Source: Gelidibacter pelagius (GTDB taxonomy: Bacteria; Bacteroidota; Bacteroidia; Flavobacteriales; Flavobacteriaceae). Taken from it: a DNA stretch of 64,000 bases. Position numbers and translations under genes: made by a program. Shown piece by piece: positions 1 to 64,000 of this stretch. Position 1 is the stretch's first letter. The number at the start of each line of letters is the position of its first letter. The stretch covers positions 1-64,000 of the forward strand of contig NZ_JAGEVG010000018.1 in the NCBI RefSeq assembly GCF_017581925.1. The letters run 5' to 3'. The notes beneath the pieces were generated by a model. That model ran no database searches, was not told the origin of the DNA, and saw only the letters and a program-made list of their open reading frames with translations.

Positions 1-140
1 AAATATTATGCGATGTATGAATCGAGGAAAGATCGCATAAATGCTATGGAAACAATCTATTTTAACATCTCTTAAGTTGACGCCTATGCGATAGCTATCG
101 GGACTGAAAGGTTTAATCGTATATCCTGCCTAACACTGGA

Positions 141-602
141 TTAAGTTAAGATCTCATCCAGCTGGTGTCGCGGTTGGTCATTGTCAACTTCAAAAAGTCT
201 GGAATTATCCATCACATTATCCACACCATCCAAAGCGCATAAAAATGCTACCGTTTCACACAGGCCATTGAAAAGTACGTTCTTGTCTTTAGGGTTTTTA
301 GGTTTTTTTCCTTTGCGATTTAAAGGCAAGGAATAACCACATCCTTTAAGAAAACTGGCTTCAATTCTCAATAGCTCTATAGGTGAGTACCCGTTGAACT
401 TTCGGCCCAAATTCTGATTGACCAGTCCAACGTAATTCAGCTGTAAAGAGCCATGACTATCGGAAAGATGTTTCCAGGCATCGGTGTTGTCTAAAATGTT
501 TCCGACAGCACATTGCTGACAACATTCAGGATGAAGTTCATTATTATGAAACGCTGAATATAATTTTTGAATGGCCTGATCTAATCGGTGTGAAGTCTTC
601 AT
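141..602 (-). CDS. Conserved flavobacterial protein with CCxxC motif
   Basis: A 153-residue soluble protein with no signal peptide or membrane segment. A cysteine cluster, ECCQQC, lies at residues 26-31, followed by AVGNILDN and a basic lysine/proline-rich stretch near residues 97-107. From memory, close relatives are widespread in Flavobacteriaceae and are often labelled 'Na+-translocating NADH-quinone reductase subunit F'. The protein has neither the 2Fe-2S domain nor the FAD/NADH domain of real NqrF, so I do not use that name. The cysteine cluster could bind a metal or take part in redox chemistry; this is inference. The gene stands alone and is divergent from the DUF4846 gene. Gene call is secure; function unknown. 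Confidence 0.8.
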   Translation of the reverse strand: MKTSHRLDQAIQKLYSAFHNNELHPECCQQCAVGNILDNTDAWKHLSDSHGSLQLNYVGLVNQNLGRKFNGYSPIELLRIEASFLKGCGYSLPLNRKGKKPKNPKDKNVLFNGLCETVAFLCALDGVDNVMDNSRLFEVDNDQPRHQLDEILT

Positions 603-738
603 AACATGAGTTTTACGACTATTAAGATACTAAAATTGATAATTCGAATGAAAAAAAGCACTGGTTTTAACATAAACATTCCAAAAGATAAAGTCTTAAC
701 CTCTATACGAAAACACCTTCAACACCCGTTTCTTTGAT

Positions 739-1629
739 ATGAAACGAATTTTAATCTTTCTTCTAATTGTAGTAATGATCTTGCTGGTCGCTTTGCAATT
801 TAAGCCGGTGGTATTACAGTTTGAACCAATAAAAGAAACCGTACAAATGCTGGTGCCGTCGGCTGAAAAGACGGATCTCATTCATAAAGATAGTTTGACT
901 ATTAAATCGAGAGTTACTGTGCCAGAAGGCTTCCAACGGGTGAGTTATCCAGAGGGGTCTTTTCAACAGTATTTACGAAACTATAGGTTGAAACCGTACG
1001 GTTCAAAAATCATCAATTATGATGAGACTGATTATTTTTGGCAAGACGGGCATATTGGTATTTTGGAGGTTCCGGTTCCAAAAAACGGATTGCAACAATG
1101 TGCAGATGCGTTGATAAGAATTAGAAGTGAGTATTTATGGAATAACAATCGAAAGGATGAAATTGGCTTTAACTTTACCAGTGGCGATTATTGTTCATGG
1201 AATTCGTATGCTGATGGTTATCGTCCTAAAATTAATGGTAACAGTGTAAGTTTTCATAAAACCGTCTCGAAAGACAACTCAAAAACAAACTTCTATAAGT
1301 ATCTCAACCTCATTTACACGTATTCTGGAACCTTGTCATTATACACTGAGTTACCTAAAATAAATGATGTAAAGGATTTGAAAATCGGAGACATGCTGAT
1401 CAAGGGAGGTTCACCAGGTCATATTGCGATGATTTGTGATGAGGTGATCAATGCTAATGGTGATAAACTTTATCTTTTGTTTCAGGGCAATACCCCTGCC
1501 CAGAGCGTTCATTTGGTTAAAAATTTGGAAGATGATAGAATTTCACCTTGGTATCAATTAAAAAAGGATGCCGTTATCCCAGTGTCAAATTACACTTTTG
1601 GTGATTCTAAATTTGTGAGATTCAAATAA
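739..1629 (+). CDS. DUF4846 domain-containing protein
   Basis: A 296-residue protein with an N-terminal hydrophobic segment (about residues 4-22) that is a signal peptide or membrane anchor, so the body should be periplasmic. The body matches my memory of DUF4846: a YFWQDGHIGILEVP-type stretch, a CSWNSYADGYRP stretch, and a C-terminal block containing GGSPGHIAMICD and LLFQGNTPAQS. The function of DUF4846 is not established. The late GGSPGHxxM block is conserved and may be a catalytic or binding site, but that is a guess. The start is the ATG directly before the hydrophobic segment. It is followed by a separate promoter, so it is probably monocistronic. Confidence 0.85.
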   Translation: MKRILIFLLIVVMILLVALQFKPVVLQFEPIKETVQMLVPSAEKTDLIHKDSLTIKSRVTVPEGFQRVSYPEGSFQQYLRNYRLKPYGSKIINYDETDYFWQDGHIGILEVPVPKNGLQQCADALIRIRSEYLWNNNRKDEIGFNFTSGDYCSWNSYADGYRPKINGNSVSFHKTVSKDNSKTNFYKYLNLIYTYSGTLSLYTELPKINDVKDLKIGDMLIKGGSPGHIAMICDEVINANGDKLYLLFQGNTPAQSVHLVKNLEDDRISPWYQLKKDAVIPVSNYTFGDSKFVRFK

Positions 1630-1668
1630 TTTTCATTTTTCTTAAGAGCCTGATCGTAGGTAATATTG

Positions 1669-1676
1669 TATTTTTG
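1669..1676 (+). promoter_or_regulatory. Bacteroidota -7 element (TAnnTTTG) for the 1681 gene
   Basis: TATTTTTG matches the TAnnTTTG consensus recognised by Bacteroidota primary sigma factor. It lies only four bases before the ATG at 1681, so transcription from it would give an almost leaderless mRNA. No clear TTG -33 box is visible at the usual spacing, so confidence is moderate. Confidence 0.4.
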
Positions 1677-1680
1677 CAAC

Positions 1681-2058
1681 ATGAGCAAAGCACTTACAGA
1701 ACAAGAAATTCACAACCTCGGCATGAATCACGTCGGAAAGGACTTGGAGGCTCGTGGATTTGAATTTATCGCCATTAACAGCAAGCTTAAAAGACATCCA
1801 CAGTTTGTGTGTATGGACCAAACGAAACAATATTTCTTTGTCATCGTCAGAACCGTGATTCTTCCTGAGAACCCAAATAATTATGATGTCATTTGGATGG
1901 AAACCTTTAAAAAACATGCCCGGGAAAATGACGCGAAAGTATTATATGCTGGTGTGGGCATAGGGAATCCCAACGGTGAGGATTTGCCAGTCTATTTAAA
2001 TGAAGAGTACTTGATTGAATACAACGGCATTCAGGTGGTAGAAACCAATTTGAATTAG
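1681..2058 (+). CDS. Small conserved protein next to apbE (NqrF-mislabelled family)
   Basis: A 125-residue soluble protein starting MSKALTEQEIHNLGMNHVGK, rich in aromatic and acidic residues, with no recognised domain. In Flavobacteriaceae this family commonly sits directly before apbE, as here (9 bp gap), and is sometimes carried in databases as NADH-quinone reductase subunit F by proximity to nqr genes. It shows no flavin- or iron-sulfur-binding motif. I chose ATG 1681 rather than the upstream in-frame ATG at 1666, because a TAnnTTTG promoter element overlaps the intervening bases and family members start at MSKxLTxQE. Co-transcription with apbE suggests a link to flavinylation or to Nqr-type complexes; this is inference. 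Confidence 0.75.
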   Translation: MSKALTEQEIHNLGMNHVGKDLEARGFEFIAINSKLKRHPQFVCMDQTKQYFFVIVRTVILPENPNNYDVIWMETFKKHARENDAKVLYAGVGIGNPNGEDLPVYLNEEYLIEYNGIQVVETNLN

Positions 2059-2067
2059 AAAAGCGCT

Positions 2068-3129
2068 ATGACACAGAGTTACGAGGAGAACCATAAAGGT
2101 TCACAGAAATTCACTGGTGTTTTTTCCAAAAGCATTCATGTATTCAAGGCAACGGTAGTTGGTATCCTCTTGATTTTTTGCACACTTTCATGCAAACAAG
2201 AGCCTACAAACACCAAAATGTCTGGGGAAGTTTTCGGAACTTCCTATGGGGTACAATATTATTCAGAGCAAAATGAAAGTTTCCAACGACAGTTTGATAG
2301 TTTATTTGACATCATCAACACCTCTATGTCTACTTATCAACAGGACTCGGACATTTCTAAAATAAATCGGAACGAAGCTTTTAATGTAGATGAGCATTTT
2401 AAAAACGTATTTCATGCTTCAAAAGTGATTTATGAAGCCACTGATGGTGTTTTTGATCCAACCATAGGCGTTTTAGTCAACGCATGGGATTTTGGGCCAG
2501 AGGGGAAAGTCATGGCTTTAGATAGTCTTAAAATTGATAGTTTGATGTTGTCTGTAGGATTGGATAAAGTAACACTCGATGGCCGCAAGATTAAAAAAGA
2601 AAATCCAAACACGTTCATTGATTTTAATGCTATTGCCAAGGGCTATGGAGTGGATGTCATTGCCGATTTCATGGAAAGCAAGAATATCAACGATTATTTG
2701 GTGGAAATTGGTGGGGAAATCAGATGCAAGGGACAGAATTTTGAAAAACAAAAACCATGGAAAGTAGGGGTTGAACTGCCTCATTTTGACGCAGAACAAT
2801 CCCTTTTAAAAACCATTTCATTATATGATGAAGCCATGGCAACATCAGGAACGTATCGGAAATTCAAAGTTGATAGCTTAGGGAATCGTTATTCGCATAT
2901 CTTAGATCCTAAAACAGGCTACCCAAGTAAAACCAATTTGCTGAGTATTTCAGTTATTGCCAAGGATTGCATGACTGCCGATGCTTATGCGACGGCATTT
3001 AAAGCTATGGGACTTGAGAAAGTGAAGACCTTTTTAGCTACGCACCCAGAATTAAAAGTGTTTTTGATTTTTGAAAATGACGATAGAGAATTGGAGACTC
3101 TTGCTTTGAATGGCTTCCCTGAAGAGTGA
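2068..3129 (+). CDS. apbE: FAD:protein FMN transferase, lipoprotein
   Basis: ApbE covalently attaches FMN from FAD to threonines of periplasmic-facing flavoproteins such as NqrB/NqrC and RnfG/RnfD. The 353-residue sequence has a lipoprotein signal ending LIFCTLSC with the lipid cysteine at residue 42, preceded by an unusually long polar N-terminus. Family motifs present: GTSYGVQYY near the mature N-terminus, DFNAIAKGYGVD (FAD-binding/catalytic loop), LVEIGGEIRCKG, MATSGTYRKF, YSHILDPKTGYP, and the metal-binding region DCMTADAYATAFKAMG. It is very likely co-transcribed with the small gene at 1681. No nqr or rnf genes are in view, so its substrate cannot be read from this window. Alternative starts are not obvious in the N-terminal region. 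Confidence 0.93.
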   Translation: MTQSYEENHKGSQKFTGVFSKSIHVFKATVVGILLIFCTLSCKQEPTNTKMSGEVFGTSYGVQYYSEQNESFQRQFDSLFDIINTSMSTYQQDSDISKINRNEAFNVDEHFKNVFHASKVIYEATDGVFDPTIGVLVNAWDFGPEGKVMALDSLKIDSLMLSVGLDKVTLDGRKIKKENPNTFIDFNAIAKGYGVDVIADFMESKNINDYLVEIGGEIRCKGQNFEKQKPWKVGVELPHFDAEQSLLKTISLYDEAMATSGTYRKFKVDSLGNRYSHILDPKTGYPSKTNLLSISVIAKDCMTADAYATAFKAMGLEKVKTFLATHPELKVFLIFENDDRELETLALNGFPEE

Positions 3130-3162
3130 GTTTTTAATTAGGAGTTGTTTTTTTACACCTAG

Positions 3163-3347
3163 TTACGCGGAGTTTTAAATGAGTTTCACGGAGCCTTTCG
3201 GTCTGGTTCTATATTGTGGATATCATCAATAAAAATTCAGAAATAAATTTTTAGCATCCATGATTGCAAAAGATATTCTGTGTGTTTCCTCTTTTACTTC
3301 GTGCAACCTCCGTGATTTTTTGTGTATTTCCGTGAAAAAACATCTCT
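3163..3347. repeat. Inverted pair of CACGGAG/CTCCGTG-type repeats (MITE-like, no ORF)
   Basis: The gap between apbE and the methyltransferase holds a left half with the units TTACGCGGAG and TTTCACGGAG (about 3163-3195), and a right half with CCTCCGTG and TTTCCGTGAA units (about 3297-3346). The halves face each other in opposite orientation around about 100 bp without coding capacity. The units resemble the arrays flanking the GxxExxY gene 800 bp away, so this may be a degenerate or internally deleted copy of that element. Degenerate, so boundaries are approximate. Confidence 0.5.
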
Positions 3348-3360
3348 GCTAAATAACCGC

Positions 3361-4125
3361 TCACTTCCTCACCAAAGGAATAATCTCTCCCTTCGCCAAA
3401 CAGAAACGAGTGACATCAACGTCAGATAATTTCGTCGTATAATCCACTTCCTCAACCTTAAAACCAATACTTCTAAGCTTATCAAAATAATCCCGCCCAT
3501 AAATGCGAACATGATCATATTGCCCAAATATTTGAGCGCGTTCCTTTCTATCGGTTATGCTATCATCTTCATAAGTCTCGGCTCTTGATAGATCCTGCGG
3601 AATCTGAAAAATACCATAAGCTCCAGGCTTCATAATTCGATACAATTCCTGCATGGCTTTGGTATCGTCAGGAATATGTTCTAAAACGTGATTACATAAT
3701 ATGATATCAAATTCATTATCCTGAAAAGGTAAATCACAAATATCAGCTTTCACATCTGCCAATGGCGAATTTAAGTCGGTAGTGACATAATCCAAATTCT
3801 TCATCTTCCGGAAACGTTTGTAAAATGCCTGTTCAGGCGCAAAATGCAACACCTTATTGGAAGCTGTAAAGAAATCGGTTTCATTTTTGAGATACAACCA
3901 TAACAATCTGTGGCGTTCTAAACTCAGCGTCGAAGGGGATAAAACGTTGTTGCGCTGATTCCCATATCCGTAAGGTAAAAACGATTTAAAACTTCTACCA
4001 TCAATGGGATCGGTGAATTGATCGCCTTTTAAGAAGAATGCCAAAACCGGGCGTGCTACGTAGCTCAGCCTGATAAGGATGGGCCTTGGGATGGTGTTGA
4101 GGATGTATTTGAAGAGTTTTTTCAA
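3361..4125 (-). CDS. Class I SAM-dependent methyltransferase
   Basis: A 254-residue predicted methyltransferase of the Methyltransf_11 type. Visible features: a basic N-terminus (about residues 1-40), the SAM-site region VLHFAPEQAFYKRF, the acidic strand-2 end DYVTTDL, and the post-motif stretch DICDLPFQDNEFDIILCNHV followed by LEHIPDD and MKPGAYGIFQIP. The N-terminal region preceding the fold is hydrophobic and may bind membranes. Substrate unknown; neighbours (ApbE, Map) give no clue. The start chosen is the first ATG in frame, directly outside the CACAGAG array on its 5' side. Confidence 0.85.
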   Translation of the reverse strand: MKKLFKYILNTIPRPILIRLSYVARPVLAFFLKGDQFTDPIDGRSFKSFLPYGYGNQRNNVLSPSTLSLERHRLLWLYLKNETDFFTASNKVLHFAPEQAFYKRFRKMKNLDYVTTDLNSPLADVKADICDLPFQDNEFDIILCNHVLEHIPDDTKAMQELYRIMKPGAYGIFQIPQDLSRAETYEDDSITDRKERAQIFGQYDHVRIYGRDYFDKLRSIGFKVEEVDYTTKLSDVDVTRFCLAKGEIIPLVRK

Positions 4126-4131
4126 GTTGTA

Positions 4132-4171
4132 TCACAGAGATTCGCAGAGAAAACGCAGAGTTACACAGAGA
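4132..4171. repeat. CACAGAG array, left arm of inverted pair
   Basis: Four imperfect units of about 10 bases (CACAGAGATT, CGCAGAGAAAA, CGCAGAGTTA, CACAGAGATT) lie between the methyltransferase start and the GxxExxY stop codon. They are the inverse complement in style and order of the array at 4551-4598 on the other side of the gene. Confidence 0.8.
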
Positions 4172-4172
4172 T

Positions 4173-4550
4173 TTATTGAGGTGTGTTGATAAAGCGTTTA
4201 ATGCCTGATGTTAGTAGTTTTGAGTGAAAATTAATTAGTAATCCTATCGGGAATTGACCTAATTTTAAATAGGTCAATATTTGGGCGGTATGGACATCTG
4301 TAAATTTCTCTACAGTTTTTATTTCAATGACGACTTCGTTTTCGACCAGCAAATCAATCCGATAACCATGGTCTAAGACGATATCTTTATAGGTTATGGG
4401 TAAAGGAATTTCTTGCTTCACATCAAAACCTTGAGATTCTAGTTCATAAAATAAACACTTTTGATAAGCAGATTCCAATAAACCTGGTCCCAAGGCCTTG
4501 TGAACTTCAATCGCTGCTCCAATAACTCGTTCAGTCAATTTATCATCCAT
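4173..4550 (-). CDS. GxxExxY protein (PD-(D/E)XK-like fold)
   Basis: A 125-residue protein of the GxxExxY family. The naming motif is GLLESAY (within ALGPGLLESAYQ, about residues 19-30). It is followed by a nuclease-like core: YRIDLLVENEVVIEIKTVE with the D and ExK pair expected of PD-(D/E)XK enzymes, and then HTAQILTYLKLG with a QxxxY element. The family function is not established; a nuclease role is inference from the fold. The ORF is complete. It is tightly framed by two inverted CACAGAG arrays whose edges reach within a few bases of the start codon and stop codon, so gene and arrays look like one unit inserted between map and the methyltransferase gene. Confidence 0.88.
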   Translation of the reverse strand: MDDKLTERVIGAAIEVHKALGPGLLESAYQKCLFYELESQGFDVKQEIPLPITYKDIVLDHGYRIDLLVENEVVIEIKTVEKFTDVHTAQILTYLKLGQFPIGLLINFHSKLLTSGIKRFINTPQ

Positions 4551-4598
4551 ACTTCTCTGTGTGTCTCTGTGAAATCTCCGTGTAACTCTGTGAAATAG
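4551..4598. repeat. CTCTGTG array, right arm of inverted pair
   Basis: Units reading CTCTGTGTGT, CTCTGTGAAAT, CTCCGTGTAA and CTCTGTGAAAT abut the ATG of the GxxExxY gene and end exactly at the stop codon of map (TAA at 4599-4601, read on the minus strand). On the minus strand they read as CACAGAG units, so they form an inverted pair with 4132-4171. They occupy the whole 5' leader of the GxxExxY gene. Confidence 0.8.
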
Positions 4599-5417
4599 TT
4601 AAAGCACCAAAGTTTTTTGTCTAAACTCATCCTCCTCATCAGAAACAATCCCCAGAGCCTCATAAATATACCCAAAGGTTGACAATATCTCAGGTTTGCC
4701 ATCCACGAGAGCCACGTCATGTTCAAAATGTGCACTCGGTTTTCCATCTAAGGTTACAATAGTCCACCCATCGTCAAGTTGTTTGATTCTGTGTGTTCCT
4801 AAATTGATCATAGGTTCGATGGCCACGACCATGCCTTCAATGAATTTCTTTCCGCGTCCGCGTTTGCCATAGTTAGGCATTTCAGGATCTTCATGCATTT
4901 TTTTACCTAAGCCATGTCCAACCAATTCGCGCACAACACCATAGCCTTCGGCTTCGCAATAGTTCTGGATGGCATAACCTACATCACCCACGCGATTGCC
5001 AATTTTAAACTCTCTTATCCCAACGTATAATGACTCCTTGGTGATTTGAAGGAGTTTTTTCACCTCTGGAGCCACTTCACCAATTTCAAAAGTGTAGGCA
5101 TGGTCACCGTAAAACTCATTCTTTAAGGCACCACAATCCACAGCCACCACATCACCTTCTTTTAATGGAACGTTTGTTGGCAAACCATGAACGACTGCTT
5201 CATTAGTGCTGCAAAGTAGGGTGGACGGACAATCATAAAGTCCTAAAAACCCTGGAATGGCACCTTGTTCGCGGATAAATTCTTCCGCCATTTTATCCAA
5301 CTGCATGGTGGTCACGCCTGGTTTTATTTCTTTGGCCAACATGCCCAAAGTTTTGGAAACTATTAAGGCACTTTCGCGCATTAATTCAATCTCTTCTCTT
5401 GTTTTTTGTATAATCAT
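4599..5417 (-). CDS. map: Methionine aminopeptidase, type I
   Basis: Removes the initiator methionine from nascent proteins, using two divalent metal ions. The 272-residue protein carries the five expected metal ligands: the two aspartates in VAVDCGALKNEFYGDHAY, the histidine in VGHGLGKKMHEDP, the glutamate in VVAIEPMINLG, and the glutamate in HFEHDVALV. I chose the ATG at 5417 (MIIQKTREEIELMRES) because family members begin there; 22 further in-frame codons upstream are hydrophobic and not family-like. The stop codon touches the repeat array of the GxxExxY cassette, so the native map terminator may have been displaced. Divergent from the CoA-transferase gene. Confidence 0.95.
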   Translation of the reverse strand: MIIQKTREEIELMRESALIVSKTLGMLAKEIKPGVTTMQLDKMAEEFIREQGAIPGFLGLYDCPSTLLCSTNEAVVHGLPTNVPLKEGDVVAVDCGALKNEFYGDHAYTFEIGEVAPEVKKLLQITKESLYVGIREFKIGNRVGDVGYAIQNYCEAEGYGVVRELVGHGLGKKMHEDPEMPNYGKRGRGKKFIEGMVVAIEPMINLGTHRIKQLDDGWTIVTLDGKPSAHFEHDVALVDGKPEILSTFGYIYEALGIVSDEEDEFRQKTLVL

Positions 5418-5512
5418 CGTAAAAAAATATGGCGCAAAGATAATTAAAATAAATGGGGATGACATTCTTCCCGAACATGACATATAACAGTTTTTAAATG
5501 GATTTTGTTGAA

Positions 5513-5520
5513 TAGTTTTG
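5513..5520 (+). promoter_or_regulatory. Probable -7 element for the CoA-transferase gene
   Basis: TAGTTTTG matches TAnnTTTG and lies 19 bp before the ATG at 5540, in the short divergent gap with map. No convincing TTG -33 box is seen. Confidence 0.4.
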
Positions 5521-5539
5521 TAATCAAAATAGTAGAACT

Positions 5540-6811
5540 ATGTACAAAGCAATTTCCGCAGAAGATGCCGTAAAGGCAGTGAAGTCAAATGACCGTGTTT
5601 ACTTACAAGCAGCCGCGGCCGCGCCACAAGTGTTGATAAAAGCTTTGGCCAACCGACATGAAGAACTGAGAAACGTCGAGATCTGTCAATTACATACAGA
5701 AGGGGTGGCACCTTATGCGAATCCCGAGTTAAAAGACAGTTTCCATGTCAATTGTTTTTTCGTTGGTGAAAACGTAAGGCATACCATAAAAGCTGGAAAT
5801 GGTTCATATACGCCGGTTTTTTTAAGTGAATTGCCTTTGCTGTTTAAGCGCCGCATCATCCCATTAGATGTTGCTTTAATTCACGTTTCGATTCCTGATA
5901 GACATGGTTATTGTTCCTTGGGAGTTTCTGTAGAAGCGACCTTGGCAGCCATTGACAATGCTAACTATGTGATTGCACAAGTTAACAAGCAAATGCCGAG
6001 AACGCACGGTGCCGGGATTATTCATATCTCTGAAATCGATGCCTTTGTAGAGTGCGATGAACCATTGCCTATTCATGAAATGGCAGAGCCAACGGCTATA
6101 GAAGGTAGGATTGGCGATTTTGTTGCGGGTTTAATTGAGGATCGAAGTACTTTGCAAATGGGGATTGGGAGCATTCCAAACGCCGTATTGACCCGATTGG
6201 CCAACCATAAAGACCTCGGGTTGCACACCGAAATGTTCAGTGATGGTGTGATTGACCTTATTTTGAGCAATGTGATCAACGGCAATTACAAAGGCATCAA
6301 TAGAGGTAGGGCATTGGCCACTTTTTTAATGGGTTCAAAACGCTTGTATGATTATGTCGATGACAATCCGTTTATTGAAATGCGGGCTTCAAACTATACC
6401 AATGATGTGTCCATCATCAAACAAAACCCCCGCATGGTAGCTATTAACTCAGCAATAGAAGTTGATCTTACTGGACAGGTTTGTGCGGATTCAATTGGGC
6501 CTAAAATATACTCAGGTGTAGGCGGACAAATGGATTTTATCAGAGGTGCTTCATTAAGTGAGGGTGGGAAGGCCATTATTGCTTTGCCTTCTGAAACAAA
6601 TTCGGGCATCAGCCGGATTGTGCCAAGTCTGAAACCGGGTGCTGGAGTGGTGACTACAAGGGCGCACGTCAATTATGTGGTAACCGAATATGGAATTGCC
6701 GAATTGTATGGTAAAACAATCAAAAACCGTGTCAAAGCCTTAGTGAATATTGCGCATCCCAATCATAGAGAAGCTATTGATAGGCAATATTATGATTTGA
6801 TGACCAACTAA
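5540..6811 (+). CDS. Acetyl-CoA hydrolase/transferase family protein
   Basis: A 423-residue class I CoA-transferase similar to 4-hydroxybutyrate/acetate CoA-transferases. The N-terminal domain contains the alanine-rich VYLQAAAAAPQVL segment. The middle holds LQMGIGSIPNAVLTRL, then LHTEMFSDGV, whose glutamate corresponds to the catalytic residue that forms the enzyme-CoA thioester. The C-terminal domain holds GVGGQMDFIRGA, SETNSGISRIVPSLKPGAGV, TTRAHVNYVVTEYGIAELYG, and NIAHPNHREAI. The donor and acceptor cannot be deduced from sequence alone; acetate, propionate, butyrate or 4-hydroxybutyrate are possible. Length is typical. The HAD gene on the opposite strand ends 3 bp away. Confidence 0.88.
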   Translation: MYKAISAEDAVKAVKSNDRVYLQAAAAAPQVLIKALANRHEELRNVEICQLHTEGVAPYANPELKDSFHVNCFFVGENVRHTIKAGNGSYTPVFLSELPLLFKRRIIPLDVALIHVSIPDRHGYCSLGVSVEATLAAIDNANYVIAQVNKQMPRTHGAGIIHISEIDAFVECDEPLPIHEMAEPTAIEGRIGDFVAGLIEDRSTLQMGIGSIPNAVLTRLANHKDLGLHTEMFSDGVIDLILSNVINGNYKGINRGRALATFLMGSKRLYDYVDDNPFIEMRASNYTNDVSIIKQNPRMVAINSAIEVDLTGQVCADSIGPKIYSGVGGQMDFIRGASLSEGGKAIIALPSETNSGISRIVPSLKPGAGVVTTRAHVNYVVTEYGIAELYGKTIKNRVKALVNIAHPNHREAIDRQYYDLMTN

Positions 6812-6814
6812 CTC

Positions 6815-7219
6815 TTATCTAAAAAGCGAAAAGAACCCTCTTTTTTTCTCAGGAATATTTGGCTCTTCCTTGGTGATTATTTGATAAACTTCACCCCAAC
6901 CTAGAACACCACCGATATTTCGGTCATCAATAAATAGGTCGGCATTTATTTTACGGCTTTTAGTATTATCAAATTGCTCTTCTGGAAAACTTTTGTTGAC
7001 GGCATAAAAAGTAATTCCGTTCTCTTCACAAAAGGCGACAGCCTCATCAAGGGTCTTACCATATCTGTAAGTCCATAAAATCAATCGATGGCCATCTTCC
7101 TGAAGACGTTTCAAGGTTTCAAAGGCAAAAATACGTGCTTTTCCAATTCCTGGATATCGATCTTCTACAATGGTGCCGTCAAAATCTACAGCGATAATGA
7201 GTCTGTTCTGAAAATTCAT
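6815..7219 (-). CDS. HAD-superfamily hydrolase, BT0820-like
   Basis: A compact 134-residue HAD-fold protein without a large cap domain. The nucleophile motif is VDFDGTIVED (DxD at residues 12 and 14), and the distal acidic motif is ADLFIDDRNIGG. The middle part LILWTYRYGKTLDEAV supplies the motif II threonine. It resembles the Bacteroides BT0820 phosphatase-like family seen next to many Bacteroidota genes. The substrate is unknown; a small phosphorylated metabolite is probable. It is oriented like gpmI with a 56 bp gap, so it may be read from the gpmI promoter, but there is no functional evidence for this. Confidence 0.82.
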   Translation of the reverse strand: MNFQNRLIIAVDFDGTIVEDRYPGIGKARIFAFETLKRLQEDGHRLILWTYRYGKTLDEAVAFCEENGITFYAVNKSFPEEQFDNTKSRKINADLFIDDRNIGGVLGWGEVYQIITKEEPNIPEKKRGFFSLFR

Positions 7220-7275
7220 GTGTTAATGCTTTGGGGAGCAAAAATACAAATAAATAAGCTGCTTGTCCAAAATCA

Positions 7276-8793
7276 TTATATCAACGGATGTTGGGTCATG
7301 ATTTTGGGTTGTGGAACGCCCATCAATTTCAAAATTGTGGGTGCCAAATCGCCCAAAATTCCATCGCTGATATGTTTCAAATCCTTATCGATTAAAATGA
7401 TAGGCACTGGATTGGTGGTATGTGCCGTGTTTGGAGAACCGTCCGGATTGATCATGGTTTCGCAGTTGCCATGATCGGCAATCAATAATGTCGTATAGCC
7501 GTGCTGTAGAGCGGTAGTCACAACATCTTTCACCACAATGTCAACCGCTTCACAAGCTTCAATTGCCGCCTGCATGACGCCAGTATGGCCCACCATATCA
7601 CCATTGGCAAAATTGAGGCAGACAAAATCGACCTCTTCACTTTCCAACTCGGGAATTAAAGCATCACGTAGTTCAAAGGCACTCATTTCTGGCTTTAGAT
7701 CGTAGGTGGCTACTTTGGGTGAATTTCGTAAAATACGCTTCTCCCCATCAAAAGGAACTTCTCGTCCTCCTGAAAAGAAAAACGTGACATGCGGATATTT
7801 TTCTGTTTCCGCAATTCGGATTTGTTTTTTATGATGCTTTTCTAAGACTTCGCCTAAGGTTTCGGTCAAATTATCTTTCTCGAAAACGACTTTAATTCTT
7901 GTGAAAACATCATCATAATTGGTCAAGGTTACATAGTACAAGTCGAGTTTGTGCATGTTCTGCTCATGAAAATCGTATTGTGACAAGGCTTGCGTTAATT
8001 GTCTTCCTCTATCGGTTCTGAAATTGAAGAAAATAACCACATCACCATCTTTAATTTTAGCTTTAGGATGACCATCATGGTCGGTCATCACAATTGGTTT
8101 TATGAATTCATCCGTCACATCCTGATTATAACTGTTTTGTATGGTCTGAATCGCATCTGTAGAAGGTTCTCCAATGCCATTCACTATAGCATCATAAGCT
8201 AGTTTGACACGCTCCCAACGTTTATCACGATCCATGGCATAATAGCGTCCTGTTACCGTGGCCAATTCTGCAGAACTATCTTTAAAATGGTTTTGAAGTT
8301 GGGCCACGAAGCCTAAACCCGATTTCGGATCGACATCACGTCCATCTGTAAAGGCATGGACAAAAACATCATCAAGATCATAGGTTTTTGCAGCATCCAA
8401 CAATCCAAATAAATGATTGATATGCGAATGTACGCCACCATCACTCAACAACCCTAAAAAGTGCACTGGTTTATAGTTTTCTTTGGCATATTTAAAAGCA
8501 TCCACCAATACTTGCTCTTGCGCAAGCGTATTGTTCTGAACCGCCAAATTGATTTTTGCCAAATCTTGATATACAATTCTGCCCGCACCTAAATTCATGT
8601 GCCCCACTTCGCTATTGCCCATTTGACCTTCTGGCAATCCTACGTGGAGACCGTCAGTTCTTAGGGAAGCATTGGGGTATTTGGTGTATAGCGAATCAAT
8701 AAATGGCGTATGGGCATTATCTATGGCTGAAACTTTTGGGTCTGGAGATTTTCCCCATCCGTCAAGAATCATAAGGATGACTTTTTTGTTCAT
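7276..8793 (-). CDS. gpmI: 2,3-bisphosphoglycerate-independent phosphoglycerate mutase
   Basis: Interconverts 3-phosphoglycerate and 2-phosphoglycerate in glycolysis and gluconeogenesis using a phosphoserine intermediate and two Mn ions. At 505 residues it has the normal length. Motifs: ILDGWG with the first metal aspartate near residue 11, GQMGNSEVGHMNLGAGR with the catalytic serine, FVHAFTDGRDVDP, and the C-terminal metal site in LIADHGNCETM followed by AHTTNPVPIILID. Enzyme of the cytosol. The gene probably starts the minus-strand unit that also includes the HAD gene. Confidence 0.97.
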   Translation of the reverse strand: MNKKVILMILDGWGKSPDPKVSAIDNAHTPFIDSLYTKYPNASLRTDGLHVGLPEGQMGNSEVGHMNLGAGRIVYQDLAKINLAVQNNTLAQEQVLVDAFKYAKENYKPVHFLGLLSDGGVHSHINHLFGLLDAAKTYDLDDVFVHAFTDGRDVDPKSGLGFVAQLQNHFKDSSAELATVTGRYYAMDRDKRWERVKLAYDAIVNGIGEPSTDAIQTIQNSYNQDVTDEFIKPIVMTDHDGHPKAKIKDGDVVIFFNFRTDRGRQLTQALSQYDFHEQNMHKLDLYYVTLTNYDDVFTRIKVVFEKDNLTETLGEVLEKHHKKQIRIAETEKYPHVTFFFSGGREVPFDGEKRILRNSPKVATYDLKPEMSAFELRDALIPELESEEVDFVCLNFANGDMVGHTGVMQAAIEACEAVDIVVKDVVTTALQHGYTTLLIADHGNCETMINPDGSPNTAHTTNPVPIILIDKDLKHISDGILGDLAPTILKLMGVPQPKIMTQHPLI

Positions 8794-9043
8794 GGTGATT
8801 AGTTTTGAGTTTCAAAGATAAAAGTTTAAAGAATCAAAGCGTATGATTAGGTCTTAAAATACTGATAAATTTATTGGACAGAAGTCAAGTGAGATCGGCA
8901 TTGAGCGATGGTTATGATATTCTTAGCGATAAAGGTGTTTTGTTTAAATAATGTTAAAATTAAGCTGTTTCTGTGTAAATACTGTAACAGTAATGGTTTT
9001 AAGTCGTCTTTTTTATATAATCACAAAATATTCATTAATCATT

Positions 9044-9078
9044 AACCTGCCCGTACCGAAAAAGTAGGTTCAGGCGGA
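9044..9078. repeat. AACCTGCC...CAGGCGG element in the 8794-9094 gap
   Basis: The 301 bp between gpmI and the ankyrin gene holds no gene. Its only distinct feature is AACCTGC at 9044 paired loosely with CAGGCGG at 9071. The same ends occur at 52541-52566 around a shorter interior. It lies directly upstream of the ankyrin start and would be in its leader. Confidence 0.4.
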
Positions 9079-9094
9079 TCAAAAATCATTCATC

Positions 9095-9478
9095 ATGAAA
9101 AAAACAATCATTATTTCCGCAATTGCATTAGGTTTTGCTTTTTATACCTCTAATGCAAACACAACAATTGAAACTTCAAAATCCTCAAGTATTGTGAAAA
9201 CAAAAGTCTCTGTCAGCCCTTTTTGCATGTCCATTGTAAAGGGCGATCTCGAAACGGTTAAAAAATTAATTGAATTGGGTGCTGATGTCAATGCAGCATC
9301 AAATGGCATGACACCTGCAATGTACGCTGCCAAATATAACCGAGTAGAAATTTTGAAATTGCTCGTAAAACACGGCGCTGAACTTAAAAAGAAAACAGAA
9401 AAAGGCTTGAACGCTATGGACTATGCCAAACGATCTCACGCTGAAAATGCTTTAGTGTATTTGAAAAATCTTTCATAA
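9095..9478 (+). CDS. Secreted ankyrin-repeat protein
   Basis: A 127-residue exported protein with a signal peptide (MKKTIIISAIALGFAFYTSNA). Two to three ankyrin repeats follow: SIVKGDLETVKKLIELGADV, NAASNGMTPAMYAAKYNRVE with LKLLVKHGAELKK, and a partial GLNAMDYAKRSHAENALVYL. Ankyrin repeats mediate protein binding; the partner is unknown. One cysteine is present just before the first repeat. It is monocistronic, ending at a terminator hairpin at 9506-9532. It is small for an ankyrin protein but looks intact. Confidence 0.85.
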   Translation: MKKTIIISAIALGFAFYTSNANTTIETSKSSSIVKTKVSVSPFCMSIVKGDLETVKKLIELGADVNAASNGMTPAMYAAKYNRVEILKLLVKHGAELKKKTEKGLNAMDYAKRSHAENALVYLKNLS

Positions 9479-9505
9479 AATGAAAGTTGAGTTAGTGTTT
9501 GAGAA

Positions 9506-9532
9506 AGCTTCTTATTTTTAAGAGGCTTTTTT
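9506..9532 (+). terminator. Intrinsic terminator after the ankyrin gene
   Basis: AGCTTCTTA and TAAGAGGCT form a stem with one G-U pair around a short T loop and are followed by six T residues on the + strand. The right part overlaps the final codons of the convergent M48 gene. Confidence 0.7.
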
Positions 9533-10294
9533 ATGGTTCTCAATCGCCGCTTTAATATTGTCAATCCTATTTTCAGGAACTGGATGCGTACTTTGAAATT
9601 GGGACGATTTATTTGGCTCCACGGTGAGTTTTAGAATTTTCATTACATTAATCATTTCTTCTGGCACGTAACCAGCATCAATCATAAAACGAACACCTAA
9701 AACGTCACTTTGCAATTCCTCTTTCACTTCGTATTTTATATTTATGATACTATCAATTAAAGCTGTTCCTTGGGCAGTGTTTGTTTCGGAATCTACGGCA
9801 ATAGCTTTTAAAATACGTTCAGTAAGTCCTTGTTTTGTAAGTCTTTCAGCACTGTGTCTACCCAGAACATGCCCTATTTCATGGCCTAAAATAGCAGCGA
9901 GTTGGTCTTCGTTTTCCAATTGTGCGAAAAGTGCATAAGTAATAAATATCTGACCTCCTGGAAGTGCAAGAGCATTAATGGATTTGGAGTCTGCCAACAA
10001 ATGGAAGTCATATTGGTAATTGGATTTCTTGACGATACTGGTATTGACTAGTCGGGATCCCACTTCGTCCACTTTAGTCTGAAACTGTGCATTAGGGTGC
10101 AATCCGCCATATTGTGCTGTCATTGCGGCTACGCTTTGCAAACCGATGGCAATTTCTTCTGCTTCTGAAAGTCCAATATGTTGTTTTTGATTGGTATAAG
10201 GATTGGTGTCACCATTAGAGCAGTATTTGAAAACCACAAACAGCACAATGGCAGCTACAAGAATCAGTTTGAGTTTAAAACTACGGTTTCTCAT
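9518..10294 (-). CDS. M48 family zinc metalloprotease
   Basis: A 258-residue membrane-anchored or exported protease. The N-terminus has a hydrophobic segment (about residues 9-23) that ends in FKYC, which is not a good lipobox, so a signal anchor or a Sec signal is more likely. The zinc site is HEIGHVLGRHSAERL, with the third ligand expected in KYEVKEELQSDVLGVRFM. The tail carries STHPVPENRI, the conserved THPxxxxR element of M48 proteins. It is related to the Bep/LoiP group involved in envelope protein quality control; the exact substrate is unknown. Convergent with the ankyrin gene, whose terminator overlaps its 3' end. Confidence 0.9.
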   Translation of the reverse strand: MRNRSFKLKLILVAAIVLFVVFKYCSNGDTNPYTNQKQHIGLSEAEEIAIGLQSVAAMTAQYGGLHPNAQFQTKVDEVGSRLVNTSIVKKSNYQYDFHLLADSKSINALALPGGQIFITYALFAQLENEDQLAAILGHEIGHVLGRHSAERLTKQGLTERILKAIAVDSETNTAQGTALIDSIINIKYEVKEELQSDVLGVRFMIDAGYVPEEMINVMKILKLTVEPNKSSQFQSTHPVPENRIDNIKAAIENHKKAS

Positions 10295-10318
10295 GAGTTA
10301 GGAGTTTGAAACCTAAAT

Positions 10319-11047
10319 TTACAACAGTTCAGGATTAATGTCCAGAATGTTTTCAGTGTAATAGCTATCCAAGAATGAATCGGTGAGGTGTTCATGTCCC
10401 AATAGCGATTCTTTACTGAGAATGTCCTTCAAATTTAATTTCCTGTAGGCATCAAGATAGCCACATGACAATGCTTTGTAACTATAATGCCAAGGTTCAT
10501 ATTTAAAACCTTTCCGTCCAGGCTTATCGGTGTACACCAAATAAAAGCCATAATCTTTAGAGTTCGCGTCCATCCATTTTTTAAGTTTGACATAACTTCC
10601 GTTGCCTTCAAAATGACTCGGACTCAATACGTTTTTGGGTTGGCTAACATTGGCATCAATAATGTCCATATCAGTACCCCAATGATGCCGAGATGTTCCC
10701 GGAATGGTCGAATATTCTATGATTTTTTGAATTGCTTTCTCTGGAGATAAACCTTGATGGGTGTTGTTTTTGTATTTGCGTTCCCAAATCCGATTTTGAT
10801 GGGCAAAATTCCGATAACTCGAGACGACTTGAATCGAGATATTATCCTTTAAAGCGGCATTTCTCATTTTTGTAAACGCATCAAAAGCTTCTTTTCTTAT
10901 TTGGAATCCGTTGCCATATAGTGTTGGGTTCCCTTTTCCTATTAGTTCCTCATAACTCAAATCAGAATGCTGAAATGATAATTGTGGCAATATGCCCATG
11001 GCGACACTGCTAAGAGCTATGGTTTTGATGAAATCTTTTCTATTCAT
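10319..11047 (-). CDS. M15 family D-Ala-D-Ala carboxypeptidase-like protein
   Basis: A 242-residue exported peptidase of the VanY/LdcB type. The N-terminus MNRKDFIKTIALSSVAMG is a signal peptide resembling a short Tat-like leader, but it lacks the twin arginine. The VanY domain contains VVSSYRNFAHQNRIW, the zinc-site motif PGTSRHHWGTDMDII (consensus SxHxxGxxxD), and the second site FKYEPWHYSY. These enzymes trim peptidoglycan stem peptides in the periplasm. It lies 24 bp upstream of the M48 gene in the same direction, so the two are probably co-transcribed as an envelope-maintenance pair. Confidence 0.9.
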   Translation of the reverse strand: MNRKDFIKTIALSSVAMGILPQLSFQHSDLSYEELIGKGNPTLYGNGFQIRKEAFDAFTKMRNAALKDNISIQVVSSYRNFAHQNRIWERKYKNNTHQGLSPEKAIQKIIEYSTIPGTSRHHWGTDMDIIDANVSQPKNVLSPSHFEGNGSYVKLKKWMDANSKDYGFYLVYTDKPGRKGFKYEPWHYSYKALSCGYLDAYRKLNLKDILSKESLLGHEHLTDSFLDSYYTENILDINPELL

Positions 11048-11124
11048 GTTTTTTTGCTAAATCTATCAAAATTAACCAATTTACTTTTGAAGTAATTTAT
11101 TTATTTTTACTCAAAATTTAGAGT

Positions 11125-11550
11125 ATGCCCATTTCCTTTAAAATATTAGAACCTACCCAGATCAATTCGATCATTCCATTAATGCTAAAATTGAACAATC
11201 ATAAAATTTCTGAAGCGGTGCTCAAACAACGCTTTGCTGAAATGGTCACCCAAAATTATGAATGCGCTGCGCTTTATGATCGAGATAAGCTCATCGGAAT
11301 AGCAGGCATGTGGTTTTGTACCCGTCATTATTCGGGGAGAAGTGTAGAATTGGATCATGTGATTATTGAGGACGGCTATAGAAAGAAAGGCTTGGGCAAA
11401 CAGTTTATGAAATGTATCTATGATTATGCAACGCAAAAGGGTTTCCAAGCGGTAGAACTCAATACTTATGTGCAAAATCATCCATCACATAAGTTCTATA
11501 TGAATGAAGGGTTTGAGATTTTGGGCTATCATTTTTTGAAGAAGCTTTAG
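11125..11550 (+). CDS. GNAT family N-acetyltransferase
   Basis: A 141-residue acetyl-CoA-dependent acetyltransferase. The fold elements are visible in order: an N-terminal EPTQINSIIPLMLKLNNH helix, strand-4 SVELDHVIIEDGYRKKGLGK carrying the acetyl-CoA pyrophosphate loop (R-K-K-G-L-G-K, a match to Q/RxxGxG/A), then FQAVELNTYVQNHPSHKFYM and a final GFEILGYHFLKKL. The acceptor is unknown. It is divergent from the M15 gene and followed by a 457 bp repeat-filled gap with no gene. Confidence 0.88.
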   Translation: MPISFKILEPTQINSIIPLMLKLNNHKISEAVLKQRFAEMVTQNYECAALYDRDKLIGIAGMWFCTRHYSGRSVELDHVIIEDGYRKKGLGKQFMKCIYDYATQKGFQAVELNTYVQNHPSHKFYMNEGFEILGYHFLKKL

Positions 11551-11579
11551 GGGCGATTAACGCATTTTTTGTTTTTTAG

Positions 11580-11633
11580 ACACGGATTACACGGATTACA
11601 CGGATTACACGGATTACACGGATGACACGAATT
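11580..11633. repeat. Tandem 9-mer ACACGGATT, six units
   Basis: Units start at 11580, 11589, 11598, 11607, 11616 (last base changed) and 11625 (ACACGAATT). A related pair, ACACGAATTGCACGAATG, occurs at about 11682-11700. No spacers, so this is not CRISPR. The unit resembles the CGTGAATTCGTGG repeat found inside the aldehyde dehydrogenase gene near 26020-26040. Confidence 0.9.
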
Positions 11634-11806
11634 ACTACTATTCAATAATTCCACTAGTCACCTATACAGCTTTATTTTTTAGACACGAATTGCACGAATG
11701 TCTCGAATGGTTACATAGGCTGTAATTTATTTTTAGGAGATTTACATTCAATGACATTACACGAATTTATTAGATGGATTTTAAAAGTCAGCAGCAAACT
11801 AAAATT

Positions 11807-11870
11807 CTCCTCCTTTTGAAGGAGGAGTGGCTTCTGCTTCAAAGGAGAAGCTGAAGACGAGGTGGTTGGT
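11807..11870. repeat. CTCCTCC-GGAGGAG palindromic element
   Basis: CTCCTCC (11807-11813) and GGAGGAG (11821-11827) form a 7 bp stem; CTTCTG and GAGAAG-type pairing continues in the adjoining bases up to GACGAGGTGGTT. This looks like one of the compound dispersed palindromes common in Flavobacteriaceae intergenic DNA. The same type, in other versions, occurs at 24426-24543 and inside the kynurenine monooxygenase gene. Confidence 0.6.
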
Positions 11871-11942
11871 ATTGCATCAAGAATTATCACATCTTTCTTT
11901 TTTCTCAAGGATTAAAAGAATAACTTTTTTCTAAACTTCTGC

Positions 11943-11989
11943 GACTGCTGACTGCTGACTGCTGACTGCTGACTGCTGACTGCTGACTG
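11943..11989. repeat. Tandem 7-mer GACTGCT, six full units
   Basis: Perfect copies start every 7 bases from 11943 to 11978, followed by a partial GACTG and then ACTGCCCACTGAAAACT. It ends a few bases before the peptidase E stop codon. The remaining bases of the 11551-12007 gap hold no gene that I can support. Confidence 0.95.
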
Positions 11990-12007
11990 AAAACTGCCCA
12001 CTGAAAA

Positions 12008-12715
12008 CTACTTCAACCCACTCAAATCCGTTCCTGTTTCCACTTCATAAGGCGCTTTGTTGTATTCAAAAATACGCGCATCCAATTCACCTTCCAATAC
12101 AATATGATCACCATTCACCTCCAACCAACTGCCTTCTCTAAGTCCGACAACAGGTTGCGAGTTGAACGCATGAAACTCTTGAATCCTGGTTTCTCGGGTT
12201 TCGCCCATGTGTTTACTTTTCTTATCTGGATCTAAATAATGCGGATTGATATTAAATGGTACCATCGCCAAAGTCTTAAAACTTGAAGGATAGACAATAG
12301 GCATGTCATTGGTTGTGTTGATAGTAAGTCCGCAGATATTACTCCCTGCACTTGTACCCAAATAAGGCGTTCCACCATGAATAACGTCTTGCATGGTGCT
12401 GATCAAATCGTTTTTATATAGCTGATTGACCAATACAAACGTATTGCCACCGCCAACAAAAATCCCTTTGGCATTCTTTAAGGCCTCTTTAGGATTATCA
12501 AACTCGTGAATGCCCTTTACTTTTTTTCCGATTTCTGAAAATGCTTCTTGGGCTTTTTCGGTGTATTCATCATGGCTTATCCCACCTGGACGGGCGTAAG
12601 GGATAAATAAAATAGTATCGGTATCTTTAAAAAAGAACGTCAATTCTTCTAAAAGATAGTTTAGATAACCACTCCCGTGTAAAGTTGAGGTGCTGGCAAT
12701 TATCATTTGTTTCAT
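12008..12715 (-). CDS. pepE: Dipeptidase PepE (S51 peptidase E)
   Basis: A 235-residue serine peptidase that cleaves dipeptides with N-terminal aspartate. The family landmarks are KGIFVGGGNTFVLVNQLY, then TPYLGTSAGSNICG with the nucleophilic serine in GTSAGS, and the later PFNINPHYLDPD and PVVGLREGSWLEV segments. No signal peptide, so cytosolic. Length is normal for the family (about 230). It stands alone on the minus strand; its 3' end abuts the GACTGCT array, which could affect termination. Confidence 0.92.
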   Translation of the reverse strand: MKQMIIASTSTLHGSGYLNYLLEELTFFFKDTDTILFIPYARPGGISHDEYTEKAQEAFSEIGKKVKGIHEFDNPKEALKNAKGIFVGGGNTFVLVNQLYKNDLISTMQDVIHGGTPYLGTSAGSNICGLTINTTNDMPIVYPSSFKTLAMVPFNINPHYLDPDKKSKHMGETRETRIQEFHAFNSQPVVGLREGSWLEVNGDHIVLEGELDARIFEYNKAPYEVETGTDLSGLK

Positions 12716-12918
12716 AAAAAGATATTTTGTCTTATGTATTTACTGCAGAATGGATCGCTGTAGGAAACATCCTGAAATTTGTTCGCAATAGCTGTATTCT
12801 CAAATATTTTGTTGTAAATTTAAGTAATCTGCCAATTTAACAAAAGTTTAATCAGGCTTTAGAGTTTAATTAAGAGAGTTCGTACTTTCTTTATCGGTCT
12901 AACTAAAAATCTAATCTT

Positions 12919-13731
12919 ATGAAAACAGCTTTACTTTATCTATTTCTCATTTCACCTTTCTTCTTATTGACTGCACAAAATATCAACCGTGTGGAAATTT
13001 CAGGAAAAATTGTGGTGGACAGTGATGATTTGGAAGGGATCACGGTTTATAATACTTCCGCTAAGAAAGGTGTGCTCACGGACGAAAATGGTTTGTTTAA
13101 GATTAGTGTTGCCGTAAATGATATTATTGAGTTTAGAGCTTTACAATTTCAAGATTTTACAGTGACCATTGACGATAATATCATTAAAACTAAAAGAATG
13201 ACAGTGTTCTTGGTGGAGAAAATCAATAGGTTGGATGAAGTGGTCATCCTGCCTTACGATCTTTCTGGGAATCTACTTGTAGATATTGAAAGTGTGAAAA
13301 CTTTTAATCCCGATTTAGATGCCATTTATTTTGGTCTGGCAAACATGAATGAGTACGAATTTCCAGATGATTACAAATCCAAGGTAGTAAATGTGGCCAT
13401 GCCGGGAACAGGAAATCATATTCCTTATGGTTTAGATGTTATCGGGATTGTGGACCTGTTCCTAAGACCTATTTTTAAATCTAAAAAGAATAAAGATATT
13501 GAAGTCATGGGACCTGAAGACTCCTATAAGGCGTTTACTGACCTATACAGTACTAAGTTTTTAGTGGAAAACTTTAATATTCCTGAAAACAAGGTGAACG
13601 ATTTTGTAGATTACGTAGAAGATCAAGGCGTTGATTTCTCCCTCTTGAATTCAGGAAATGAATTTCACTTTTTAGAATTTATAAGCGTTAAAAGTAAAGA
13701 ATTCTTAGCCAAAGAAAGTGGAAAAAAGTAA
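12919..13731 (+). CDS. CarboxypepD_reg-like domain protein, first of four paralogues
   Basis: A 270-residue exported protein. A signal peptide ends at about FLLTAQ (residue 20). An Ig-like CarboxypepD_reg-like domain follows (about residues 25-115), beginning EISGKIVVDSDDLEGITVYN with the TDENGLFKI turn and the RMTVFLVEKINRLDEVVI end typical of this family. The C-terminal half is unlike the other three paralogues: it contains AMPGTGNHIPYGLDVIG and IVDLFLRPIFKSKK. Such domains are also found at the N-terminus of TonB-dependent receptors. Function unknown. It is the first gene of an operon whose genes overlap: the next start (GTG 13718) lies inside this gene. Confidence 0.82.
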   Translation: MKTALLYLFLISPFFLLTAQNINRVEISGKIVVDSDDLEGITVYNTSAKKGVLTDENGLFKISVAVNDIIEFRALQFQDFTVTIDDNIIKTKRMTVFLVEKINRLDEVVILPYDLSGNLLVDIESVKTFNPDLDAIYFGLANMNEYEFPDDYKSKVVNVAMPGTGNHIPYGLDVIGIVDLFLRPIFKSKKNKDIEVMGPEDSYKAFTDLYSTKFLVENFNIPENKVNDFVDYVEDQGVDFSLLNSGNEFHFLEFISVKSKEFLAKESGKK

Positions 13732-14521
13732 TTACGTCCTTCCTTTTTTTATGGTCTTTGGAATTCACTTTATGATGGGACAAACCGTTGATGTCAAAGG
13801 CAGGATTATTGCTAATGACGATGTGGAAGGGATTCATATTCTTAATAATACGTCCAGCACCTTTACCATTTCTAACAGCAAAGGCGAATTTTCCATCCCA
13901 GTTAAACTGAATGATACCTTAGCATTTTTAGGAGTTTCGTACCTATTGAAAAAAGTTGTAGTGGGCAAAGATATGATCAATTCAAAAGCATTGACTGTTT
14001 ACCTTACTGAAAAAGTAACTGCTTTGGCTGAAGTTGTTGTGGGAAAAATATTGACGGGCGATTTGAGTTCAGACTTAGCTAATTCAGGAGTAGAACGCAG
14101 TATCAATTTCTTCGATTTGGGAATTCCTGGATATGCAGGGAAGCCCAAAACGCAAAGTGAGAGACGCTTGTATACCGCAGGAGACTTCAAACCTATTCAT
14201 TTGCTCGGCTTATTGGCTGGTTCTCTTGAAGTAGATCCTATCTTGAATGCCATTTCTGGAAGAACTAAATTATTAAAGCACAGGATCCATCTTGAAAATA
14301 AGGATAAATGCATTGATAGAACCAAATCAAATCTTTCTCAAATCTTATTTACGGCCCATCCTTTAAAGGAACGCTATAGGAATGAGTTCTTTTATTTCTG
14401 TGCTGATGATGATCAATTTGACAGTCTATGTATTATTAATGACGATTTTAAAACGCTCGAGTTTCTGAAAGAAAAACTGGTGAGCTTCAAATCCATTCTA
14501 CAATTAACAATTGAAGAGTGA
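13718..14521 (+). CDS. CarboxypepD_reg-like domain protein, second paralogue
   Basis: A 267-residue exported protein starting at GTG, overlapping the previous gene by 14 bp. The signal peptide ends around HFMMGQ, after which VDVKGRIIANDDVEGIHILN opens the regulatory domain with TISNSKGEFSIP. A second conserved region, GKILTGDLSSDLANSGVER then FFDLGIPGYAG and QSERRLY, is shared almost word for word with paralogue three and more loosely with four. The C-terminal region has CIDRTKSNLSQILF and FFYFCADDDQFD, with two conserved cysteines, also shared. It may be an envelope protein; nothing in the sequence gives a biochemical role. Confidence 0.82.
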   Translation: MEKSNYVLPFFMVFGIHFMMGQTVDVKGRIIANDDVEGIHILNNTSSTFTISNSKGEFSIPVKLNDTLAFLGVSYLLKKVVVGKDMINSKALTVYLTEKVTALAEVVVGKILTGDLSSDLANSGVERSINFFDLGIPGYAGKPKTQSERRLYTAGDFKPIHLLGLLAGSLEVDPILNAISGRTKLLKHRIHLENKDKCIDRTKSNLSQILFTAHPLKERYRNEFFYFCADDDQFDSLCIINDDFKTLEFLKEKLVSFKSILQLTIEE

Positions 14522-15324
14522 GAATAGATCCAACTTTTATCATTCTATCACTTTTTTTTGTGATAAATGCGCATTCACAATCTGTGGATATCAAAGGGAA
14601 AATTAATGCACCGCACGAAGTGGATGGCATTCATATTATCAATAAAACAGCTAACCGATTCACGATTTCCAATAATCATGGCGAATTTGTTATCCAGGCA
14701 AAATTGAACGATACCATTCTGTTTTCAGGGATTTCCTATCAGCCTAAAGAGATTATCATTACCAAATTAATCATCGCATCTAAAGAGTTTACAGTGTATT
14801 TGGAAGAGTTGGTCAATGTTTTGGATGAGGTTTTAGTGGGCAAAATATTGACGGGCGATTTGAGTTCAGACATAGCCAATTCCGGAGTAGAGCGCGATAT
14901 TAATTTTTTTGACCTAGGCATTCCGGGATTTACTGGTAAGCCTTTAACACAAAGTGAAAGACGTTTAAAAGAAGCTTCAGGATTAGATTTGACATTAGGA
15001 GGTTCAACAGGTGGAGGAGGTGTAGGGATGTCAATAAATCCAATTATTAATGGTATCTCAGGACGTACAAAACGGCTAAAGGAACAGGTGAGGCTGGAGA
15101 AAATGGATGAATGTATAACCAAAATAAAGTCCGATCTTTCAGACATTCTGTTCAAATTTAATGGGTTGGATAAAGACTACAGAGTAGAATTTTTTTATTA
15201 CTGCGCCGATGATCCTAAATTTGCCACGCTTTGTGCTTTTAATGACGATTTTAAAACACTCGAATTTCTAAAAGGAAAACTGATAAGTTTCAAAACTAAT
15301 ATCCAAACAAAACCGGAAGAGTGA
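14518..15324 (+). CDS. CarboxypepD_reg-like domain protein, third paralogue
   Basis: A 268-residue exported protein starting at a GTG that overlaps the previous stop by 4 bp (GTGA), a classic coupling arrangement. The signal peptide ends NAHSQ. The domain HEVDGIHIINKTANRFTISN is nearly identical to paralogue four at both protein and DNA level, up to ELVNVLDEV. The following segment GKILTGDLSSDIANSGVER instead matches paralogue two. A glycine-rich insert, GGSTGGGGVGM, is unique to this copy. The C-terminus keeps FFYYCADDPKFATLC. The mosaic pattern suggests recombination among the copies. Confidence 0.82.
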   Translation: MRIDPTFIILSLFFVINAHSQSVDIKGKINAPHEVDGIHIINKTANRFTISNNHGEFVIQAKLNDTILFSGISYQPKEIIITKLIIASKEFTVYLEELVNVLDEVLVGKILTGDLSSDIANSGVERDINFFDLGIPGFTGKPLTQSERRLKEASGLDLTLGGSTGGGGVGMSINPIINGISGRTKRLKEQVRLEKMDECITKIKSDLSDILFKFNGLDKDYRVEFFYYCADDPKFATLCAFNDDFKTLEFLKGKLISFKTNIQTKPEE

Positions 15325-16091
15325 GAAGTAGCTTTATTTTTATTTTGATGCTGTTATGTTGTGTGGTGGACACTCATGCACAATCTAATTATATCACCGG
15401 GAAAATTAGTGCACCACACGAAGTAGATGGTATTCATATTATCAATAAAACTGCCAGCAGATTCACGATTTCCAATAGTAATGGCGAATTTGTTATCCAG
15501 GGGAAATTGAATGATACTATTCTGTTTTCGGGGATTTCATATCAACCTAAAGAGATTATCGTTACCAAATTAATCATCGCATCTAAAGAATTTACAGTGT
15601 ATTTGGAAGAGTTGGTCAATGTTTTGGATGAGGTCGTCTTAGGGAAGGTGCTAACAGGAGATTTGTTCTCGGACATTACCAATGCTGATTTAAAGCGTGA
15701 TCTCGATTTTTACGATTTGGGCATTCCAGGATATACCGGAAAATTGATGACTCAAACAGAAAGACGTTTGCGCGAAGCTACTTCAGGAGGAGGTCTAATC
15801 CCCATTTTTCCAATTATTAATGCGATTACGGGACGGACAAAACGATTGAAAGAATATGTGAAATTTGAGAAATTAAATACTTGCCTCGAAAAAATGAAAT
15901 CTGATTTTTCCGAAGATTTATTTAGTAATTATGACTTTGAAGACGGAGAAAAGGCAGAATTCTTCTACTATTGTCAAGATGATCCCGAGTTTGAAAATCT
16001 ATGCAAAATTAAAAATGATATGGCAGTTTTCGAGTTTTTGGAGACTAAATTGAAAGCCTTTAATGCCATTCTTCAAACACAAAAAGAGTAG
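15321..16091 (+). CDS. CarboxypepD_reg-like domain protein, fourth paralogue
   Basis: A 256-residue exported protein, again with a GTGA 4 bp overlap at its start. The signal peptide ends DTHAQ. The regulatory domain is nearly identical to paralogue three. The middle region is more diverged (GKVLTGDLFSDITNADLKRD), and the glycine insert is reduced to ATSGGG. The C-terminal FFYYCQDDPEFENLC preserves the paired cysteines. It ends the coupled set; the next gene starts 62 bp downstream behind its own promoter-like sequence. Confidence 0.82.
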   Translation: MRSSFIFILMLLCCVVDTHAQSNYITGKISAPHEVDGIHIINKTASRFTISNSNGEFVIQGKLNDTILFSGISYQPKEIIVTKLIIASKEFTVYLEELVNVLDEVVLGKVLTGDLFSDITNADLKRDLDFYDLGIPGYTGKLMTQTERRLREATSGGGLIPIFPIINAITGRTKRLKEYVKFEKLNTCLEKMKSDFSEDLFSNYDFEDGEKAEFFYYCQDDPEFENLCKIKNDMAVFEFLETKLKAFNAILQTQKE

Positions 16092-16130
16092 AAATATCTT
16101 TTCAATTGTTTTTTGCAAACTTCAAAACAG

Positions 16131-16138
16131 TATTTTTG
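16131..16138 (+). promoter_or_regulatory. Probable -7 element for the 16154 gene
   Basis: TATTTTTG matches TAnnTTTG and lies 15 bp before the ATG at 16154. A TTG is present upstream in CAATTGTTTTTTGC at roughly the expected distance, so this is a plausible promoter for the DUF6702-like gene and perhaps the M1 peptidase. Confidence 0.45.
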
Positions 16139-16153
16139 TAGTTCAAATTCACT

Positions 16154-16654
16154 ATGAAAACCATTAAGATTTTTGTTTTAGGGCTTATTTTTCCACTATT
16201 ACTTTCGGTAAATGTGCATAAATTTTATGTGAGCGTTACTGAAGTTGCGTATGTAAATGATAAGAAGTCCGTCCAGATAATTACCAGGATTTTTATTGAC
16301 GATTTGGAGAACACACTTCGTGAACGTTATGACAAACACTTAACTTTCGCTCCAGAAAATGAAGCAAAGGAAGTGGAAACCTATTTACAGCGCTATCTAA
16401 AAGATAAAATTTCTATCCAAATCAATGGGAAGTTCGTTGATTATAAATTCATCGGAAAAGAATATGACAATGATATTGTTTTCTGTTATTTAGAAATTGC
16501 TGAGGTCAGGGAAATCAACAGTTTTCAAATCTCAAATAAAGTGTTGTTTGAAAGTTTTGACGACCAACAAAATATTGTAAAACTCAAAATAAATGATCAA
16601 AACAAAAGTTTTATTTTGATCAATCAGTCGGATAAAGCGCTATTGAAATTTTAA
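16154..16654 (+). CDS. DUF6702-like exported protein
   Basis: A 166-residue protein with a signal peptide (about residues 1-19, ending LLSVNVHK). The mature part begins HKFYVSVTEVAYVNDKK and continues with VQIITRIFIDDLENTLRERY. This matches my memory of a family that occurs just upstream of M1 aminopeptidases in Flavobacteriaceae. It looks like an all-beta or alpha/beta periplasmic domain. No catalytic motif is visible. It is 67 bp upstream of the M1 peptidase in the same orientation; co-transcription suggests a shared role in peptide handling at the envelope, which is inference. Confidence 0.75.
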   Translation: MKTIKIFVLGLIFPLLLSVNVHKFYVSVTEVAYVNDKKSVQIITRIFIDDLENTLRERYDKHLTFAPENEAKEVETYLQRYLKDKISIQINGKFVDYKFIGKEYDNDIVFCYLEIAEVREINSFQISNKVLFESFDDQQNIVKLKINDQNKSFILINQSDKALLKF

Positions 16655-16721
16655 TTTTCTTTAGAAGATACTTCCGATTGAATTAGTGCTAACTTATTGA
16701 AATGATAACTAACTGTTTCCA

Positions 16722-19028
16722 ATGAAAATATTCAAATTATTATGTCTCGCGCTTCTGTCTACATCTATGAGTACTTTCGCACAAAATGACATTAAGCAAG
16801 ACCGTAAACCTGGACATGTCAATACCAATAAATTCAGGCAGTTGTACAATGAGTTTTCTACGCCAAATATGTACCGATCGGCTTCTGGAGCTCCAGGTGT
16901 AGCTTATTATCAGCAGCAGGCAGATTATAAGATGAACATCGAATTGGATGATGTAAATGCGAAAATTACTGGTGATGAAGTCATTACCTATACCAACAAC
17001 TCCCCAGATGTGTTGACTTATCTTTGGTTGCAACTCGACCAAAATGTGCGTGCAAAGGACTCTAAATCGCCATTAATTGAAAGTAGAGGCGTAGCAAAAG
17101 CAACTTCAACTTCACAGTTCGCATCTGATTATTTAACTGAAGATTTTGACGGCGGATTCAATATTTTGGAAGTAAAGGATATCAACGGAAAGCCATTGCC
17201 ATATACCATCAATCAAACCATGATGCGCGTGGAACTCCCACAACCATTAAAATCAGGAGAGAAGTTTTCTTTTGGGATCAAGTGGTGGTACAATATCAAT
17301 AATCATATTAAAGATGGTGGACGCTCTGGATATGAATATTTTCCTGAAGATGGGAACAGAGCTTATGTCATTGCACAATTCCATCCACGTATGGCGGTTT
17401 ATAGTGATGTTGAAGGCTGGCAGAACTCCCAGTTTTGGGGACGAGATGAATTTGCCTTGCCATTTGGAAATTTTGAAGTGAATATTACTGTCCCGGCGGA
17501 CCATATTTTGGACGCCACAGGAAAATTGATGAACAGAAAAGAAGTATTTTCCAAAGACATGATGCAACGCTATGAAAAAGCGAAGAAATCTTTTGATAAA
17601 CCTGTGCTTATTGTGACCCAGGAAGAGGCAGAAAAGGCTGAAAATGGCTTTTCAAAGGCGAAGAAAACTTGGAAATTATACGCTGAGAATGTACGGGATT
17701 TTGCATTTGCAACCTCTCGTAAATTCATCTGGGACATGATGGCCGTAAAAGTGGGTGACAAAGAGGTGATGGCGGTATCTTTATATCCTAAAGAAGGAAA
17801 TCCGCTTTGGGAAGAATGGTCTACCAAAGTTGTGGCAAGTACCTTAAAATCCTATTCAAAGATGACTTTTGACTATCCTTATCACAAGGCTATTTCTGTA
17901 CATGCCGAGCGACAAGGGATGGAATATCCGATGATTTGCTGGAACTACGGACGACCCGAAAAAGATGGGACTTACAGTGACCGGGTCAAATATGGCATGA
18001 TGGGGGTTATTATTCATGAAGTTGGACATAACTTTTTCCCGATGATCGTTAACAGTGATGAGCGTCAATGGACCTGGATGGATGAAGGACTAAATACGTT
18101 TCTGCAATATGTTGCCGAACAGGATTTTGGTGAAGCCTATCCAGAAGCCCTATCGCCAGATGATAAAAAATTCCCTTCCCGTCGCGGACCTGCGGCGAAC
18201 ATCATTCCCTATATGGAGGGCAATCAAGATTATATTGCGCCCATCATGAGCAAGGGTTTGAATACGTATCAATTTGGGAATAACGCCTACGGCAAACCTG
18301 CAACGGCCCTTAATATTTTAAGAGAAACCGTTATGGGGCGTGAATTGTTTGATTATGCCTTTAAAGAATATGCACGCCGTTGGATGTTTAAGCACCCGAC
18401 TCCGGAGGATTTTTTCAGAACTATGGAAGATGCCTCAGCCTTTGACTTGGATTGGTTCTGGAGAGGTTGGTTTTATACTACCGATTGGGTAGATATTGGC
18501 ATTAAGGAGGTCACCAAGTTTTATGTGTCTTCAGAACCAAACCAATACATGAAAGATGTGGCAGCACGGAGAGGTTTGGATGTCAATAATCTTTCACCTA
18601 TGGTATTTATGGTTGAAGATGGTACTGATGAGCTTACTGAAACAATGAAAAATGGTATTCAAGCCGAAGACATTCCAACGCTTAAAGAATATCTGATGGA
18701 CAATTTCACAGAAGAAGAGCGTAAAAATGTCATCACGCCAAAATATTTTTATAATGTGACTTTTGAAAAACCGGGAGGATTGGTCATGCCTATTATTGTG
18801 CAATATAATTATGTGGATGGCACATCTAAGACAGAAACCTATCCTGCAGAAATCTGGAGATTAAATGACCGTCAAGTCAGCAAGGCTATTCCTTCCCAAA
18901 AGGAGATTAGCGCTATCGTAGTAGATCCCAATAATGAAACCGCCGATGTTGATACTTCAAACAATGCTTGGCCAAAAAAGATAGAGCAAAGCCAATTTGA
19001 CAGTTTTAAGAGTAAAGTTCAAGACTAA
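16722..19028 (+). CDS. M1 family zinc aminopeptidase
   Basis: A 768-residue exported metallopeptidase with a signal peptide ending STFAQ. The beta-rich N-terminal domain starts around YKMNIELDDVNAKITGDEVI. The substrate-recognition GxMEN motif appears as RQGMEYPM. The zinc site is IIHEVGHNFFP with histidines at residues 432 and 436 and the third ligand, a glutamate, in WMDEGLNTF at residue 455, so the HExxH-x18-E signature is intact. The C-terminal region is helical and extended. It probably degrades peptides in the periplasm. It is followed directly by an intrinsic terminator. Confidence 0.93.
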   Translation: MKIFKLLCLALLSTSMSTFAQNDIKQDRKPGHVNTNKFRQLYNEFSTPNMYRSASGAPGVAYYQQQADYKMNIELDDVNAKITGDEVITYTNNSPDVLTYLWLQLDQNVRAKDSKSPLIESRGVAKATSTSQFASDYLTEDFDGGFNILEVKDINGKPLPYTINQTMMRVELPQPLKSGEKFSFGIKWWYNINNHIKDGGRSGYEYFPEDGNRAYVIAQFHPRMAVYSDVEGWQNSQFWGRDEFALPFGNFEVNITVPADHILDATGKLMNRKEVFSKDMMQRYEKAKKSFDKPVLIVTQEEAEKAENGFSKAKKTWKLYAENVRDFAFATSRKFIWDMMAVKVGDKEVMAVSLYPKEGNPLWEEWSTKVVASTLKSYSKMTFDYPYHKAISVHAERQGMEYPMICWNYGRPEKDGTYSDRVKYGMMGVIIHEVGHNFFPMIVNSDERQWTWMDEGLNTFLQYVAEQDFGEAYPEALSPDDKKFPSRRGPAANIIPYMEGNQDYIAPIMSKGLNTYQFGNNAYGKPATALNILRETVMGRELFDYAFKEYARRWMFKHPTPEDFFRTMEDASAFDLDWFWRGWFYTTDWVDIGIKEVTKFYVSSEPNQYMKDVAARRGLDVNNLSPMVFMVEDGTDELTETMKNGIQAEDIPTLKEYLMDNFTEEERKNVITPKYFYNVTFEKPGGLVMPIIVQYNYVDGTSKTETYPAEIWRLNDRQVSKAIPSQKEISAIVVDPNNETADVDTSNNAWPKKIEQSQFDSFKSKVQD

Positions 19029-19045
19029 ACAACTTTAACACAACG

Positions 19046-19074
19046 AGCCGATTAATTTAACAGTCGGCTTTTTT
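19046..19074 (+). terminator. Intrinsic terminator after the M1 peptidase
   Basis: AGCCGA and TCGGCT form a 6 bp stem around a 12-base loop, followed by a run of T residues. It separates the peptidase transcript from tatA. Confidence 0.8.
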
Positions 19075-19075
19075 A

Positions 19076-19103
19076 TTGGATTCAAAACATCTCACTATAT
19101 TTG
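19076..19103 (+). promoter_or_regulatory. tatA promoter with TTG and TAnnTTTG boxes
   Basis: A TTG at 19076-19078 and TATATTTG at 19096-19103, spaced by 17 bp, fit the Bacteroidota -33/-7 consensus. The GTG start at 19108 lies only 4 bases after the -7 box, so the mRNA should have almost no leader. Confidence 0.6.
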
Positions 19104-19107
19104 CATT

Positions 19108-19398
19108 GTGATACTACAATCTACATTCTTATTCATAGGCACCACTGAGGTCATGTTCATACTATTTATAGTCGTCATGGTTTTTGGTGCAGATAAAATA
19201 CCCGACATTGCGCGAGGTATGGGCAAAGGCATGCGTACACTAAGGGACGCTACCAATGACCTCAAATCTGAGATCTCAAAAACTACAGAAAAGAATGGCA
19301 TCAATACCACAGAACATACTAAGGCTTTTACCGATGAAGTACAAAAGGTAAAAGATGAGTTGGAAGAGACCATCGGGTCAGTGAAGCGCAAATTATAA
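19108..19398 (+). CDS. tatA: Sec-independent translocase subunit TatA
   Basis: TatA forms the pore of the twin-arginine system that exports folded proteins. The 96-residue protein has the short periplasmic N-terminus, a single transmembrane helix (VMFILFIVVMVFGADKIPDI) and the conserved FGADKIPDIARGMGKGMR hinge and amphipathic helix, followed by an acidic tail. The start codon is GTG with the -7 box almost touching it; an internal ATG at 19153 would remove the region before the helix and is less likely. No tatC is in view. Length is typical for Bacteroidota TatA. Confidence 0.9.
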   Translation: MILQSTFLFIGTTEVMFILFIVVMVFGADKIPDIARGMGKGMRTLRDATNDLKSEISKTTEKNGINTTEHTKAFTDEVQKVKDELEETIGSVKRKL

Positions 19399-19708
19399 TG
19401 CGATTTCCTTGAAAATTTATTTCTTATTTTAGTTCCGGTCCCACTATTGTTCCACCAAAACTTAAATCATTCCGTAAAAAAACAAGATGCAAGATCTTTA
19501 ACCATTGATGTCAATGATGAACTTTTTGTCTTTTAAAACAGGAAGGAATCCCTATTATGCAACCTATGTCTGGCTTTAAAGACGATATATAAAGCATTTT
19601 ACCACATTAGTCATGATTCATTTAGCGAAGCGGTCTTAGGTTCATTTATTGGTGGAATGAGATTTAATCAAGTTGTTCAGGTAATCATCTTTATATCTGA
19701 AATTTTTC
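19399..19708 (+). other. Gap with possible gene remnant
   Basis: The 310 bp between tatA and the receptor-channel gene hold no intact ORF. A frame starting near 19590 reads KAFYHISHDSFSEAVLGSFI followed by GG, which looks like the end of a membrane protein. A neighbouring frame upstream reads NPYYATYVW before a stop. The two could be pieces of one gene separated by a frameshift, possibly a PAP2-type phosphatase, but I cannot support the identity. Confidence 0.25.
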
Positions 19709-20815
19709 TTATTCGTCTTTATCTAAATAATGATGGACAATATTTAAAACTTCTTGATGTTCTGCAAGCTCCAATAAGGTCCTGTTGACATCATAAATCA
19801 GTTTTGAATCCACGGGAAAAGCGAATCCGTAACCTTGTTTATAATATTCAGCTTTGGCGATAAACAATTCTTCATCCTTATGGTTCTTCATATAGTATAA
19901 TAATTGAGGTCGGTCATAGACCACGGCATCTACCTCTTTGTTCACCAATTTTGACATGGCTTCGTTGATGTTGTCAACGCCTGTGATTTTGGCTTTATAT
20001 TCTTTTAGAAAAGCCTCTGAAGGTGAAGCCGAAATAGTCGCAACTTTACGCCCTGCCAATTGTTCCACATTGGAATATGTAGAGGTGCCCAATGATGACA
20101 AAGTGAGTGTGCTCGCAATACCTGCCACCATTGACGTTGCGAAAATAATAGAAATGATCATCCAGCTTCCTGCAATAATCCGTCCCCATAAAGTAATTGG
20201 TGCTTTATCGCCATAGCCAGTTGTACTCATGGTTACAATGGCAAGCCACATGCCTGTGCCAATACCATCGGCAATTTTTGAAGGAAACTGTTCTGGTGAT
20301 CTTTTTCTCTCTGCCAACCATAGCAAGGCGCCTACAATAGCCAAAATAATTAAGAAGATTCCAACCGCAAATAATAATTTGATGCTAAAAAGTGGCTTGA
20401 CTTTTTGCCAAAGTGTAAGTTCGTCAACCCGAGAGACAATCGCCAAACTTGAATTATAAAAGGGTTGTGAAAAGTTCATGTATTCGAGACGTTGCGAGGT
20501 AATGCTTATGGGGCCAACAACGACATCCAATTCGCCTTTATTCAATGCGTATAAGGCATCTTCCACAGTGTCGAAAGTTTTGTATGTGTAATCCCAAGAT
20601 TTCTTTTTGGCCAGTTCTTCCCATATTTCTATGGCAATCCCTTTGGTTGACGAATTTTGTGCAAACACAAACGGTTCATTACCGGCAACTCCTACGAATA
20701 ACTCTTCAGTATTGGAACGAGCCACTTTTGCTTCTTGAGCATAAAGTGTGGTTATGGAAAATAAGGAAGTAAAACATAAAAGTAAGAATGATGTCGCAAT
20801 GTTTTTAAATGTCAT
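19709..20815 (-). CDS. GluR0-like ligand-gated potassium channel
   Basis: A 368-residue protein combining a periplasmic solute-binding fold with an ion channel. The signal peptide ends TTLYAQ. The first lobe of the binding domain runs from about residue 38 (LFVGVAGNEPFVFA) to YMNFSQPFYN. A membrane helix (LLFAVGIFLIILAIVGALLW) follows, then a pore loop with the filter TTGYGD at residues 198-203 and a second helix ending TLTLSSL. The second lobe (YSNVEQLAGRKVATISASPS to AFPVDSKL) completes the binding fold. This order is that of prokaryotic glutamate-receptor channels such as GluR0. The ligand is unknown but probably an amino acid. It is often annotated only as a transporter substrate-binding protein. 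Confidence 0.88.
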   Translation of the reverse strand: MTFKNIATSFLLLCFTSLFSITTLYAQEAKVARSNTEELFVGVAGNEPFVFAQNSSTKGIAIEIWEELAKKKSWDYTYKTFDTVEDALYALNKGELDVVVGPISITSQRLEYMNFSQPFYNSSLAIVSRVDELTLWQKVKPLFSIKLLFAVGIFLIILAIVGALLWLAERKRSPEQFPSKIADGIGTGMWLAIVTMSTTGYGDKAPITLWGRIIAGSWMIISIIFATSMVAGIASTLTLSSLGTSTYSNVEQLAGRKVATISASPSEAFLKEYKAKITGVDNINEAMSKLVNKEVDAVVYDRPQLLYYMKNHKDEELFIAKAEYYKQGYGFAFPVDSKLIYDVNRTLLELAEHQEVLNIVHHYLDKDE

Positions 20816-20875
20816 AAAATGTATTTTGGAAGCTTTATTTAGCTAATCGATTAGCAATGTGTGTTAAGATTACTT

Positions 20876-21517
20876 TTACTTTTTTCTGCTGATTGTCAAG
20901 CCATCACGGATAGGAAGCAGAACGGTTTCAACACGATCATCGTCTTTAAGCAGTTTATTATAGGCCACAATAGCTTCTGTTGAAATATCATCTTTCCTTA
21001 GTGGTTCAAGTACTTTTCCACTCCACAGTACATTATCGGAAAGAATGATGCCTCCGGGATTGAGTTTGTCAATAATGAGATGAAAATAATTGCTGTAATT
21101 TTCTTTATCTGCATCTATAAAGACAATGTCAAAATTGGTTTTAAATCGTGGAATGATATCTAAAGCATTCCCTAAATGCTGGTGGATCTGATCTCCGAAC
21201 CCTGATTTATCAAAATATCTGCGCTGAAAATCGACCAATTCTTCATTGGTGTCAATGGTGTGAAGTTCACCGTCTTTTTGAAGTCCTTCAGCCATACATA
21301 ATGCAGAATACCCCGTGTAGGTGCCAATCTCCAATATGTATTGTGGATTCACTAATTTTGATATCATACTCAAGACACGACCTTGATAATGGCCGCTGAG
21401 CATGCGTGGTTGTAATATCTTTTGATGTGTTTCCCTGGAAAGTTGTTGTAATAATTCTGGTTCGTTTTCAGAATGATTTTCGATATAATTCTCTAATTGA
21501 TCTGATATAAAATGCAT
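20876..21517 (-). CDS. SAM-dependent O-methyltransferase (COG4122 type)
   Basis: A 213-residue class I methyltransferase related to catechol and caffeoyl-CoA O-methyltransferases. Motif I reads YILEIGTYTGYSALCMAEGL, followed by LHTIDTNEELVDF, the metal-binding FDIVFIDADKENYSNYF, and GGIILSDNVLWSGKVL; the C-terminus is VLLPIRDGLTISRKK. The aspartates in IDADKE and SDN are the expected divalent metal ligands. The acceptor, probably a catechol-like compound, is unknown. It stands close to the kynurenine cluster, which also handles aromatic hydroxylated compounds, but no direct link can be shown. Confidence 0.9.
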   Translation of the reverse strand: MHFISDQLENYIENHSENEPELLQQLSRETHQKILQPRMLSGHYQGRVLSMISKLVNPQYILEIGTYTGYSALCMAEGLQKDGELHTIDTNEELVDFQRRYFDKSGFGDQIHQHLGNALDIIPRFKTNFDIVFIDADKENYSNYFHLIIDKLNPGGIILSDNVLWSGKVLEPLRKDDISTEAIVAYNKLLKDDDRVETVLLPIRDGLTISRKK

Positions 21518-21713
21518 GATTTTATTTTTGGTCGATTTTGATCGACTTGTTATTCCAATTTAATTTTTTGATGTCGTGTTTGTTTCCATGAGTTTTAATG
21601 CCTCGGGGTGTTTGATTTGGTACAGTAACTCCCTCCACATCGAGCCATTGCAAAGATCTTATGAACGATTTTTTGTAAAATTTGTAAGCAACGAAGAACT
21701 CTTAAAACACCAC

Positions 21714-22799
21714 TTAGCCTAATATCCTATTGACTAATTTTTGCTTCGCTTTCTCATCATCACCGCACAGCCACCTGATCACATTATCTTCCCAAATAGC
21801 ATCACGTTCTTCTTCGGTAATAATTTCACGCTTTATGGCCAAGTCCAAGATTTTCCCAGGATAGGACGATTGTTGTGCACTTTCCATCTCTCCCAAAGGA
21901 TAAGGATCATCCAAGCCCATAATCACTTGTTTTGAACCTTGGTTTTTGATCAGTAATTGCAAACCTCCGGTATCATGTACCAAAGTATCAAAGAAAATAT
22001 TCTTATGACCTACAGCTCTTCTTGGATGGGTTTTTCCTTCGAATAAATCTGGGCGGCCATCAAAACCTTGGATGCGTCGTCCTAAGTTGATTTGTGCCAA
22101 TTGTCCGCCATGGGCAAAACAGGTGCGCATATTTGGATATTTTTCTTGGTAGCCATTTAAAGTCAAAAAGTGATAGGCATCGGCACATTGTGCCAACATC
22201 CAAATTAAGTGGAAGCGCCATGACGTATTTTCTAATTTGATGAACTTTTCACCATCATAAGGATGGATTTCGACGGCCAAATTGTATTTGTTTGCCATTT
22301 CAAAAATAGGCTCATTTTCTTCATCAAAAATACATCGCCAAGTACCAATGGTGTCCATATAATGAGTTGGTAAGCACAACAATTGCATTCCCAATTCTTC
22401 AACACAGCGTTGTATTTCCCAACAAGCGCCACGTACAAACCCAGGATGCACCACAAATCCGCAAGTAAACTTGCTCGGATTTTCCCTTTGGACTTTCGCA
22501 TTAAAGTCATTCTGAAAACGCAGGGCTTGTTTCATTTCCTCAACGCGCAGTCCGTTGCCGTACAATTGTGAAAGATTTAAAACAACCGCATGGTCAATTT
22601 TAAAACGTTCCATCCACAGCAATTTGTCATCCAAAAAGAAGCTCGAATCCGTTACCGGACGGCTCCAATCCTTCTGAAGCATAAATTTTCGGTCTTTATC
22701 CACCCAAAAAATTTCTTTATCCTTCATGAATTGAGGGATTTCCTCCGGGTAGGGAAGAAGATGCGAATGGCCGTTGATACGAAGTTTACGTTTTGTCAT
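21714..22799 (-). CDS. 2-amino-3-carboxymuconate-6-semialdehyde decarboxylase-like amidohydrolase
   Basis: A 361-residue amidohydrolase of the ACMSD family, which decarboxylates the ring-opened product of 3-hydroxyanthranilate to 2-aminomuconate semialdehyde. The metal site begins with INGHSHLLP (HxH at residues 11 and 13), continues with the histidine in VEIHPYDG and CFAHGGQ, and ends at the aspartate in IMGLDDPYPLG. It is slightly longer than the roughly 335-residue bacterial enzymes. It is the last gene of the minus-strand kynurenine cluster, and its assignment rests both on family similarity and on that context. Confidence 0.87.
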   Translation of the reverse strand: MTKRKLRINGHSHLLPYPEEIPQFMKDKEIFWVDKDRKFMLQKDWSRPVTDSSFFLDDKLLWMERFKIDHAVVLNLSQLYGNGLRVEEMKQALRFQNDFNAKVQRENPSKFTCGFVVHPGFVRGACWEIQRCVEELGMQLLCLPTHYMDTIGTWRCIFDEENEPIFEMANKYNLAVEIHPYDGEKFIKLENTSWRFHLIWMLAQCADAYHFLTLNGYQEKYPNMRTCFAHGGQLAQINLGRRIQGFDGRPDLFEGKTHPRRAVGHKNIFFDTLVHDTGGLQLLIKNQGSKQVIMGLDDPYPLGEMESAQQSSYPGKILDLAIKREIITEEERDAIWEDNVIRWLCGDDEKAKQKLVNRILG

Positions 22800-22934
22800 A
22801 TTTGCGTTCCATCTAAAATGGAAATCTTTTTAATAATTTATAATATGGTTTATAATCCTTGCGCTTTTGTCTAGATGACCTGGATGAATCCACTTTTCTT
22901 AAATCACTTTGGCTAACGGGTGGAAGGTGATGTA

Positions 22935-23465
22935 TTAATCTATTTTCACCTTTTTTGGTGGTTCCATCAGTTCACCACAATTAGGACATTTGCGTTTGTC
23001 TTTATCGTTGTAATATTTATCGAAAATTTTAGGCATATCCGTTTCAATATTTTCAACCGTAAAATCCTCTTCATACAGTTTTGTGGTACAATTTTCACAA
23101 AACCAAAGTAGTGCGTCACGCATGCCTTCTGGTCGTTTATACTCTATCACCAAACCTACGGTATTTGCGCCTCGTTGCGGGGAATGTGGTACTTTTGGAG
23201 GTAATAAATAAATATCACCTTCTCTGATATGCACGTCTTTTGGGGTGCCATTATCAATGATTTTCAAGACAATGTCACCTTCAACCTGATAGAAAAACTC
23301 AGGGGTTTCATTGTAATGATAATCTTTCCGATTATTAGGGCCACCAACCACCATAACGATGAAATCGCCGTCCTTCCAAACCACTTTATTTCCTACAGGA
23401 GGTTTTAATAAATGACGGTTTTCTTCAATCCATTCCTTAAAATTTATGGGAGATACTAAGTTCAT
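22935..23465 (-). CDS. nbaC: 3-hydroxyanthranilate 3,4-dioxygenase
   Basis: Opens the ring of 3-hydroxyanthranilate to 2-amino-3-carboxymuconate semialdehyde using non-haem Fe(II). The 176-residue cupin has the metal site in YHYNETPEFFYQVEGD and a later PPKVPHSPQRG histidine. The C-terminal tail carries two CxxC pairs, FCENC and KCPNCG, forming the rubredoxin-like iron site found in the bacterial form of this enzyme. Length matches the bacterial family. It is separated from the ACMSD gene by about 135 bp and from the SDR gene by a dispersed repeat. Confidence 0.95.
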   Translation of the reverse strand: MNLVSPINFKEWIEENRHLLKPPVGNKVVWKDGDFIVMVVGGPNNRKDYHYNETPEFFYQVEGDIVLKIIDNGTPKDVHIREGDIYLLPPKVPHSPQRGANTVGLVIEYKRPEGMRDALLWFCENCTTKLYEEDFTVENIETDMPKIFDKYYNDKDKRKCPNCGELMEPPKKVKID

Positions 23466-23477
23466 CTTTTTTAGTTT

Positions 23478-23575
23478 TTTGGGCGTTCCCTTTCAGGTCA
23501 GGCTGTCGGCAGTCGCTCTCTTCGAGGAGCTCCACAAAGCCTCCATCCTTAACGCGAGATTTCGCTCTTAAAATT
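23478..23575. repeat. Dispersed repeat between dioxygenase and SDR genes
   Basis: The gap contains GGGCGTTCCCTTTCAGGTCA, then GGCTGTCGGCAGTCGCTCTC, GCTCCACAAAGCC, and a CATCCTTAACGCG end. I recognise this layout from a repeat that is common between genes in many Bacteroidota (a GGGCGTTCCC start and ATCCxTAACGC end). Identity is from memory only. Confidence 0.5.
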
Positions 23576-23636
23576 AAGTATAAAACTGCAGAACAAAAAG
23601 TCTTCCTCTCGGTTCTTATTTACAAATACGTACTTT

Positions 23637-24419
23637 TTATAAGCATTTTGTTCGTCCACCATCAACAGGCAAATTGATGCCATTAATATAACTGGCACAT
23701 TCACTCGCCAAAAAAGTCACGGCATAAGCCAATTCCTCTGGTCTGGCAAAACGTTTTGCAGGAACTGTACTTTTCATGGCATTAGCAGATTCTTCTTCAC
23801 TGTGACCAGTTTTAGCCGATTTGTTTTTGATGATTTCCGTCAGTCGATCTGTTGCCGTTGCTCCTGGGAGTACATTGTTGACCGTTATTCCAAATTGTCC
23901 AAGTTCATTTGCTAATGTTTTACTCCAATTGCCAACGGCACCACGAATGGTATTGCTCACACCCAATCCATCCAAAGGTTGTTTTACTGAGGTAGAAATA
24001 ATGTTAATGATACGACCATATCCTTCATCCTTCATAAAAGGAACGACAGTTTGGGCCAAAATATGATTGCATTTTAAATGTTGGGTAAAAGCTTTATCAA
24101 ATTCTTCAAGCTTTGCCGAAAAAACGGGTCCAGCCGCGGGGCCACCTGTATTGTTGACCAAAATATGGAAGCCATGATGCTTTTTGATAAACTCAGAAAC
24201 CTTGTGTTGCAATTCTTCAGGGTTTGAAAAATCCGCCACAATATAACTGTGGTTTTTTGAATTAGGGAGTTCGGCCATTACCTGTTTCAATTTTTCCTCA
24301 TTTCTCGCCACCAAAGTGACCTTGGCGTCTTCTGAAGCTAAGGATATGGCTGTTGCCTTTCCTATTCCTGCTGTACTTCCGCAAACTAATGCGTATTTGT
24401 TGTTTAGTTTTAAATCCAT
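23637..24419 (-). CDS. SDR family oxidoreductase in the kynurenine cluster
   Basis: A 260-residue Rossmann-fold short-chain dehydrogenase. The cofactor site is VCGSTAGIGKATAI, with VARNEEKLK following strand 2 and LVNNTGGPAAGP after strand 4. The usual catalytic YxxxK is not apparent: where it is expected the sequence reads GVSNTIRGAVGNWSKTLANE, with no tyrosine. The SDR subgroup that resembles FabG but lacks this tyrosine (BKR_like_SDR_like) has the same look. Such a gene occurs regularly in flavobacterial kynurenine clusters, to my knowledge, but its reaction is not established. A step after 2-aminomuconate is possible. The C-terminus GINLPVDGGRTKCL is standard. Confidence 0.85.
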   Translation of the reverse strand: MDLKLNNKYALVCGSTAGIGKATAISLASEDAKVTLVARNEEKLKQVMAELPNSKNHSYIVADFSNPEELQHKVSEFIKKHHGFHILVNNTGGPAAGPVFSAKLEEFDKAFTQHLKCNHILAQTVVPFMKDEGYGRIINIISTSVKQPLDGLGVSNTIRGAVGNWSKTLANELGQFGITVNNVLPGATATDRLTEIIKNKSAKTGHSEEESANAMKSTVPAKRFARPEELAYAVTFLASECASYINGINLPVDGGRTKCL

Positions 24420-24425
24420 AATTAT

Positions 24426-24543
24426 CAGCCCCTCCTAACCTCCCCAAAGGGGAGGAACTCTTAACGGGATAATGAGTTTATAATTTTATTCTACAATTTT
24501 AAATTAAGTCACCATCTAACTCCCTCCCTTCGGGAGGGCTGGG
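24426..24543. repeat. Two CCTCCCC/GGGGAGG palindromes between SDR and dehydrogenase genes
   Basis: CCTCCCC-AAA-GGGGAGG lies near 24438-24454, and CTCCCTCCC-TTCG-GGGAGGG near 24522-24540. The second starts two bases after the TGA stop of the aldehyde dehydrogenase. These are versions of the same palindrome type that is translated inside the kynurenine monooxygenase gene (28189-28220). Confidence 0.75.
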
Positions 24544-24544
24544 A

Positions 24545-26095
24545 TCAATATTTTATACAAACATTCTTCGCCTCCGTAAAAAATCGCAGCGCTTCAAATC
24601 CGCCCTCACGACCTACGCCAGAAGCTTTTATGCCTCCAAATGGCGTCCGTAAATCGCGCATCATCCAAGTGTTCACCCAAACAATTCCGGCTTGTAATTG
24701 ACTGCTCATTCGCATGGTTCGTTTTAAATCGTTGGTCCAAAGTGTTGCTGATAAACCGTATTTTACTTTGTTGGCCATTTCCAATACTTCGTCTTCACTT
24801 TCAAAGGACATGATAGTTACCACAGGTCCAAAAATTTCTTCTTGGTTCACTCGGCAGTCATTCGATACAACTTCAATGACGGTTGGCTCGAGATAATAAC
24901 CGTTTTCAAAATTTTCAACCACCACTTTATTGCCGCCACAAAGTATGGTTCCCTTTTCTTTTTTGGCGATTTCGATATACGCCATCACTTTTTCGAGATG
25001 TGTTTTTGATACCAAAGCACCGATATCGGTTGCTGCGTCAGATGGATGCCCAACTTTAAGCGCTTTTACTTTAGTTACGAAATCCTTTTTGAACTTTTCA
25101 TAAATAGAAGCTTCCACAAAAATTCTGCTCCCACACAAACAAATCTGCCCTTGATTGGAAAATGAAGAACGTACCGTAGTATCAAGCATATTGTCATAAT
25201 CGCAATCGGCAAAAATGATGTTTGGATTTTTTCCTCCCAATTCCAAAGATAGCTTTTTGAATAATGGAGCTGCCACCCTTGCAATATGGGCGCCAGTAGC
25301 AGTACCTCCCGTAAAACTGATCGCATTGATGTCTGGATGATCGATAATGGCCTGTCCTGCTGTTGTACCCAATCCGTGTACAATATTGAGAACGCCATTA
25401 GGCAATCCGGCTTCTTTACAGATTTCGCCAAGTAAATAAGCGGTCATCGGTGTGATTTCACTTGGTTTGGCCACCACACAGTTTCCGGCCGCAATGGCTG
25501 GAGCAATTTTCCAGGTAAAGAGGTAAAGCGGAAGGTTCCAGGGTGAGATACAACCCACCACACCGATAGGTTGACGTAAGGTAAAGTTAATGGTATCTTG
25601 ACCAACACTTTCATGACTTTCACTGGCGAATTGCGTGATAGCATTACCGAAAAAGCGAAAATTACTAGCTGCTCTTGGAATGTCAACTTGCGTGGCCAAT
25701 GAAACTGGTTTCCCATTGTCCTTACTTTCAGCTTCAGCAAAACGACTTAAATTATCCTCTAATAATTCCGATATTCTAATAAGAATCCTACTGCGTTCTT
25801 CCAATGTGGTCTGCGACCAAATAGGAAATGCTGATTTTGCGGCAATATAGGCGTTCTCTACATCTTCCTTGGTGGAGTTTGGGATCTGTCCGTATACTTC
25901 CCCATTGGCTGGACAATAGTTGTCTATCCATTGGTCTTGAATTGGATTGATATATTCTCCGTTGATGTAGTTCCTAATTCCTGCGAAGGCAGGAATCTCA
26001 TCTTGAATTGCCTTATTTACCACGAATTCACGAATTTTTTTGAGTTCTTTCAAGTTTTTTAAACTGAAAGCTTCGATTAGAAAATCTTGCGCCAT
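24545..26095 (-). CDS. Aldehyde dehydrogenase (2-aminomuconate semialdehyde dehydrogenase-like)
   Basis: Oxidises 2-aminomuconate semialdehyde to 2-aminomuconate with NAD+, judged from its cluster. The 516-residue protein has a full ALDH fold: cofactor site SFTGGTATGAHIA, catalytic glutamate in LSLELGGKNPNI, catalytic cysteine in NQGQICLCGSR, and EEIFGPVVTIMSFE. The first 40 residues or so are not family-like. They read IREFVVNK and then DEIPAFAGIRN, which are translations of two dispersed repeats, before the normal NYINGEYINP start. No ATG exists between residue 1 and the core, so the extended start is the only standard one; a non-ATG start nearer the core is possible. Confidence 0.9.
   Translation of the reverse strand: MAQDFLIEAFSLKNLKELKKIREFVVNKAIQDEIPAFAGIRNYINGEYINPIQDQWIDNYCPANGEVYGQIPNSTKEDVENAYIAAKSAFPIWSQTTLEERSRILIRISELLEDNLSRFAEAESKDNGKPVSLATQVDIPRAASNFRFFGNAITQFASESHESVGQDTINFTLRQPIGVVGCISPWNLPLYLFTWKIAPAIAAGNCVVAKPSEITPMTAYLLGEICKEAGLPNGVLNIVHGLGTTAGQAIIDHPDINAISFTGGTATGAHIARVAAPLFKKLSLELGGKNPNIIFADCDYDNMLDTTVRSSFSNQGQICLCGSRIFVEASIYEKFKKDFVTKVKALKVGHPSDAATDIGALVSKTHLEKVMAYIEIAKKEKGTILCGGNKVVVENFENGYYLEPTVIEVVSNDCRVNQEEIFGPVVTIMSFESEDEVLEMANKVKYGLSATLWTNDLKRTMRMSSQLQAGIVWVNTWMMRDLRTPFGGIKASGVGREGGFEALRFFTEAKNVCIKY
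25974..26000. repeat. ATTCCTGC-GCAGGAAT palindrome inside the aldehyde dehydrogenase gene
   Basis: An 8 bp perfect stem (25977-25984 with 25989-25996) and a GAAG loop, followed by TCTCA. It translates on the minus strand as DEIPAFAGI within the N-terminal extension. The same core occurs twice more, both within the RidA-type gene. Confidence 0.9.
26020..26040. repeat. CACGAATTCACGAATT repeat inside the aldehyde dehydrogenase gene
   Basis: This short element encodes IREFVV in the N-terminal extension. It resembles the ACACGAATT units in the 11580-11700 region. Confidence 0.55.
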
Positions 26096-26197
26096 CTATT
26101 ACAGTAGATAGTCAGACTGGATTCCCGTATTGTTTTATTTGCCACGTCCCGATTATTATTGGGATCACGAATATTTTAGGAGTGTTTCCGCTCCCGC

Positions 26198-26257
26198 AAC
26201 CTCTCAGGTTTTCTGCCTACATTGACGCTTCGGCGGACAAGTATAACCTGAGAGGTT
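26198..26257. repeat. 13 bp inverted repeat AACCTCTCAGGTT between dehydrogenase and RidA-type genes
   Basis: AACCTCTCAGGTT at 26198-26210 is perfectly complementary to AACCTGAGAGGTT at 26245-26257. The 34-base interior contains a nested TGCCTAC...CGGCGGACAAG element. The mRNA would fold into a long hairpin between the two genes. Confidence 0.9.
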
Positions 26258-26287
26258 TGATTTGGCTTTTGTCTCAAAATACGACCT

Positions 26288-26737
26288 TTAATCATGAGAT
26301 TCCTGCTTCCGCAGGAATGCGACGACCTTAATTTCCACCACCAAATCAGGATTTGGTAATTGATGCACAGCTACAGTGGTTCTTGTCGGCCCGGTTTCCT
26401 GATCAAAGAATTCAGCATAGGCTTTATTATAGCCAGCAAAATCATTCATATTTACCAAAAATGAGGTCACGTCTACCACGTCTTTAAGCGTGGCGCCTTC
26501 CTTAGCGAGATTTTTTTCAATGTTTTTAATGACCTCACGGGTTTGGACTTCGGCATTTAAATGCTTAGTGCCCAATTCATCAATAATGTCAACCCCAGCA
26601 ATCGTATTGTCGGCGCGTCTTGAGCTAGTTCCTGAAACATAAATAAAATCGCCAGCACGTCTGGTGAGTGGATAGTTGCCTCTTGGTTTCACCCCCGTTC
26701 CTGCGAAGGCAGGAACCTCATTGTTATCTTTACTCAT
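26288..26737 (-). CDS. RidA family 2-aminomuconate deaminase-like protein
   Basis: Probably releases ammonia from 2-aminomuconate in the pathway; RidA-fold deaminases fill this role in related clusters. The 149-residue protein has the normal core, [52 protein letters not shown] and [12 protein letters not shown]. Both ends are altered by a dispersed palindrome. Near the N-terminus [10 protein letters not shown] interrupts the expected MSKDN...KPRGNYP. At the C-terminus the family end near VEIKVVAF is followed by LRKQESHD, which is the same palindrome in the other orientation. The insertion keeps frame at both ends. Whether the extended protein is fully active is unknown. Confidence 0.9.
26297..26320. 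repeat. ATTCCTGC-GCAGGAAT palindrome at the RidA-type gene 3' end
   Basis: ATTCCTGC (26299-26306), TTCC loop, GCAGGAAT (26311-26318). On the minus strand it encodes FLRKQES and provides the final codons; the stop TAA follows 6 bases later. Confidence 0.92.
26695..26718. repeat. GTTCCTGC-GCAGGAAC palindrome at the RidA-type gene 5' end
   Basis: GTTCCTGC (26697-26704), GAAG loop, GCAGGAAC (26709-26716). It encodes EVPAFAGT just after the sixth codon. A compensating change on both stem ends (A-T pair to G-C pair) relative to the other copies keeps the stem perfect. Confidence 0.92.
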
Positions 26738-26755
26738 AATCTTTTTCTTCTTTTT

Positions 26756-26787
26756 AAACCTGACAGGTTTTTAAAACCTGTCAGGTT
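26756..26787. repeat. AACCTGACAGGTT / AACCTGTCAGGTT inverted pair after the monooxygenase gene
   Basis: Two palindromic half-sites, ACCTGACAGGT and ACCTGTCAGGT, separated by a TTTTAAA stretch, fill the gap between the monooxygenase stop codon (5 bases away) and the RidA-type start. The same family occurs at 31373-31406. Confidence 0.85.
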
Positions 26788-26792
26788 ACTAT

Positions 26793-28241
26793 CTAATGTT
26801 TAAAATCCTTCGCCACCCGATCGTCTTCCAAAATCTCTTCGGTGGCAGCTTTAACTTTTTCTAAATTCGTTTTTAAATCGTCGTTGAGGTCGAGTTCTTT
26901 GTCCGCCAACATATTCAAAATCGCTTTGTCTTGCGCTCTACCTCTCAACATGGCTTCATAATAACTGATCTCCTCATTAAAGGTGACCAATGAATATTTT
27001 GAGGAATAGTCATTCGGGAAATTCTTTTCCAATGCCATTTCTAAGTTACGCTTTTCTCTGAAAATGGCATTGTTTACATGGCCTTTCATTTCATGAAAAT
27101 TATCGATGGCTAAATCTGCAATGGCATCGGTATCCCTTTTTCGTTTCTTCTCATAAGTTTTGAATATGGTCTCCCAGTCTTTATGACCTTCATCCAAAAC
27201 TTGATCAAATACGGTGACATCTTCAAAGGAGGCGTTCATTCCTTGTCCGTAAAACGGCACAATGGCGTGTGCGGCATCACCCATCAATAGGGTATTGCCT
27301 TTATAATGCCAAGGTGAACACTTTACGGTTCCTAACGGCGAGGTTGGATTGGTAAAGAAGTCTTCGATCAGGTTGGGCATTAATTCCAAAGCGTCTTTAA
27401 AATATTTTTGAAAAAATTCAATCACCTTTTCTTCTGTAGTCAAATTACCGAAATTGTATTCGCCATCTTCATAACTTAAAAACAAGGTCACCGTAAAACT
27501 GCCGTCCAAGTTCGGTAAGGCAATCAGCATAAAACTATCGCGTCCCCAAATATGTAAAGCATTTTTGTACGTTTTAAAGCCACCGTCTTCTGTAGGATGA
27601 AAACTTAATTCCTTATACCCATGAGACAGCCAATCTTGCGAAAAGCTGAACAAAAACTTTTTGCCTAAAAAATAACTTTTCCGTAACGCCGAGCCGGCAC
27701 CATCTGTAGCGATTATGACATCAGCATCTTCTACAAATTCGGTATTGGACTCATAATCCTTAAATAAGGCCGTGGTTTTTTCGAAATCGACAGATTTACA
27801 TCTTTTGTTGAAATAAATTTTGACGTTGTCGTGCTTTTCAGCTTCATCCAACAATAAACCATTTAAAAGACCTCGAGAGATGGAGTTGATGTATTCATGT
27901 TCTCTTCCGCTGTAAGGCGCCATGACCATATTGCCTTCAATGTCATGCAACATACGACCATTCATGGGAATGCATAATTCTCGGACTTTATCTTCAATGC
28001 CCGCTAGTTTCATGGCTTTAATGCCCCGATCAGAAAGGGCTAAATTGATGGAACGTCCTGCGCTAATATTGGCCGTCCGTATATCTGGACGCATTTCGTA
28101 TAGCGAGACGTTAAATCCACGTTGCCCCAGGCGTAAAGCGAGCAAGCTTCCGCAAAGACCTGCGCCGATGATGAGTATGTTTTGTTTGGCCTCTCCTAAA
28201 TCCTCTCCAAAGGAGAGGACTTTTTTAGTGTCTTCTTTCAT
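26793..28241 (-). CDS. kmo: Kynurenine 3-monooxygenase
   Basis: FAD- and NADPH-dependent hydroxylase converting kynurenine to 3-hydroxykynurenine. The 482-residue protein has the FAD motif IIGAGLCGSLLALRLGQRGF (starting near residue 23), the RSINLALSDRGIKAM segment, and the second FAD motif LLMGDAAHAIVPFYGQGMN. The first 20 or so residues, including KVLSFGEDLGEAKQ, are encoded by a CCTCTCC-type palindrome (28189-28220), and the normal family start is near the NILIIGAG stretch. No membrane helix is visible at the C-terminus, unlike the mitochondrial enzyme. It sits between kynureninase and the deaminase gene in the cluster. Confidence 0.95.
   Translation of the reverse strand: MKEDTKKVLSFGEDLGEAKQNILIIGAGLCGSLLALRLGQRGFNVSLYEMRPDIRTANISAGRSINLALSDRGIKAMKLAGIEDKVRELCIPMNGRMLHDIEGNMVMAPYSGREHEYINSISRGLLNGLLLDEAEKHDNVKIYFNKRCKSVDFEKTTALFKDYESNTEFVEDADVIIATDGAGSALRKSYFLGKKFLFSFSQDWLSHGYKELSFHPTEDGGFKTYKNALHIWGRDSFMLIALPNLDGSFTVTLFLSYEDGEYNFGNLTTEEKVIEFFQKYFKDALELMPNLIEDFFTNPTSPLGTVKCSPWHYKGNTLLMGDAAHAIVPFYGQGMNASFEDVTVFDQVLDEGHKDWETIFKTYEKKRKRDTDAIADLAIDNFHEMKGHVNNAIFREKRNLEMALEKNFPNDYSSKYSLVTFNEEISYYEAMLRGRAQDKAILNMLADKELDLNDDLKTNLEKVKAATEEILEDDRVAKDFKH
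28189..28220. repeat. TCCTCTCC-GGAGAGGA palindrome inside the monooxygenase 5' end
   Basis: TCCTCTCC (28201-28208), AAA loop, GGAGAGGA (28212-28219), preceded by GGCCTCTCCTAAA as a half-copy. On the minus strand it encodes VLSFGEDLGEA near the protein start, before the FAD-binding motif. Confidence 0.92.
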
Positions 28242-28266
28242 TCTTTACAGTTCGTAATATTTTCAA

Positions 28267-29583
28267 TTATCGGTTCATTCCCTTTAAGAAAGTTAGGATG
28301 GACTTCAGGCGTTTTACTAATTCGTAAACATCCTGATACGAATTATATAGCGGCACTGGCGCACATCGTATGACGTCTGGTTCGCGCCAATCACTGATAA
28401 CGCCAGCTTCGGTTAATTGATGGTGTAAATTTTTATCGGCATTTTTCACCTGAATGGAGAGTTGGCATCCGCGTTCTTCTGGATTTGATGGGGTGATGAT
28501 TTTGATGTTGTTATTGTTCAGGTTATTGATTAAAAATTCAAAATACCCTGTAAGATGTTTTGATTTTTCAGTCAACCTTTCCATGCCTACTTCTGAAAAC
28601 ATATCCAATGATGCTCTGATTGCTGCCATTGATAGGATTGGTGGATTGCTCAATTGCCAACCTTCTGCCCCTGGAAGTTGGTCAAATTCGTCACGCATTT
28701 TAAAACGTGTTTCTTTATTATGGCTCCACCAACCTGCAAACCGGTTGAGGTCTTTATTGTGTGCATGGCGTTCATGCACAAAACAGCCACCTAAACTTCC
28801 TGGTCCAGAATTTAAATATTTGTAGGTACACCAAACCGCAAAATCGGCACCTGAATCGTGAAGATTTAATTCCACATTTCCCGCCCCATGGGCACAGTCG
28901 AAGCCGACCATGCATCCGTATTTATGTCCAAGTTGGGTTATGCGTTTCAAATCGAAAAACTGTCCTGTATAATAGTTGACGCCACCAATCATCACCAAAG
29001 CGATTTCATGTCCCTGCGCTATCAAAATAGCTTCCAAATCGTCATAATTGGCTAATTCTTCACCTTTTCTGGCCTTCCAAAGCACCAATCCATCTTTCGG
29101 ATCGATTCCGTGATGACGCAATTGCGATTCCACAGCGTATTTGTCTGATGGAAACGCATCAGCCTCAATCAGAATTTTATAGCGTTTTGAAGTCGGTTTA
29201 TAAAAGGAGACCATCATCAAATGGAGGTTGGCCGTCAAGGTATTCATGACCACCACTTCGATGGGTTTGGCACCAACTACTTTTGCCATGTTCTCTGTCA
29301 GGAATTCGTGGTAATGAAGCCAAGGATGTTTGGCATCAGTATGGCCTTCAACACCTAAATTGGCCCAGTCTTCCAATTCCTGATGGATATAGTCTTTTAC
29401 TGATTTTGGTTGGAGTCCAAGTGAATTCCCAGTCATATAAATCATCTCGTTCCCTTGTTCGTCTTTTGGAATATGAAATCGATTTCTATAAGATGCTAAA
29501 TCGTCATTTTGGTCTTGTTGTTTGGCGTATTCTAATCCTAATTGATAGTTTGACAAGGTGAATTGATTTTGGGTTTCACACAA
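28267..29583 (-). CDS. kynU: Kynureninase
   Basis: PLP enzyme that cleaves 3-hydroxykynurenine (or kynurenine) to 3-hydroxyanthranilate (or anthranilate) and alanine. The 438-residue protein has GNSLGLQPKSVKDYIHQELE near the start, MNTLTANLHLMMVSFYKPT, the region VGFDCAHGAGNVELNLHDSG with the PLP-binding aspartate, and the Schiff-base lysine in FAVWCTYKYLNSGPGSLGG. The C-terminal DWREPDVIRCAPVPLYNSYQ is typical. It is the first gene of the minus-strand cluster, with the monooxygenase start 25 bp downstream of its stop. Tryptophan dioxygenase and formamidase genes are not in the window. Confidence 0.96.
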   Translation of the reverse strand: MCETQNQFTLSNYQLGLEYAKQQDQNDDLASYRNRFHIPKDEQGNEMIYMTGNSLGLQPKSVKDYIHQELEDWANLGVEGHTDAKHPWLHYHEFLTENMAKVVGAKPIEVVVMNTLTANLHLMMVSFYKPTSKRYKILIEADAFPSDKYAVESQLRHHGIDPKDGLVLWKARKGEELANYDDLEAILIAQGHEIALVMIGGVNYYTGQFFDLKRITQLGHKYGCMVGFDCAHGAGNVELNLHDSGADFAVWCTYKYLNSGPGSLGGCFVHERHAHNKDLNRFAGWWSHNKETRFKMRDEFDQLPGAEGWQLSNPPILSMAAIRASLDMFSEVGMERLTEKSKHLTGYFEFLINNLNNNNIKIITPSNPEERGCQLSIQVKNADKNLHHQLTEAGVISDWREPDVIRCAPVPLYNSYQDVYELVKRLKSILTFLKGMNR

Positions 29584-29644
29584 AAATAAGAATTATAAGT
29601 TTAGGATTTACTAGAGAAAAGACTTTTGAAATTGTAGTTTCACT

Positions 29645-29682
29645 AAAAAAAAGAGCTTCAACTTTAATAGTGGAAGCTCTTT
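29645..29682 (-). terminator. Intrinsic terminator, minus strand
   Basis: AAGAGCTTC and GAAGCTCTT form a 9 bp stem. On the minus strand it is followed by a run of seven T residues. It lies about 150 bp after the lipoprotein gene at 29832-30497 and upstream of kynU, so it insulates the kynurenine cluster. Confidence 0.75.
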
Positions 29683-29831
29683 GAATATATATAGGCGCAT
29701 ACTGCGGAATACTCTTTTCGATATATCTTATATACGTCCTATATCAATAGTTTGGATTACGACAACGTAAATTTTAGTGCTTTTTCCAACCAGTGCGTTT
29801 TAATACCTAGGCTATTTATTTAACAGGATTA

Positions 29832-30497
29832 TTACTTCAGAACTTTAATGTCGGTAAAATGAAGCGTCCAGTCCTCGTTTGGTCGTTTATGGGTTTTTGC
29901 AATTTTAATGCCGTTGAAATCTTCGTAATTTTCCCAAGTGGTCATCATGGAAGGTTCTTTAGAATTCCCTTTTCTATAGATCCATTCTTTAAGCATAAAG
30001 TCATCATCATAAAATAGATCATAGGCATCACCAGGCGTATATCCACCGTCATCAGGATAGGTAATCGTTATTTTATTTAGTTGCACTTTGCTGATTGGAG
30101 ATTCGACTACTGTAACTTCAGAAATGCTGGCAGAAGTGTCCCAAACCAATTGAAAAGGAGCCAAAAGCCAATATTTATCATTTACAAAGCCTTTATCGGC
30201 ATTCATTGAGGTACTATCCACCGATTTCCGATTGTAGGCTACGGTATCTTTTCCTGAAACCATAATGACATCTTCTGTTATAGGATTCCAGGTCCAAGAA
30301 CGCTCAAAATGCGTCGTATCCTTATCGACGTTGAAGGTAAATTGTAATTCCGATACATCTTTCCAGTTTTCTATACCATTGGTGATGGCTATTTTTTCGG
30401 CTGTTGACCATTCTTTTTCGTCGGTTTTTGTTTCTTCTTTTTGTTTACAAGAAAAAATGAGAGCGATTAACGTGAATACTATGAGTGTTTTTTTCAT
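29832..30497 (-). CDS. Lipoprotein of unknown function
   Basis: A 221-residue lipoprotein with lipobox ALIFSC and the lipid cysteine at residue 17. The mature part begins with a charged linker, then a beta-rich body: LQFTFNVDKDTTHFERSWTW, GFVNDKYWLLAPFQLVWDTS and DAYDLFYDDDFMLKEWIY. The arrangement of a WxWNPxT element followed by YWLLAPF is like DUF6503-type proteins from Bacteroidota, as I remember them. A LolA-like half-barrel is a possible fold. No neighbour gives a function. Confidence 0.75.
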   Translation of the reverse strand: MKKTLIVFTLIALIFSCKQKEETKTDEKEWSTAEKIAITNGIENWKDVSELQFTFNVDKDTTHFERSWTWNPITEDVIMVSGKDTVAYNRKSVDSTSMNADKGFVNDKYWLLAPFQLVWDTSASISEVTVVESPISKVQLNKITITYPDDGGYTPGDAYDLFYDDDFMLKEWIYRKGNSKEPSMMTTWENYEDFNGIKIAKTHKRPNEDWTLHFTDIKVLK

Positions 30498-30567
30498 TTT
30501 AAATCTTTTTATAAAGATACGGAAGAATGATTCAGAAGTTTTAATTTTAGGTTTTAAATCAGAAATT

Positions 30568-31371
30568 ATGAATCCAAATGACCGTTATTTTGAAATAAAC
30601 AAAGCGACTTGGAATAACAAGGTTGAAGTTCATGCGGTAAGTGAAATGTATGATTTGGTAGCTTTTAAGAATGGTAAATCATCTTTAATGCCTTATGAAT
30701 TGGAGGCTCTTGGTAATGTGAACGGGAAAAGCCTATTGCATTTGCAATGCCATTTTGGTCAGGATACCTTGAGTTGGAGTAGGATGGGAGCGAAATGTGT
30801 GGGTGTTGATATAAGTGATGAAGGGATAAAGTTAGCTCAGAAGTTGAATGAGGAATTAGGCTTGGATGCTGACTTTTTCTGTTGCAACGTGCTTGATACT
30901 TCAAGATATATTAAAGATAGTTTTGATATCGTATTTACAAGTTATGGTGTGATAGGTTGGTTGCCCGATTTAAAACCTTGGGGACAAATGATTGCGGAAC
31001 GCTTAAAAAAAGGGGGTACTTTTTTTATGGCCGAATTTCATCCTATCGTTTGGATGTTCGATTATTTGGAAGGCAAGCCAAATTTAAAATATGGATATAT
31101 GCAGAAAGAGGCGATTTATGAAGAGTATGAAGGAACGTATGCCGATACCAATTCAAAAATGATAAGCAAAGAATATGGATGGAACCATGGTTTGGGCGAA
31201 GTGGTTTCCGCATTATCCAAAGCGGGATTGCATATTGAGTATTTGAAAGAAAATGATGAAAGTCCGTACAATGTATTGCCAGATTTATTACAAACAGATT
31301 CGGGAATGTACGTTACTAAAGACAGACTTTATCCGTTGATTTTTACACTGAAAGCGACTAAAATCAACTGA
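30568..31371 (+). CDS. Class I SAM-dependent methyltransferase
   Basis: A 267-residue methyltransferase. The SAM-binding motif I is LLHLQCHFGQDTLSWSRMGA, with motif II around KCVGVDISDEGIKLA and motif post-II FDIVFTSYGVIGWLPD; the later KKGGTFFMAEFHPIVWMFDY is also typical of a COG2226/UbiE-like subgroup. I chose ATG 30568, where MNPNDRYFEINKATWNNK begins as in relatives. Open frame continues upstream to 30265, but it overlaps the divergent lipoprotein gene and is not family-like. The substrate is unknown. It is divergent from the lipoprotein gene. Confidence 0.87.
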   Translation: MNPNDRYFEINKATWNNKVEVHAVSEMYDLVAFKNGKSSLMPYELEALGNVNGKSLLHLQCHFGQDTLSWSRMGAKCVGVDISDEGIKLAQKLNEELGLDADFFCCNVLDTSRYIKDSFDIVFTSYGVIGWLPDLKPWGQMIAERLKKGGTFFMAEFHPIVWMFDYLEGKPNLKYGYMQKEAIYEEYEGTYADTNSKMISKEYGWNHGLGEVVSALSKAGLHIEYLKENDESPYNVLPDLLQTDSGMYVTKDRLYPLIFTLKATKIN

Positions 31372-31372
31372 T

Positions 31373-31406
31373 AAAACCTGCAAGGTTTCAAAAACCTGTC
31401 AGGTTT
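31373..31406. repeat. AACCTG(C/T)(A)AGGTTT palindromic pair
   Basis: AAAACCTGCAAGGTTT and AAAACCTGTCAGGTTT lie in the 46 bp gap between the methyltransferase stop codon and the convergent msrA. It belongs to the family seen at 26756-26787 and may serve as a shared terminator-like hairpin. Confidence 0.85.
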
Positions 31407-31417
31407 GGTTGCAATTT

Positions 31418-32068
31418 TTAATCTTTGATCAACTCTGGAAACTTCGCTTTAAAACGTTCATATCTCGGGATGGATACGTTTTGGATATAAGGGTTTTGGG
31501 GATTTTTTTTCTCATAATCCTGATGGTAGTCTTCGGCAATCCAGAATTTCTGAAAGGGATAAACTTCTGCAGCTATGGTTGCATCTAGTTTTTTAGCCAA
31601 CTCAGATTTTTTTTCTTCTATAATTTTTTTCTGCTCATCATTTTGATAAAAAATAATTGAGCGGTATTGTGAACCTCTATCACCACCTTGACCATTGACT
31701 TGGGTTGGGTTCTGGGAACCGAAATATACATCTACCAGAGTTGCGAAACTCACAACATTAGGGTCGTAAATGACTTCCACGGCTTCTGCATGGCCTGTTT
31801 TACCTGTATTGCTGGATTCGTAAGTTGGGTTTTTGGTATGACCGCCAGCATAACCGCTGATGGCTTCTTCAACACCTTTAACATGCTCATAAATATTTTC
31901 CACACACCAGAAACAACCACTGGCAAAATAAGCTTTTGCTTTTCCATCCTTTATAGGGACTTCAACGGGTTCTGCTATTTTAATTGCTTCCTGATTGGGG
32001 TTGGTTTGTGCCTTGTTTTGGCAACTAAATAAAACTATAAGTGATAATGAGAAAACGAGAGATTTCAT
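31418..32068 (-). CDS. msrA: Peptide-methionine (S)-S-oxide reductase, lipoprotein
   Basis: Repairs methionine-S-sulfoxide in proteins. The 216-residue protein has a lipoprotein signal ending IVLFSC (cysteine at residue 16), so it should act at the periplasmic face or outer membrane. The active site GCFWCVENIY follows AKAYFAS. GYAGGHTKNPTYESSNTGKT and HAEAVEVIYDP are typical MsrA segments, and the C-terminal EDYHQDYEKKNP completes the fold. It has no MsrB fusion. Thioredoxin-recycling cysteines near the C-terminus are not apparent. Confidence 0.96.
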   Translation of the reverse strand: MKSLVFSLSLIVLFSCQNKAQTNPNQEAIKIAEPVEVPIKDGKAKAYFASGCFWCVENIYEHVKGVEEAISGYAGGHTKNPTYESSNTGKTGHAEAVEVIYDPNVVSFATLVDVYFGSQNPTQVNGQGGDRGSQYRSIIFYQNDEQKKIIEEKKSELAKKLDATIAAEVYPFQKFWIAEDYHQDYEKKNPQNPYIQNVSIPRYERFKAKFPELIKD

Positions 32069-32141
32069 AAGTTTGATTTTGTAAGTAGTCGTTCTGTAGT
32101 GTTAAACCTTAAAAAGTAAAATTAGAAAGTTGTGTTAAAAT

Positions 32142-32170
32142 AAAAAGCCTTCACTAAATGTAAAGGCTTT
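32142..32170 (-). terminator. Intrinsic terminator after the COG1579-type gene
   Basis: AAAGCCT and AGGCTTT form the stem around a 13-base loop, with a T-rich run on the minus strand. It terminates the minus-strand Nif3/coiled-coil transcript. Confidence 0.75.
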
Positions 32171-32194
32171 CCAACTATATATCTGAAGATCTGT

Positions 32195-32977
32195 TTAGCT
32201 TAATTTCGCAAACATTTTCTCCATTTTAGCTTTTTGTTCTTCAGCTAATTCTGCATCAACCAAAATACGTCCACTATGCTCGTCTGTAATCACTTTTTTA
32301 CGCGAAGCAATCTCTACTTGCACTTGCGGTGGAATGGTGAAGAAAGACCCGCCTGAAGCGCCTCTTTCAATAGCAACAACAGCCAATCCGTTTTTTACGT
32401 TTGCTCTAATTCTTTGGTAAGCACTCACTAAGCGTTTATCAATGGTTTCTTGATATTCTTGCGATTTTTTAATCAGTGCCGCTTCCTCTTTTTCAGTTTC
32501 GGCCAAAATAGCATTTAACTCACTTTTTTTGTGCTTTAAATGTGCCTGACGCTCTTTCAAACGCTCTTTGGTTTCAGCAACTACTTCTTTTTTCTGCTCA
32601 ATCTGAGCTTTAAATTCTTTAATGTGCTTTTCCGCCAATTCAATTTCTAAATCTTGATATTCGATTTCTTTGGTAATTGAATTGAACTCTCTGTTATTTC
32701 TAACATTCTTTTGCTGTTCAGCGTATTTTTTGATCAGGGCTTTAGCCTCTTCAATCAAATTCTTTTTAGATTTGATGTCATCATCAACCAGGGCAAGCCC
32801 GCCATTTAATTTTTCAAGTCTCGTATTAAGTCCTTCAACTTCATCTTCTAAATCTCTTACTTCCAAAGGAAGTTCACCTCGAATATTTCTGATCTCGTCA
32901 ACTCTTGAATCAATAAGTTGTAAATCATACAACGCTCTTAATCGGTCTTCAACAGAAAGTTCAGCTTTTTTTGCCAT
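32195..32977 (-). CDS. Coiled-coil protein of the COG1579 family, degenerate zinc ribbon
   Basis: A 260-residue protein with a long coiled coil (about residues 8-175) rich in lysine and glutamate, followed by a short C-terminal domain. In most COG1579 proteins this domain is a zinc ribbon with two CxxC pairs. Here the corresponding positions read RGASGGSFFTIPPQ and DEHSGRILVD, with no cysteine. The fold may survive without zinc. The family has been linked to nucleic-acid or membrane tethering functions elsewhere, but no defined role exists. The gene starts 2 bp after the stop of the Nif3-like gene, so they are translated together. Confidence 0.87.
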   Translation of the reverse strand: MAKKAELSVEDRLRALYDLQLIDSRVDEIRNIRGELPLEVRDLEDEVEGLNTRLEKLNGGLALVDDDIKSKKNLIEEAKALIKKYAEQQKNVRNNREFNSITKEIEYQDLEIELAEKHIKEFKAQIEQKKEVVAETKERLKERQAHLKHKKSELNAILAETEKEEAALIKKSQEYQETIDKRLVSAYQRIRANVKNGLAVVAIERGASGGSFFTIPPQVQVEIASRKKVITDEHSGRILVDAELAEEQKAKMEKMFAKLS

Positions 32978-32979
32978 AA

Positions 32980-34074
32980 TTATAAATACTTTACAGGATT
33001 GGTGTTTATCTTCGATAAAACGACTGCAAAATTAGTAATTTTTTTTGAGAGATAGTTAGCTAAAAACGTTTTTGTGAACTGTTCGCTTTCATAATGGCCA
33101 ATATCTGCTAAAATTATTTGATCTTCCGCTGAGAAAAAATCGTGATATTTCAAGTCCGCCGTTATGAAAATGTCAGCTTTTGCGGACTTTGCTGCGGCAA
33201 TTGCAAAACTACCCGAACCACCAAGTACTGCAATTCGCTTCACTTTATCCTTGATTAAGTTCGAATGTTTTATACAAGAAACATTCATTTTTTGCTTTAC
33301 AAACTGTAGAAAATCTTCAGTTTTCATCTCATTTGGAAGTTCACCTACCATTCCCATACCAATATGCTGGTTGTAATTGTCTAATGTGGTGATTTCAAAT
33401 GCAACTTCTTCATACGGATGGCTTTCAACGAGCGCATTGAGAATCTGACGTTCTAAATGCTTTTGAAAAGTCACTGAAATTTGTGTTTCCTGCTCTTGGC
33501 GATATTCTCCTCGTTCCCCAACTTTCGGATCGGAGGCCTCATTGCCCTTAAAAGTACCAGTGCCTTCGGTATTGAAACTACAATTTTCATAGTTGCCGAT
33601 GGTGCCAGCTCCTGAATTGAACAACGCGAGACGTAAAGCATCGGCATCCTTGTGTGGCACGTAAGTGGTCAGCTTTTTAATGGTGCCTTGCTGTGGCAAC
33701 AGTATTTTTTTATTTTCTATGCCTAAGGTATTGCAAATAATGTCATTGACGCCTTGTAAGCTGTTGTCCAAGGCCGTATGAATGGCGTAAATGGCAATAT
33801 CATGTTTGATGGCTTTTAAGACGACGCGCTCGACATAATTAGAGCCATTGAGTTTTTTTAACCCTTTAAAAATGATGGGATGAAAACTGACAATCAAGTT
33901 GCAGTTGTTCTCTATGGCTTCATCTACAATACTTTCTAAAGTGTCTAAGGTTACAAGAACTCCTGTAAGAGGCTGGTGCTTCTTGCCAACTAACAGGCCA
34001 ACATTATCAAAATCCTCAGCATAAGCTAAAGGTGCCAATTTTTCGAGATGAGTGATGACATCTTGTATTATCAT
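32980..34074 (-). CDS. Nif3-like dinuclear metal centre hexameric protein
   Basis: A 364-residue protein of the Nif3/YqfO family, which forms a hexamer with a two-metal site. The N-terminal half holds DFDNVGLLVGKKHQPLTGV, VSFHPIIFKGLKKLNG and IYAIHTALDNSLQGVN, which bear the metal ligands. An inserted domain in the middle (about 120-235, containing TYVPHKDADALRLALFNSGA) resembles the PII-like insertion of YqfO. The C-terminal half provides KADIFITADLKYHDFF and ADIGHYESEQF. Its role is not settled; GTP cyclohydrolase-related or metal functions have been proposed. It starts an operon with the COG1579-type gene. Confidence 0.93.
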   Translation of the reverse strand: MIIQDVITHLEKLAPLAYAEDFDNVGLLVGKKHQPLTGVLVTLDTLESIVDEAIENNCNLIVSFHPIIFKGLKKLNGSNYVERVVLKAIKHDIAIYAIHTALDNSLQGVNDIICNTLGIENKKILLPQQGTIKKLTTYVPHKDADALRLALFNSGAGTIGNYENCSFNTEGTGTFKGNEASDPKVGERGEYRQEQETQISVTFQKHLERQILNALVESHPYEEVAFEITTLDNYNQHIGMGMVGELPNEMKTEDFLQFVKQKMNVSCIKHSNLIKDKVKRIAVLGGSGSFAIAAAKSAKADIFITADLKYHDFFSAEDQIILADIGHYESEQFTKTFLANYLSKKITNFAVVLSKINTNPVKYL

Positions 34075-34148
34075 GTTATTTTTAGCTTTTAGGTTACTTG
34101 CAAAGATAAAATATTATATTTTCGTTGTAAACATGTCTTTCCGTAATT

Positions 34149-34670
34149 ATGAAACATTTGCTTACCCTTGTTTTTGCTCTTAGCTTTTTCGCCTGTCAAT
34201 CCGTAAAGAAAAATCCTTCCGAGGCTTCAGAACCGGAACTTCCCAACACCGATTTATACGAACCGCTTGAAAGCGAAGCGTCTTCCGAAGATGAAAATTA
34301 TCAGGCTGCTATCGATTTTATCAACTCATATATCGAAAGTAAAGATCAAGTTGAAATTCTTGAATTTGTGAGAAATTCTCCTCTTGCTACCGACAGATTG
34401 AAATCAGAATTAGAGAATATCGTTATTCTGGCTTGGGAAGAAAATCCTAAAATTGGGTTGTTGGCGGATCCTCTGTTTGATGCACAGGATTATCCACCTA
34501 ATGGCTTTGAGCTGCATGAGTTTAATTCACCAACGGGCTACGTCATTGTTAAAGGGATAGATTGGGAAGACTTTAAAGTGGCAATGCAATTGGTCAAAGA
34601 AGATGGTCATATATTAGTGGACGGCTGCGGAATTGTGAATATGCCTAAAAATAAGCGTGTTGAACGATAA
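34149..34670 (+). CDS. Lipoprotein of unknown function
   Basis: A 173-residue lipoprotein with lipobox ALSFFAC (cysteine at residue 16). The mature sequence opens with an acidic, proline-containing linker, followed by YQAAIDFINSYIESKDQVEI and VRNSPLATDRLKSELENIVI. The C-terminal half reads like a small alpha/beta domain (DPLFDAQDYPPNGFELHEF, then GHILVDGCGIVNMPKNKR) with one cysteine. I do not recognise the family. It is upstream of lpxK by 68 bp and may share its transcript. Confidence 0.75.
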   Translation: MKHLLTLVFALSFFACQSVKKNPSEASEPELPNTDLYEPLESEASSEDENYQAAIDFINSYIESKDQVEILEFVRNSPLATDRLKSELENIVILAWEENPKIGLLADPLFDAQDYPPNGFELHEFNSPTGYVIVKGIDWEDFKVAMQLVKEDGHILVDGCGIVNMPKNKRVER

Positions 34671-34738
34671 AATTGTGAAGGCGGTTTTTTTGTAGAAAAT
34701 AATTAACCGTGTTTTCTCCGACCAGCTATATATAGTTT

Positions 34739-35746
34739 ATGATGAAATTATTAAGATATCTTCTTTTCCCGATTGTCCCCATTTACTACATAGTAACTTG
34801 GCTCAGGAATAAACTATATGATTGGGGAATTAAAAAATCCACATCCTATAATTTTCCTGTAATCTGTGTCGGAAACTTGAGTGTAGGAGGTACGGGAAAG
34901 TCACCAATGATTGAATATTTAATCCGATTATTGAAATCTGAACACGATCTAGCGACCCTTAGTAGAGGTTATAAAAGACAAACAGAAGGATTTGTAATCG
35001 CCGATGAAACCGCAACAGCAAGTTCTATTGGTGACGAACCATTTCAGTTTCATCAAAAATTTGACGATATCATAGTAAGTGTGGATGGAGATAGAGTGCA
35101 CGGCATCTCCCAGTTGACCGCTTTAGGAAAGCCTCCGGAAATTATTTTGCTTGATGATGCTTTCCAACACCGAAAGGTCAAGGCTGGATTTAATATCTTA
35201 TTGACCGCTTTTGATGATCTTTATACAGATGATATATTATTACCTACAGGAAACCTAAGAGAACCAAGACAAGGTGCAAAACGTGCCGACATAATTGTGG
35301 TGACCAAGTGTCCGGAAAATTTATCGGAAGAAAGGAAACGCCAAATCGAGAATGATATAAATCCTTTAGCGCGTCAAGAAGTGTTTTTTGGGAGAATTGT
35401 CTATTCTAAGTCTGTTAGAAACAATGGAGATCAGTTGGACTTGGAAACACTTAAAAGTCGACCGTTCACCTTGGTTACTGGAATTGCCAATCCAAAGCCT
35501 TTAGTGGCCCATTTAAAATCATTGGGATTGGACTTTGATCATTTAAAATTTAAAGACCATCATGATTTTAGTGAAAATGATATCGCGGGGTTAAAACAAA
35601 AACCGTTAATCGTCACCACCGAAAAAGACATGGTACGTTTGCAACCCCACTTTAAGGAAAGAGGATTGTTATATTATTTGCCTATTGAAATAAGAATTGA
35701 TAGACAACCAGAATTTGATACTTTGATAAGTAATTTTGTTAAATAG
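34739..35746 (+). CDS. lpxK: Tetraacyldisaccharide 4'-kinase
   Basis: Phosphorylates the 4' position of the lipid A disaccharide at the inner membrane. The 335-residue protein has a membrane-associated N-terminal helix (LLFPIVPIYYIVTWLR), the P-loop CVGNLSVGGTGKSPMIEYLI, LATLSRGYKRQTEGF, and GDEPFQFHQKF. The adenine/catalytic region ILLDDAFQHRKVKAG contains the conserved DDAFQHR. The C-terminus KPLIVTTEKDMVRLQP is also family-typical. Length is normal. Its 3' end overlaps the convergent histidine kinase gene by 8 bp. Confidence 0.96.
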   Translation: MMKLLRYLLFPIVPIYYIVTWLRNKLYDWGIKKSTSYNFPVICVGNLSVGGTGKSPMIEYLIRLLKSEHDLATLSRGYKRQTEGFVIADETATASSIGDEPFQFHQKFDDIIVSVDGDRVHGISQLTALGKPPEIILLDDAFQHRKVKAGFNILLTAFDDLYTDDILLPTGNLREPRQGAKRADIIVVTKCPENLSEERKRQIENDINPLARQEVFFGRIVYSKSVRNNGDQLDLETLKSRPFTLVTGIANPKPLVAHLKSLGLDFDHLKFKDHHDFSENDIAGLKQKPLIVTTEKDMVRLQPHFKERGLLYYLPIEIRIDRQPEFDTLISNFVK

Positions 35747-37970
35747 ACGTTGCTGATTTTTGGTTTGATTTTAATTCGTTGTAAAGTTTCTTTTCGAAAT
35801 CTTCCTGCTTGAATGGTTTTGAAATAATATCATCAAATCCGGCTTCGTCAAATTCTTGCATTTTATCTTCTATAGTTACGGCTGTAAGCGCAAAAATAGT
35901 GAGTTCCTTATCAAAGGTTCTAATAATCTTTGTAGCTTCAATTCCGCTTATCCCAGGCATGTGGATGTCCATCAAAACAACGTCATATTGCTCTTGCTGG
36001 ACGCGATCCACCGCATCTTCACCATTATCGACAACATCACAATAAAGGTTCATCTTGTTTAAAATCTTACGGGTTATCATTTGGTTGATCTTGTTGTCTT
36101 CAACAACCAAAATTTTGATATTTGTTAAGTCCAATGTATTAAATTCGTTAAGGGTTTTAGGTTTTGTAGTTATTACTGGTTCAGGTGCATAGAGTAGAGG
36201 GATTTCAAAAACGAAGGTGGATCCTTTTCCGAGTTCACTTTTTAAATAAATTTTTCCTTTTAAAATTTCAATAAGTCCTTTTACAATGGAAAGACCAAGT
36301 CCTGTACCTCCATATTTTCTGTTGATTTGTATGGAACCTTGGGAGAAGCTTTCAAACATGTTTTCTTGTTTCTCTTTGGTAATTCCGATGCCATTATCTT
36401 CTATTTCAAATCTTATGATATACTTGTCTTCTGTTTGTGAGTGCTTCTTTAATCGGACCCAAATATCGCCGTCTTTGGTAAATTTAATCGCATTACCGAT
36501 GAGGTTGATCAGTATTTGCGAAATCTTCAATTGGTCTGCTATAAACGTTGAAGGCAAACTGTCGTCGTATTCGTAGTGGAGTTGGACATTGTTGTCCATT
36601 GCGGAATTGCTCAAGGCCGAAACCACGTTTTCAACCTTTTTCTGCAAATTGAAGACTTCAGGATCTAAATCAACTTTATTGGCTTCAATTTTATTGATCT
36701 GAAGAATATCATTGATAAACGTCAATAAATAATCTCCGGAAAATTTGAGAGATTTCAAATGGGGCAGTTGATCTGGTTTTGGCTCTTCATCCAAAAGCAT
36801 ATTGGTCAAACCTGTAACAGCGTAAAGTGGCGTTCTTAATTCGTGTGTGACCGTTGATAGAAAGTTGGCTTTTGTTTTGGATGCCAATTCAGCTTTTTCC
36901 TTTGCAACAATGAGCTCGTCATTTTTTTTATGGAGCATATTGTTGGTTTTAAGCCTTATGTTGTTGTTTTTGTATAGCGATAATGTCAATAAGGATAGAA
37001 TAGTAATTAAGGCGATACTCAAGATGGTAGTAATCCGGGTCAAGTTATTTGAGGCATCAGCTTCTTCAAGCTTTACTTCCATTTGCTTACGCTCAGAATC
37101 CTTATATTCTGTTATGAATTGTGCTTTTTTTTCTGGCGATAAATTTTCGCGTTTAATGTCTAATAGTGAATCTGATAATTGGATGTGTTTTCTTAAATAC
37201 TCATTGGAGAGTTTATAATCCTCATTTGCCTGATATATATCGCTCAATGTCAAATAACCATCATTGATGTATTCGGGAATATTGTTTGTTATGGCAAGTT
37301 CCAATCCTTTTTTAGCCATAGAAAGAGCTAAATCCTCATTGTCCAGCTTATGAAGTGCCTTTCCGCTGTTAATGTAGGCACTGCTTAAAACACCTATCTG
37401 GTCATGCTTTTTGGCTAAAATTATTGTTTTTTCAAGCTTTGCCTTGGCGGTTTTATAGTCTCCCAATTCAATATAAACCTTGGCTTCATTCAGGTTGACA
37501 TCGGCAATGAGTCGCTCTAAACCTTCTTCTTCAAATTTGGTTTTGGCAGAATTAAAGTAATCCAAAGCGATTGGATATTCTTTTTTACTCGTATGTAGAA
37601 TGCCTCGTATATTATAGGTAATAGCCAAATTAGCATAGTCGTTGGTCTCTCTCTGCAGCTCAGCGGCCTTTGTTAATGACACAAGCGCATTTTCTGGTTC
37701 TTCAACAATGAATTGAACTTTTGCAATTTTGGTATGGATGCTGCCCTCACTTTTTTTATCACCAATTTGTTTGGCAATAGCCAAAGCTTTTTCGAGATTT
37801 TCTTTAGCGTTATAATAATCACCACGCTCCGTTTCAAAACCAGATTGGGTAATGTAGTTTTCAACGCGCATCTTAAGAATGTCAATATCTTCAGTAGCAT
37901 TATTCTGTGCAAATAATGTCATGGATATTAGGACAAGAAAAGCAACTATATGGTATTTAGGTTGGGACAT
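35739..37970 (-). CDS. TPR-containing hybrid sensor histidine kinase/response regulator
   Basis: A 743-residue sensor. A signal peptide ends LFAQ. The periplasmic region has about five to six TPR repeats (residues 30-275, for example NLAITYNIRGILHTSKKEYP and IGVLSSAYINSGKALHKL). A transmembrane helix (TILSIALITILSLLTLSLY) precedes a short coiled coil. The phosphoacceptor histidine is in TVTHELRTPLYAV at residue 376. The ATPase domain holds LIGNAIKFTKDGD, EIEDNGIGI and YGGTGLGLSIV. A receiver domain carries the aspartate in VVLMDIHMPG at residue 668 and the lysine in ISKPFKQEDF. No DNA-binding domain is present. The ligand and downstream partner are unknown. Confidence 0.92.
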   Translation of the reverse strand: MSQPKYHIVAFLVLISMTLFAQNNATEDIDILKMRVENYITQSGFETERGDYYNAKENLEKALAIAKQIGDKKSEGSIHTKIAKVQFIVEEPENALVSLTKAAELQRETNDYANLAITYNIRGILHTSKKEYPIALDYFNSAKTKFEEEGLERLIADVNLNEAKVYIELGDYKTAKAKLEKTIILAKKHDQIGVLSSAYINSGKALHKLDNEDLALSMAKKGLELAITNNIPEYINDGYLTLSDIYQANEDYKLSNEYLRKHIQLSDSLLDIKRENLSPEKKAQFITEYKDSERKQMEVKLEEADASNNLTRITTILSIALITILSLLTLSLYKNNNIRLKTNNMLHKKNDELIVAKEKAELASKTKANFLSTVTHELRTPLYAVTGLTNMLLDEEPKPDQLPHLKSLKFSGDYLLTFINDILQINKIEANKVDLDPEVFNLQKKVENVVSALSNSAMDNNVQLHYEYDDSLPSTFIADQLKISQILINLIGNAIKFTKDGDIWVRLKKHSQTEDKYIIRFEIEDNGIGITKEKQENMFESFSQGSIQINRKYGGTGLGLSIVKGLIEILKGKIYLKSELGKGSTFVFEIPLLYAPEPVITTKPKTLNEFNTLDLTNIKILVVEDNKINQMITRKILNKMNLYCDVVDNGEDAVDRVQQEQYDVVLMDIHMPGISGIEATKIIRTFDKELTIFALTAVTIEDKMQEFDEAGFDDIISKPFKQEDFEKKLYNELKSNQKSATSI

Positions 37971-38020
37971 TTTTGGTCACTTTATGGAAACAAATATAAT
38001 TATTTATTCGACTAAAGCGA

Positions 38021-39016
38021 CTATTTCTTCGACAAATTGCAAATTAAATCTATAATTCTACTTGAATATCCAGTTTCATTATCGTACCATCCCACAATTT
38101 TGATCATGTTGCCAATAACTGAAGTCATCTGGGAATCGAAAATACAAGAGTGCGGATTACCGACAATATCAATGGATACAATAGGATCTTCTGTATATTC
38201 TAAAATACCTTTTAGATGCGTTTCTGAAGCTTTTTTGAAGGCTTCGTTGATATCTTCAATGGACACTGTGTTTATCACGTTTAAAGTGATGTCGGTTAAG
38301 GAGCCATTGGGCACAGGAACGCGAATCCCACAACCCCCAATAACATCACTCAGTTTAGGGAAAATTTTGGTCAGTGCTTTTGCTGCTCCAGTTGTAGTTG
38401 GGACAATAGATTGACCGGCGGCTCGAGCACGTCTTAAATCTTTATGCGGTTGGTCATGTAAGCTTTGATCTGTGGTATACGAATGTACTGTGGTAATGTA
38501 CGCCTGTTTTATGCCGCAAAGATCGTCAATGACAGCAAGCATGGGCGCTGCATTGTTCGTGGTACAGGAGGCATTGGAGATGATGGTTTCTGCTCCTGTC
38601 AAGATGTTATCATTGACTCCCAAGACGATGGTTTTTATGGAATCATCTAGAGGAGGAACGGATAGAATAACCTTTTTTGCGCCGTTTTTCAGATGGTTCT
38701 CTAAAACTTCTAAGGTTTTAAATTTCCCTGTGGCTTCAATCACGAAATCGACGTTATAAGGTGTCCAATCAATATCTTCAATCTGTTTGTGATTAAGCAA
38801 AGGAATTTGTTGCTCGTCAAAAACGATAGTAGTATCCTCAAACGTGATCTCGTTTTTTAAAACCCCATGAATACTGTCGTATTTTAACAAGTGACTTAAA
38901 GTTCTGGGATCTGCCAAATCATTAATTGCGACCACCTGAATGCCCTCGCGTTCGTGAATAAGTCTGAATACCCGTCGACCAATTCGTCCAAAGCCGTTGA
39001 TAGCGACCCGGATCAT
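38021..39016 (-). CDS. gap: Glyceraldehyde-3-phosphate dehydrogenase, type I
   Basis: Converts glyceraldehyde 3-phosphate to 1,3-bisphosphoglycerate. The 331-residue protein has the NAD-binding INGFGRIGRRVFRLIHERE, with INDLAD after strand 2, whose aspartate favours NAD over NADP. The catalytic site is ISNASCTTNNAAPMLAV, with HSYTTDQSLHDQPHKDLRRA and the GAAKALTKIFPKL segment containing the phosphate-binding residues. WYDNETGYSSRIIDL ends the protein. It overlaps the upstream lipA stop codon by one base (TAATG), so the pair is coupled; that pairing is odd for a glycolytic enzyme and suggests a second GAPDH isoform. Confidence 0.95.
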   Translation of the reverse strand: MIRVAINGFGRIGRRVFRLIHEREGIQVVAINDLADPRTLSHLLKYDSIHGVLKNEITFEDTTIVFDEQQIPLLNHKQIEDIDWTPYNVDFVIEATGKFKTLEVLENHLKNGAKKVILSVPPLDDSIKTIVLGVNDNILTGAETIISNASCTTNNAAPMLAVIDDLCGIKQAYITTVHSYTTDQSLHDQPHKDLRRARAAGQSIVPTTTGAAKALTKIFPKLSDVIGGCGIRVPVPNGSLTDITLNVINTVSIEDINEAFKKASETHLKGILEYTEDPIVSIDIVGNPHSCIFDSQMTSVIGNMIKIVGWYDNETGYSSRIIDLICNLSKK

Positions 39017-39894
39017 TAGTGTATGTGTTTTTGAGCTTTGTAAGAAGATCTTACCAAGGCGCTACTTTCTACGTGTCGGAAGCCAAGATCCAATCCTATG
39101 GTTTCGTACTCCTTAAACTGGTCAGGAAGAATGAACTGTTTTACTGGCAAATGCTTCTTACTTGGTTGTAAGTATTGTCCAATAGTCACCACATCAACAT
39201 TATTTTCTCTTAAGTCGTGGAGGGTTTCAATAACTTCTTCACGAGTTTCGCCTAGACCCAGCATGATGCCCGATTTTGTCCGGCGTTGTCCCTGGGCTTT
39301 TAAGTATTTGAGAACTCCTAAACTGCGCTCATATTTTGCTTGAATTCTTACTTCTCGTGTCAATCTTTTGACGGTTTCAATGTTATGGGAAACCACTTCT
39401 GGGGCCACCTCGACAATCCGATCAATATGTTTTTCTATTCCTTGAAAATCCGGAATTAGGGTTTCTAATGTTATTTCAGGATTCATACGTCGTACAGCCT
39501 TCACGGTTTCTGACCACATGATACTTCCCATATCTTTTAAATCATCTCTATCTACACTGGTCAAAACCGCATGCTTTATATTCATGATTTTTATGGAACG
39601 TGCTACTTTTTCGGGTTCATCCCAATCCAAGGTTTCGGGACGTCCAGTTTTCACCCCGCAGAACCCACATGAACGTGTACAAATATTGCCTAAAATCATA
39701 AATGTAGCTGTTCCTTCTCCCCAGCATTCACCCATGTTTGGACAACTTCCTGACGCACAAATAGTGTTTAAATTATATTTGTCAACTAGGCTTCTAAGTT
39801 CTGTGTATTTTTTACCAGTAGGGAGTTTTACTCTTAGCCATTTCGGTTTTGGTTGACGTTCTGGAATTATTTTTGAAATAGTTTCTGCACTCAT
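39016..39894 (-). CDS. lipA: Lipoyl synthase
   Basis: Radical SAM enzyme that inserts two sulfurs into octanoylated lipoyl domains. The 292-residue protein contains the auxiliary cluster motif [13 protein letters not shown] (CxxxxCxxxxxC) and the radical SAM motif [10 protein letters not shown] (CxxxCxxC). Other signature segments are [30 protein letters not shown] and [20 protein letters not shown], and it ends in [17 protein letters not shown]. Normal length. It is directly coupled to the downstream gap gene. Confidence 0.97.
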
Positions 39895-39946
39895 TTGTTA
39901 GGAAGTTTACAACTACAAAGGTACAAAGTAAATTTGAAAATATATA

Positions 39947-41161
39947 TTATAGCGTGGTCAGATACCAAATGCTAAATCCAATTAAAAATAGAATTCCTAA
40001 CCAGCTTAGGACGTGCATTTTCAGAGATGGTCGCCATTCAACAGGGGTGTGTTTACTGCTGATGAGTTTGTAATTTATAATGGCATAGAATGGAGCGGTC
40101 AAAAATGATATGATGGTGGCCACCTTTATGAGCAAGCCCATCCCTGAACCCAAAAAGAAGAAAATAGAGACGGTTCCAGCAATCAAAATACCAATCCATA
40201 ACAAATAATTCTGTTTCGAAAAATGGCCAAAAAGTAACTCTGTTGTTCTGGCCATTGTTCTTGGTGAAGCGTCCAAAGTCGTTAATGTGGTACTGAACAT
40301 CGTAGTGAACGCGGCAATACCGATGATAAGGTAGGACCAGTTGCCTAAGCTTTTGGTGTACATTGAAATCAGTTGATTAGAAAACTCACTGGCTTTATCA
40401 CTAAAAGTGGAACCGCTTTGAAACATGACCAATGCGCCAAGTGCCATAAATCCGAGTCCGATAATAATGGTGGCCAAATAACCCACATTAAAATCGAAGA
40501 GCGATGATTTTACATCATAATTTTTGATCACTTTACGTTTTTCTAAAGCCCAAAGGGATTGCCATATTGAAATATCTAAAGGTGCAGGCATCCAGCCCAT
40601 AAATGCGATTAAAAATCCGATTTCTAAAGTATTCTCTGGTAATTTTTGAACGAATGAAAGTGGCTGCGGACTTGTGTTTAACGCGAGAACAACGGCAATT
40701 ATGGTGCTTATTGTTAATGTAATGACAATGATTTTCATAATTCGATCAAGAAAGCTGTACTTGCCTTTGATCAAAATGAGTGCACAGATAGAGAGGATAA
40801 TAACGGCCCATATTTCTGGCGAAAGGAAATTTCCAAAAAGAGAAGAAGCAATGCCTGCGGTAACAATGGTTACCGTTGTTTGGATGGTAAACATTGTAGT
40901 GAATGTGAGAATGAAATAAGCAATTAAAACGCCCTTTCCCATTTTCTTATAGCCATCCAAAAGACTTTCTCCTGTTGCTAATGCATATCTCGGTGCAAAT
41001 TGGAAAAATGGATATTTAAAAATATGGACCAAAAGCAAAGCCCAAATTAGACCATAGCCAAAATCGGCACCAGCCCGAGTTGATTGCACTAAATGGGAAA
41101 CACCAATAGCAGCACCGGCAAACAATAAACCGGGGCCTAATTTTTTGAAACTGATTTTCAC
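39947..41161 (-). CDS. Nramp family-like divalent metal transporter, atypical
   Basis: A 404-residue membrane protein with about 10-11 helices and the Nramp layout. The first helix region reads GPGLLFAGAAIGVSHLVQST, where classical Nramp transporters have DPGN at the metal site; no D-P-G-N is present. The sixth helix reads FMGWMPAPLDISIWQS, where MPH is normal; the methionine and proline remain but the histidine does not. The overall pattern (GADFGYGLIWALLLVHIFKY, APRYALATGESLLDGYKK) matches annotations of Nramp-related proteins in Flavobacteriia. Substrate uncertain; not necessarily manganese or iron. It lies 2 bp after the ECF sigma factor gene. Confidence 0.82.
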   Translation of the reverse strand: MKISFKKLGPGLLFAGAAIGVSHLVQSTRAGADFGYGLIWALLLVHIFKYPFFQFAPRYALATGESLLDGYKKMGKGVLIAYFILTFTTMFTIQTTVTIVTAGIASSLFGNFLSPEIWAVIILSICALILIKGKYSFLDRIMKIIVITLTISTIIAVVLALNTSPQPLSFVQKLPENTLEIGFLIAFMGWMPAPLDISIWQSLWALEKRKVIKNYDVKSSLFDFNVGYLATIIIGLGFMALGALVMFQSGSTFSDKASEFSNQLISMYTKSLGNWSYLIIGIAAFTTMFSTTLTTLDASPRTMARTTELLFGHFSKQNYLLWIGILIAGTVSIFFFLGSGMGLLIKVATIISFLTAPFYAIINYKLISSKHTPVEWRPSLKMHVLSWLGILFLIGFSIWYLTTL

Positions 41162-41163
41162 TG

Positions 41164-41709
41164 CTATTTAATAATTATTTCTGCCAGTAATTTTTTTGCT
41201 CTTAAAAGCTTGACCTTAACGTTATTTATGGGTTCATTAAGTTCTTCAGATATTTCCTTATAGGTTAATTCCTGAAAGTATCTCAAATTGATAACTTCCT
41301 GATAATGTGGTTTTAGTTTCTTAATGTCCCGAAGTAATTTGGCTAAATTCTGTTCAGTAATAAGTTTATCCTCAGGCGAAGGCGATTCGTCAATAATATT
41401 ATGAAAATGGTCATTATCACTCTGGTTTGCTCTATTTTGGATAGAGGATTTTCTCTTTCTCAATAAATCAATATGAATGTTTTTAGATATGGTAATCAAC
41501 CATGTTTTAAATTCATAATCCTCATTATAAGTTCCAATTTTGTCGAAGGCCTTTGAGAATGTTTGGATTGCGATATCCTCAGCGTCATTTTCATTTTCAG
41601 TGCGCTTCAATTGAAAACCGTAGACATCATTCCAAAAAAAATCCAACAAGGCGTTAAATGCTGATTGGTCATTTGTTTTTGCTTTTTTAATGATTTCCTT
41701 TATTTCCAA
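41164..41709 (-). CDS. RNA polymerase sigma-70 family (ECF) factor
   Basis: A 181-residue ECF sigma factor. Region 2 carries DAEDIAIQTFSKAFDKIGTY and EFKTWLITISKNIHIDLLRK, and region 4 is LPHY-type: KKLKPHYQEVINLRYFQELT followed by YKEISEELNEPINNVKVKLL. A linker with NRANQSDNDHFHN separates the domains. No anti-sigma gene is adjacent. Instead it is sandwiched between a glycosyltransferase gene, whose end overlaps its start by 10 bp, and an Nramp-like transporter starting 2 bp after its stop. The target promoters are unknown. Confidence 0.93.
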   Translation of the reverse strand: MEIKEIIKKAKTNDQSAFNALLDFFWNDVYGFQLKRTENENDAEDIAIQTFSKAFDKIGTYNEDYEFKTWLITISKNIHIDLLRKRKSSIQNRANQSDNDHFHNIIDESPSPEDKLITEQNLAKLLRDIKKLKPHYQEVINLRYFQELTYKEISEELNEPINNVKVKLLRAKKLLAEIIIK

Positions 41710-42812
41710 CGATTAGGTTTTGAGATGAGATTTTTTATAAAGATAGAAAATTGGGTCACAATTAAAAATATTTCAAGTATGGGAAAAAAGGGAATTAAAT
41801 CCTTCTCTTCTAATTTTTTGGCGGCCAAGGTTAAGTTGATGAACAATGCTAAATATCTCAAGCCTATTAATCCAACTACAATCTCCCAATAAAAAAGAGT
41901 GCTAATCAGAACGATGCTTAATATGAAAAATAAAAATTGTGATATATAAAACAAAGACAACATGGCCTTGTGTCTTGTTTTGTAGTGCTTAGCGGTGGTA
42001 ATATGTCTACGTTTCTGAATGATCCAATCGCCATAAGATTTTTTAGGAAGAGACTCCGTAAAGCTGTTTTTGGATAAACAAATCACTGTGTTCTCAGCGG
42101 TGGCAATTTGATTTACAAAAAGATCATCATCTCCTGACTTGATGTGCATGTGGTCCATAAACCCACGTGCTTCAAAAAATAAATCTTTGGTATACGCCAG
42201 GTTTCGTCCAACACCCATATAGGGTTGTCCTAATTTGGAATAAGAGAAATATTGAACAGCAGTTATTAAAGTTTCAAAGCGGATCAATTTATTCAGAAAC
42301 GATTTTTTGACTTTTGCGTAAGAACCATAACCTAAAACAATCTGATGATCATTTGAAAAGCAACTGCTCATCTCGTTGATCCACTGGTTGGAAACAGGTT
42401 TGGAATCGGCATCAGTAAACAAAAGGTGATTGTGCGTTGCCGCTTTAATACCTAAGGTAAGTGCGTATTTTTTGTTACCCCAGAACGCTTCGATGTTTTT
42501 TACATTGACAATTTTTATATTGTTATGACTCGTCTTAAAACGCTCCATGACTTTCAATGTGGTGTCGGTAGAACTGTCGTTGATCAATACCAATTCGAAG
42601 TTTGGATAATCTTGATTTAAAATTGAAGGCAAAAACATTTCTAAATTGTTGGCTTCATTTTTAGCGCAGACAATTACAGATATATTTGGTTTGTTGGAGG
42701 TAAGATTACTATGGCTTTTCTGTTTGACCTTAGAGAAGACATAAGCGTAAAAAAATAATTGAACAATAATGACTACAATAAAGATGTAGAAAAGCACATG
42801 TAAAATAATCAT
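41700..42812 (-). CDS. Family 2 glycosyltransferase, membrane-anchored
   Basis: A 370-residue glycosyltransferase with an N-terminal membrane helix (about residues 5-27, FIVVIIVQLFFYAYVFS), a GT2 catalytic domain and two or three C-terminal helices. The nucleotide-sugar site starts ISVIVCAKNEANNLEMFLPS, the DxD equivalent is HLLFTDADSKPVSN, and GVGRNLAYTKDLFFEA plus GDDDLFVNQIA and QKRRHITTAKHYKTRH provide the acceptor site and the (Q/R)xxRW-like element (here QKRRH). The product is unknown; an exported glycolipid or polysaccharide is likely. It overlaps the sigma factor gene by 10 bp, so they are translated together. Confidence 0.9.
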   Translation of the reverse strand: MIILHVLFYIFIVVIIVQLFFYAYVFSKVKQKSHSNLTSNKPNISVIVCAKNEANNLEMFLPSILNQDYPNFELVLINDSSTDTTLKVMERFKTSHNNIKIVNVKNIEAFWGNKKYALTLGIKAATHNHLLFTDADSKPVSNQWINEMSSCFSNDHQIVLGYGSYAKVKKSFLNKLIRFETLITAVQYFSYSKLGQPYMGVGRNLAYTKDLFFEARGFMDHMHIKSGDDDLFVNQIATAENTVICLSKNSFTESLPKKSYGDWIIQKRRHITTAKHYKTRHKAMLSLFYISQFLFFILSIVLISTLFYWEIVVGLIGLRYLALFINLTLAAKKLEEKDLIPFFPILEIFLIVTQFSIFIKNLISKPNRWK

Positions 42813-42818
42813 TAACCG

Positions 42819-43022
42819 CTAAGAGTGTTGAGGTTCGTTACAGTTTTCAAATTGATCAGGTGATTTTCCACAGAACCCGCAAGAGTCGCCATCTTTATTA
42901 AGCATAGGATTCTGACTTGCACAAGTACCGGCAAATTTACCGTCTTTTTTAGCCCATATTTTTATAGTAATACCAGCAACTCCAAGACCTAAAAGGATGA
43001 GTGTTATGAATAAAAGTTTCAT
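42819..43022 (-). CDS. Small membrane or secreted cysteine-rich protein
   Basis: A 67-residue protein. The N-terminus (MKLLFITLILLGLGVAGI) is a signal peptide or membrane helix. The short outer part contains four cysteines: GTCASQNPML, SCGFCGKSPDQFENC. Such proteins are common in Flavobacteriaceae with no known function. The CGFCG motif could bind a metal or be disulfide-bonded. It precedes the glycosyltransferase gene by 6 bp in the same direction, so it is probably part of the same transcription unit. Confidence 0.75.
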   Translation of the reverse strand: MKLLFITLILLGLGVAGITIKIWAKKDGKFAGTCASQNPMLNKDGDSCGFCGKSPDQFENCNEPQHS

Positions 43023-43195
43023 CTATTATAAATTTATACAAAGATACAGGTTTTTTGGAATATTTTCAGATATCTGATCACTTCATCTTTTATAACTTTA
43101 GAAGACACTTATTTTGGTTTGGGGGAAATAATGCTCTCTAAAAAATATAAAAACATCATTCATTTTATAGGATACTAACCAGTCAAAGTTAAATT

Positions 43196-43876
43196 ATCAA
43201 AAAAACTATTAGCAAAACTTTTTGGCTCGTTTTCGGCGGGTTTGGGATTGTAATCTTTGCGGAGGTTATCGTGAGTTTGGAATGGGGTTTTTATGCCTTG
43301 CTTCGGCATTTGGTCTGGCTGTAGCTTACCAAGGCTTACGCGGTTGGCCATATTTTTGGTGCGCACTTCAATCCAACCGTAACCATAGGTTTATGGGCAG
43401 GAGGGATGATTCCTGCAAAGGAGTTGCTGGGTTATATTATTTCTCAGCTCGTAGGTGCTATTGCCGCTGTAGGAGTGCTGTATCTTATTGTTTCTGGGAA
43501 ATCAGATTTTGTGGATATTGGTGGTTTTGCGGCAAATGGCTATGGCGAACTATCTCCAGGAGGTTACGGAATGGTTTCTGTCTGTCCTGATAACAGAGTT
43601 TGTTTTAAGTATGTTTTTTTACTTGTTATTTTAGTAAGAACCTAGCCCAAAGCACCGGCCGAATTTGCAAGATTCGCAATTGGACTCGCATTGACTTTAA
43701 CACATTTGATCAGTATTCCAATTTTAAATACCTCAGTAAATCCTGCGAGATCAACTAGTCAGGCGTTATTTGCTGGCGGAGACTAAATGCCCCAACTTTG
43801 GCTTTTTTGGTTAGCACCTATTGCTGGAGCATTAGTTGCAGGTGTTCTGCACAAAATATTTTTCAGTAAACATTAA
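43196..43876 (+). pseudogene. aqpZ: Decayed aquaporin Z (MIP family)
   Basis: Pieces of an aquaporin can be read across frames in the correct order over 681 bp. In order: TFWLVFGGFGIVIFAE, EFGMGFLCLASAFGLAVA, KAYAVGHIFGAHFNPTVTIG (first pore motif, NPT in place of NPA), then [69 protein letters not shown] with [11 protein letters not shown] (second NPA intact), and PQLWLFWLAPIAGALVAGVL ending KIFFSKH. At least three frameshifts and one in-frame stop (near 43785) break it, and a standard start codon is missing. Inactive beyond doubt if the sequence is right. Sequencing error is unlikely given the number of lesions. Confidence 0.88.
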
Positions 43877-43884
43877 AGCGTGAT

Positions 43885-43918
43885 AAAAAAAGAGGCTGCC
43901 TTTTCAGGTAGCCTCTTT
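43885..43918 (-). terminator. Intrinsic terminator after the anti-sigma gene
   Basis: AGAGGCTGCC and GGTAGCCTCT pair with one wobble around a 6-base loop, flanked by seven A residues on the + strand, which are T residues on the minus strand. It may also work for the + strand aquaporin remnant. Confidence 0.8.
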
Positions 43919-43974
43919 GTAATTTATAATAGATTAACACATCAGGTTATTTCCGTTGTAACCTATCTATAAAG

Positions 43975-44778
43975 TTAATTGTTCTTCAGTGTGATTTCCG
44001 CTACTGAGTTCTCAGCATGTGCCTTGTTGATTTTAGAGCCTACTTTTTGTTCAATTGTAATACTCAAACCAAGTGCGTCCTCCATATAAGGTATGGTCTT
44101 TAAATTGCGCTCTGACTCATCTAAAATACCAAGATTTACCATCCTGTCTTGTAATTCGGCCCAAATTTGATAGGTCTGATTTTCAGGAAGTTTAGGTAGT
44201 GAGACGACATCAATCATAGATGTTTTATCGACTGCATTTATATATGCCACTGTCTTAAGGTCTTTAGCTCTTGCATTTCCTCTTAAAACATACTTTTCAG
44301 TTTCTGGGTTGTTTAATTTCATAAACTGAAGCATTACGTTCTCAAGTCTCTTATTGTTGTCCTCTATATCACTTCTAAGATCAAAAATCTCTTCTACAAC
44401 CACTTGGTTTTCATGACTTAGTGATACATTTTGTTCGTAAAGTAAAAATGCCGTACCAGCAAAAATAAAGGCAGCGATACTTGCTGCAATGCTAAACCAT
44501 GGCGTTCGTCTATGAGTAGGAGATGAGTGCATTTGTATGACAGGTGCATCCTCAGTAATATCTTTAATAACGGCATTCAAAATATATTTTGGAGCTTCTA
44601 CCGCATTAGCTTTCGCTAGAATTTCTAAATTATCTTGAAGTCTCTCATACTCAGCTTTTACTTCAGGAAATTCAGCAATGTAGCTTTCAACTTCTAAATT
44701 TTCATTAGGAGTTGTGGTGCCTAAGATATAGCTATCCAATAGGCCCGAATCCATAAAAATTTGTAAATTTTTTTCCAT
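43975..44778 (-). CDS. Anti-sigma factor (RskA type)
   Basis: A 267-residue single-pass membrane protein. The N-terminal cytosolic anti-sigma domain (residues 1-85, with SGLLDSYILGTTTPNENLEV) has no zinc motif, as in RskA-type proteins. A helix at about 92-110 (WFSIAASIAAFIFAGTAFLL) crosses the membrane. A coiled-coil linker and a C-terminal RskA-like domain (VVSLPKLPENQTYQIWAELQ, LGLSITIEQKV) follow. It probably holds the ECF sigma factor encoded 24 bp upstream at the membrane. The trigger for release is unknown. Confidence 0.9.
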   Translation of the reverse strand: MEKNLQIFMDSGLLDSYILGTTTPNENLEVESYIAEFPEVKAEYERLQDNLEILAKANAVEAPKYILNAVIKDITEDAPVIQMHSSPTHRRTPWFSIAASIAAFIFAGTAFLLYEQNVSLSHENQVVVEEIFDLRSDIEDNNKRLENVMLQFMKLNNPETEKYVLRGNARAKDLKTVAYINAVDKTSMIDVVSLPKLPENQTYQIWAELQDRMVNLGILDESERNLKTIPYMEDALGLSITIEQKVGSKINKAHAENSVAEITLKNN

Positions 44779-44802
44779 TTTTTATATGCTTTATACTATA
44801 CT

Positions 44803-45330
44803 TTAGTTGAAGAGTTTTCGTAAATCTCTCAAACCAATTTTCAACCTAGATTTTATAGTACCTAAAGGAATGTCTAATTCGTCACTAGCTTCTTGTTGTG
44901 TCATGCCTTCAAAAAATAAGGCATTTAAAACGATTTGATACTTCTCTTCTAGTTTGGCAACGTGCTCTTTTAAATCGATGACATCTTGATTTAAACTTGA
45001 GGTTGGTAGAATATATACGTCTGATTTGTCAATTTGGACTTCTTTATTAAAACGATTATTGAAACTTCTAAGTTTATCAATGGCAGTATTGCGTGCAATT
45101 CTATAGAGCCAAGTAAAAAGTTTTGCTTTTTTTGAATCGTATTTTTTCGAGTTTTTCCAGATCTTCACAAAACTTTCCTGCAAGGCGTCCTGCGCGAGTT
45201 CTTCGTTCCTGGTTATTTTTAAAATAACGCCATAGAGGCTATCAGAATAATTTTCATAAAGCAAATTTATGGCAGCTTTGTCTCCTTTTTCAAGAAGTTG
45301 GACTATATGTTCTTCTAATGAATAGCTCAA
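44803..45330 (-). CDS. ECF sigma factor paired with anti-sigma gene
   Basis: A 175-residue sigma-70 family factor. Region 2 has LAQDALQESFVKIWKNSKKY and KLFTWLYRIARNTAIDKLRS; region 4 has LEEKYQIVLNALFFEGMTQQ then EASDELDIPLGTIKSRLKIG. It is directly upstream of the RskA-type anti-sigma gene in the same direction, the standard operon order. Promoter targets are not apparent in the window. Length and sequence are typical of the family. Confidence 0.94.
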   Translation of the reverse strand: MSYSLEEHIVQLLEKGDKAAINLLYENYSDSLYGVILKITRNEELAQDALQESFVKIWKNSKKYDSKKAKLFTWLYRIARNTAIDKLRSFNNRFNKEVQIDKSDVYILPTSSLNQDVIDLKEHVAKLEEKYQIVLNALFFEGMTQQEASDELDIPLGTIKSRLKIGLRDLRKLFN

Positions 45331-45527
45331 AAAGTTAAAATTTAATTTAATGTAAGGTTTAAAAAGTCCAAATATGTTTTTTGGACGTATATCATATTAA
45401 GATAGTGAAATTACAAATAAACTACTTTATTATTAAAATATTGCTTTTATATCGGTAGTGTCGAAATTTCTTCTTTTTAAGAAAATTGATTAATAGCTTT
45501 TTCATTTGACACTGCAGTAATTACTTC

Positions 45528-45558
45528 AAGGCTCCTTCATATTTGTTGGAGCCTTTTT
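45528..45558 (+). terminator. Intrinsic terminator hairpin, + strand oriented
   Basis: AAGGCTCC and GGAGCCTT form a perfect 8 bp stem followed by TTTTT on the + strand, and the T run overlaps the stop codon of murB on the other strand. On the minus strand no T run follows the stem, so the hairpin reads best as an end for an unannotated + strand transcript. Confidence 0.55.
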
Positions 45559-46570
45559 ATATAATATTTACTTCAGTTTCTATGGTAATTCCAAAAATCT
45601 GCTTTATAGTTTTTTGAATTAGTTTCGCTAAACCAAGTATATCCGACCCTTTGGCATTTCCATAATTGACCAATACCAAGGCTTGTTTTTTATGTACACC
45701 GTAATTGTTAAAGGTCTTGCCTTTGAAGCCTGATTTTTCAATCAGCCAGCCTGCGGGTACTTTCACTTCATTTGGAGATACAATATAACTTGGTATATCA
45801 GGAAAGTTGATTTTAAGTTCTTCGAAGAGAATGTTAGAAATTACGGGATTTTTAAAAAAACTGCCACTATTGCCAATCTCTTTAGGATTAGGAAGTTTGC
45901 TTTCCCTGATTGAGATCACCGCTTTCGAAATGTCCTGAATCGTCGGGTCTATCACGCCCATGGTTTCTAATTCTTTAGTTATAGCACCGTATTCTGTATG
46001 CAATTGATGCTGATGCTTGCTCAATCTCAAAGTGGTGCTTACGATAACATAGTGGTGCTTTTTGTCTTGTTTAAACACGGATTCCCGATATCCAAATTGA
46101 CATGCGTCTTTCGTAAACGTTTCAATCACTTTAGTTTTTATATTCAGCGCATCACAAGATTCGAAAACATCTTTTAGTTCTACTCCATAAGCACCAATAT
46201 TTTGAATGGGAGCAGTCCCAACATTACCTGGAATTAGCGACAAATTTTCTATACCTCCAAAGTTATGTTCCAAACACCATAAAACAAACTGATGCCAATT
46301 TTCACCAGCATAGGCCTTGACAAAGACTACGTCTTCGTCTTGGTCAGTAATTTCGATGCCTTTAAGAACCAAATGAATTACTAAACAATCCAAATCTTTT
46401 GTGAGCAGCATATTACTGCCGCCACCCAGAATAAATTTTTCGGGATAGGCATCCAAACTTAAGGCCTCTTTTAAGTCTTGGATAGTTTCAACCTTCACAA
46501 AATATCTTGCACGGGCCTCCAGCCCAAAAGTATTATAAGGCTTTAATGATATATTTTCTTGAATATGCAC
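45557..46570 (-). CDS. murB: UDP-N-acetylmuramate dehydrogenase
   Basis: NADPH- and FAD-dependent reduction of UDP-GlcNAc-enolpyruvate to UDP-MurNAc, an early step of peptidoglycan synthesis. The 337-residue protein is of type I, like E. coli MurB. FAD-binding motifs FILGGGSNMLLTKDLD and SLIPGNVGTAPIQNIGAYGV are clear; the catalytic region includes FGYRESVFKQDK, and the serine/glutamate end reads GNSGSFFKNPVIS and SGFKGKTFNNYGVHKKQAL. The start overlaps the stop codon of the upstream aminotransferase by one base (TAATG). Confidence 0.95.
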   Translation of the reverse strand: MHIQENISLKPYNTFGLEARARYFVKVETIQDLKEALSLDAYPEKFILGGGSNMLLTKDLDCLVIHLVLKGIEITDQDEDVVFVKAYAGENWHQFVLWCLEHNFGGIENLSLIPGNVGTAPIQNIGAYGVELKDVFESCDALNIKTKVIETFTKDACQFGYRESVFKQDKKHHYVIVSTTLRLSKHQHQLHTEYGAITKELETMGVIDPTIQDISKAVISIRESKLPNPKEIGNSGSFFKNPVISNILFEELKINFPDIPSYIVSPNEVKVPAGWLIEKSGFKGKTFNNYGVHKKQALVLVNYGNAKGSDILGLAKLIQKTIKQIFGITIETEVNII

Positions 46571-47760
46571 TAATTTGGGTAAACTTTTAAGGCTTCTTTT
46601 AAAATATAAACGGCTCTGATCAAGCTTTCTTCATTAAGTACATAGGCTATTCTAATTTGATTTAATCCGACATTTGGAGTCGAATAAAAACCTGCGGCCG
46701 GAGCTACCATGACTGTTTCCTTATTGTAGTCGTAGCTTTCCAATAACCATTGTGCAAAATGGTCAGCACTTTTAACTGGTAATTCCACAATGCAATAGAA
46801 CGCACCTTTTGGCTCAGCAATCTTCAGACCATCAATTTTTTTCAATTCCCTGATGAGGATATTTCTCCTTTTTCCATACTCTTTAATTACGTCATCAAAA
46901 TAACTTTGGGGCGTATCCAATGCAGCCTCACTAGCAATTTGTGCCAATGTAGGAGGACTCAATCGTGCCTGTGCGAATTTTAAAGCGGTTGAGATAACTT
47001 CCTTGTTTTTAGAGACCAAATAACCAATTCGTGCACCACACATACTATAGCGTTTTGACACTGAGTCGATAATTATAGCATGGTCTTCGAGTCCTTCTTC
47101 TTGCATAATGGAATAAAACTCATTGCCATCATATACAAATTCTCTATAAACTTCATCCGCTATCAAGAATAGGTCGTGTTTCTTTACAACAGCAGCCAGT
47201 TGTCTGATTTCTTCCTTGGAATAAAGGTATCCAGTGGGATTTCCTGGGTTACAAATTAAAATCGCTTTCGTTTTATCTGTAATCAGTTTTTCAAATTCTT
47301 CAATGGCCGGCAAAGCAAAATTATCGTCAATTTTTGAAATGACCGGAACCACTTTAATATCAGAAGCTGTGGAAAAACCGTTATAATTCGCGTAAAATGG
47401 TTCCGGGATTATAATTTCATCATCAGAATCCATTACACTTCCAAATGCGAACAATAAAGCTTCACTGCCGCCCGTGGTGACAATAATATCACTATGGTCA
47501 ACATTGATATTGTTTTTGGCGTAGTATTGCGCTATTTTTTTTCTATACCCTTCAGAACCTTCAGATCGCGTATATGCTAAAATATCCAAAGAATGTACTC
47601 TAACGGCATCTAGAGCAATTTCTGGAGTTTTGATGTCAGGTTGTCCAATGTTTAAATGATAGACGGTTTTTCCTTCTTTGTAGGCTTGTTCCGCGTACGG
47701 AACTAACTTTCTAATTGGAGATGATGGCATCATCTGTCCCTTTTTTGAAATTTTTGGCAT
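46570..47760 (-). CDS. Pyridoxal-phosphate-dependent aminotransferase, class I
   Basis: A 396-residue fold-type I aminotransferase of the AspC/aromatic branch. NIGQPDIKTPE and LAYTRSEGSEGYRKKIAQYY open the sequence, TTGGSEALLFAFGSVMD is the cofactor phosphate region, ILICNPGNPTGYLYSKEEIR and LIADEVYREFVYDG follow. The Schiff-base lysine lies in IDSVSKRYSMCGARIGYL. The C-terminal arginine is in VGLNQIRIAYVLNE. Substrate specificity (aspartate, tyrosine or other) cannot be fixed from sequence. It is coupled to murB by a 1 bp overlap. Confidence 0.93.
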   Translation of the reverse strand: MPKISKKGQMMPSSPIRKLVPYAEQAYKEGKTVYHLNIGQPDIKTPEIALDAVRVHSLDILAYTRSEGSEGYRKKIAQYYAKNNINVDHSDIIVTTGGSEALLFAFGSVMDSDDEIIIPEPFYANYNGFSTASDIKVVPVISKIDDNFALPAIEEFEKLITDKTKAILICNPGNPTGYLYSKEEIRQLAAVVKKHDLFLIADEVYREFVYDGNEFYSIMQEEGLEDHAIIIDSVSKRYSMCGARIGYLVSKNKEVISTALKFAQARLSPPTLAQIASEAALDTPQSYFDDVIKEYGKRRNILIRELKKIDGLKIAEPKGAFYCIVELPVKSADHFAQWLLESYDYNKETVMVAPAAGFYSTPNVGLNQIRIAYVLNEESLIRAVYILKEALKVYPN

Positions 47761-47885
47761 GAGCTTAATGTTTAAGAGGGTAAAGTTCTGAAAATTATCT
47801 CAAAGATTTTTGAAAATCGTCATCTAAAAAAAAGGAAAGTAGACTTAAAGATTTGTAAATTGTTATTACTCTAGCTTCGTTTAGG

Positions 47886-49211
47886 ATGATTAGGAGATTT
47901 TTTACTTTTTTTTGCATTATGTTCATTTGCGGACCGTCGTTTTCGCAGAGTGGTTTTCATTTGGTTCAAACGGAACGTACAAAGATTAAATTTCAACATA
48001 TTGACAATCTTATTATTATTCCTGTGGAAATAAACGGAGGGAAGTTTTCTTTTATTTTAGATTCAGGAGTTAGTAAACCAATTTTGTTCAATATTATAAA
48101 TTCTTCAGATTCGTTGAAGTTCAAGAACATAGAAAGTATTTATTTAAGGGGCTTGGGAGATGGAGAGTCCACTGAAGCTTTAAAATCAAGAAAAAATGTT
48201 TTTAAAATTGGCGACGCTATAAATGTCAATCAGGATGTGTTTATAATTTCTGATGAGACTATAAATTTCACACCTAGATTGGGCATTCCTGTCCATGGAA
48301 TTATTGGCTATGACATATTTAAGGATTTTATTGTGGAAATAAATTATGGTTCAAAGTTTATTCGGTTGAATAATCCTCAAACTTATAGATATAAGACATG
48401 TAGAAGTTGTGAAACTTTAAAACTGACTTTGTATAACAACAAGCCATTTATTGATGCCATAATTGAAGTGAAAGGAGAAAGTATTCCTGTAAAATTATTG
48501 ATGGACTCGGGAGGAAGTGATGCTTTGTGGTTGTTTGAAAATGATTCATTGGGATTGGTCCCGGAAGATGATAACTTCTTTATCGATTTTTTAGGTAAAG
48601 GATTAAGTGGAAGTGTACATGGAAAACGAGCAAAATTAAAGCGGTTTTCCATAAATGATTTCCATATCAACGATTTGAACGTTGCCTATCCTGATTCTGC
48701 AGCAGTTAGTTTTGCTAGAAAGTTTAAGGCCCGGAGCGGTAGTATGGGTGGGGAATTAATGAAACGTTTTAACATCATTATGGATTATGAGGGTTCAAAA
48801 GTTACTTTTAAAAAGAACAAACATTTTAATGATTCCTTTGAATATAATAAAAGCGGCATCGTCTTGGAACAGGATGGCGTTAGGATCGTTAAGGAAAGAG
48901 ATCAGGGTTCTCCATATAAAAATGATCAGTCAAATGAAGAGCTGTCCAGGCTTTCAGTTATCGAAGCTTATAAATATACTCTAAAACCGGCTTTTAGAAT
49001 TGTAGAACTGAGACTCGATTCACCCGCAGAAAGAGCAGGTTTGATGTTCGGAGATATTATTCTTAAAATTAATAATAAGGAAGTCCATAACTTAAAACTT
49101 CAAGAGGTCAATACGTTTTTTAGGGCTCAAGATGGAAAACTCATAAGGCTTAAAATTGAGAGGGATGGTGTGATTATGAGTTTTCAATTTAAATTGAAAA
49201 GTTTATTGTAA
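47886..49211 (+). CDS. Retropepsin-like aspartyl protease with PDZ domain
   Basis: A 441-residue exported protein with signal peptide ending CGPSFSQ. Two retropepsin-like halves are visible: GGKFSFILDSGVSKPILFN with DSG around residue 59, and SIPVKLLMDSGGSDALWLFE with a second DSG near 208. Each should contribute one catalytic aspartate, so a single chain would form a complete active site. A C-terminal PDZ domain follows (about 350-440): FRIVELRLDSPAERAGLMFG, DIILKINNKEVHNLKLQEVN. The family is widespread in Bacteroidota; its substrates are unknown. Confidence 0.88.
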   Translation: MIRRFFTFFCIMFICGPSFSQSGFHLVQTERTKIKFQHIDNLIIIPVEINGGKFSFILDSGVSKPILFNIINSSDSLKFKNIESIYLRGLGDGESTEALKSRKNVFKIGDAINVNQDVFIISDETINFTPRLGIPVHGIIGYDIFKDFIVEINYGSKFIRLNNPQTYRYKTCRSCETLKLTLYNNKPFIDAIIEVKGESIPVKLLMDSGGSDALWLFENDSLGLVPEDDNFFIDFLGKGLSGSVHGKRAKLKRFSINDFHINDLNVAYPDSAAVSFARKFKARSGSMGGELMKRFNIIMDYEGSKVTFKKNKHFNDSFEYNKSGIVLEQDGVRIVKERDQGSPYKNDQSNEELSRLSVIEAYKYTLKPAFRIVELRLDSPAERAGLMFGDIILKINNKEVHNLKLQEVNTFFRAQDGKLIRLKIERDGVIMSFQFKLKSLL

Positions 49212-49214
49212 AAA

Positions 49215-49240
49215 AAAGCCCTCAAAAAATGAGAGCTTTT
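49215..49240. terminator. Bidirectional terminator hairpin
   Basis: AAAGCCCTC and GAGAGCTTT form a stem with one mismatch between the convergent protease and DUF1573 genes. A runs precede it and T residues follow, so it can work in both directions. Confidence 0.65.
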
Positions 49241-49261
49241 AAACTGTAAAAAGCGGAGAAA

Positions 49262-49690
49262 CTATTGTTCCATTATGCTTCTCTCTCTTTTATCTAAAAC
49301 ACTTGTTTTACTTGGGTCAACAACCTCGCCTTTAATTTTAAGGGCAACAGTAGGTGTGTCCGCATTTGATAAGACCGTAATGGTCTTTCTAATAGGGTTG
49401 ACACGTTGGGTATCATATTTCACTTGTATTTCGCCTGTTTGTCCTGGTAGGATTGGTCCCTCAGGTCGCTTTGGTACTGTACATCCACAAGTTGAGGTTA
49501 CTCTAGTAATAATTAATGGGGCATTACCCGTGTTTGTAAATTCAAAAACACGAACGCCGTCCGCGCCTTTCTCAATGGTACCGTAATCAATGACGTCAGT
49601 CTTAAATTCGATCTTGGCTACTTTGTCTTGCGCAAAAGCAGAAATGCTTAACATTCCTACAAATAAAATTGCTATTAAATTTTTCATCAT
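49262..49690 (-). CDS. DUF1573 domain-containing exported protein
   Basis: A 142-residue exported protein with signal peptide ending ISAFAQ. The mature part is one Ig-like DUF1573 domain: DVIDYGTIEKGADGVRVFEF, TNTGNAPLIITRVTSTCGCT and PGQTGEIQVKYDTQR. The CGC motif is typical. Such domains resemble ASH/MSP-type folds. Function unknown. Two ATG codons in a row begin the ORF; the second (49687) is equally possible. Confidence 0.9.
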   Translation of the reverse strand: MMKNLIAILFVGMLSISAFAQDKVAKIEFKTDVIDYGTIEKGADGVRVFEFTNTGNAPLIITRVTSTCGCTVPKRPEGPILPGQTGEIQVKYDTQRVNPIRKTITVLSNADTPTVALKIKGEVVDPSKTSVLDKRERSIMEQ

Positions 49691-49839
49691 TTTAATTTTT
49701 TAAAATTGATAGGGTCAAAATTACTTACTTTCCACCATTTCACAAAATATATTAGTTGAACGGTAAAAAACTGTTTAAATAGAAGTCTTTATTTGGGTTA
49801 ATATTTGATTTTATAATTTCACAAAAACAGAATTATAAG

Positions 49840-49847
49840 TAACTTTG
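49840..49847 (+). promoter_or_regulatory. valS -7 element
   Basis: TAACTTTG matches TAnnTTTG. It lies 6 bases before an in-frame ATG at 49854 and about 30 bases before the ATG at 49878, supporting the later start for valS. The -33 box is not obvious. Confidence 0.45.
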
Positions 49848-49877
49848 CCTGTTATGATACAAAAACAGTACCAAAGT

Positions 49878-52508
49878 ATGCAGATCCCAGCAAAATATTC
49901 CGCTAACAATGTAGAAGATAAGTGGTATTCCTATTGGATGGAACACAAGTATTTCAAGTCCATTCCTGATGGGCGAGAGCCCTATACCATTGTCATTCCA
50001 CCTCCCAACGTTACTGGGGTTTTGCACATGGGACATATGTTGAACAATACCATTCAAGATGTGCTCATTCGTCGCGCTCGTTTACAGGGTAAAAACGCCT
50101 GTTGGGTTCCGGGTACCGATCATGCGTCAATTGCTACTGAAGCTAAAGTTGTGGCTAAGTTGAAAGAACAAGGCATCGATAAGAATAAATTAACCAGGGA
50201 AGAATTCTTAAGCCACGCGTGGGATTGGACCCATGAATATGGTGGGGTCATCTTGGAGCAGTTAAAGAAATTGGGTTGTTCCTGCGATTGGGATCGAACG
50301 AAGTTTACCATGGATGATGAGATGAGTGAGTCCGTCATTAAAGTTTTTGTGGATCTTTACAACAAAGGCTTAATTTATCGCGGTTATCGGATGGTCAATT
50401 GGGATCCAGAAGCTAAAACTACGTTGTCTGATGAAGAAGTGATCCATGTAGAACGCACTGACAAATTGTACTATGTAAAGTATCAAATTGAAAACCAAGA
50501 TGATTTTGTAACCATTGCCACCACACGTCCTGAAACTATTTTGGGTGATACTGCCGTCTGCGTAAATTCTAAGGATGAACGCTTTCAGCACCTTATCGGC
50601 AAAAACGTTATTGTGCCAATATGTAATAGAATCGTACCGATAATTGCTGATGATTATGTTGATATGGAATTTGGTACGGGCTGTTTGAAAATCACTCCTG
50701 CACATGATGTCAATGATAAGGAAATTGGGGACAGACATCAATTACAAGTGGTCGATATCCTTAATGATGATGCGACTTTAAATAGTTTTGGTCTTCATCA
50801 TCAAGGGAAAGATAGGGAAGTAGCAAGAAAAGATGTGACCCAAGAACTGAAGGATTTGGGAATTCTAGATAAAACTGAAGATATTACACATAAGGTTGGG
50901 ACAAGTGAACGCACCAAAGCAGTGATAGAACCGAGACTTTCTGATCAATGGTTTTTGAAAATGGAAGAACTTGCAAAACCAGCTATTAAAGCGGTCTTGG
51001 AAGATGAGGAAGTGAAGTTGTTCCCAAAACGTTTTAATAATACGTACCGCCATTGGATGGAAAATATCCGCGATTGGAATATTTCGCGTCAGTTACTTTG
51101 GGGACAACAAATCCCTGCCTATTTCTATGGCGACGGAAAAGACGATTTTGTAGTGGCTGAAAGTCGCGAGGAAGCCCTGAAGTTGGCCCAACAAAAATCG
51201 AATAATTCTCAACTCACAATAGCAGATTTAACTCAAGATAAAGACGCTTTAGACACTTGGTTTTCATCTTGGTTATGGCCTATAAGTGTTTTTGATGGAA
51301 TTCGGAATCCGAATAACCCTGAAATTGAATATTATTATCCAACCAATGATTTGGTGACAGGTCCGGATATCCTGTTTTTTTGGGTAGCACGTATGATTGT
51401 TGCAGGCTACGAATACAGAGATCAAAAACCTTTTGAAAATGTCTATCTCACAGGATTAGTGCGGGATAAACAACGTCGAAAAATGAGTAAGTCCTTAGGG
51501 AACTCTCCCGATGCTCTACAATTGATTGACGATTATGGTGCGGATGGCGTGCGCGTTGGATTGTTGTTGAGCTCCGCTGCTGGAAATGATTTGATGTTTG
51601 ATGAAGAATTGTGCAACCAAGGAAAAGGTTTTGCCAATAAAATATGGAATGCCTTCAGGTTGGTCACAGGTTGGGAAGTCGCCGAAATAGAACAACCCGA
51701 GGCCTCTAAAATTGCAATAGAGTGGTATCAATCGAAGTTTCAACAAGCCTTGGTCGAAATAGAAGATCATTATAGCAAGTATCGCCTGTCTGATGCTTTA
51801 ATGGGCATATACAAGCTGATTTGGGATGATTTCTGCTCATGGCTCTTGGAAATGATCAAACCAGAATATCAACAGCCTATCGATTCGAAAACATTTAAAA
51901 GTGTGATTGACATCTTTGAATCGAATTTAAAGATATTACACCCTTTTATGCCATTTTTGACCGAAGAAATCTGGCATTTCATTGCAGAGCGAAGTGCTGA
52001 AGGAGCTCTGATCGTTGCAGAATACCCAAAACTTGAATCTTTTGATACTCAATTAATTTCAGATTTTGAAATGGTCAAAGAGGTGGTTTCAGGAATTAGA
52101 ACCATTAGAAAAAACAAAAACATTTCGTTTAAGGATAGTATTGAGCTATCAGTCATCAATAATGAGAAATTATCAGAACGATATAACTCCGTTATTGAAA
52201 AGATGGGAAATATTTCTAAAATGGAATCAGTTGCAGATGCCGTTGATGGCGCCTTAAGTTTTAGAGTACATTCCAACGAGTATTTTATTCCTATTTCCGG
52301 AGCCATTAACGTGGAAGAAGAAATTAAAAAATTAAATGACGAATTAAAATATACCGAGGGTTTTCTAAAATCCGTACAAACTAAACTATCCAATGAGCGT
52401 TTCGTTAACAACGCACCTGCACAGGTTTTGCAAAACGAACGCAATAAGGAAGGAGACGCTTTGGCTAAAATAGAGACGATTAAATCGAGTTTGGCGAATT
52501 TGAAGTAG
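49878..52508 (+). CDS. valS: Valine-tRNA ligase
   Basis: Charges tRNA-Val with valine and edits threonine. The protein of about 876 residues has the class I HIGH signature in PPPNVTGVLHMGHMLNNTIQ and the KMSKS loop in QRRKMSKSLGNSPDALQL. The editing domain lies between (about 190-330, with TTRPETILGDTAVCVN). An anticodon-binding domain and a C-terminal coiled coil (NVEEEIKKLNDELKYTEGFL) complete it. I place the start at 49878 (MQIPAKYSANNVEDKWYSYW), where homologues begin. An earlier ATG at 49854 would add 8 residues but fall almost on the promoter. Stands alone on the + strand. Confidence 0.96.
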   Translation: MQIPAKYSANNVEDKWYSYWMEHKYFKSIPDGREPYTIVIPPPNVTGVLHMGHMLNNTIQDVLIRRARLQGKNACWVPGTDHASIATEAKVVAKLKEQGIDKNKLTREEFLSHAWDWTHEYGGVILEQLKKLGCSCDWDRTKFTMDDEMSESVIKVFVDLYNKGLIYRGYRMVNWDPEAKTTLSDEEVIHVERTDKLYYVKYQIENQDDFVTIATTRPETILGDTAVCVNSKDERFQHLIGKNVIVPICNRIVPIIADDYVDMEFGTGCLKITPAHDVNDKEIGDRHQLQVVDILNDDATLNSFGLHHQGKDREVARKDVTQELKDLGILDKTEDITHKVGTSERTKAVIEPRLSDQWFLKMEELAKPAIKAVLEDEEVKLFPKRFNNTYRHWMENIRDWNISRQLLWGQQIPAYFYGDGKDDFVVAESREEALKLAQQKSNNSQLTIADLTQDKDALDTWFSSWLWPISVFDGIRNPNNPEIEYYYPTNDLVTGPDILFFWVARMIVAGYEYRDQKPFENVYLTGLVRDKQRRKMSKSLGNSPDALQLIDDYGADGVRVGLLLSSAAGNDLMFDEELCNQGKGFANKIWNAFRLVTGWEVAEIEQPEASKIAIEWYQSKFQQALVEIEDHYSKYRLSDALMGIYKLIWDDFCSWLLEMIKPEYQQPIDSKTFKSVIDIFESNLKILHPFMPFLTEEIWHFIAERSAEGALIVAEYPKLESFDTQLISDFEMVKEVVSGIRTIRKNKNISFKDSIELSVINNEKLSERYNSVIEKMGNISKMESVADAVDGALSFRVHSNEYFIPISGAINVEEEIKKLNDELKYTEGFLKSVQTKLSNERFVNNAPAQVLQNERNKEGDALAKIETIKSSLANLK

Positions 52509-52540
52509 ATGTGAATTGGCAGATCCTTCTTTTAGATACG

Positions 52541-52566
52541 AACCTGCCAGTCCTTTCAGGCGGGTT
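52541..52566. repeat. AACCTGCC...GGCGGGTT palindrome
   Basis: AACCTGCC (52541-52548) and GGCGGGTT (52559-52566) pair with one wobble around a 10-base loop, 33 bp after the valS stop. The same ends occur at 9044-9078. Confidence 0.7.
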
Positions 52567-52687
52567 GTACTAATTAGCATGAATTGTTCATTCAGAGTTT
52601 ACGCTTTAAGTTAGTAATAATCATAATGATTTGGACTGTTAGCTTGCGCTACCTTATTTATTAGATAAGATCTGAAAGCTATAAACT

Positions 52688-52890
52688 AATGCTCTGCGAA
52701 ACTTTGTGCTCTTTTGTGAAACTCTTTGTAACAGCTTATCAGTGATTAGTCGGTAGAGATTAGTGGGTAGTCATGGATATTTAGTTTTCTATACCTGAAG
52801 TTTCTTTAAAACGAAATATCTAAGATTGTTTTCAAAAACTCTCTGTGAAACTCTCATCTCTGTGAATCTCCGTGTAATAACTTGTGGATT
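52688..52890. repeat. CTCTGTGAAACTC-type repeat arrays without gene
   Basis: The 461 bp gap between valS and rodA has no ORF. It contains two same-orientation arrays built of CTCTGCGAAACTTTGTG, TTGTGAAACTC (52690-52735) and CTCTGTGAAACTC, CTCTGTGAATCTCCGTGTAA (52840-52882). These are the same units as the arrays flanking the GxxExxY gene, but here with no gene between them. The spacer carries GATTAGTCGGTAGAGATTAG-type direct repeats. Confidence 0.8.
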
Positions 52891-52969
52891 TTATGATTTG
52901 GAATTTGGTACTTTGATTTTGGGCTGTGTAGTTTTGAACTTTGAATTTAAAACTTAGAATTGCAGTAGT

Positions 52970-54247
52970 CTACCATTCATTAATCCTATTCGAGTCTAAT
53001 TTTACAAAAATAAACAGTAAAATAGTAAATGCCCAAAGTGCAGAACCACCATAACTGAAGAACGGAAGTGGTATCCCTATGGTTGGGATCAAGCCCATCA
53101 CCATGCCAATATTAATCAAGAAATGGAAAAACAGGATAGAGGCTACGCAATACCCATAAACTCTGCTGAACTGGGATTTTTGTAATTCGGCTAAATATAA
53201 TATTCGAAGCAGCAGCGCCACAAAAAGAAGTACAACGAGAGCGCTTCCCAGAAATCCCCATTCTTCTCCAACGGTACTAAAGATATAATCGGTATGCTGT
53301 TCAGGTACAAACTTACCAGTAGTTCTCGTACCTTGCATGAAGCCTTTTCCTGTCAATCCTCCAGAACTGATTGCTTTTTCAGATTCGTGCAGATTATATA
53401 GAATAGTTTGTTTCAATTCATGAAGCTTTTGGGGGTCGTTTTCCAAGCGCAACCATAAGCTAATTCTGTCTTTTTGGTGAAACTGCAAGATATTATTATA
53501 AAAATATTTGATGCCAAAGGATACGGCCATACAGACTAAAAGAATGGCGATAGGCTGTATGATTTGTGGTCTTTTCTTCTGTCCAAAAAAGTGATGTCCG
53601 AAAATTAATAGCCCAGCTACAAGTACAGCAACAACGACATTAAATTTAAGTGCCAATACGGCCAATAAAACAAGAAAAACGGCAACGACAAGGTATATTT
53701 GCTGCAATCCCTCTCTATAAAAAACAAAAAAGAAAGCAACATAAACGAGGGCGCTCCCTGTATCGTTTTGCAACACGATTATAATTGCAGGAAGTACAAT
53801 GATACCCGCCGCCTTAACCTGATCTTTAAACGTTTTCATATTGGTTTGAAGGTCGCTGATATATTTTGCCACGGCTAACGAGGTTGCAAATTTTGCGAAT
53901 TCACTCGGTTGTAATGTCATTCCGCCTATACCATACCAACCTAGGGCACCATTGACATTTTTCCCGAAAAGAAACAAACCCAATAAAGAGACAATAGATA
54001 AAAAATAGATAACACTGGTAAAACGTTCGTAAAACTTAGCGTCTAAGGCGAGAATTAGAATGATTAATACAAATGTGAAAATAATAAACACGGATTGCTT
54101 TCCGTAAGGATGGTTCATGTCAAAATAGCTCACAATCTCCCCGGTGTGAGAGGCTGACATAATGTTAAGCCACCCAAAACCCACCAGCAATAAGAATAAT
54201 GCAATGGTGATCCAGTCAAAGTTTAATCCTCTAAAATCTCTTTGCAT
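52970..54247 (-). CDS. rodA: Rod shape-determining protein RodA
   Basis: SEDS-family glycosyltransferase that polymerises lipid II during lateral wall growth. The 425-residue protein has about ten transmembrane helices. The conserved regions include ALGWYGIGGMTLQPSEFAKF with the QPSEF motif, VLQNDTGSALVYVAFFFVFY containing the catalytic aspartate, GKFVPEQHTDYIFSTVGEEW and GIPLPFFSYGGSALW. It is encoded directly after mrdA without a gap (54248), so it is the last member of the mre operon. Confidence 0.96.
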   Translation of the reverse strand: MQRDFRGLNFDWITIALFLLLVGFGWLNIMSASHTGEIVSYFDMNHPYGKQSVFIIFTFVLIILILALDAKFYERFTSVIYFLSIVSLLGLFLFGKNVNGALGWYGIGGMTLQPSEFAKFATSLAVAKYISDLQTNMKTFKDQVKAAGIIVLPAIIIVLQNDTGSALVYVAFFFVFYREGLQQIYLVVAVFLVLLAVLALKFNVVVAVLVAGLLIFGHHFFGQKKRPQIIQPIAILLVCMAVSFGIKYFYNNILQFHQKDRISLWLRLENDPQKLHELKQTILYNLHESEKAISSGGLTGKGFMQGTRTTGKFVPEQHTDYIFSTVGEEWGFLGSALVVLLFVALLLRILYLAELQKSQFSRVYGYCVASILFFHFLINIGMVMGLIPTIGIPLPFFSYGGSALWAFTILLFIFVKLDSNRINEW

Positions 54248-56194
54248 TTATTGTAAATTAAACGATGATGTCCGTGTGCTCTCAGGGTTTACAATGGTGT
54301 CTCTGGTTATTTTTTCAATAACTTGCAATGCAGATTGCCTGTTGATGCCAAATTCTTTTCCTGAATATGGTTTTGCATATTCGTTCTCCAAGCTGTGTGT
54401 GAGAATCCAATTTTCCATAGCGGTCATTGTGATTTCTCCTCTAATATATTTTTCAATCATTAAACTTGCAATACGACCTGCAAAGCGACTGCCCCAATAG
54501 CCATTTTCAACAAAAACAGCAATCGCAATTTTCGGGTTGTCCTTCGGAGCAAAAGCCACAAAAATAGAGTGATCTGTCAATTGTGTACGCTTACCATCTA
54601 TTCTCATAAAGTTTTCGGCCGTCCCTGTTTTACCACAGATATCAATCCCAGGCACGCGAAGGCTGTAAGCCGTTCCGCCGTTATAAACATCAAACATGCC
54701 CTGCACCACGGGTTCAAAATGCTCCTTATCAATGGTGGTATAATTGGGGGTGGTGTATTTTTCGTCTATTTCAGCTCCTTCAATGTTTTTAATGATGTGC
54801 GGTGTATAATAAAAACCTCTATTGCTAATGGCGGCCACCATATTAGCCAATTGGATAGGCGTAGTCTCCACCTCACCTTGTCCAATGGAATTAGAAATAT
54901 TATAGGTAGAAGACCAGCGGTTTTTACCATACCATTTATCATAGAATGCGCCGTCCGGTACACGACCTTTGTTTCCAATCTTAAGATCATATCCTAAATA
55001 GTCACCAAGTCCAAAACTTTTGACGTGGTTGCTCCAAACATCCATCCCTTCAGCCGGTTTATCATACTTATCGATAATTCGTCTGTAGACATTCACAAAA
55101 TAAGCATTACAAGACTGTGCAATACCTTGGTTCATAGAAAGTGGACTAACATGGCTATGGCAGCCTGTCAATCGTCGGCTACCTAAATAATAGCCATGCC
55201 TACATGAGAATTGATCCTGAGTCGTCACAACTTTCTCTTGGAGGCCTATCAAGGCGCTTATCACCTTAAATGGTGACCCTGGAGGATATTGTGCTTTTAG
55301 ACTTCTATCAAATAATGGTTTTGCAATGGTATCGTTGTAAAGTTTAGTGAAATTTCGAGAACGCTGTCTGCCAACCAATAAATTTGGATTGTAGGAAGGG
55401 GCAGAAACCATAGCGAGGATTTCACCTGAACTCGGTTCTATAGCAATGATGCCACCATGTTTATGTCGCATTAAAAGCTCACCATATTCCTGAAGTTTAG
55501 AATCGATAGTGATCGTAATATCCTTTCCGGGTTCGGGCAAAGTATCATAAATACCATCTTTATAGGCGCCAATATCTCTATTGAATCGGTCTTTTTGGAT
55601 AAATTTTATTCCTTTTACACCTCGTAACTCTTCCTCATAAGATAATTCGACACCTTGTTTACCAATTAAATCACCACTTTTGTAGTAAGGGTCGTTTTCA
55701 ATAATATAATTGTTGACTTCTCCAATATCTCCCAAAACGTTAGCGCCAATAGTTGTTTGATAATCTCTTAACGATCGTTTTTGAATATAAAACCCTTCGT
55801 ATTTCCTGATTTTTTCTTGTAGAACAGCATATTCCATTCTCGAAAGTTGAGGAATAAAAACAGAAGGTAATCGAGGCGAATAGCGGTATGCCTTATTATA
55901 AAAATTGATAAAATCTTCCTTGGTAATCTTCAAAAGATTACAAAACTCTAATGTGTCTAAGGATTTCACTTCCCGCGGAATGAACATCACATCATAGGAC
56001 GGTTGGTTGGCCACCAGTAATTTGCCATTTCTGTCATAGATGTATCCTCGTTTTGGATAGTCGCGTACCTTTCTGATGGCATTATCATCAAGTAGACTGT
56101 AAGGATCTTCATTGTACACTTGTAGGTAAAATAAGCGTGCAATAAAAACCAAACCTACAACAGTTATAATTGAAAGGAGTAGCAGTTTTCTCAT
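54248..56194 (-). CDS. mrdA: Penicillin-binding protein 2
   Basis: Transpeptidase that crosslinks peptidoglycan in the elongation complex together with RodA. The 648-residue protein has an N-terminal membrane helix (LLLLSIITVVGLVFIARLFY), a pedestal domain with YPKRGYIYDRNGKLLVANQP, and the transpeptidase domain. The active-site triad of motifs is PGSPFKVISALIG (SxxK), AQSCNAYF (SxN) and ICGKTGTAEN (KTG). It overlaps mreD by 4 bp and adjoins rodA, which is the usual Bacteroidota arrangement. Confidence 0.97.
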   Translation of the reverse strand: MRKLLLLSIITVVGLVFIARLFYLQVYNEDPYSLLDDNAIRKVRDYPKRGYIYDRNGKLLVANQPSYDVMFIPREVKSLDTLEFCNLLKITKEDFINFYNKAYRYSPRLPSVFIPQLSRMEYAVLQEKIRKYEGFYIQKRSLRDYQTTIGANVLGDIGEVNNYIIENDPYYKSGDLIGKQGVELSYEEELRGVKGIKFIQKDRFNRDIGAYKDGIYDTLPEPGKDITITIDSKLQEYGELLMRHKHGGIIAIEPSSGEILAMVSAPSYNPNLLVGRQRSRNFTKLYNDTIAKPLFDRSLKAQYPPGSPFKVISALIGLQEKVVTTQDQFSCRHGYYLGSRRLTGCHSHVSPLSMNQGIAQSCNAYFVNVYRRIIDKYDKPAEGMDVWSNHVKSFGLGDYLGYDLKIGNKGRVPDGAFYDKWYGKNRWSSTYNISNSIGQGEVETTPIQLANMVAAISNRGFYYTPHIIKNIEGAEIDEKYTTPNYTTIDKEHFEPVVQGMFDVYNGGTAYSLRVPGIDICGKTGTAENFMRIDGKRTQLTDHSIFVAFAPKDNPKIAIAVFVENGYWGSRFAGRIASLMIEKYIRGEITMTAMENWILTHSLENEYAKPYSGKEFGINRQSALQVIEKITRDTIVNPESTRTSSFNLQ

Positions 56195-56697
56195 TTACGT
56201 TTTTGGCTAAAAAGTATTGTGATAATCAAACAAAGTATTATAGTGAAAATCCCTGAGAATAACGTTTTTTGAAGTATTAAAATTATTTTAGAAATGTTAA
56301 ATATTTCTAATGAATACATAATCAGGTGATGGATAAATGTCAAGGCTGAAAAATAGGTAAATTTGCTGCTAAAATCTGTTTGGTTGAATTTTATGGATTG
56401 GTAGTCATAAACCGTTCCAAAGGAAAACTTTAGGAAAATGGGTCTTATATAAGCTAAAGTCACACAGGCAGCAGCATGGACGCCTCCTGAATCTGAAAAA
56501 ATATCCACACTAAAACCGAGTAAAAATGCTAAGAATACAAATAGTGTTCGGTTATTGTTTGCCGGAAATAAAATGATAAATAGGATATAAATATACGGAT
56601 TAATGTACCCCAGAAAATTGATATGGATAAAGATTAATACTTGAACCAAAACCAATACGATAAACCTAACGGCTAAATTTAAGGTCACCTTAGTCAT
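56191..56697 (-). CDS. mreD: Rod shape-determining protein MreD
   Basis: A 168-residue integral membrane protein with about five helices (for example FIVLVLVQVLIFIHINFLGY and LFVFLAFLLGFSVDIFSDSG). The conserved GFSVDIFSDSGGVHAAA segment is the family signature. It links MreB filaments to the wall synthesis enzymes. It overlaps mrdA by 4 bp and mreC by 8 bp, so all three are translated from one mRNA. Confidence 0.92.
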   Translation of the reverse strand: MTKVTLNLAVRFIVLVLVQVLIFIHINFLGYINPYIYILFIILFPANNNRTLFVFLAFLLGFSVDIFSDSGGVHAAACVTLAYIRPIFLKFSFGTVYDYQSIKFNQTDFSSKFTYFSALTFIHHLIMYSLEIFNISKIILILQKTLFSGIFTIILCLIITILFSQKRK

Positions 56698-57514
56698 CTT
56701 TTGGTTTTTGTAGAGATTTTATTTCAGAAGCCTGCAGATTTTCAATCACAAAAACATGTCCAATATTGGTCATGTCATTAAACAATTTGACATTTACAAC
56801 ATACGAGTCACCACCACTGTCAATTTTATACGAGTTAACCGTACCAATTAAAATACCTTTCGGAAAAATAGTCGATTGGCCTCCCGTAATAATCGTGTCA
56901 CCGATGGCTACGGGTGCGAATTTTGAAATATCAATGAGTTGTGCATATTCTGGGGATTCTGTATTCCATACTAAAGATCCAATATGATTGGTCTTTTTAA
57001 GTTGGGCATTGATTCGGCTTCGGGTGTTTAAAATTGATAATACGGAAGAAAAATTTTGAGAGGTGTTTTCAACAATACCAACAATACCCTGAGAGGTTAT
57101 CACGCCATAATCAACTTTGATACTATCTTTTTTTCCTTTGTTTATGGTCAAATAGTTAGTGGATTGTGAGTAACTGTTCTTATAAACACTTGCAGTCCTG
57201 AACTTATAATGTGTATCCAATTTAAGACTGTCTTTGAAGGCAGGTTTCATAGTATCTACATCCAAATTGTGAACTATGGATTTTAACATCCGGTTTTCTT
57301 CCAACAGGGCTTTGTTTTCCTTGGCCAAATTGAAATATTGGCCAACACTGTTTGCTGTTTTGTATACAGTACCGGTAACTACGTTCGAAGAGTTTATGAA
57401 TTTACTTTTGTGATAGGAATGCGATTGGATTGTGAAAAACAAAGACAAGCCAAAAAGCAACAAAAACACAAGAAAAGTTTTGTTCCTAAGTACAAAGTTT
57501 ATGATTTGTTGCAT
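56690..57514 (-). CDS. mreC: Rod shape-determining protein MreC
   Basis: A 274-residue bitopic protein with an N-terminal helix (NKTFLVFLLLFGLSLFFTIQ), a coiled coil (about 60-90, NLAKENKALLEENRMLKSIV) and the periplasmic beta-barrel domains with SVYKNSYSQSTNYLTINKGK, DYGVITSQGIVGIVENTSQN and PVAIGDTIITGGQSTIFPKG. It regulates PBP2. It lies between mreB (9 bp) and mreD in the operon. Confidence 0.95.
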   Translation of the reverse strand: MQQIINFVLRNKTFLVFLLLFGLSLFFTIQSHSYHKSKFINSSNVVTGTVYKTANSVGQYFNLAKENKALLEENRMLKSIVHNLDVDTMKPAFKDSLKLDTHYKFRTASVYKNSYSQSTNYLTINKGKKDSIKVDYGVITSQGIVGIVENTSQNFSSVLSILNTRSRINAQLKKTNHIGSLVWNTESPEYAQLIDISKFAPVAIGDTIITGGQSTIFPKGILIGTVNSYKIDSGGDSYVVNVKLFNDMTNIGHVFVIENLQASEIKSLQKPKDD

Positions 57515-57523
57515 TCTGACTTA

Positions 57524-58552
57524 CTATTTTATCAATATACTTTTGAATTTAGGGAGGTTTTTTAATACAATTCCCGTTCCTCTAACCACTGCTCTTAAAG
57601 GATCTTCAGCAATATACACAGGCAAATCTGTCTTTTGGGACAAACGTTTGTCTAAGCCTCGGAGCATAGAGCCTCCACCTGCAAGATAAATACCAGTATT
57701 GTAAATATCTGCAGCCAATTCTGGCGGTGTTTGAGATAAGGTTTCCATCACAGAATCTTCTATTCGCAAGATGGATTTGTCCAGTGCTTTTGCAATTTCT
57801 CGGTAAGAAATTTGAACCTGTTTAGGCTTCCCAGTTAAAAGATCACGCCCTTGAACGCTCATTTCTTCTGGAGGTAATTCTAAATCTTCAGTTGCGGCAC
57901 CAATCTGTATCTTAATTTTTTCTGCAGTACGTTCACCAACATATAAGTTATGTTGTGTACGCATATAATACACAATGTCGTTGGTAAATACATCACCGGC
58001 AACTTTAACTGATTTGTCGCAAACTATACCACCTAAAGCAATGACTGCAATCTCTGTAGTTCCACCACCTATATCCACAATCATATTCCCTTTTGGTTGC
58101 ATGATGTCGATGCCGATACCAATAGCCGCAGCCATTGGTTCGTGGATGAGATAAACTTCTTTACCATTAACGCGCTCACAGGATTCTTTTACTGCCCGCA
58201 TCTCCACTTCAGTAATTCCCGAAGGAATACAAACTACCATGCGTAAAGCAGGGGAGAAGAGTTTTTTCTTTAAAGCGGGAATGTTTTTTATGAACAAACT
58301 GATCATTTGTTCTGAGGCATCAAAATCGGCAATAACCCCATCTTTTAGAGGTCTGATCGTTTTGATGTTTTCATGCGTTTTACCTTGCATCATGTTGGCT
58401 TCTTTTCCAACGGCAATTATTTTTCCTGAAATTCGGTCTCTTGCAACTATTGAAGGGCTATCTACAACGACTTTATCATTGTGGATAATTAAGGTGTTTG
58501 CGGTTCCTAAATCTATGGCTATTTCTTCTGTTAAGAAATCAAAAAATCCCAT
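57524..58552 (-). CDS. mreB: Rod shape-determining protein MreB
   Basis: Bacterial actin that positions the elongation machinery. The 342-residue protein carries the actin-fold ATP site: EIAIDLGTANTLIIHNDKVV (phosphate 1), NMIVDIGGGTTEIAVIALGG (phosphate 2), and IYLAGGGSMLRGLDKRLSQK (adenosine). The connecting segments RPLKDGVIADFDASEQMISL and LIHEPMAAAIGIG are typical. It begins the operon, with a 148 bp gap after purH that should hold the promoter. Confidence 0.98.
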   Translation of the reverse strand: MGFFDFLTEEIAIDLGTANTLIIHNDKVVVDSPSIVARDRISGKIIAVGKEANMMQGKTHENIKTIRPLKDGVIADFDASEQMISLFIKNIPALKKKLFSPALRMVVCIPSGITEVEMRAVKESCERVNGKEVYLIHEPMAAAIGIGIDIMQPKGNMIVDIGGGTTEIAVIALGGIVCDKSVKVAGDVFTNDIVYYMRTQHNLYVGERTAEKIKIQIGAATEDLELPPEEMSVQGRDLLTGKPKQVQISYREIAKALDKSILRIEDSVMETLSQTPPELAADIYNTGIYLAGGGSMLRGLDKRLSQKTDLPVYIAEDPLRAVVRGTGIVLKNLPKFKSILIK

Positions 58553-58700
58553 GCGTATTGTTGATTATTTAGGTTGATATTAGTTTGTTTGTTGATAATG
58601 TTGTAAATGTAATAAAACTTCATAAATATCAAAGGTTATATTACATCGGTATTTGTTCATTTTGGAGGATCGCTTATCGGTTGCTTAGATTCAATTCTAT

Positions 58701-60230
58701 TTAGTGCTTAAAATGACGTGTACCGGTAAATACCATGGACACATTATTTTGGTTGCAATAATCAATGCTCAATTCATCTTTGATAGAGCCTCCTGGTTGA
58801 ATTACAGCGGTAATCCCAGCATCTTTTGCAATTTCGACACAGTCAGGAAACGGGAAAAATGCATCACTGGCCATAACGGCTCCTTTCAGATCAAAATTAA
58901 AAGACTGTGCTTTATGAATGGCTTGGTTAAGAGCGTCCACACGACTGGTCTGTCCGGTTCCACTCGCAAACAATTGTTTGTTTTTTGCCAATACAATAGT
59001 GTTGGATTTGGTGTGCTTGCAAATCTTGGAAGCAAAGATCAAATCTTCTAACTCATTTTGTGAAGGTTTATTGTTGGTGGTATAACTTAAATCTGATAAG
59101 GCATCTGTTTTATTGTCTTTGTCCTGTACCAATACTCCGTTCAAACAAGTTCTTACCGTTGTTTGTGGAAGTTCTATCTCTTTTTGGATTAAAAGAATTC
59201 TGTTTTTCTTACCCTTTAAAATTTCTTTCGCTTCCGCGGAATAACTTGGCGCTATGACCACTTCACAGAATAAACTGTGGATTTCCTCGGCTGTGGCCTT
59301 GTCGATTTCTGTGTTTGCAATTAAGATGCCGCCAAAAGCCGAAACAGGGTCGCCTGCCAAAGCATCAACATAGGCTTGGTGCAACGTATCTCTTTGTGCA
59401 AATCCGCAGGCATTATTATGTTTTAAAATGGCGAAAGTTGGTGACTCAGCTTTAAATTCATTCATCAAATTGACCGCGGCATCAACGTCTAAAAGGTTGT
59501 TATAGCTTAATTCCTTACCATGAAATTGAGTGAACATGGCTTCAAAATTTCCGAAGAAAAAACCTTTTTGGTGTGGGTTTTCTCCATATCGCAACACTTT
59601 GCCGTTGGTTTCACTGATTTTTAAAACAGTTTCCTCGTGATTTTTGTTGAAATAATTGAAAATAGCAGTGTCATAATGCGACGATACATTGAAAGCCTTA
59701 GCTGCAAAACGTTTTCTATCTTCATCCGATGTTTCACCTTTTTTGTTTTTCAAGAGTTCCAAAAACTCACTGTAATCGTCAACAGAAGAGACACAAACCA
59801 CATCTGAATAGTTTTTTGCTGCAGCTCTGATCAGGGAAATTCCTCCAATATCGATTTTTTCGATAATATCTTCATGGCTTGAGTCAGAAGCCACTGTTTT
59901 TTCAAAGGGATATAAATCCACAATTACCAAATCAATTTGCGGGATTGAAAACTCAGCCAATTCAGCCACGTCTTGAGTGTTATTTTGCCGGTTTAATATG
60001 CCTCCAAAAACTTTTGGATGCAAAGTTTTGACACGTCCGCCCAAAATAGAAGGATAAGAAGTCACATCTTCTACAGGAATGACGTTAACACCTAAATCTT
60101 TTATGAATTTTTCGGTACCGCCAGTGGAGTAAATAGTAACGCCTAACTGGCTTAATTCTTTTACAATAGGTTCTAATCCGTCCTTACTGAAAACAGAAAT
60201 CAAGGCAGATGAAATAGTTTTGTTTTGCAT
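58701..60230 (-). CDS. purH: Bifunctional IMP cyclohydrolase / AICAR transformylase
   Basis: Performs the last two steps of IMP synthesis. The protein of about 509 residues has an N-terminal MGS-like cyclohydrolase domain (ALISVFSKDGLEPIVKELSQ, TIYSTGGTEKFI, TSYPSILGGRVKTLHPKVFG), and a C-terminal transformylase domain with GENPHQKGFFFGNF and the catalytic FAILKHNNACGFA. SDAFFPFPDCVEIAKDAGIT ends the fold. I place the start at ATG 60230 (MQNKTISSALIS); the ORF extends nine codons further upstream without family similarity. Confidence 0.97.
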   Translation of the reverse strand: MQNKTISSALISVFSKDGLEPIVKELSQLGVTIYSTGGTEKFIKDLGVNVIPVEDVTSYPSILGGRVKTLHPKVFGGILNRQNNTQDVAELAEFSIPQIDLVIVDLYPFEKTVASDSSHEDIIEKIDIGGISLIRAAAKNYSDVVCVSSVDDYSEFLELLKNKKGETSDEDRKRFAAKAFNVSSHYDTAIFNYFNKNHEETVLKISETNGKVLRYGENPHQKGFFFGNFEAMFTQFHGKELSYNNLLDVDAAVNLMNEFKAESPTFAILKHNNACGFAQRDTLHQAYVDALAGDPVSAFGGILIANTEIDKATAEEIHSLFCEVVIAPSYSAEAKEILKGKKNRILLIQKEIELPQTTVRTCLNGVLVQDKDNKTDALSDLSYTTNNKPSQNELEDLIFASKICKHTKSNTIVLAKNKQLFASGTGQTSRVDALNQAIHKAQSFNFDLKGAVMASDAFFPFPDCVEIAKDAGITAVIQPGGSIKDELSIDYCNQNNVSMVFTGTRHFKH

Positions 60231-60436
60231 TGTGTTGTGTGTTTGGTTTGGCCTCATTTGATAATGAATGCTATGGGAAAATGAAAATTTAATTAAATGC
60301 TATTTTTTAAAGCGCAAAAATACATATTATTGAAGACAATTTAAGGGAACAAGCGGCTGTTTATTTATGTTTTTTGTAACAAATAATTGTTGCCAACGTC
60401 CTATCCTTAAAATCGTCCTAAAACCACAAAATTTAG

Positions 60437-61684
60437 ATGTTACTGTACTTACGCTTATTTAAAGAAAGTTTTTCATTTGCCATAAATGCACTTACCAACA
60501 ATAAGTTGCGTACGTTTTTATCCTTATTGGGCGTTACCATTGGTATTTTTTCCATTATTGCCGTTTTGGCGGCAGTAGATTCGTTAGATAGAAATATCCA
60601 AGATCAACTTTCTGGATTGGATAAAAACACCATGTACTTGACAAAATTCTCATTTTTAACAACCGATGTTCCAAGATGGCAACGTGATAATTTTCCACAA
60701 ACTGATTATAATGATTTTGATTTTATAAGACGGAATGTGCCGGACATTGCAGCCTCTGCCTATATGATTTTTGGAAGTTCGCAAACGGTCAAGTATGAAG
60801 CGGAAACCATTTCTGGAGTCACTATTACTCCAGCTTCGAATGGAATTTACGATATTGACAATATCAAAATAGAAGAGGGTCGTTTCTATACGGAACCCGA
60901 ATCTATGAACGGTGCTCCTGTAGTTGTTTTAGGTCATTCAGTGGCAAAAAACTTATTTGGGAATGTCAATCCTTTGGGAAAGCAAATCAGGGCTTATGGT
61001 CGTAAATTGACAGTGATTGGCGTCATTAAAAAAATGGGCGGCCTTGCTGGAAATTCTGATGACAGTGCCTATGTGCCGGCCAACTTTGTCAGACGTTTTC
61101 AAAGTGGTGGTGTTAATGGTATTCCAGGGGCTATAATGATCAAACCAGAAAAAGATATAGATTTAGGTGCTTTTGAAGGTGCCTTAAAACAGAAATTCAG
61201 GGCATATAGAGGATTGAAAGCAGGAGATCCTGATAATTTTTTTGTCAACAAAATGTCTGGTCAAACTGATCAAATTGACGCTATTATCGGTACCATGAAC
61301 CTGATGGGATGGATCATCAGTGGCTTTTCACTTTTGGTGGGTGGGTTCGGTATTGCGAATATTATGTTCGTTAGCGTAAAGGAACGTACAAACCTTATTG
61401 GGATACAAAAATCACTGGGAGCCAAAAATCGTTTTATCTTATTTCAATTTTTGTTTGAAGCTGTGATTTTGGCAGTTATTGGAGGTCTTATTGGGCTTTT
61501 CTTTGTGTGGATTGTTTCTTTGATTGCTTCCCAATTTACGGGTGATTTCGAATTTGTCCTTTCCGCAGGAAATATGTTTTTAGGGTTTATGCTGTCGACC
61601 ATTATCGGACTGGTATCTGGAGTGATTCCTGCAATTTCTGCATCACGCTTGGATCCTGTTGAGGCTATAAGAACGGGAATGTAA
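60437..61684 (+). CDS. MacB-like ABC transporter permease, copy 1
   Basis: A 415-residue inner-membrane permease of the MacB/FtsX type. One N-terminal helix (LRTFLSLLGVTIGIFSIIAV) is followed by a large periplasmic MacB-PCD domain (about 55-270, including VVLGHSVAKNLFGNVNPLGK) and three C-terminal helices with GGFGIANIMFVSVKERTNLI and GVIPAISASRLDPVEAIRTG, which is the conserved FtsX motif region. No ATPase gene is adjacent. It is closely similar to the next gene, so one is a recent duplicate. Substrate unknown; an efflux or lipoprotein-linked role is possible. Confidence 0.92.
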   Translation: MLLYLRLFKESFSFAINALTNNKLRTFLSLLGVTIGIFSIIAVLAAVDSLDRNIQDQLSGLDKNTMYLTKFSFLTTDVPRWQRDNFPQTDYNDFDFIRRNVPDIAASAYMIFGSSQTVKYEAETISGVTITPASNGIYDIDNIKIEEGRFYTEPESMNGAPVVVLGHSVAKNLFGNVNPLGKQIRAYGRKLTVIGVIKKMGGLAGNSDDSAYVPANFVRRFQSGGVNGIPGAIMIKPEKDIDLGAFEGALKQKFRAYRGLKAGDPDNFFVNKMSGQTDQIDAIIGTMNLMGWIISGFSLLVGGFGIANIMFVSVKERTNLIGIQKSLGAKNRFILFQFLFEAVILAVIGGLIGLFFVWIVSLIASQFTGDFEFVLSAGNMFLGFMLSTIIGLVSGVIPAISASRLDPVEAIRTGM

Positions 61685-61960
61685 ATGGTTATTAAAAATC
61701 TCCAAAAAACACATTCCAAATGCCAATGGGTATGAAAATTCTTCTTGGGTTGTTTCTAATTGCTTCTGTAAGGAAGGTTTTTCAAATCAAGAGTTTTATT
61801 TATAGCGCTCTTTAGGTCTTGTTGAACTGAGGGGGAGGTAATGACTTCTGAATAGATTTTTGAGTACGGATGTCTTCAATGCAATTATTTTTCAATTGAA
61901 AAATAATTTTTGCAGAAAAACACCTTATCTTTAAGTCGTTTTAAAACATCAAAAAAATAG

Positions 61961-63211
61961 ATGCTGCTTTACTTACGCTTATTTAAAGAGAGTTTTTCAT
62001 TTGCCATCAATGCGCTTACCAACAATAAACTACGCACGTTTTTATCCTTATTGGGCGTTACTATTGGTATTTTTTCCATTATTGCAGTTCTGGCGGCGGT
62101 AGATTCTTTAGATAGAAACATCCAGGATCAGCTCTCAGGATTGGATAAAAACACGATGTATTTAACCAAGTTTTCCTTTGGTCCAACGGATATACCTCGA
62201 TGGCAACGGGACAATTTCCCTCAAACTGAATACAGTGACTTTGATTTTATAAGACGAAATGTGCCTGACATTGCAGCTTCCGCCTATGTTATATTTGGAA
62301 GCCCGCAAACAGTGAGATATGGCGCAGAAACCATATCTGGAGTTGATATCACGCCGGTGTCCAATGAGATTTACGAGATTGAGAACGTAAAAATCGAGAA
62401 GGGACGGTTTTATACAGAATCAGAGTCTATAAATGGAGCTCCTGTTATTGTTTTGGGGCATTCCCTTGCTGAAAATCTATTTGGGAATTCAGATCCTATT
62501 GGGAAGCAAATTAGAGTTTATGGTCGCAGATTGACTGTCATTGGTGTCATGAAAAAACTGGGCGCAGGACTTGGTGGAAGTCCAGATGATAAAGCTTATG
62601 TGCCAGCCAATTTTGTGAGACGTTTTCAAACTGGTGGTGTTGGCGGTATTCCTGGAGCAGTAATAATCAAACCCGAAAAAGGTGTCGATATGGGTGCTTT
62701 TGAAGCCGTCTTAAAACAAAGATTTAGAATTTATAGAGGTTTGAAAGCTGGAGAGCCGGATAATTTCTTTGTAAATAAAATGTCGGGATTTACGGATGCG
62801 ATTGATGGAATTATCGGCACAATGAATATCATGGGCTGGATTATCAGTGGCTTTTCTTTATTGGTTGGCGGCTTTGGAATTGCAAACATCATGTTTGTGA
62901 GCGTAAAGGAACGTACAAACCTTATTGGGATACAAAAATCGTTAGGTGCCAAAAACCGATTTATTTTGTTTCAGTTTTTGTTTGAAGCGGTCATTTTAGC
63001 GGTCATTGGTGGACTCGTGGGGCTGTTATTTGTGTGGATTGGTTCTTTGATTGCTTCGCAATTTACGGGCGATTTCGAATTTGTCCTCTCCGCAGGAAAT
63101 ATGTTTTTAGGGTTTATTCTATCGACCATCATCGGATTGATTTCCGGTGTAATTCCGGCTATTTCTGCATCACGACTAGATCCGGTCGAGGCAATCCGAA
63201 CGGGGATGTAA
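61961..63211 (+). CDS. MacB-like ABC transporter permease, copy 2
   Basis: A 416-residue paralogue of the upstream permease. The first 50 residues and the C-terminal 130 are nearly identical. The periplasmic domain differs more (RMWQ-like and linker changes, for example KKLGAGLGGSPDDKAYVPAN against the shorter form in copy 1). The gap of 276 bp contains no ORF and no clear terminator. The copies may form a heterodimer or serve different partners; inference only. No ATPase gene is in the window. Confidence 0.92.
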   Translation: MLLYLRLFKESFSFAINALTNNKLRTFLSLLGVTIGIFSIIAVLAAVDSLDRNIQDQLSGLDKNTMYLTKFSFGPTDIPRWQRDNFPQTEYSDFDFIRRNVPDIAASAYVIFGSPQTVRYGAETISGVDITPVSNEIYEIENVKIEKGRFYTESESINGAPVIVLGHSLAENLFGNSDPIGKQIRVYGRRLTVIGVMKKLGAGLGGSPDDKAYVPANFVRRFQTGGVGGIPGAVIIKPEKGVDMGAFEAVLKQRFRIYRGLKAGEPDNFFVNKMSGFTDAIDGIIGTMNIMGWIISGFSLLVGGFGIANIMFVSVKERTNLIGIQKSLGAKNRFILFQFLFEAVILAVIGGLVGLLFVWIGSLIASQFTGDFEFVLSAGNMFLGFILSTIIGLISGVIPAISASRLDPVEAIRTGM

Positions 63212-63270
63212 TCAGAAAATTGCGATGATTAAATCTTGCAGACTTGAATCTTTACGGCCTTGCGAGAATA

Positions 63271-63726
63271 TTAAAGTATTGAAGACACTTGAGAACAAAC
63301 AAACTCCAAAAAGCGCTCATCAGCTTCGGTAAATGGGTCTATCGTATTGGAATCGATATCAATTTGACCAATATTTTCACCATTCACAAAAATGGGAACG
63401 ACAATTTCAGCCTTAACCGTAATGCTGCAGGCAATATAATTATCCTGTGCCGAGACATCTGGAACTACAAAATTCTGATTGCTGACCGCCACCTGTCCGC
63501 AAATACCCTTTCCAAATGGAATGATTGTATGATCAGTTGGCGCGCCAACATAAGGTCCCAATTTTAATTCTTCTTTATCGCCATTTCTAAAGTAAAACCC
63601 AACCCAGTTATAATAAGGGATGTTCGACTCGAGAACCTCACAGATGGATAGCAGACGTTCATTGACGTCTTTATTGGTGTCAGAAACTATCGAAGTTATT
63701 TGCGGTTTAAGTTGGTCTAAGGTCAT
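63271..63726 (-). CDS. GAF domain protein, free methionine-(R)-sulfoxide reductase-like
   Basis: A 151-residue single GAF domain. IPYYNWVGFYFRNGDKEELK and LGPYVGAPTDHTIIPFGKGI are followed by CGQVAVSNQNFVVPDV, YIACSITVKAEIVVPIFVNG and IGQIDIDSNTIDPFTEADER. Cysteines in GKGICG and YIACS are the ones conserved in fRMsr enzymes, which reduce free methionine-R-sulfoxide. The aspartate and serine pair in DIDS also fits. In flavobacteria this gene is typically found next to xrtF, as here. Enzymatic activity is inferred from motifs. Confidence 0.88.
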   Translation of the reverse strand: MTLDQLKPQITSIVSDTNKDVNERLLSICEVLESNIPYYNWVGFYFRNGDKEELKLGPYVGAPTDHTIIPFGKGICGQVAVSNQNFVVPDVSAQDNYIACSITVKAEIVVPIFVNGENIGQIDIDSNTIDPFTEADERFLEFVCSQVSSIL

Positions 63727-63816
63727 TGTTTAAAAGTTTTGGTAAAAGTATCTAAAATGTGCTGCTTCAATCGGCTTTTTATATATTTTTAACATTCTGA
63801 ACAAAAACTTGAATTC

Positions 63817-64000
63817 TTGAAGGATCTGGTCATAAAGTACAAATCGGTTATTAAGTTTATCTTGACCTTTCTCTTGGTTTATGGCGTGTTGACTTTGGCT
63901 TATATGCTGTACTTAGATTATTCTGACGGTTCAGAATATTATCCCGATTATCTTACCAATTTAGTAGCCAAACAAAGTGATGAACTGCTACATACATTTG
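63817..64000 (+). CDS. XrtF-type exosortase, N-terminal part (cut by window end)
   Basis: An open reading frame runs off the right edge. From a TTG at 63817 it reads KDLVIKYKSVIKFILTFLLV, YGVLTLAYMLYLDYSDGSEY, YPDYLTNLVAKQSDELLHTF, with a first transmembrane helix. This matches my memory of the start of exosortase family protein XrtF of Flavobacteriia, and the GAF protein gene next door is its usual neighbour. The catalytic Cys-Arg-His part lies outside the window. The start codon is a TTG; no in-frame ATG precedes it, the frame being closed by a stop at 63790. Confidence 0.7.
   Translation, partial: MKDLVIKYKSVIKFILTFLLVYGVLTLAYMLYLDYSDGSEYYPDYLTNLVAKQSDELLHTF

Follow-up and report, generated by a model that had tools for sequence, protein, structure and literature searches.

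The ridA-type gene of Gelidibacter pelagius carries a small dispersed palindrome in frame at both of its ends. In the account that we consider probable, a REP-type element of the form TTCCTGC-N4-GCAGGAA entered ridA in frame long ago, its hairpin was kept, and a further copy reached the C-terminal end of the gene later. A reading of the sequence alone had noticed the palindrome at both ends, and it is exact at both sites, where it reads EVPAFAG and FLRKQES, respectively. A third exact in-frame palindrome, absent from that reading, lies in the next gene, ALDH. The positions of these features within the window, i.e., the whole stretch of 64,000 nucleotides that was analyzed, are given in the table.

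The gene encodes a protein of the RidA/YjgF family that, from gene context, is probably 2-aminomuconate-deaminase-like. It is flanked by a kynurenine-3-monooxygenase-like gene (kmo) and the ALDH gene, and the order kynU-kmo-ridA-ALDH was found in 12 of the 12 neighborhoods compared, the window included. The nearest named orthologues among the best 80 of 521 loci are those of G. gilvus and G. japonicus (96%). As the sequence-only reading stated, the family core between the two palindromes is intact, with the PF01042 match extending over residues 17 to 140. The AlphaFold model of RidA had a mean pLDDT of 48 and was unusable.

Table. Features of the ridA region, with positions given in window coordinates
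Feature	Position	Palindrome	Strand	Remarks
N-terminal ridA REP copy	26694..26723	26698-26715	(-), sense to gene	Head GAGG; codons 7-14, EVPAFAGT; 39.1 bits
C-terminal ridA REP copy	26292..26321	26300-26317	(+), antisense to gene	Head GAGA; FLRKQES; 37.9 bits
ALDH N-terminal in-frame REP copy	25974..26003	25978-25995	(-)	DEIPAFAGI just before the conserved NYING; 45.6 bits
ridA-type gene, putatively 2-aminomuconate-deaminase-like	26288..26737		(-)	149 aa; PF01042 match at residues 17-140
Kynurenine-3-monooxygenase-like gene, upstream of ridA	26793..28241		(-)	Named from context and Pfam FAD_binding_3
ALDH, 2-aminomuconate-6-semialdehyde dehydrogenase-like	24545..26095		(-)	Closest solved relatives are 2-aminomuconate-6-semialdehyde dehydrogenases
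Second palindromic repeat AAACCTGACAGGTTTTTAAAACCTGTCAGGTT, AACCTG...CAGGTT kind	26756..26787			Two RAYT genes of the genome are flanked by this kind

The exact palindrome TTCCTGC-N4-GCAGGAA occurs 64 times in the 4,488,652 bases of the genome and its reversed control does not occur, showing that its abundance is not due to chance. Within the window alone, with up to three mismatches allowed, the four matches compare with 2.3 expected and are not significant. A covariance model built on 30 copies retrieved at least 105 family members with an E value of ≤0.001, a lower bound, as 150 of the 2,822 candidates were scored. One of the 64 exact copies (C15:388131) is outside this list, so that 63 were analyzed, and three of the 105 matches with nonstandard spacing were left out, giving 102 standard-core copies. 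The four-base loop is built into both the search pattern and the model. The four unpaired bases before the stem, here called the head, read GAGA in 57 and AAGA in 28 of the 102 copies, the outer stem pair is A-T in 79, and the base after the stem is T in 84. The conserved unpaired tag is thus found at one end only, and the length, copy number, and tag of the element identify it as a directional element of the REP type. Genes were called over 465,511 bases around the copies, including the window, with a caller of our own that sets starts by coding score; by these calls, 93 of the 105 copies are intergenic, 1 overlaps a gene edge, and 11 are inside genes. A search of phage records gave no match.

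Orthologues of ridA were compared in a set of 81 sequences, formed by the best 80 of 521 loci and the window, of which 80 could be parsed (L209 could not). Carriers of the N-terminal copy were called by eye, and they are probably overrepresented since the window's own N-terminal peptide was one of the six patterns used to find loci. Among the 80 parsed sequences, there are 31 carriers, all with the element in one register, and 42 noncarriers; the remaining 7 were ambiguous and were set aside. The carriers belong to eleven genera (Gelidibacter, Xanthomarina, Flaviramulus, Ichthyenterobacterium, Bizionia, Aestuariivivens, Psychroserpens, Oceanihabitans, Lacinutrix, Winogradskyella, and Lutibacter), some of them represented by metagenome-assembled genomes (MAGs) or uncultured isolates. 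Noncarriers mostly present a few codons followed by VTPRG, whereas carriers read, for example, MSNKKN-EIPASAGT-N-VTPRG. This places the element behind the original start codon and indicates that the N-terminal copy is an in-frame insertion of approximately 30 nt. Repeat-free orthologues have neither peptide, reading MSxxxVTPRG... and ...VMAYKKL at their two ends, and the same peptides were not found in repeat-free relatives without a palindrome; peptides with imperfect palindromes are at the same position and resemble decayed copies. Partial deletion may have left remnants in ridA starts such as MNEGTK, MNTNAGTK, and MSNTKDKISAGTS.

The stem of the N-terminal copy is conserved at sites where the peptide does not constrain it. 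In pairwise comparisons of the carriers, the synonymous (wobble) identity of the stem codons is 0.88, 0.92, 0.85, and 0.79, against 0.44 for the loop codon and 0.48 for the codon that follows; the 47 four-fold sites of the ridA core have a mean of 0.41, and 2 of them reach 0.79. Conservation of the stem but not of the loop suggests that the hairpin itself was kept. Codons 17, 18, and 23 behind the REP reach 0.78, 0.87, and 0.80 without any stem, so that part of the effect may be due to a general bias of early codons. When 26 of the 31 carriers were aligned, 84.6% of the pair cells were paired, compared with 19 to 49% in slid structures. Double changes were found at three of the eight stem pairs, a level reached by 11 of 500 shuffles, and the number of further pair types was reached by 74 of 500; the covariation score was higher for a slid control (−2) than for the true structure (0.104 versus 0.085). 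Double changes that preserve pairing occur in Winogradskyella immobilis (columns 24-39 and 29-34) and in a Bacteroidia MAG (columns 24-39). The start of the window's ridA is not unusually stable compared with its shuffles (z of −0.62); the corresponding values are −2.41 for the ridA end, −1.60 for the ALDH start, −2.08 for the ridA start of G. algens, and 0.17 for a noncarrier.

The sequence-only reading had described the outermost pair as G-C in the N-terminal copy and A-T in the C-terminal copy, which is correct, and had explained the difference by a compensating change, which does not stand. Of the 26 aligned carriers, 18 have no pairing at this position, 7 have G-C, and 1 has A-U, and the right-hand C after the stem is present in 27 of the 29 plain carriers, i.e., those without a nested insert, so there was no paired compensating substitution from A-T to G-C in this lineage. 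The same reading had asked whether the peptide is tolerated or the element acts on the mRNA. These options are not exclusive: translation of the N-terminal copy is very probable, judged from sequence comparison, and conservation at the nucleotide level is seen in the stem too.

One challenge to translation is that the N-terminal copy is a hairpin of the 5′ untranslated region, with the protein starting behind it; excerpts of Di Nocera et al. (2013) explain many N-terminal REPs by such misannotated starts (PMC3733652). Codon 16 of the window's gene is indeed GTG and lies 5 nt past GCAGGAA, at a spacing similar to that of start-adjacent copies elsewhere in the genome. Among the 29 plain carriers, however, this GTG is found in the window only, and the codon is GTA in 23, GTT in 3, and GTC in 2. 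The ATG is in the same place in all 29, an alternative in-frame ATG, GTG, or TTG between codons 2 and 15 occurs in 2, and the ATG at which repeat-free orthologues begin corresponds to it and precedes the core by a few codons. The reading frame is open in all 31 carriers, including decayed copies and the two Gelidibacter copies with an extra 21-nt in-frame insert in the loop. The constant ATG, the nonstart codon 16, and the scarcity of alternative starts argue against a start behind the REP and make this explanation very improbable; the REP peptides of RidA would then be translated. It is less improbable, though still unlikely, that the REP entered the same site of ridA independently in several genera, the site being a hot spot. 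On a tree of kmo, ridA, and ALDH with 74 taxa (6 of the 80 parsed rows had too little flanking gene), the carrier label changes 15 times, at least 10 of them on well-supported branches, or 13 times if ambiguous rows are left out, and the label is clustered, with 1 of 500 shuffles as low. This mixture of carriers and noncarriers requires either several losses or gains at one site, and REPs are found repeatedly, in different genera and at differing offsets, at the start of ALDH and the end of ridA. Against repeated entry, the plain carriers share register and frame, their flanking codons are similar (the commonest form is ATGAGTAACAAAAAAAATGAG), and the C that follows the stem in 27 of the 29 contrasts with the T that predominates in the family of the window's genome (84 of 102). 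The loop has a Ser codon in 22 of the 29, and such loops are found in 6 of the 102 copies of the window's genome; these gene-specific loops argue against recent reinsertion or homogenization by other copies; the history of the ridA copy seems to be separate, without overwriting by those copies. In addition, remnants are present in several rows that were set aside or counted as noncarriers.

More serious is the explanation in which the termini are unstructured and tolerate the REP peptides as junk, the hairpin has no function, and a bias of early codons mimics conservation, which we hold to be quite possible, at somewhat below even chance. Both peptides are outside the PF01042 match, several lineages seem to have dropped the insert by in-frame deletion, leaving remnants such as GTK or GTN, and 7 of the 11 in-gene copies are near a terminus, with 4 internal. 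The conservation of codons 17, 18, and 23, which have no stem, points the same way. However, the wobble sites of the stem stand far above loop and flanking sites of the same early region, and the pairing-preserving double changes and a perfect stem, present across many genera in 17 of the 31 carriers, also favor a kept hairpin. In trpF the stem is likewise perfect in all four Gelidibacter carriers, with differing loops and flanks.

The view of the two ridA copies as equivalent insertions is not supported. The N-terminal copy is common to many genera, whereas the C-terminal copy is a lineage-specific replacement of the end: the window, G. gilvus, and G. japonicus have it where a VMAYKKL-type ending is usual, the palindrome of the latter two having two mismatches. 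Similar endings occur in a Winogradskyella MAG (FLRRQESQNK) and in genome G069 (FLRTPESL). Among the 80 parsed sequences, a REP-like palindrome with one to four mismatches lies over the ridA stop in L180, L190, L225, and L243 (at −8) and in L187 (at −5), and one with no or one mismatch lies 9 nt past the stop in L185, L202, and L203.

An EIPA(F/Y)AGI-like peptide precedes NYING at the ALDH start in Gelidibacter, Bizionia, a Winogradskyella MAG, and Lacinutrix, whereas in other genomes the REP is located just upstream of the ALDH ATG instead. Residues 1 to 39 of ALDH are outside the alignment with its best solved homologue. Comparison with relatives suggests that the gene more likely starts upstream of the REP, at the GTG of 26023-26021. 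The Gelidibacter loci L164 to L168 present a conserved stretch near ATTCGTGAATTCGTGG(C/T)AAA ahead of the ALDH REP, which may supply a GTG start, and a stretch resembling it, TTCGTGGCAA, is found at the same place in some other genera.

Across the genome, the placement of the family relative to genes is oriented. Of the 102 copies, 47 have a gene boundary no more than 8 nt from their GCAGGAA side (23 starts, in sense, and 24 stops, in antisense), and none has one that close to its head side. For the intergenic copies, the counts are 46 and 0 of 90, respectively, where random placement in the same gaps gave 4.5 (standard deviation of 1.9; largest of 2,000 trials, 12). In AGA-headed copies, a REP followed by 2 to 8 nt and ATG was found in 16 of 54 in Gelidibacter pelagius and in 43 of 220 (one of the 43 listed twice) in the other 40 genomes with copies among the 100 family genomes searched; the share varies, from 10 of 30 in G088 and 5 of 12 in G068 to 2 of 26 in G061 and 0 of 18 in G096. 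Because this pattern was counted without a check of gene starts, the start rule is claimed for the window's genome only. The stop-adjacent half of the placement agrees with the known nearness of REPs to the 3′ ends of genes, as given in excerpts of earlier work (PMC3733652), and oriented start-adjacent placement was not found among the matches listed in the open-licence literature. Lower translation accompanies structure near the start in F. johnsoniae, a species without Shine-Dalgarno sequences (PMC6847099), and the Bacteroidetes generally lack such sequences (PMC6847099, PMC3155529), as stated in the relevant extracts of these papers; start-adjacent hairpins are therefore expected to matter. 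The spacing of GCAGGAA makes it attractive as a Shine-Dalgarno sequence itself, but this role is not favored, as such sequences are generally lacking in the Bacteroidetes and the arm is paired.

Under the preferred account of an old insertion, a REP of approximately 30 nt would have entered ridA in frame, a few codons past the start, in an ancestor of many genera of Flavobacteriaceae, and RidA would have gained the peptide (N)E-I/V-P-A-S/F-A-G-T ahead of its folded core. This single insert would have been inherited with repeated in-frame losses, and its hairpin kept, most likely as an early-codon mRNA hairpin that tunes expression. Later, in the lineage of Gelidibacter gilvus and japonicus, the C-terminal copy would have followed the genome-wide rule that sets the GCAGGAA side against the gene boundary (sense before starts and antisense after stops), overlapping the end of ridA, removing the usual stop, and adding FLRKQESHD. 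A broader proposal, in which the TTCCTGC family was domesticated as a portable hairpin for translation control at starts and stops, and the ridA copy serves both as coding sequence and as an mRNA hairpin under selection, kept through the radiation of several flavobacterial genera, is put forward tentatively, as a possibility that we would not bet on. If true, it would be an unusual way of tuning initiation in a phylum that lacks Shine-Dalgarno pairing and favors unstructured starts.

Intragenic REPs as such are already known, from the palindromic elements of Rickettsia (RPEs) and the CGTC-REPs covered in extracts of the same survey (PMC3733652); new here are the depth of conservation of the N-terminal copy and the oriented placement at starts and stops. 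Over many orthologues, one can trace how a small repeat became part of a protein, and selection on the nucleotides can be tested apart from the peptide. The strong oriented link of REPs to both start and stop codons occurs in a phylum where start-proximal structure should be costly, and the old question of REPs as parasites or regulatory parts is opened to a direct reporter test.

The genome-wide search for the palindrome, which the sequence-only reading had proposed, found the 11 in-gene copies in frame in nine genes: ridA (two), ALDH, trpF (two), trpG (its open reading frame truncated where the fetched stretch ends), aroC, and the genes of a hexapeptide acyltransferase, a YfhO-like protein, a dehydrogenase E1, and a methylmalonyl-CoA mutase, with recognizable family cores. 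The four internal copies are the two of trpF and those of the mutase and E1. An antisense reading similar to FLRKQES or LLRRQES is present in five genes (ridA, acyltransferase, aroC, YfhO-like, and trpF). By comparison with congeners, the first trpF copy is a true insertion: EIPA(F/Y/C)AGI is present in 4 of 9 Gelidibacter genomes, the window's included, while the site is shorter in three of the noncarriers and is occupied by a different insert in the other two; outside the genus, 7 of 10 matches are much shorter there. The perfect stems of these four carriers enclose three different loops, in genes that are 82 to 86% identical and have 68 to 76% identity at four-fold sites. The REP stretch of the mutase is missing in 4 of 9 congeners, in 9 of 10 outgroup rows, and in the solved mutase. 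A solved structure suggested that the second trpF palindrome is also an insertion; it is not counted as one, since congeners without the palindrome are equally long.

Ogata et al. reportedly described RPE-1 and other palindromic elements of Rickettsia in frame in protein-coding genes. The likeness that the sequence-only reading saw to these elements is borne out, in that dispersed palindromes are inserted in frame in an open reading frame and the core protein is kept. RPE-1 is longer, whereas the TTCCTGC element has approximately 30 nt and is mostly intergenic, and one TTCCTGC copy, unlike the RPEs, shows signs of constraint on the stem at the nucleotide level. The CGTC-tagged REPs of Di Nocera, De Gregorio, and Rocco (2013), among them RPE-4 and RPE-6 of Rickettsia conorii, share with the TTCCTGC family, in excerpts of that study, a short stem (8 bp) starting with AT, a four-base loop (family 1), dispersal, intragenic copies including those at the ends of open reading frames, and the failure to find a dedicated transposase (PMC3733652). 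They differ, in the same excerpts, by their CGTC (or TGTC or CCTC) tag by the stem, where the TTCCTGC copies of the window's genome have none (TGAC follows the stem in 2 of 102) and keep their conserved unpaired end, GAGA or AAGA, on the opposite side. CGTC-REPs are mostly head-to-head dimers of mainly alpha-Proteobacteria (PMC3733652), whereas the TTCCTGC family belongs to a flavobacterium, has a single copy in 58 of the 70 occupied gaps, and is tied to starts as well as stops. Some TTCCTGC copies in related genomes show GGAATGACA, making a common origin with the CGTC-REPs possible.

Dispersed directional palindromes and RAYT-like genes in the same genome are also features of the REP/RAYT systems (REPtrons and REPINs). 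Here, however, the RAYT-like genes of C14 and C15 are immediately flanked by the other palindrome, AACCTG...CAGGTT. TTCCTGC copies lie approximately 140 nt upstream and 280 nt downstream of the C14 gene, the nearest one, which scores 49.1 in NCBIfam against a curated cutoff of 80; because its immediate flanks belong to the AACCTG family, mobilization of the TTCCTGC family by a RAYT is not claimed. Three other RAYT-like loci (approximately 3.2 kb each) contain no exact copy of TTCC[T/C]GC-N4-GC[A/G]GGAA.

The second palindrome family (AACCTCTCAGGTT and AACCTGTCAGGTT) is present on both sides of ridA, at 26201-26260 and 26756-26787, and the Rfam search placed on it two matches to one miRNA family, far below the gathering score. 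Within REP loops, a palindromic piece is nested in frame in the ridA of L166 and L168, the ALDH of L159 (G069), and the trpF of L247 (G106), with peptides such as TLPGGQAG, SLPTGQAG, LSTGQAG, and SPDRQAG, adding seven residues in the ridA and trpF cases; another palindrome, CCCGATAATTATCGGG, is in frame in the ridA REP loop of L158 (G088). In L071 (positions 1477 to 3050; C15, near 49389), a RAYT-like transposase reading frame continues in one frame into an oxygen-dependent coproporphyrinogen oxidase (HemF), with translated palindromes of the AACCTGCAAGGTT type at the joint (LQGFQNLAGQD and LQGLQDLVGF) and no in-frame ATG seen at the HemF start. Positions 983 to 2660 of L054 (C14) contain tandemly repeated segments beside the RAYT-like gene, each segment combining the 3′ end of a purine-nucleoside-phosphorylase-like gene, named by eye, with an AACCTG palindrome and a TTCCTGC REP.
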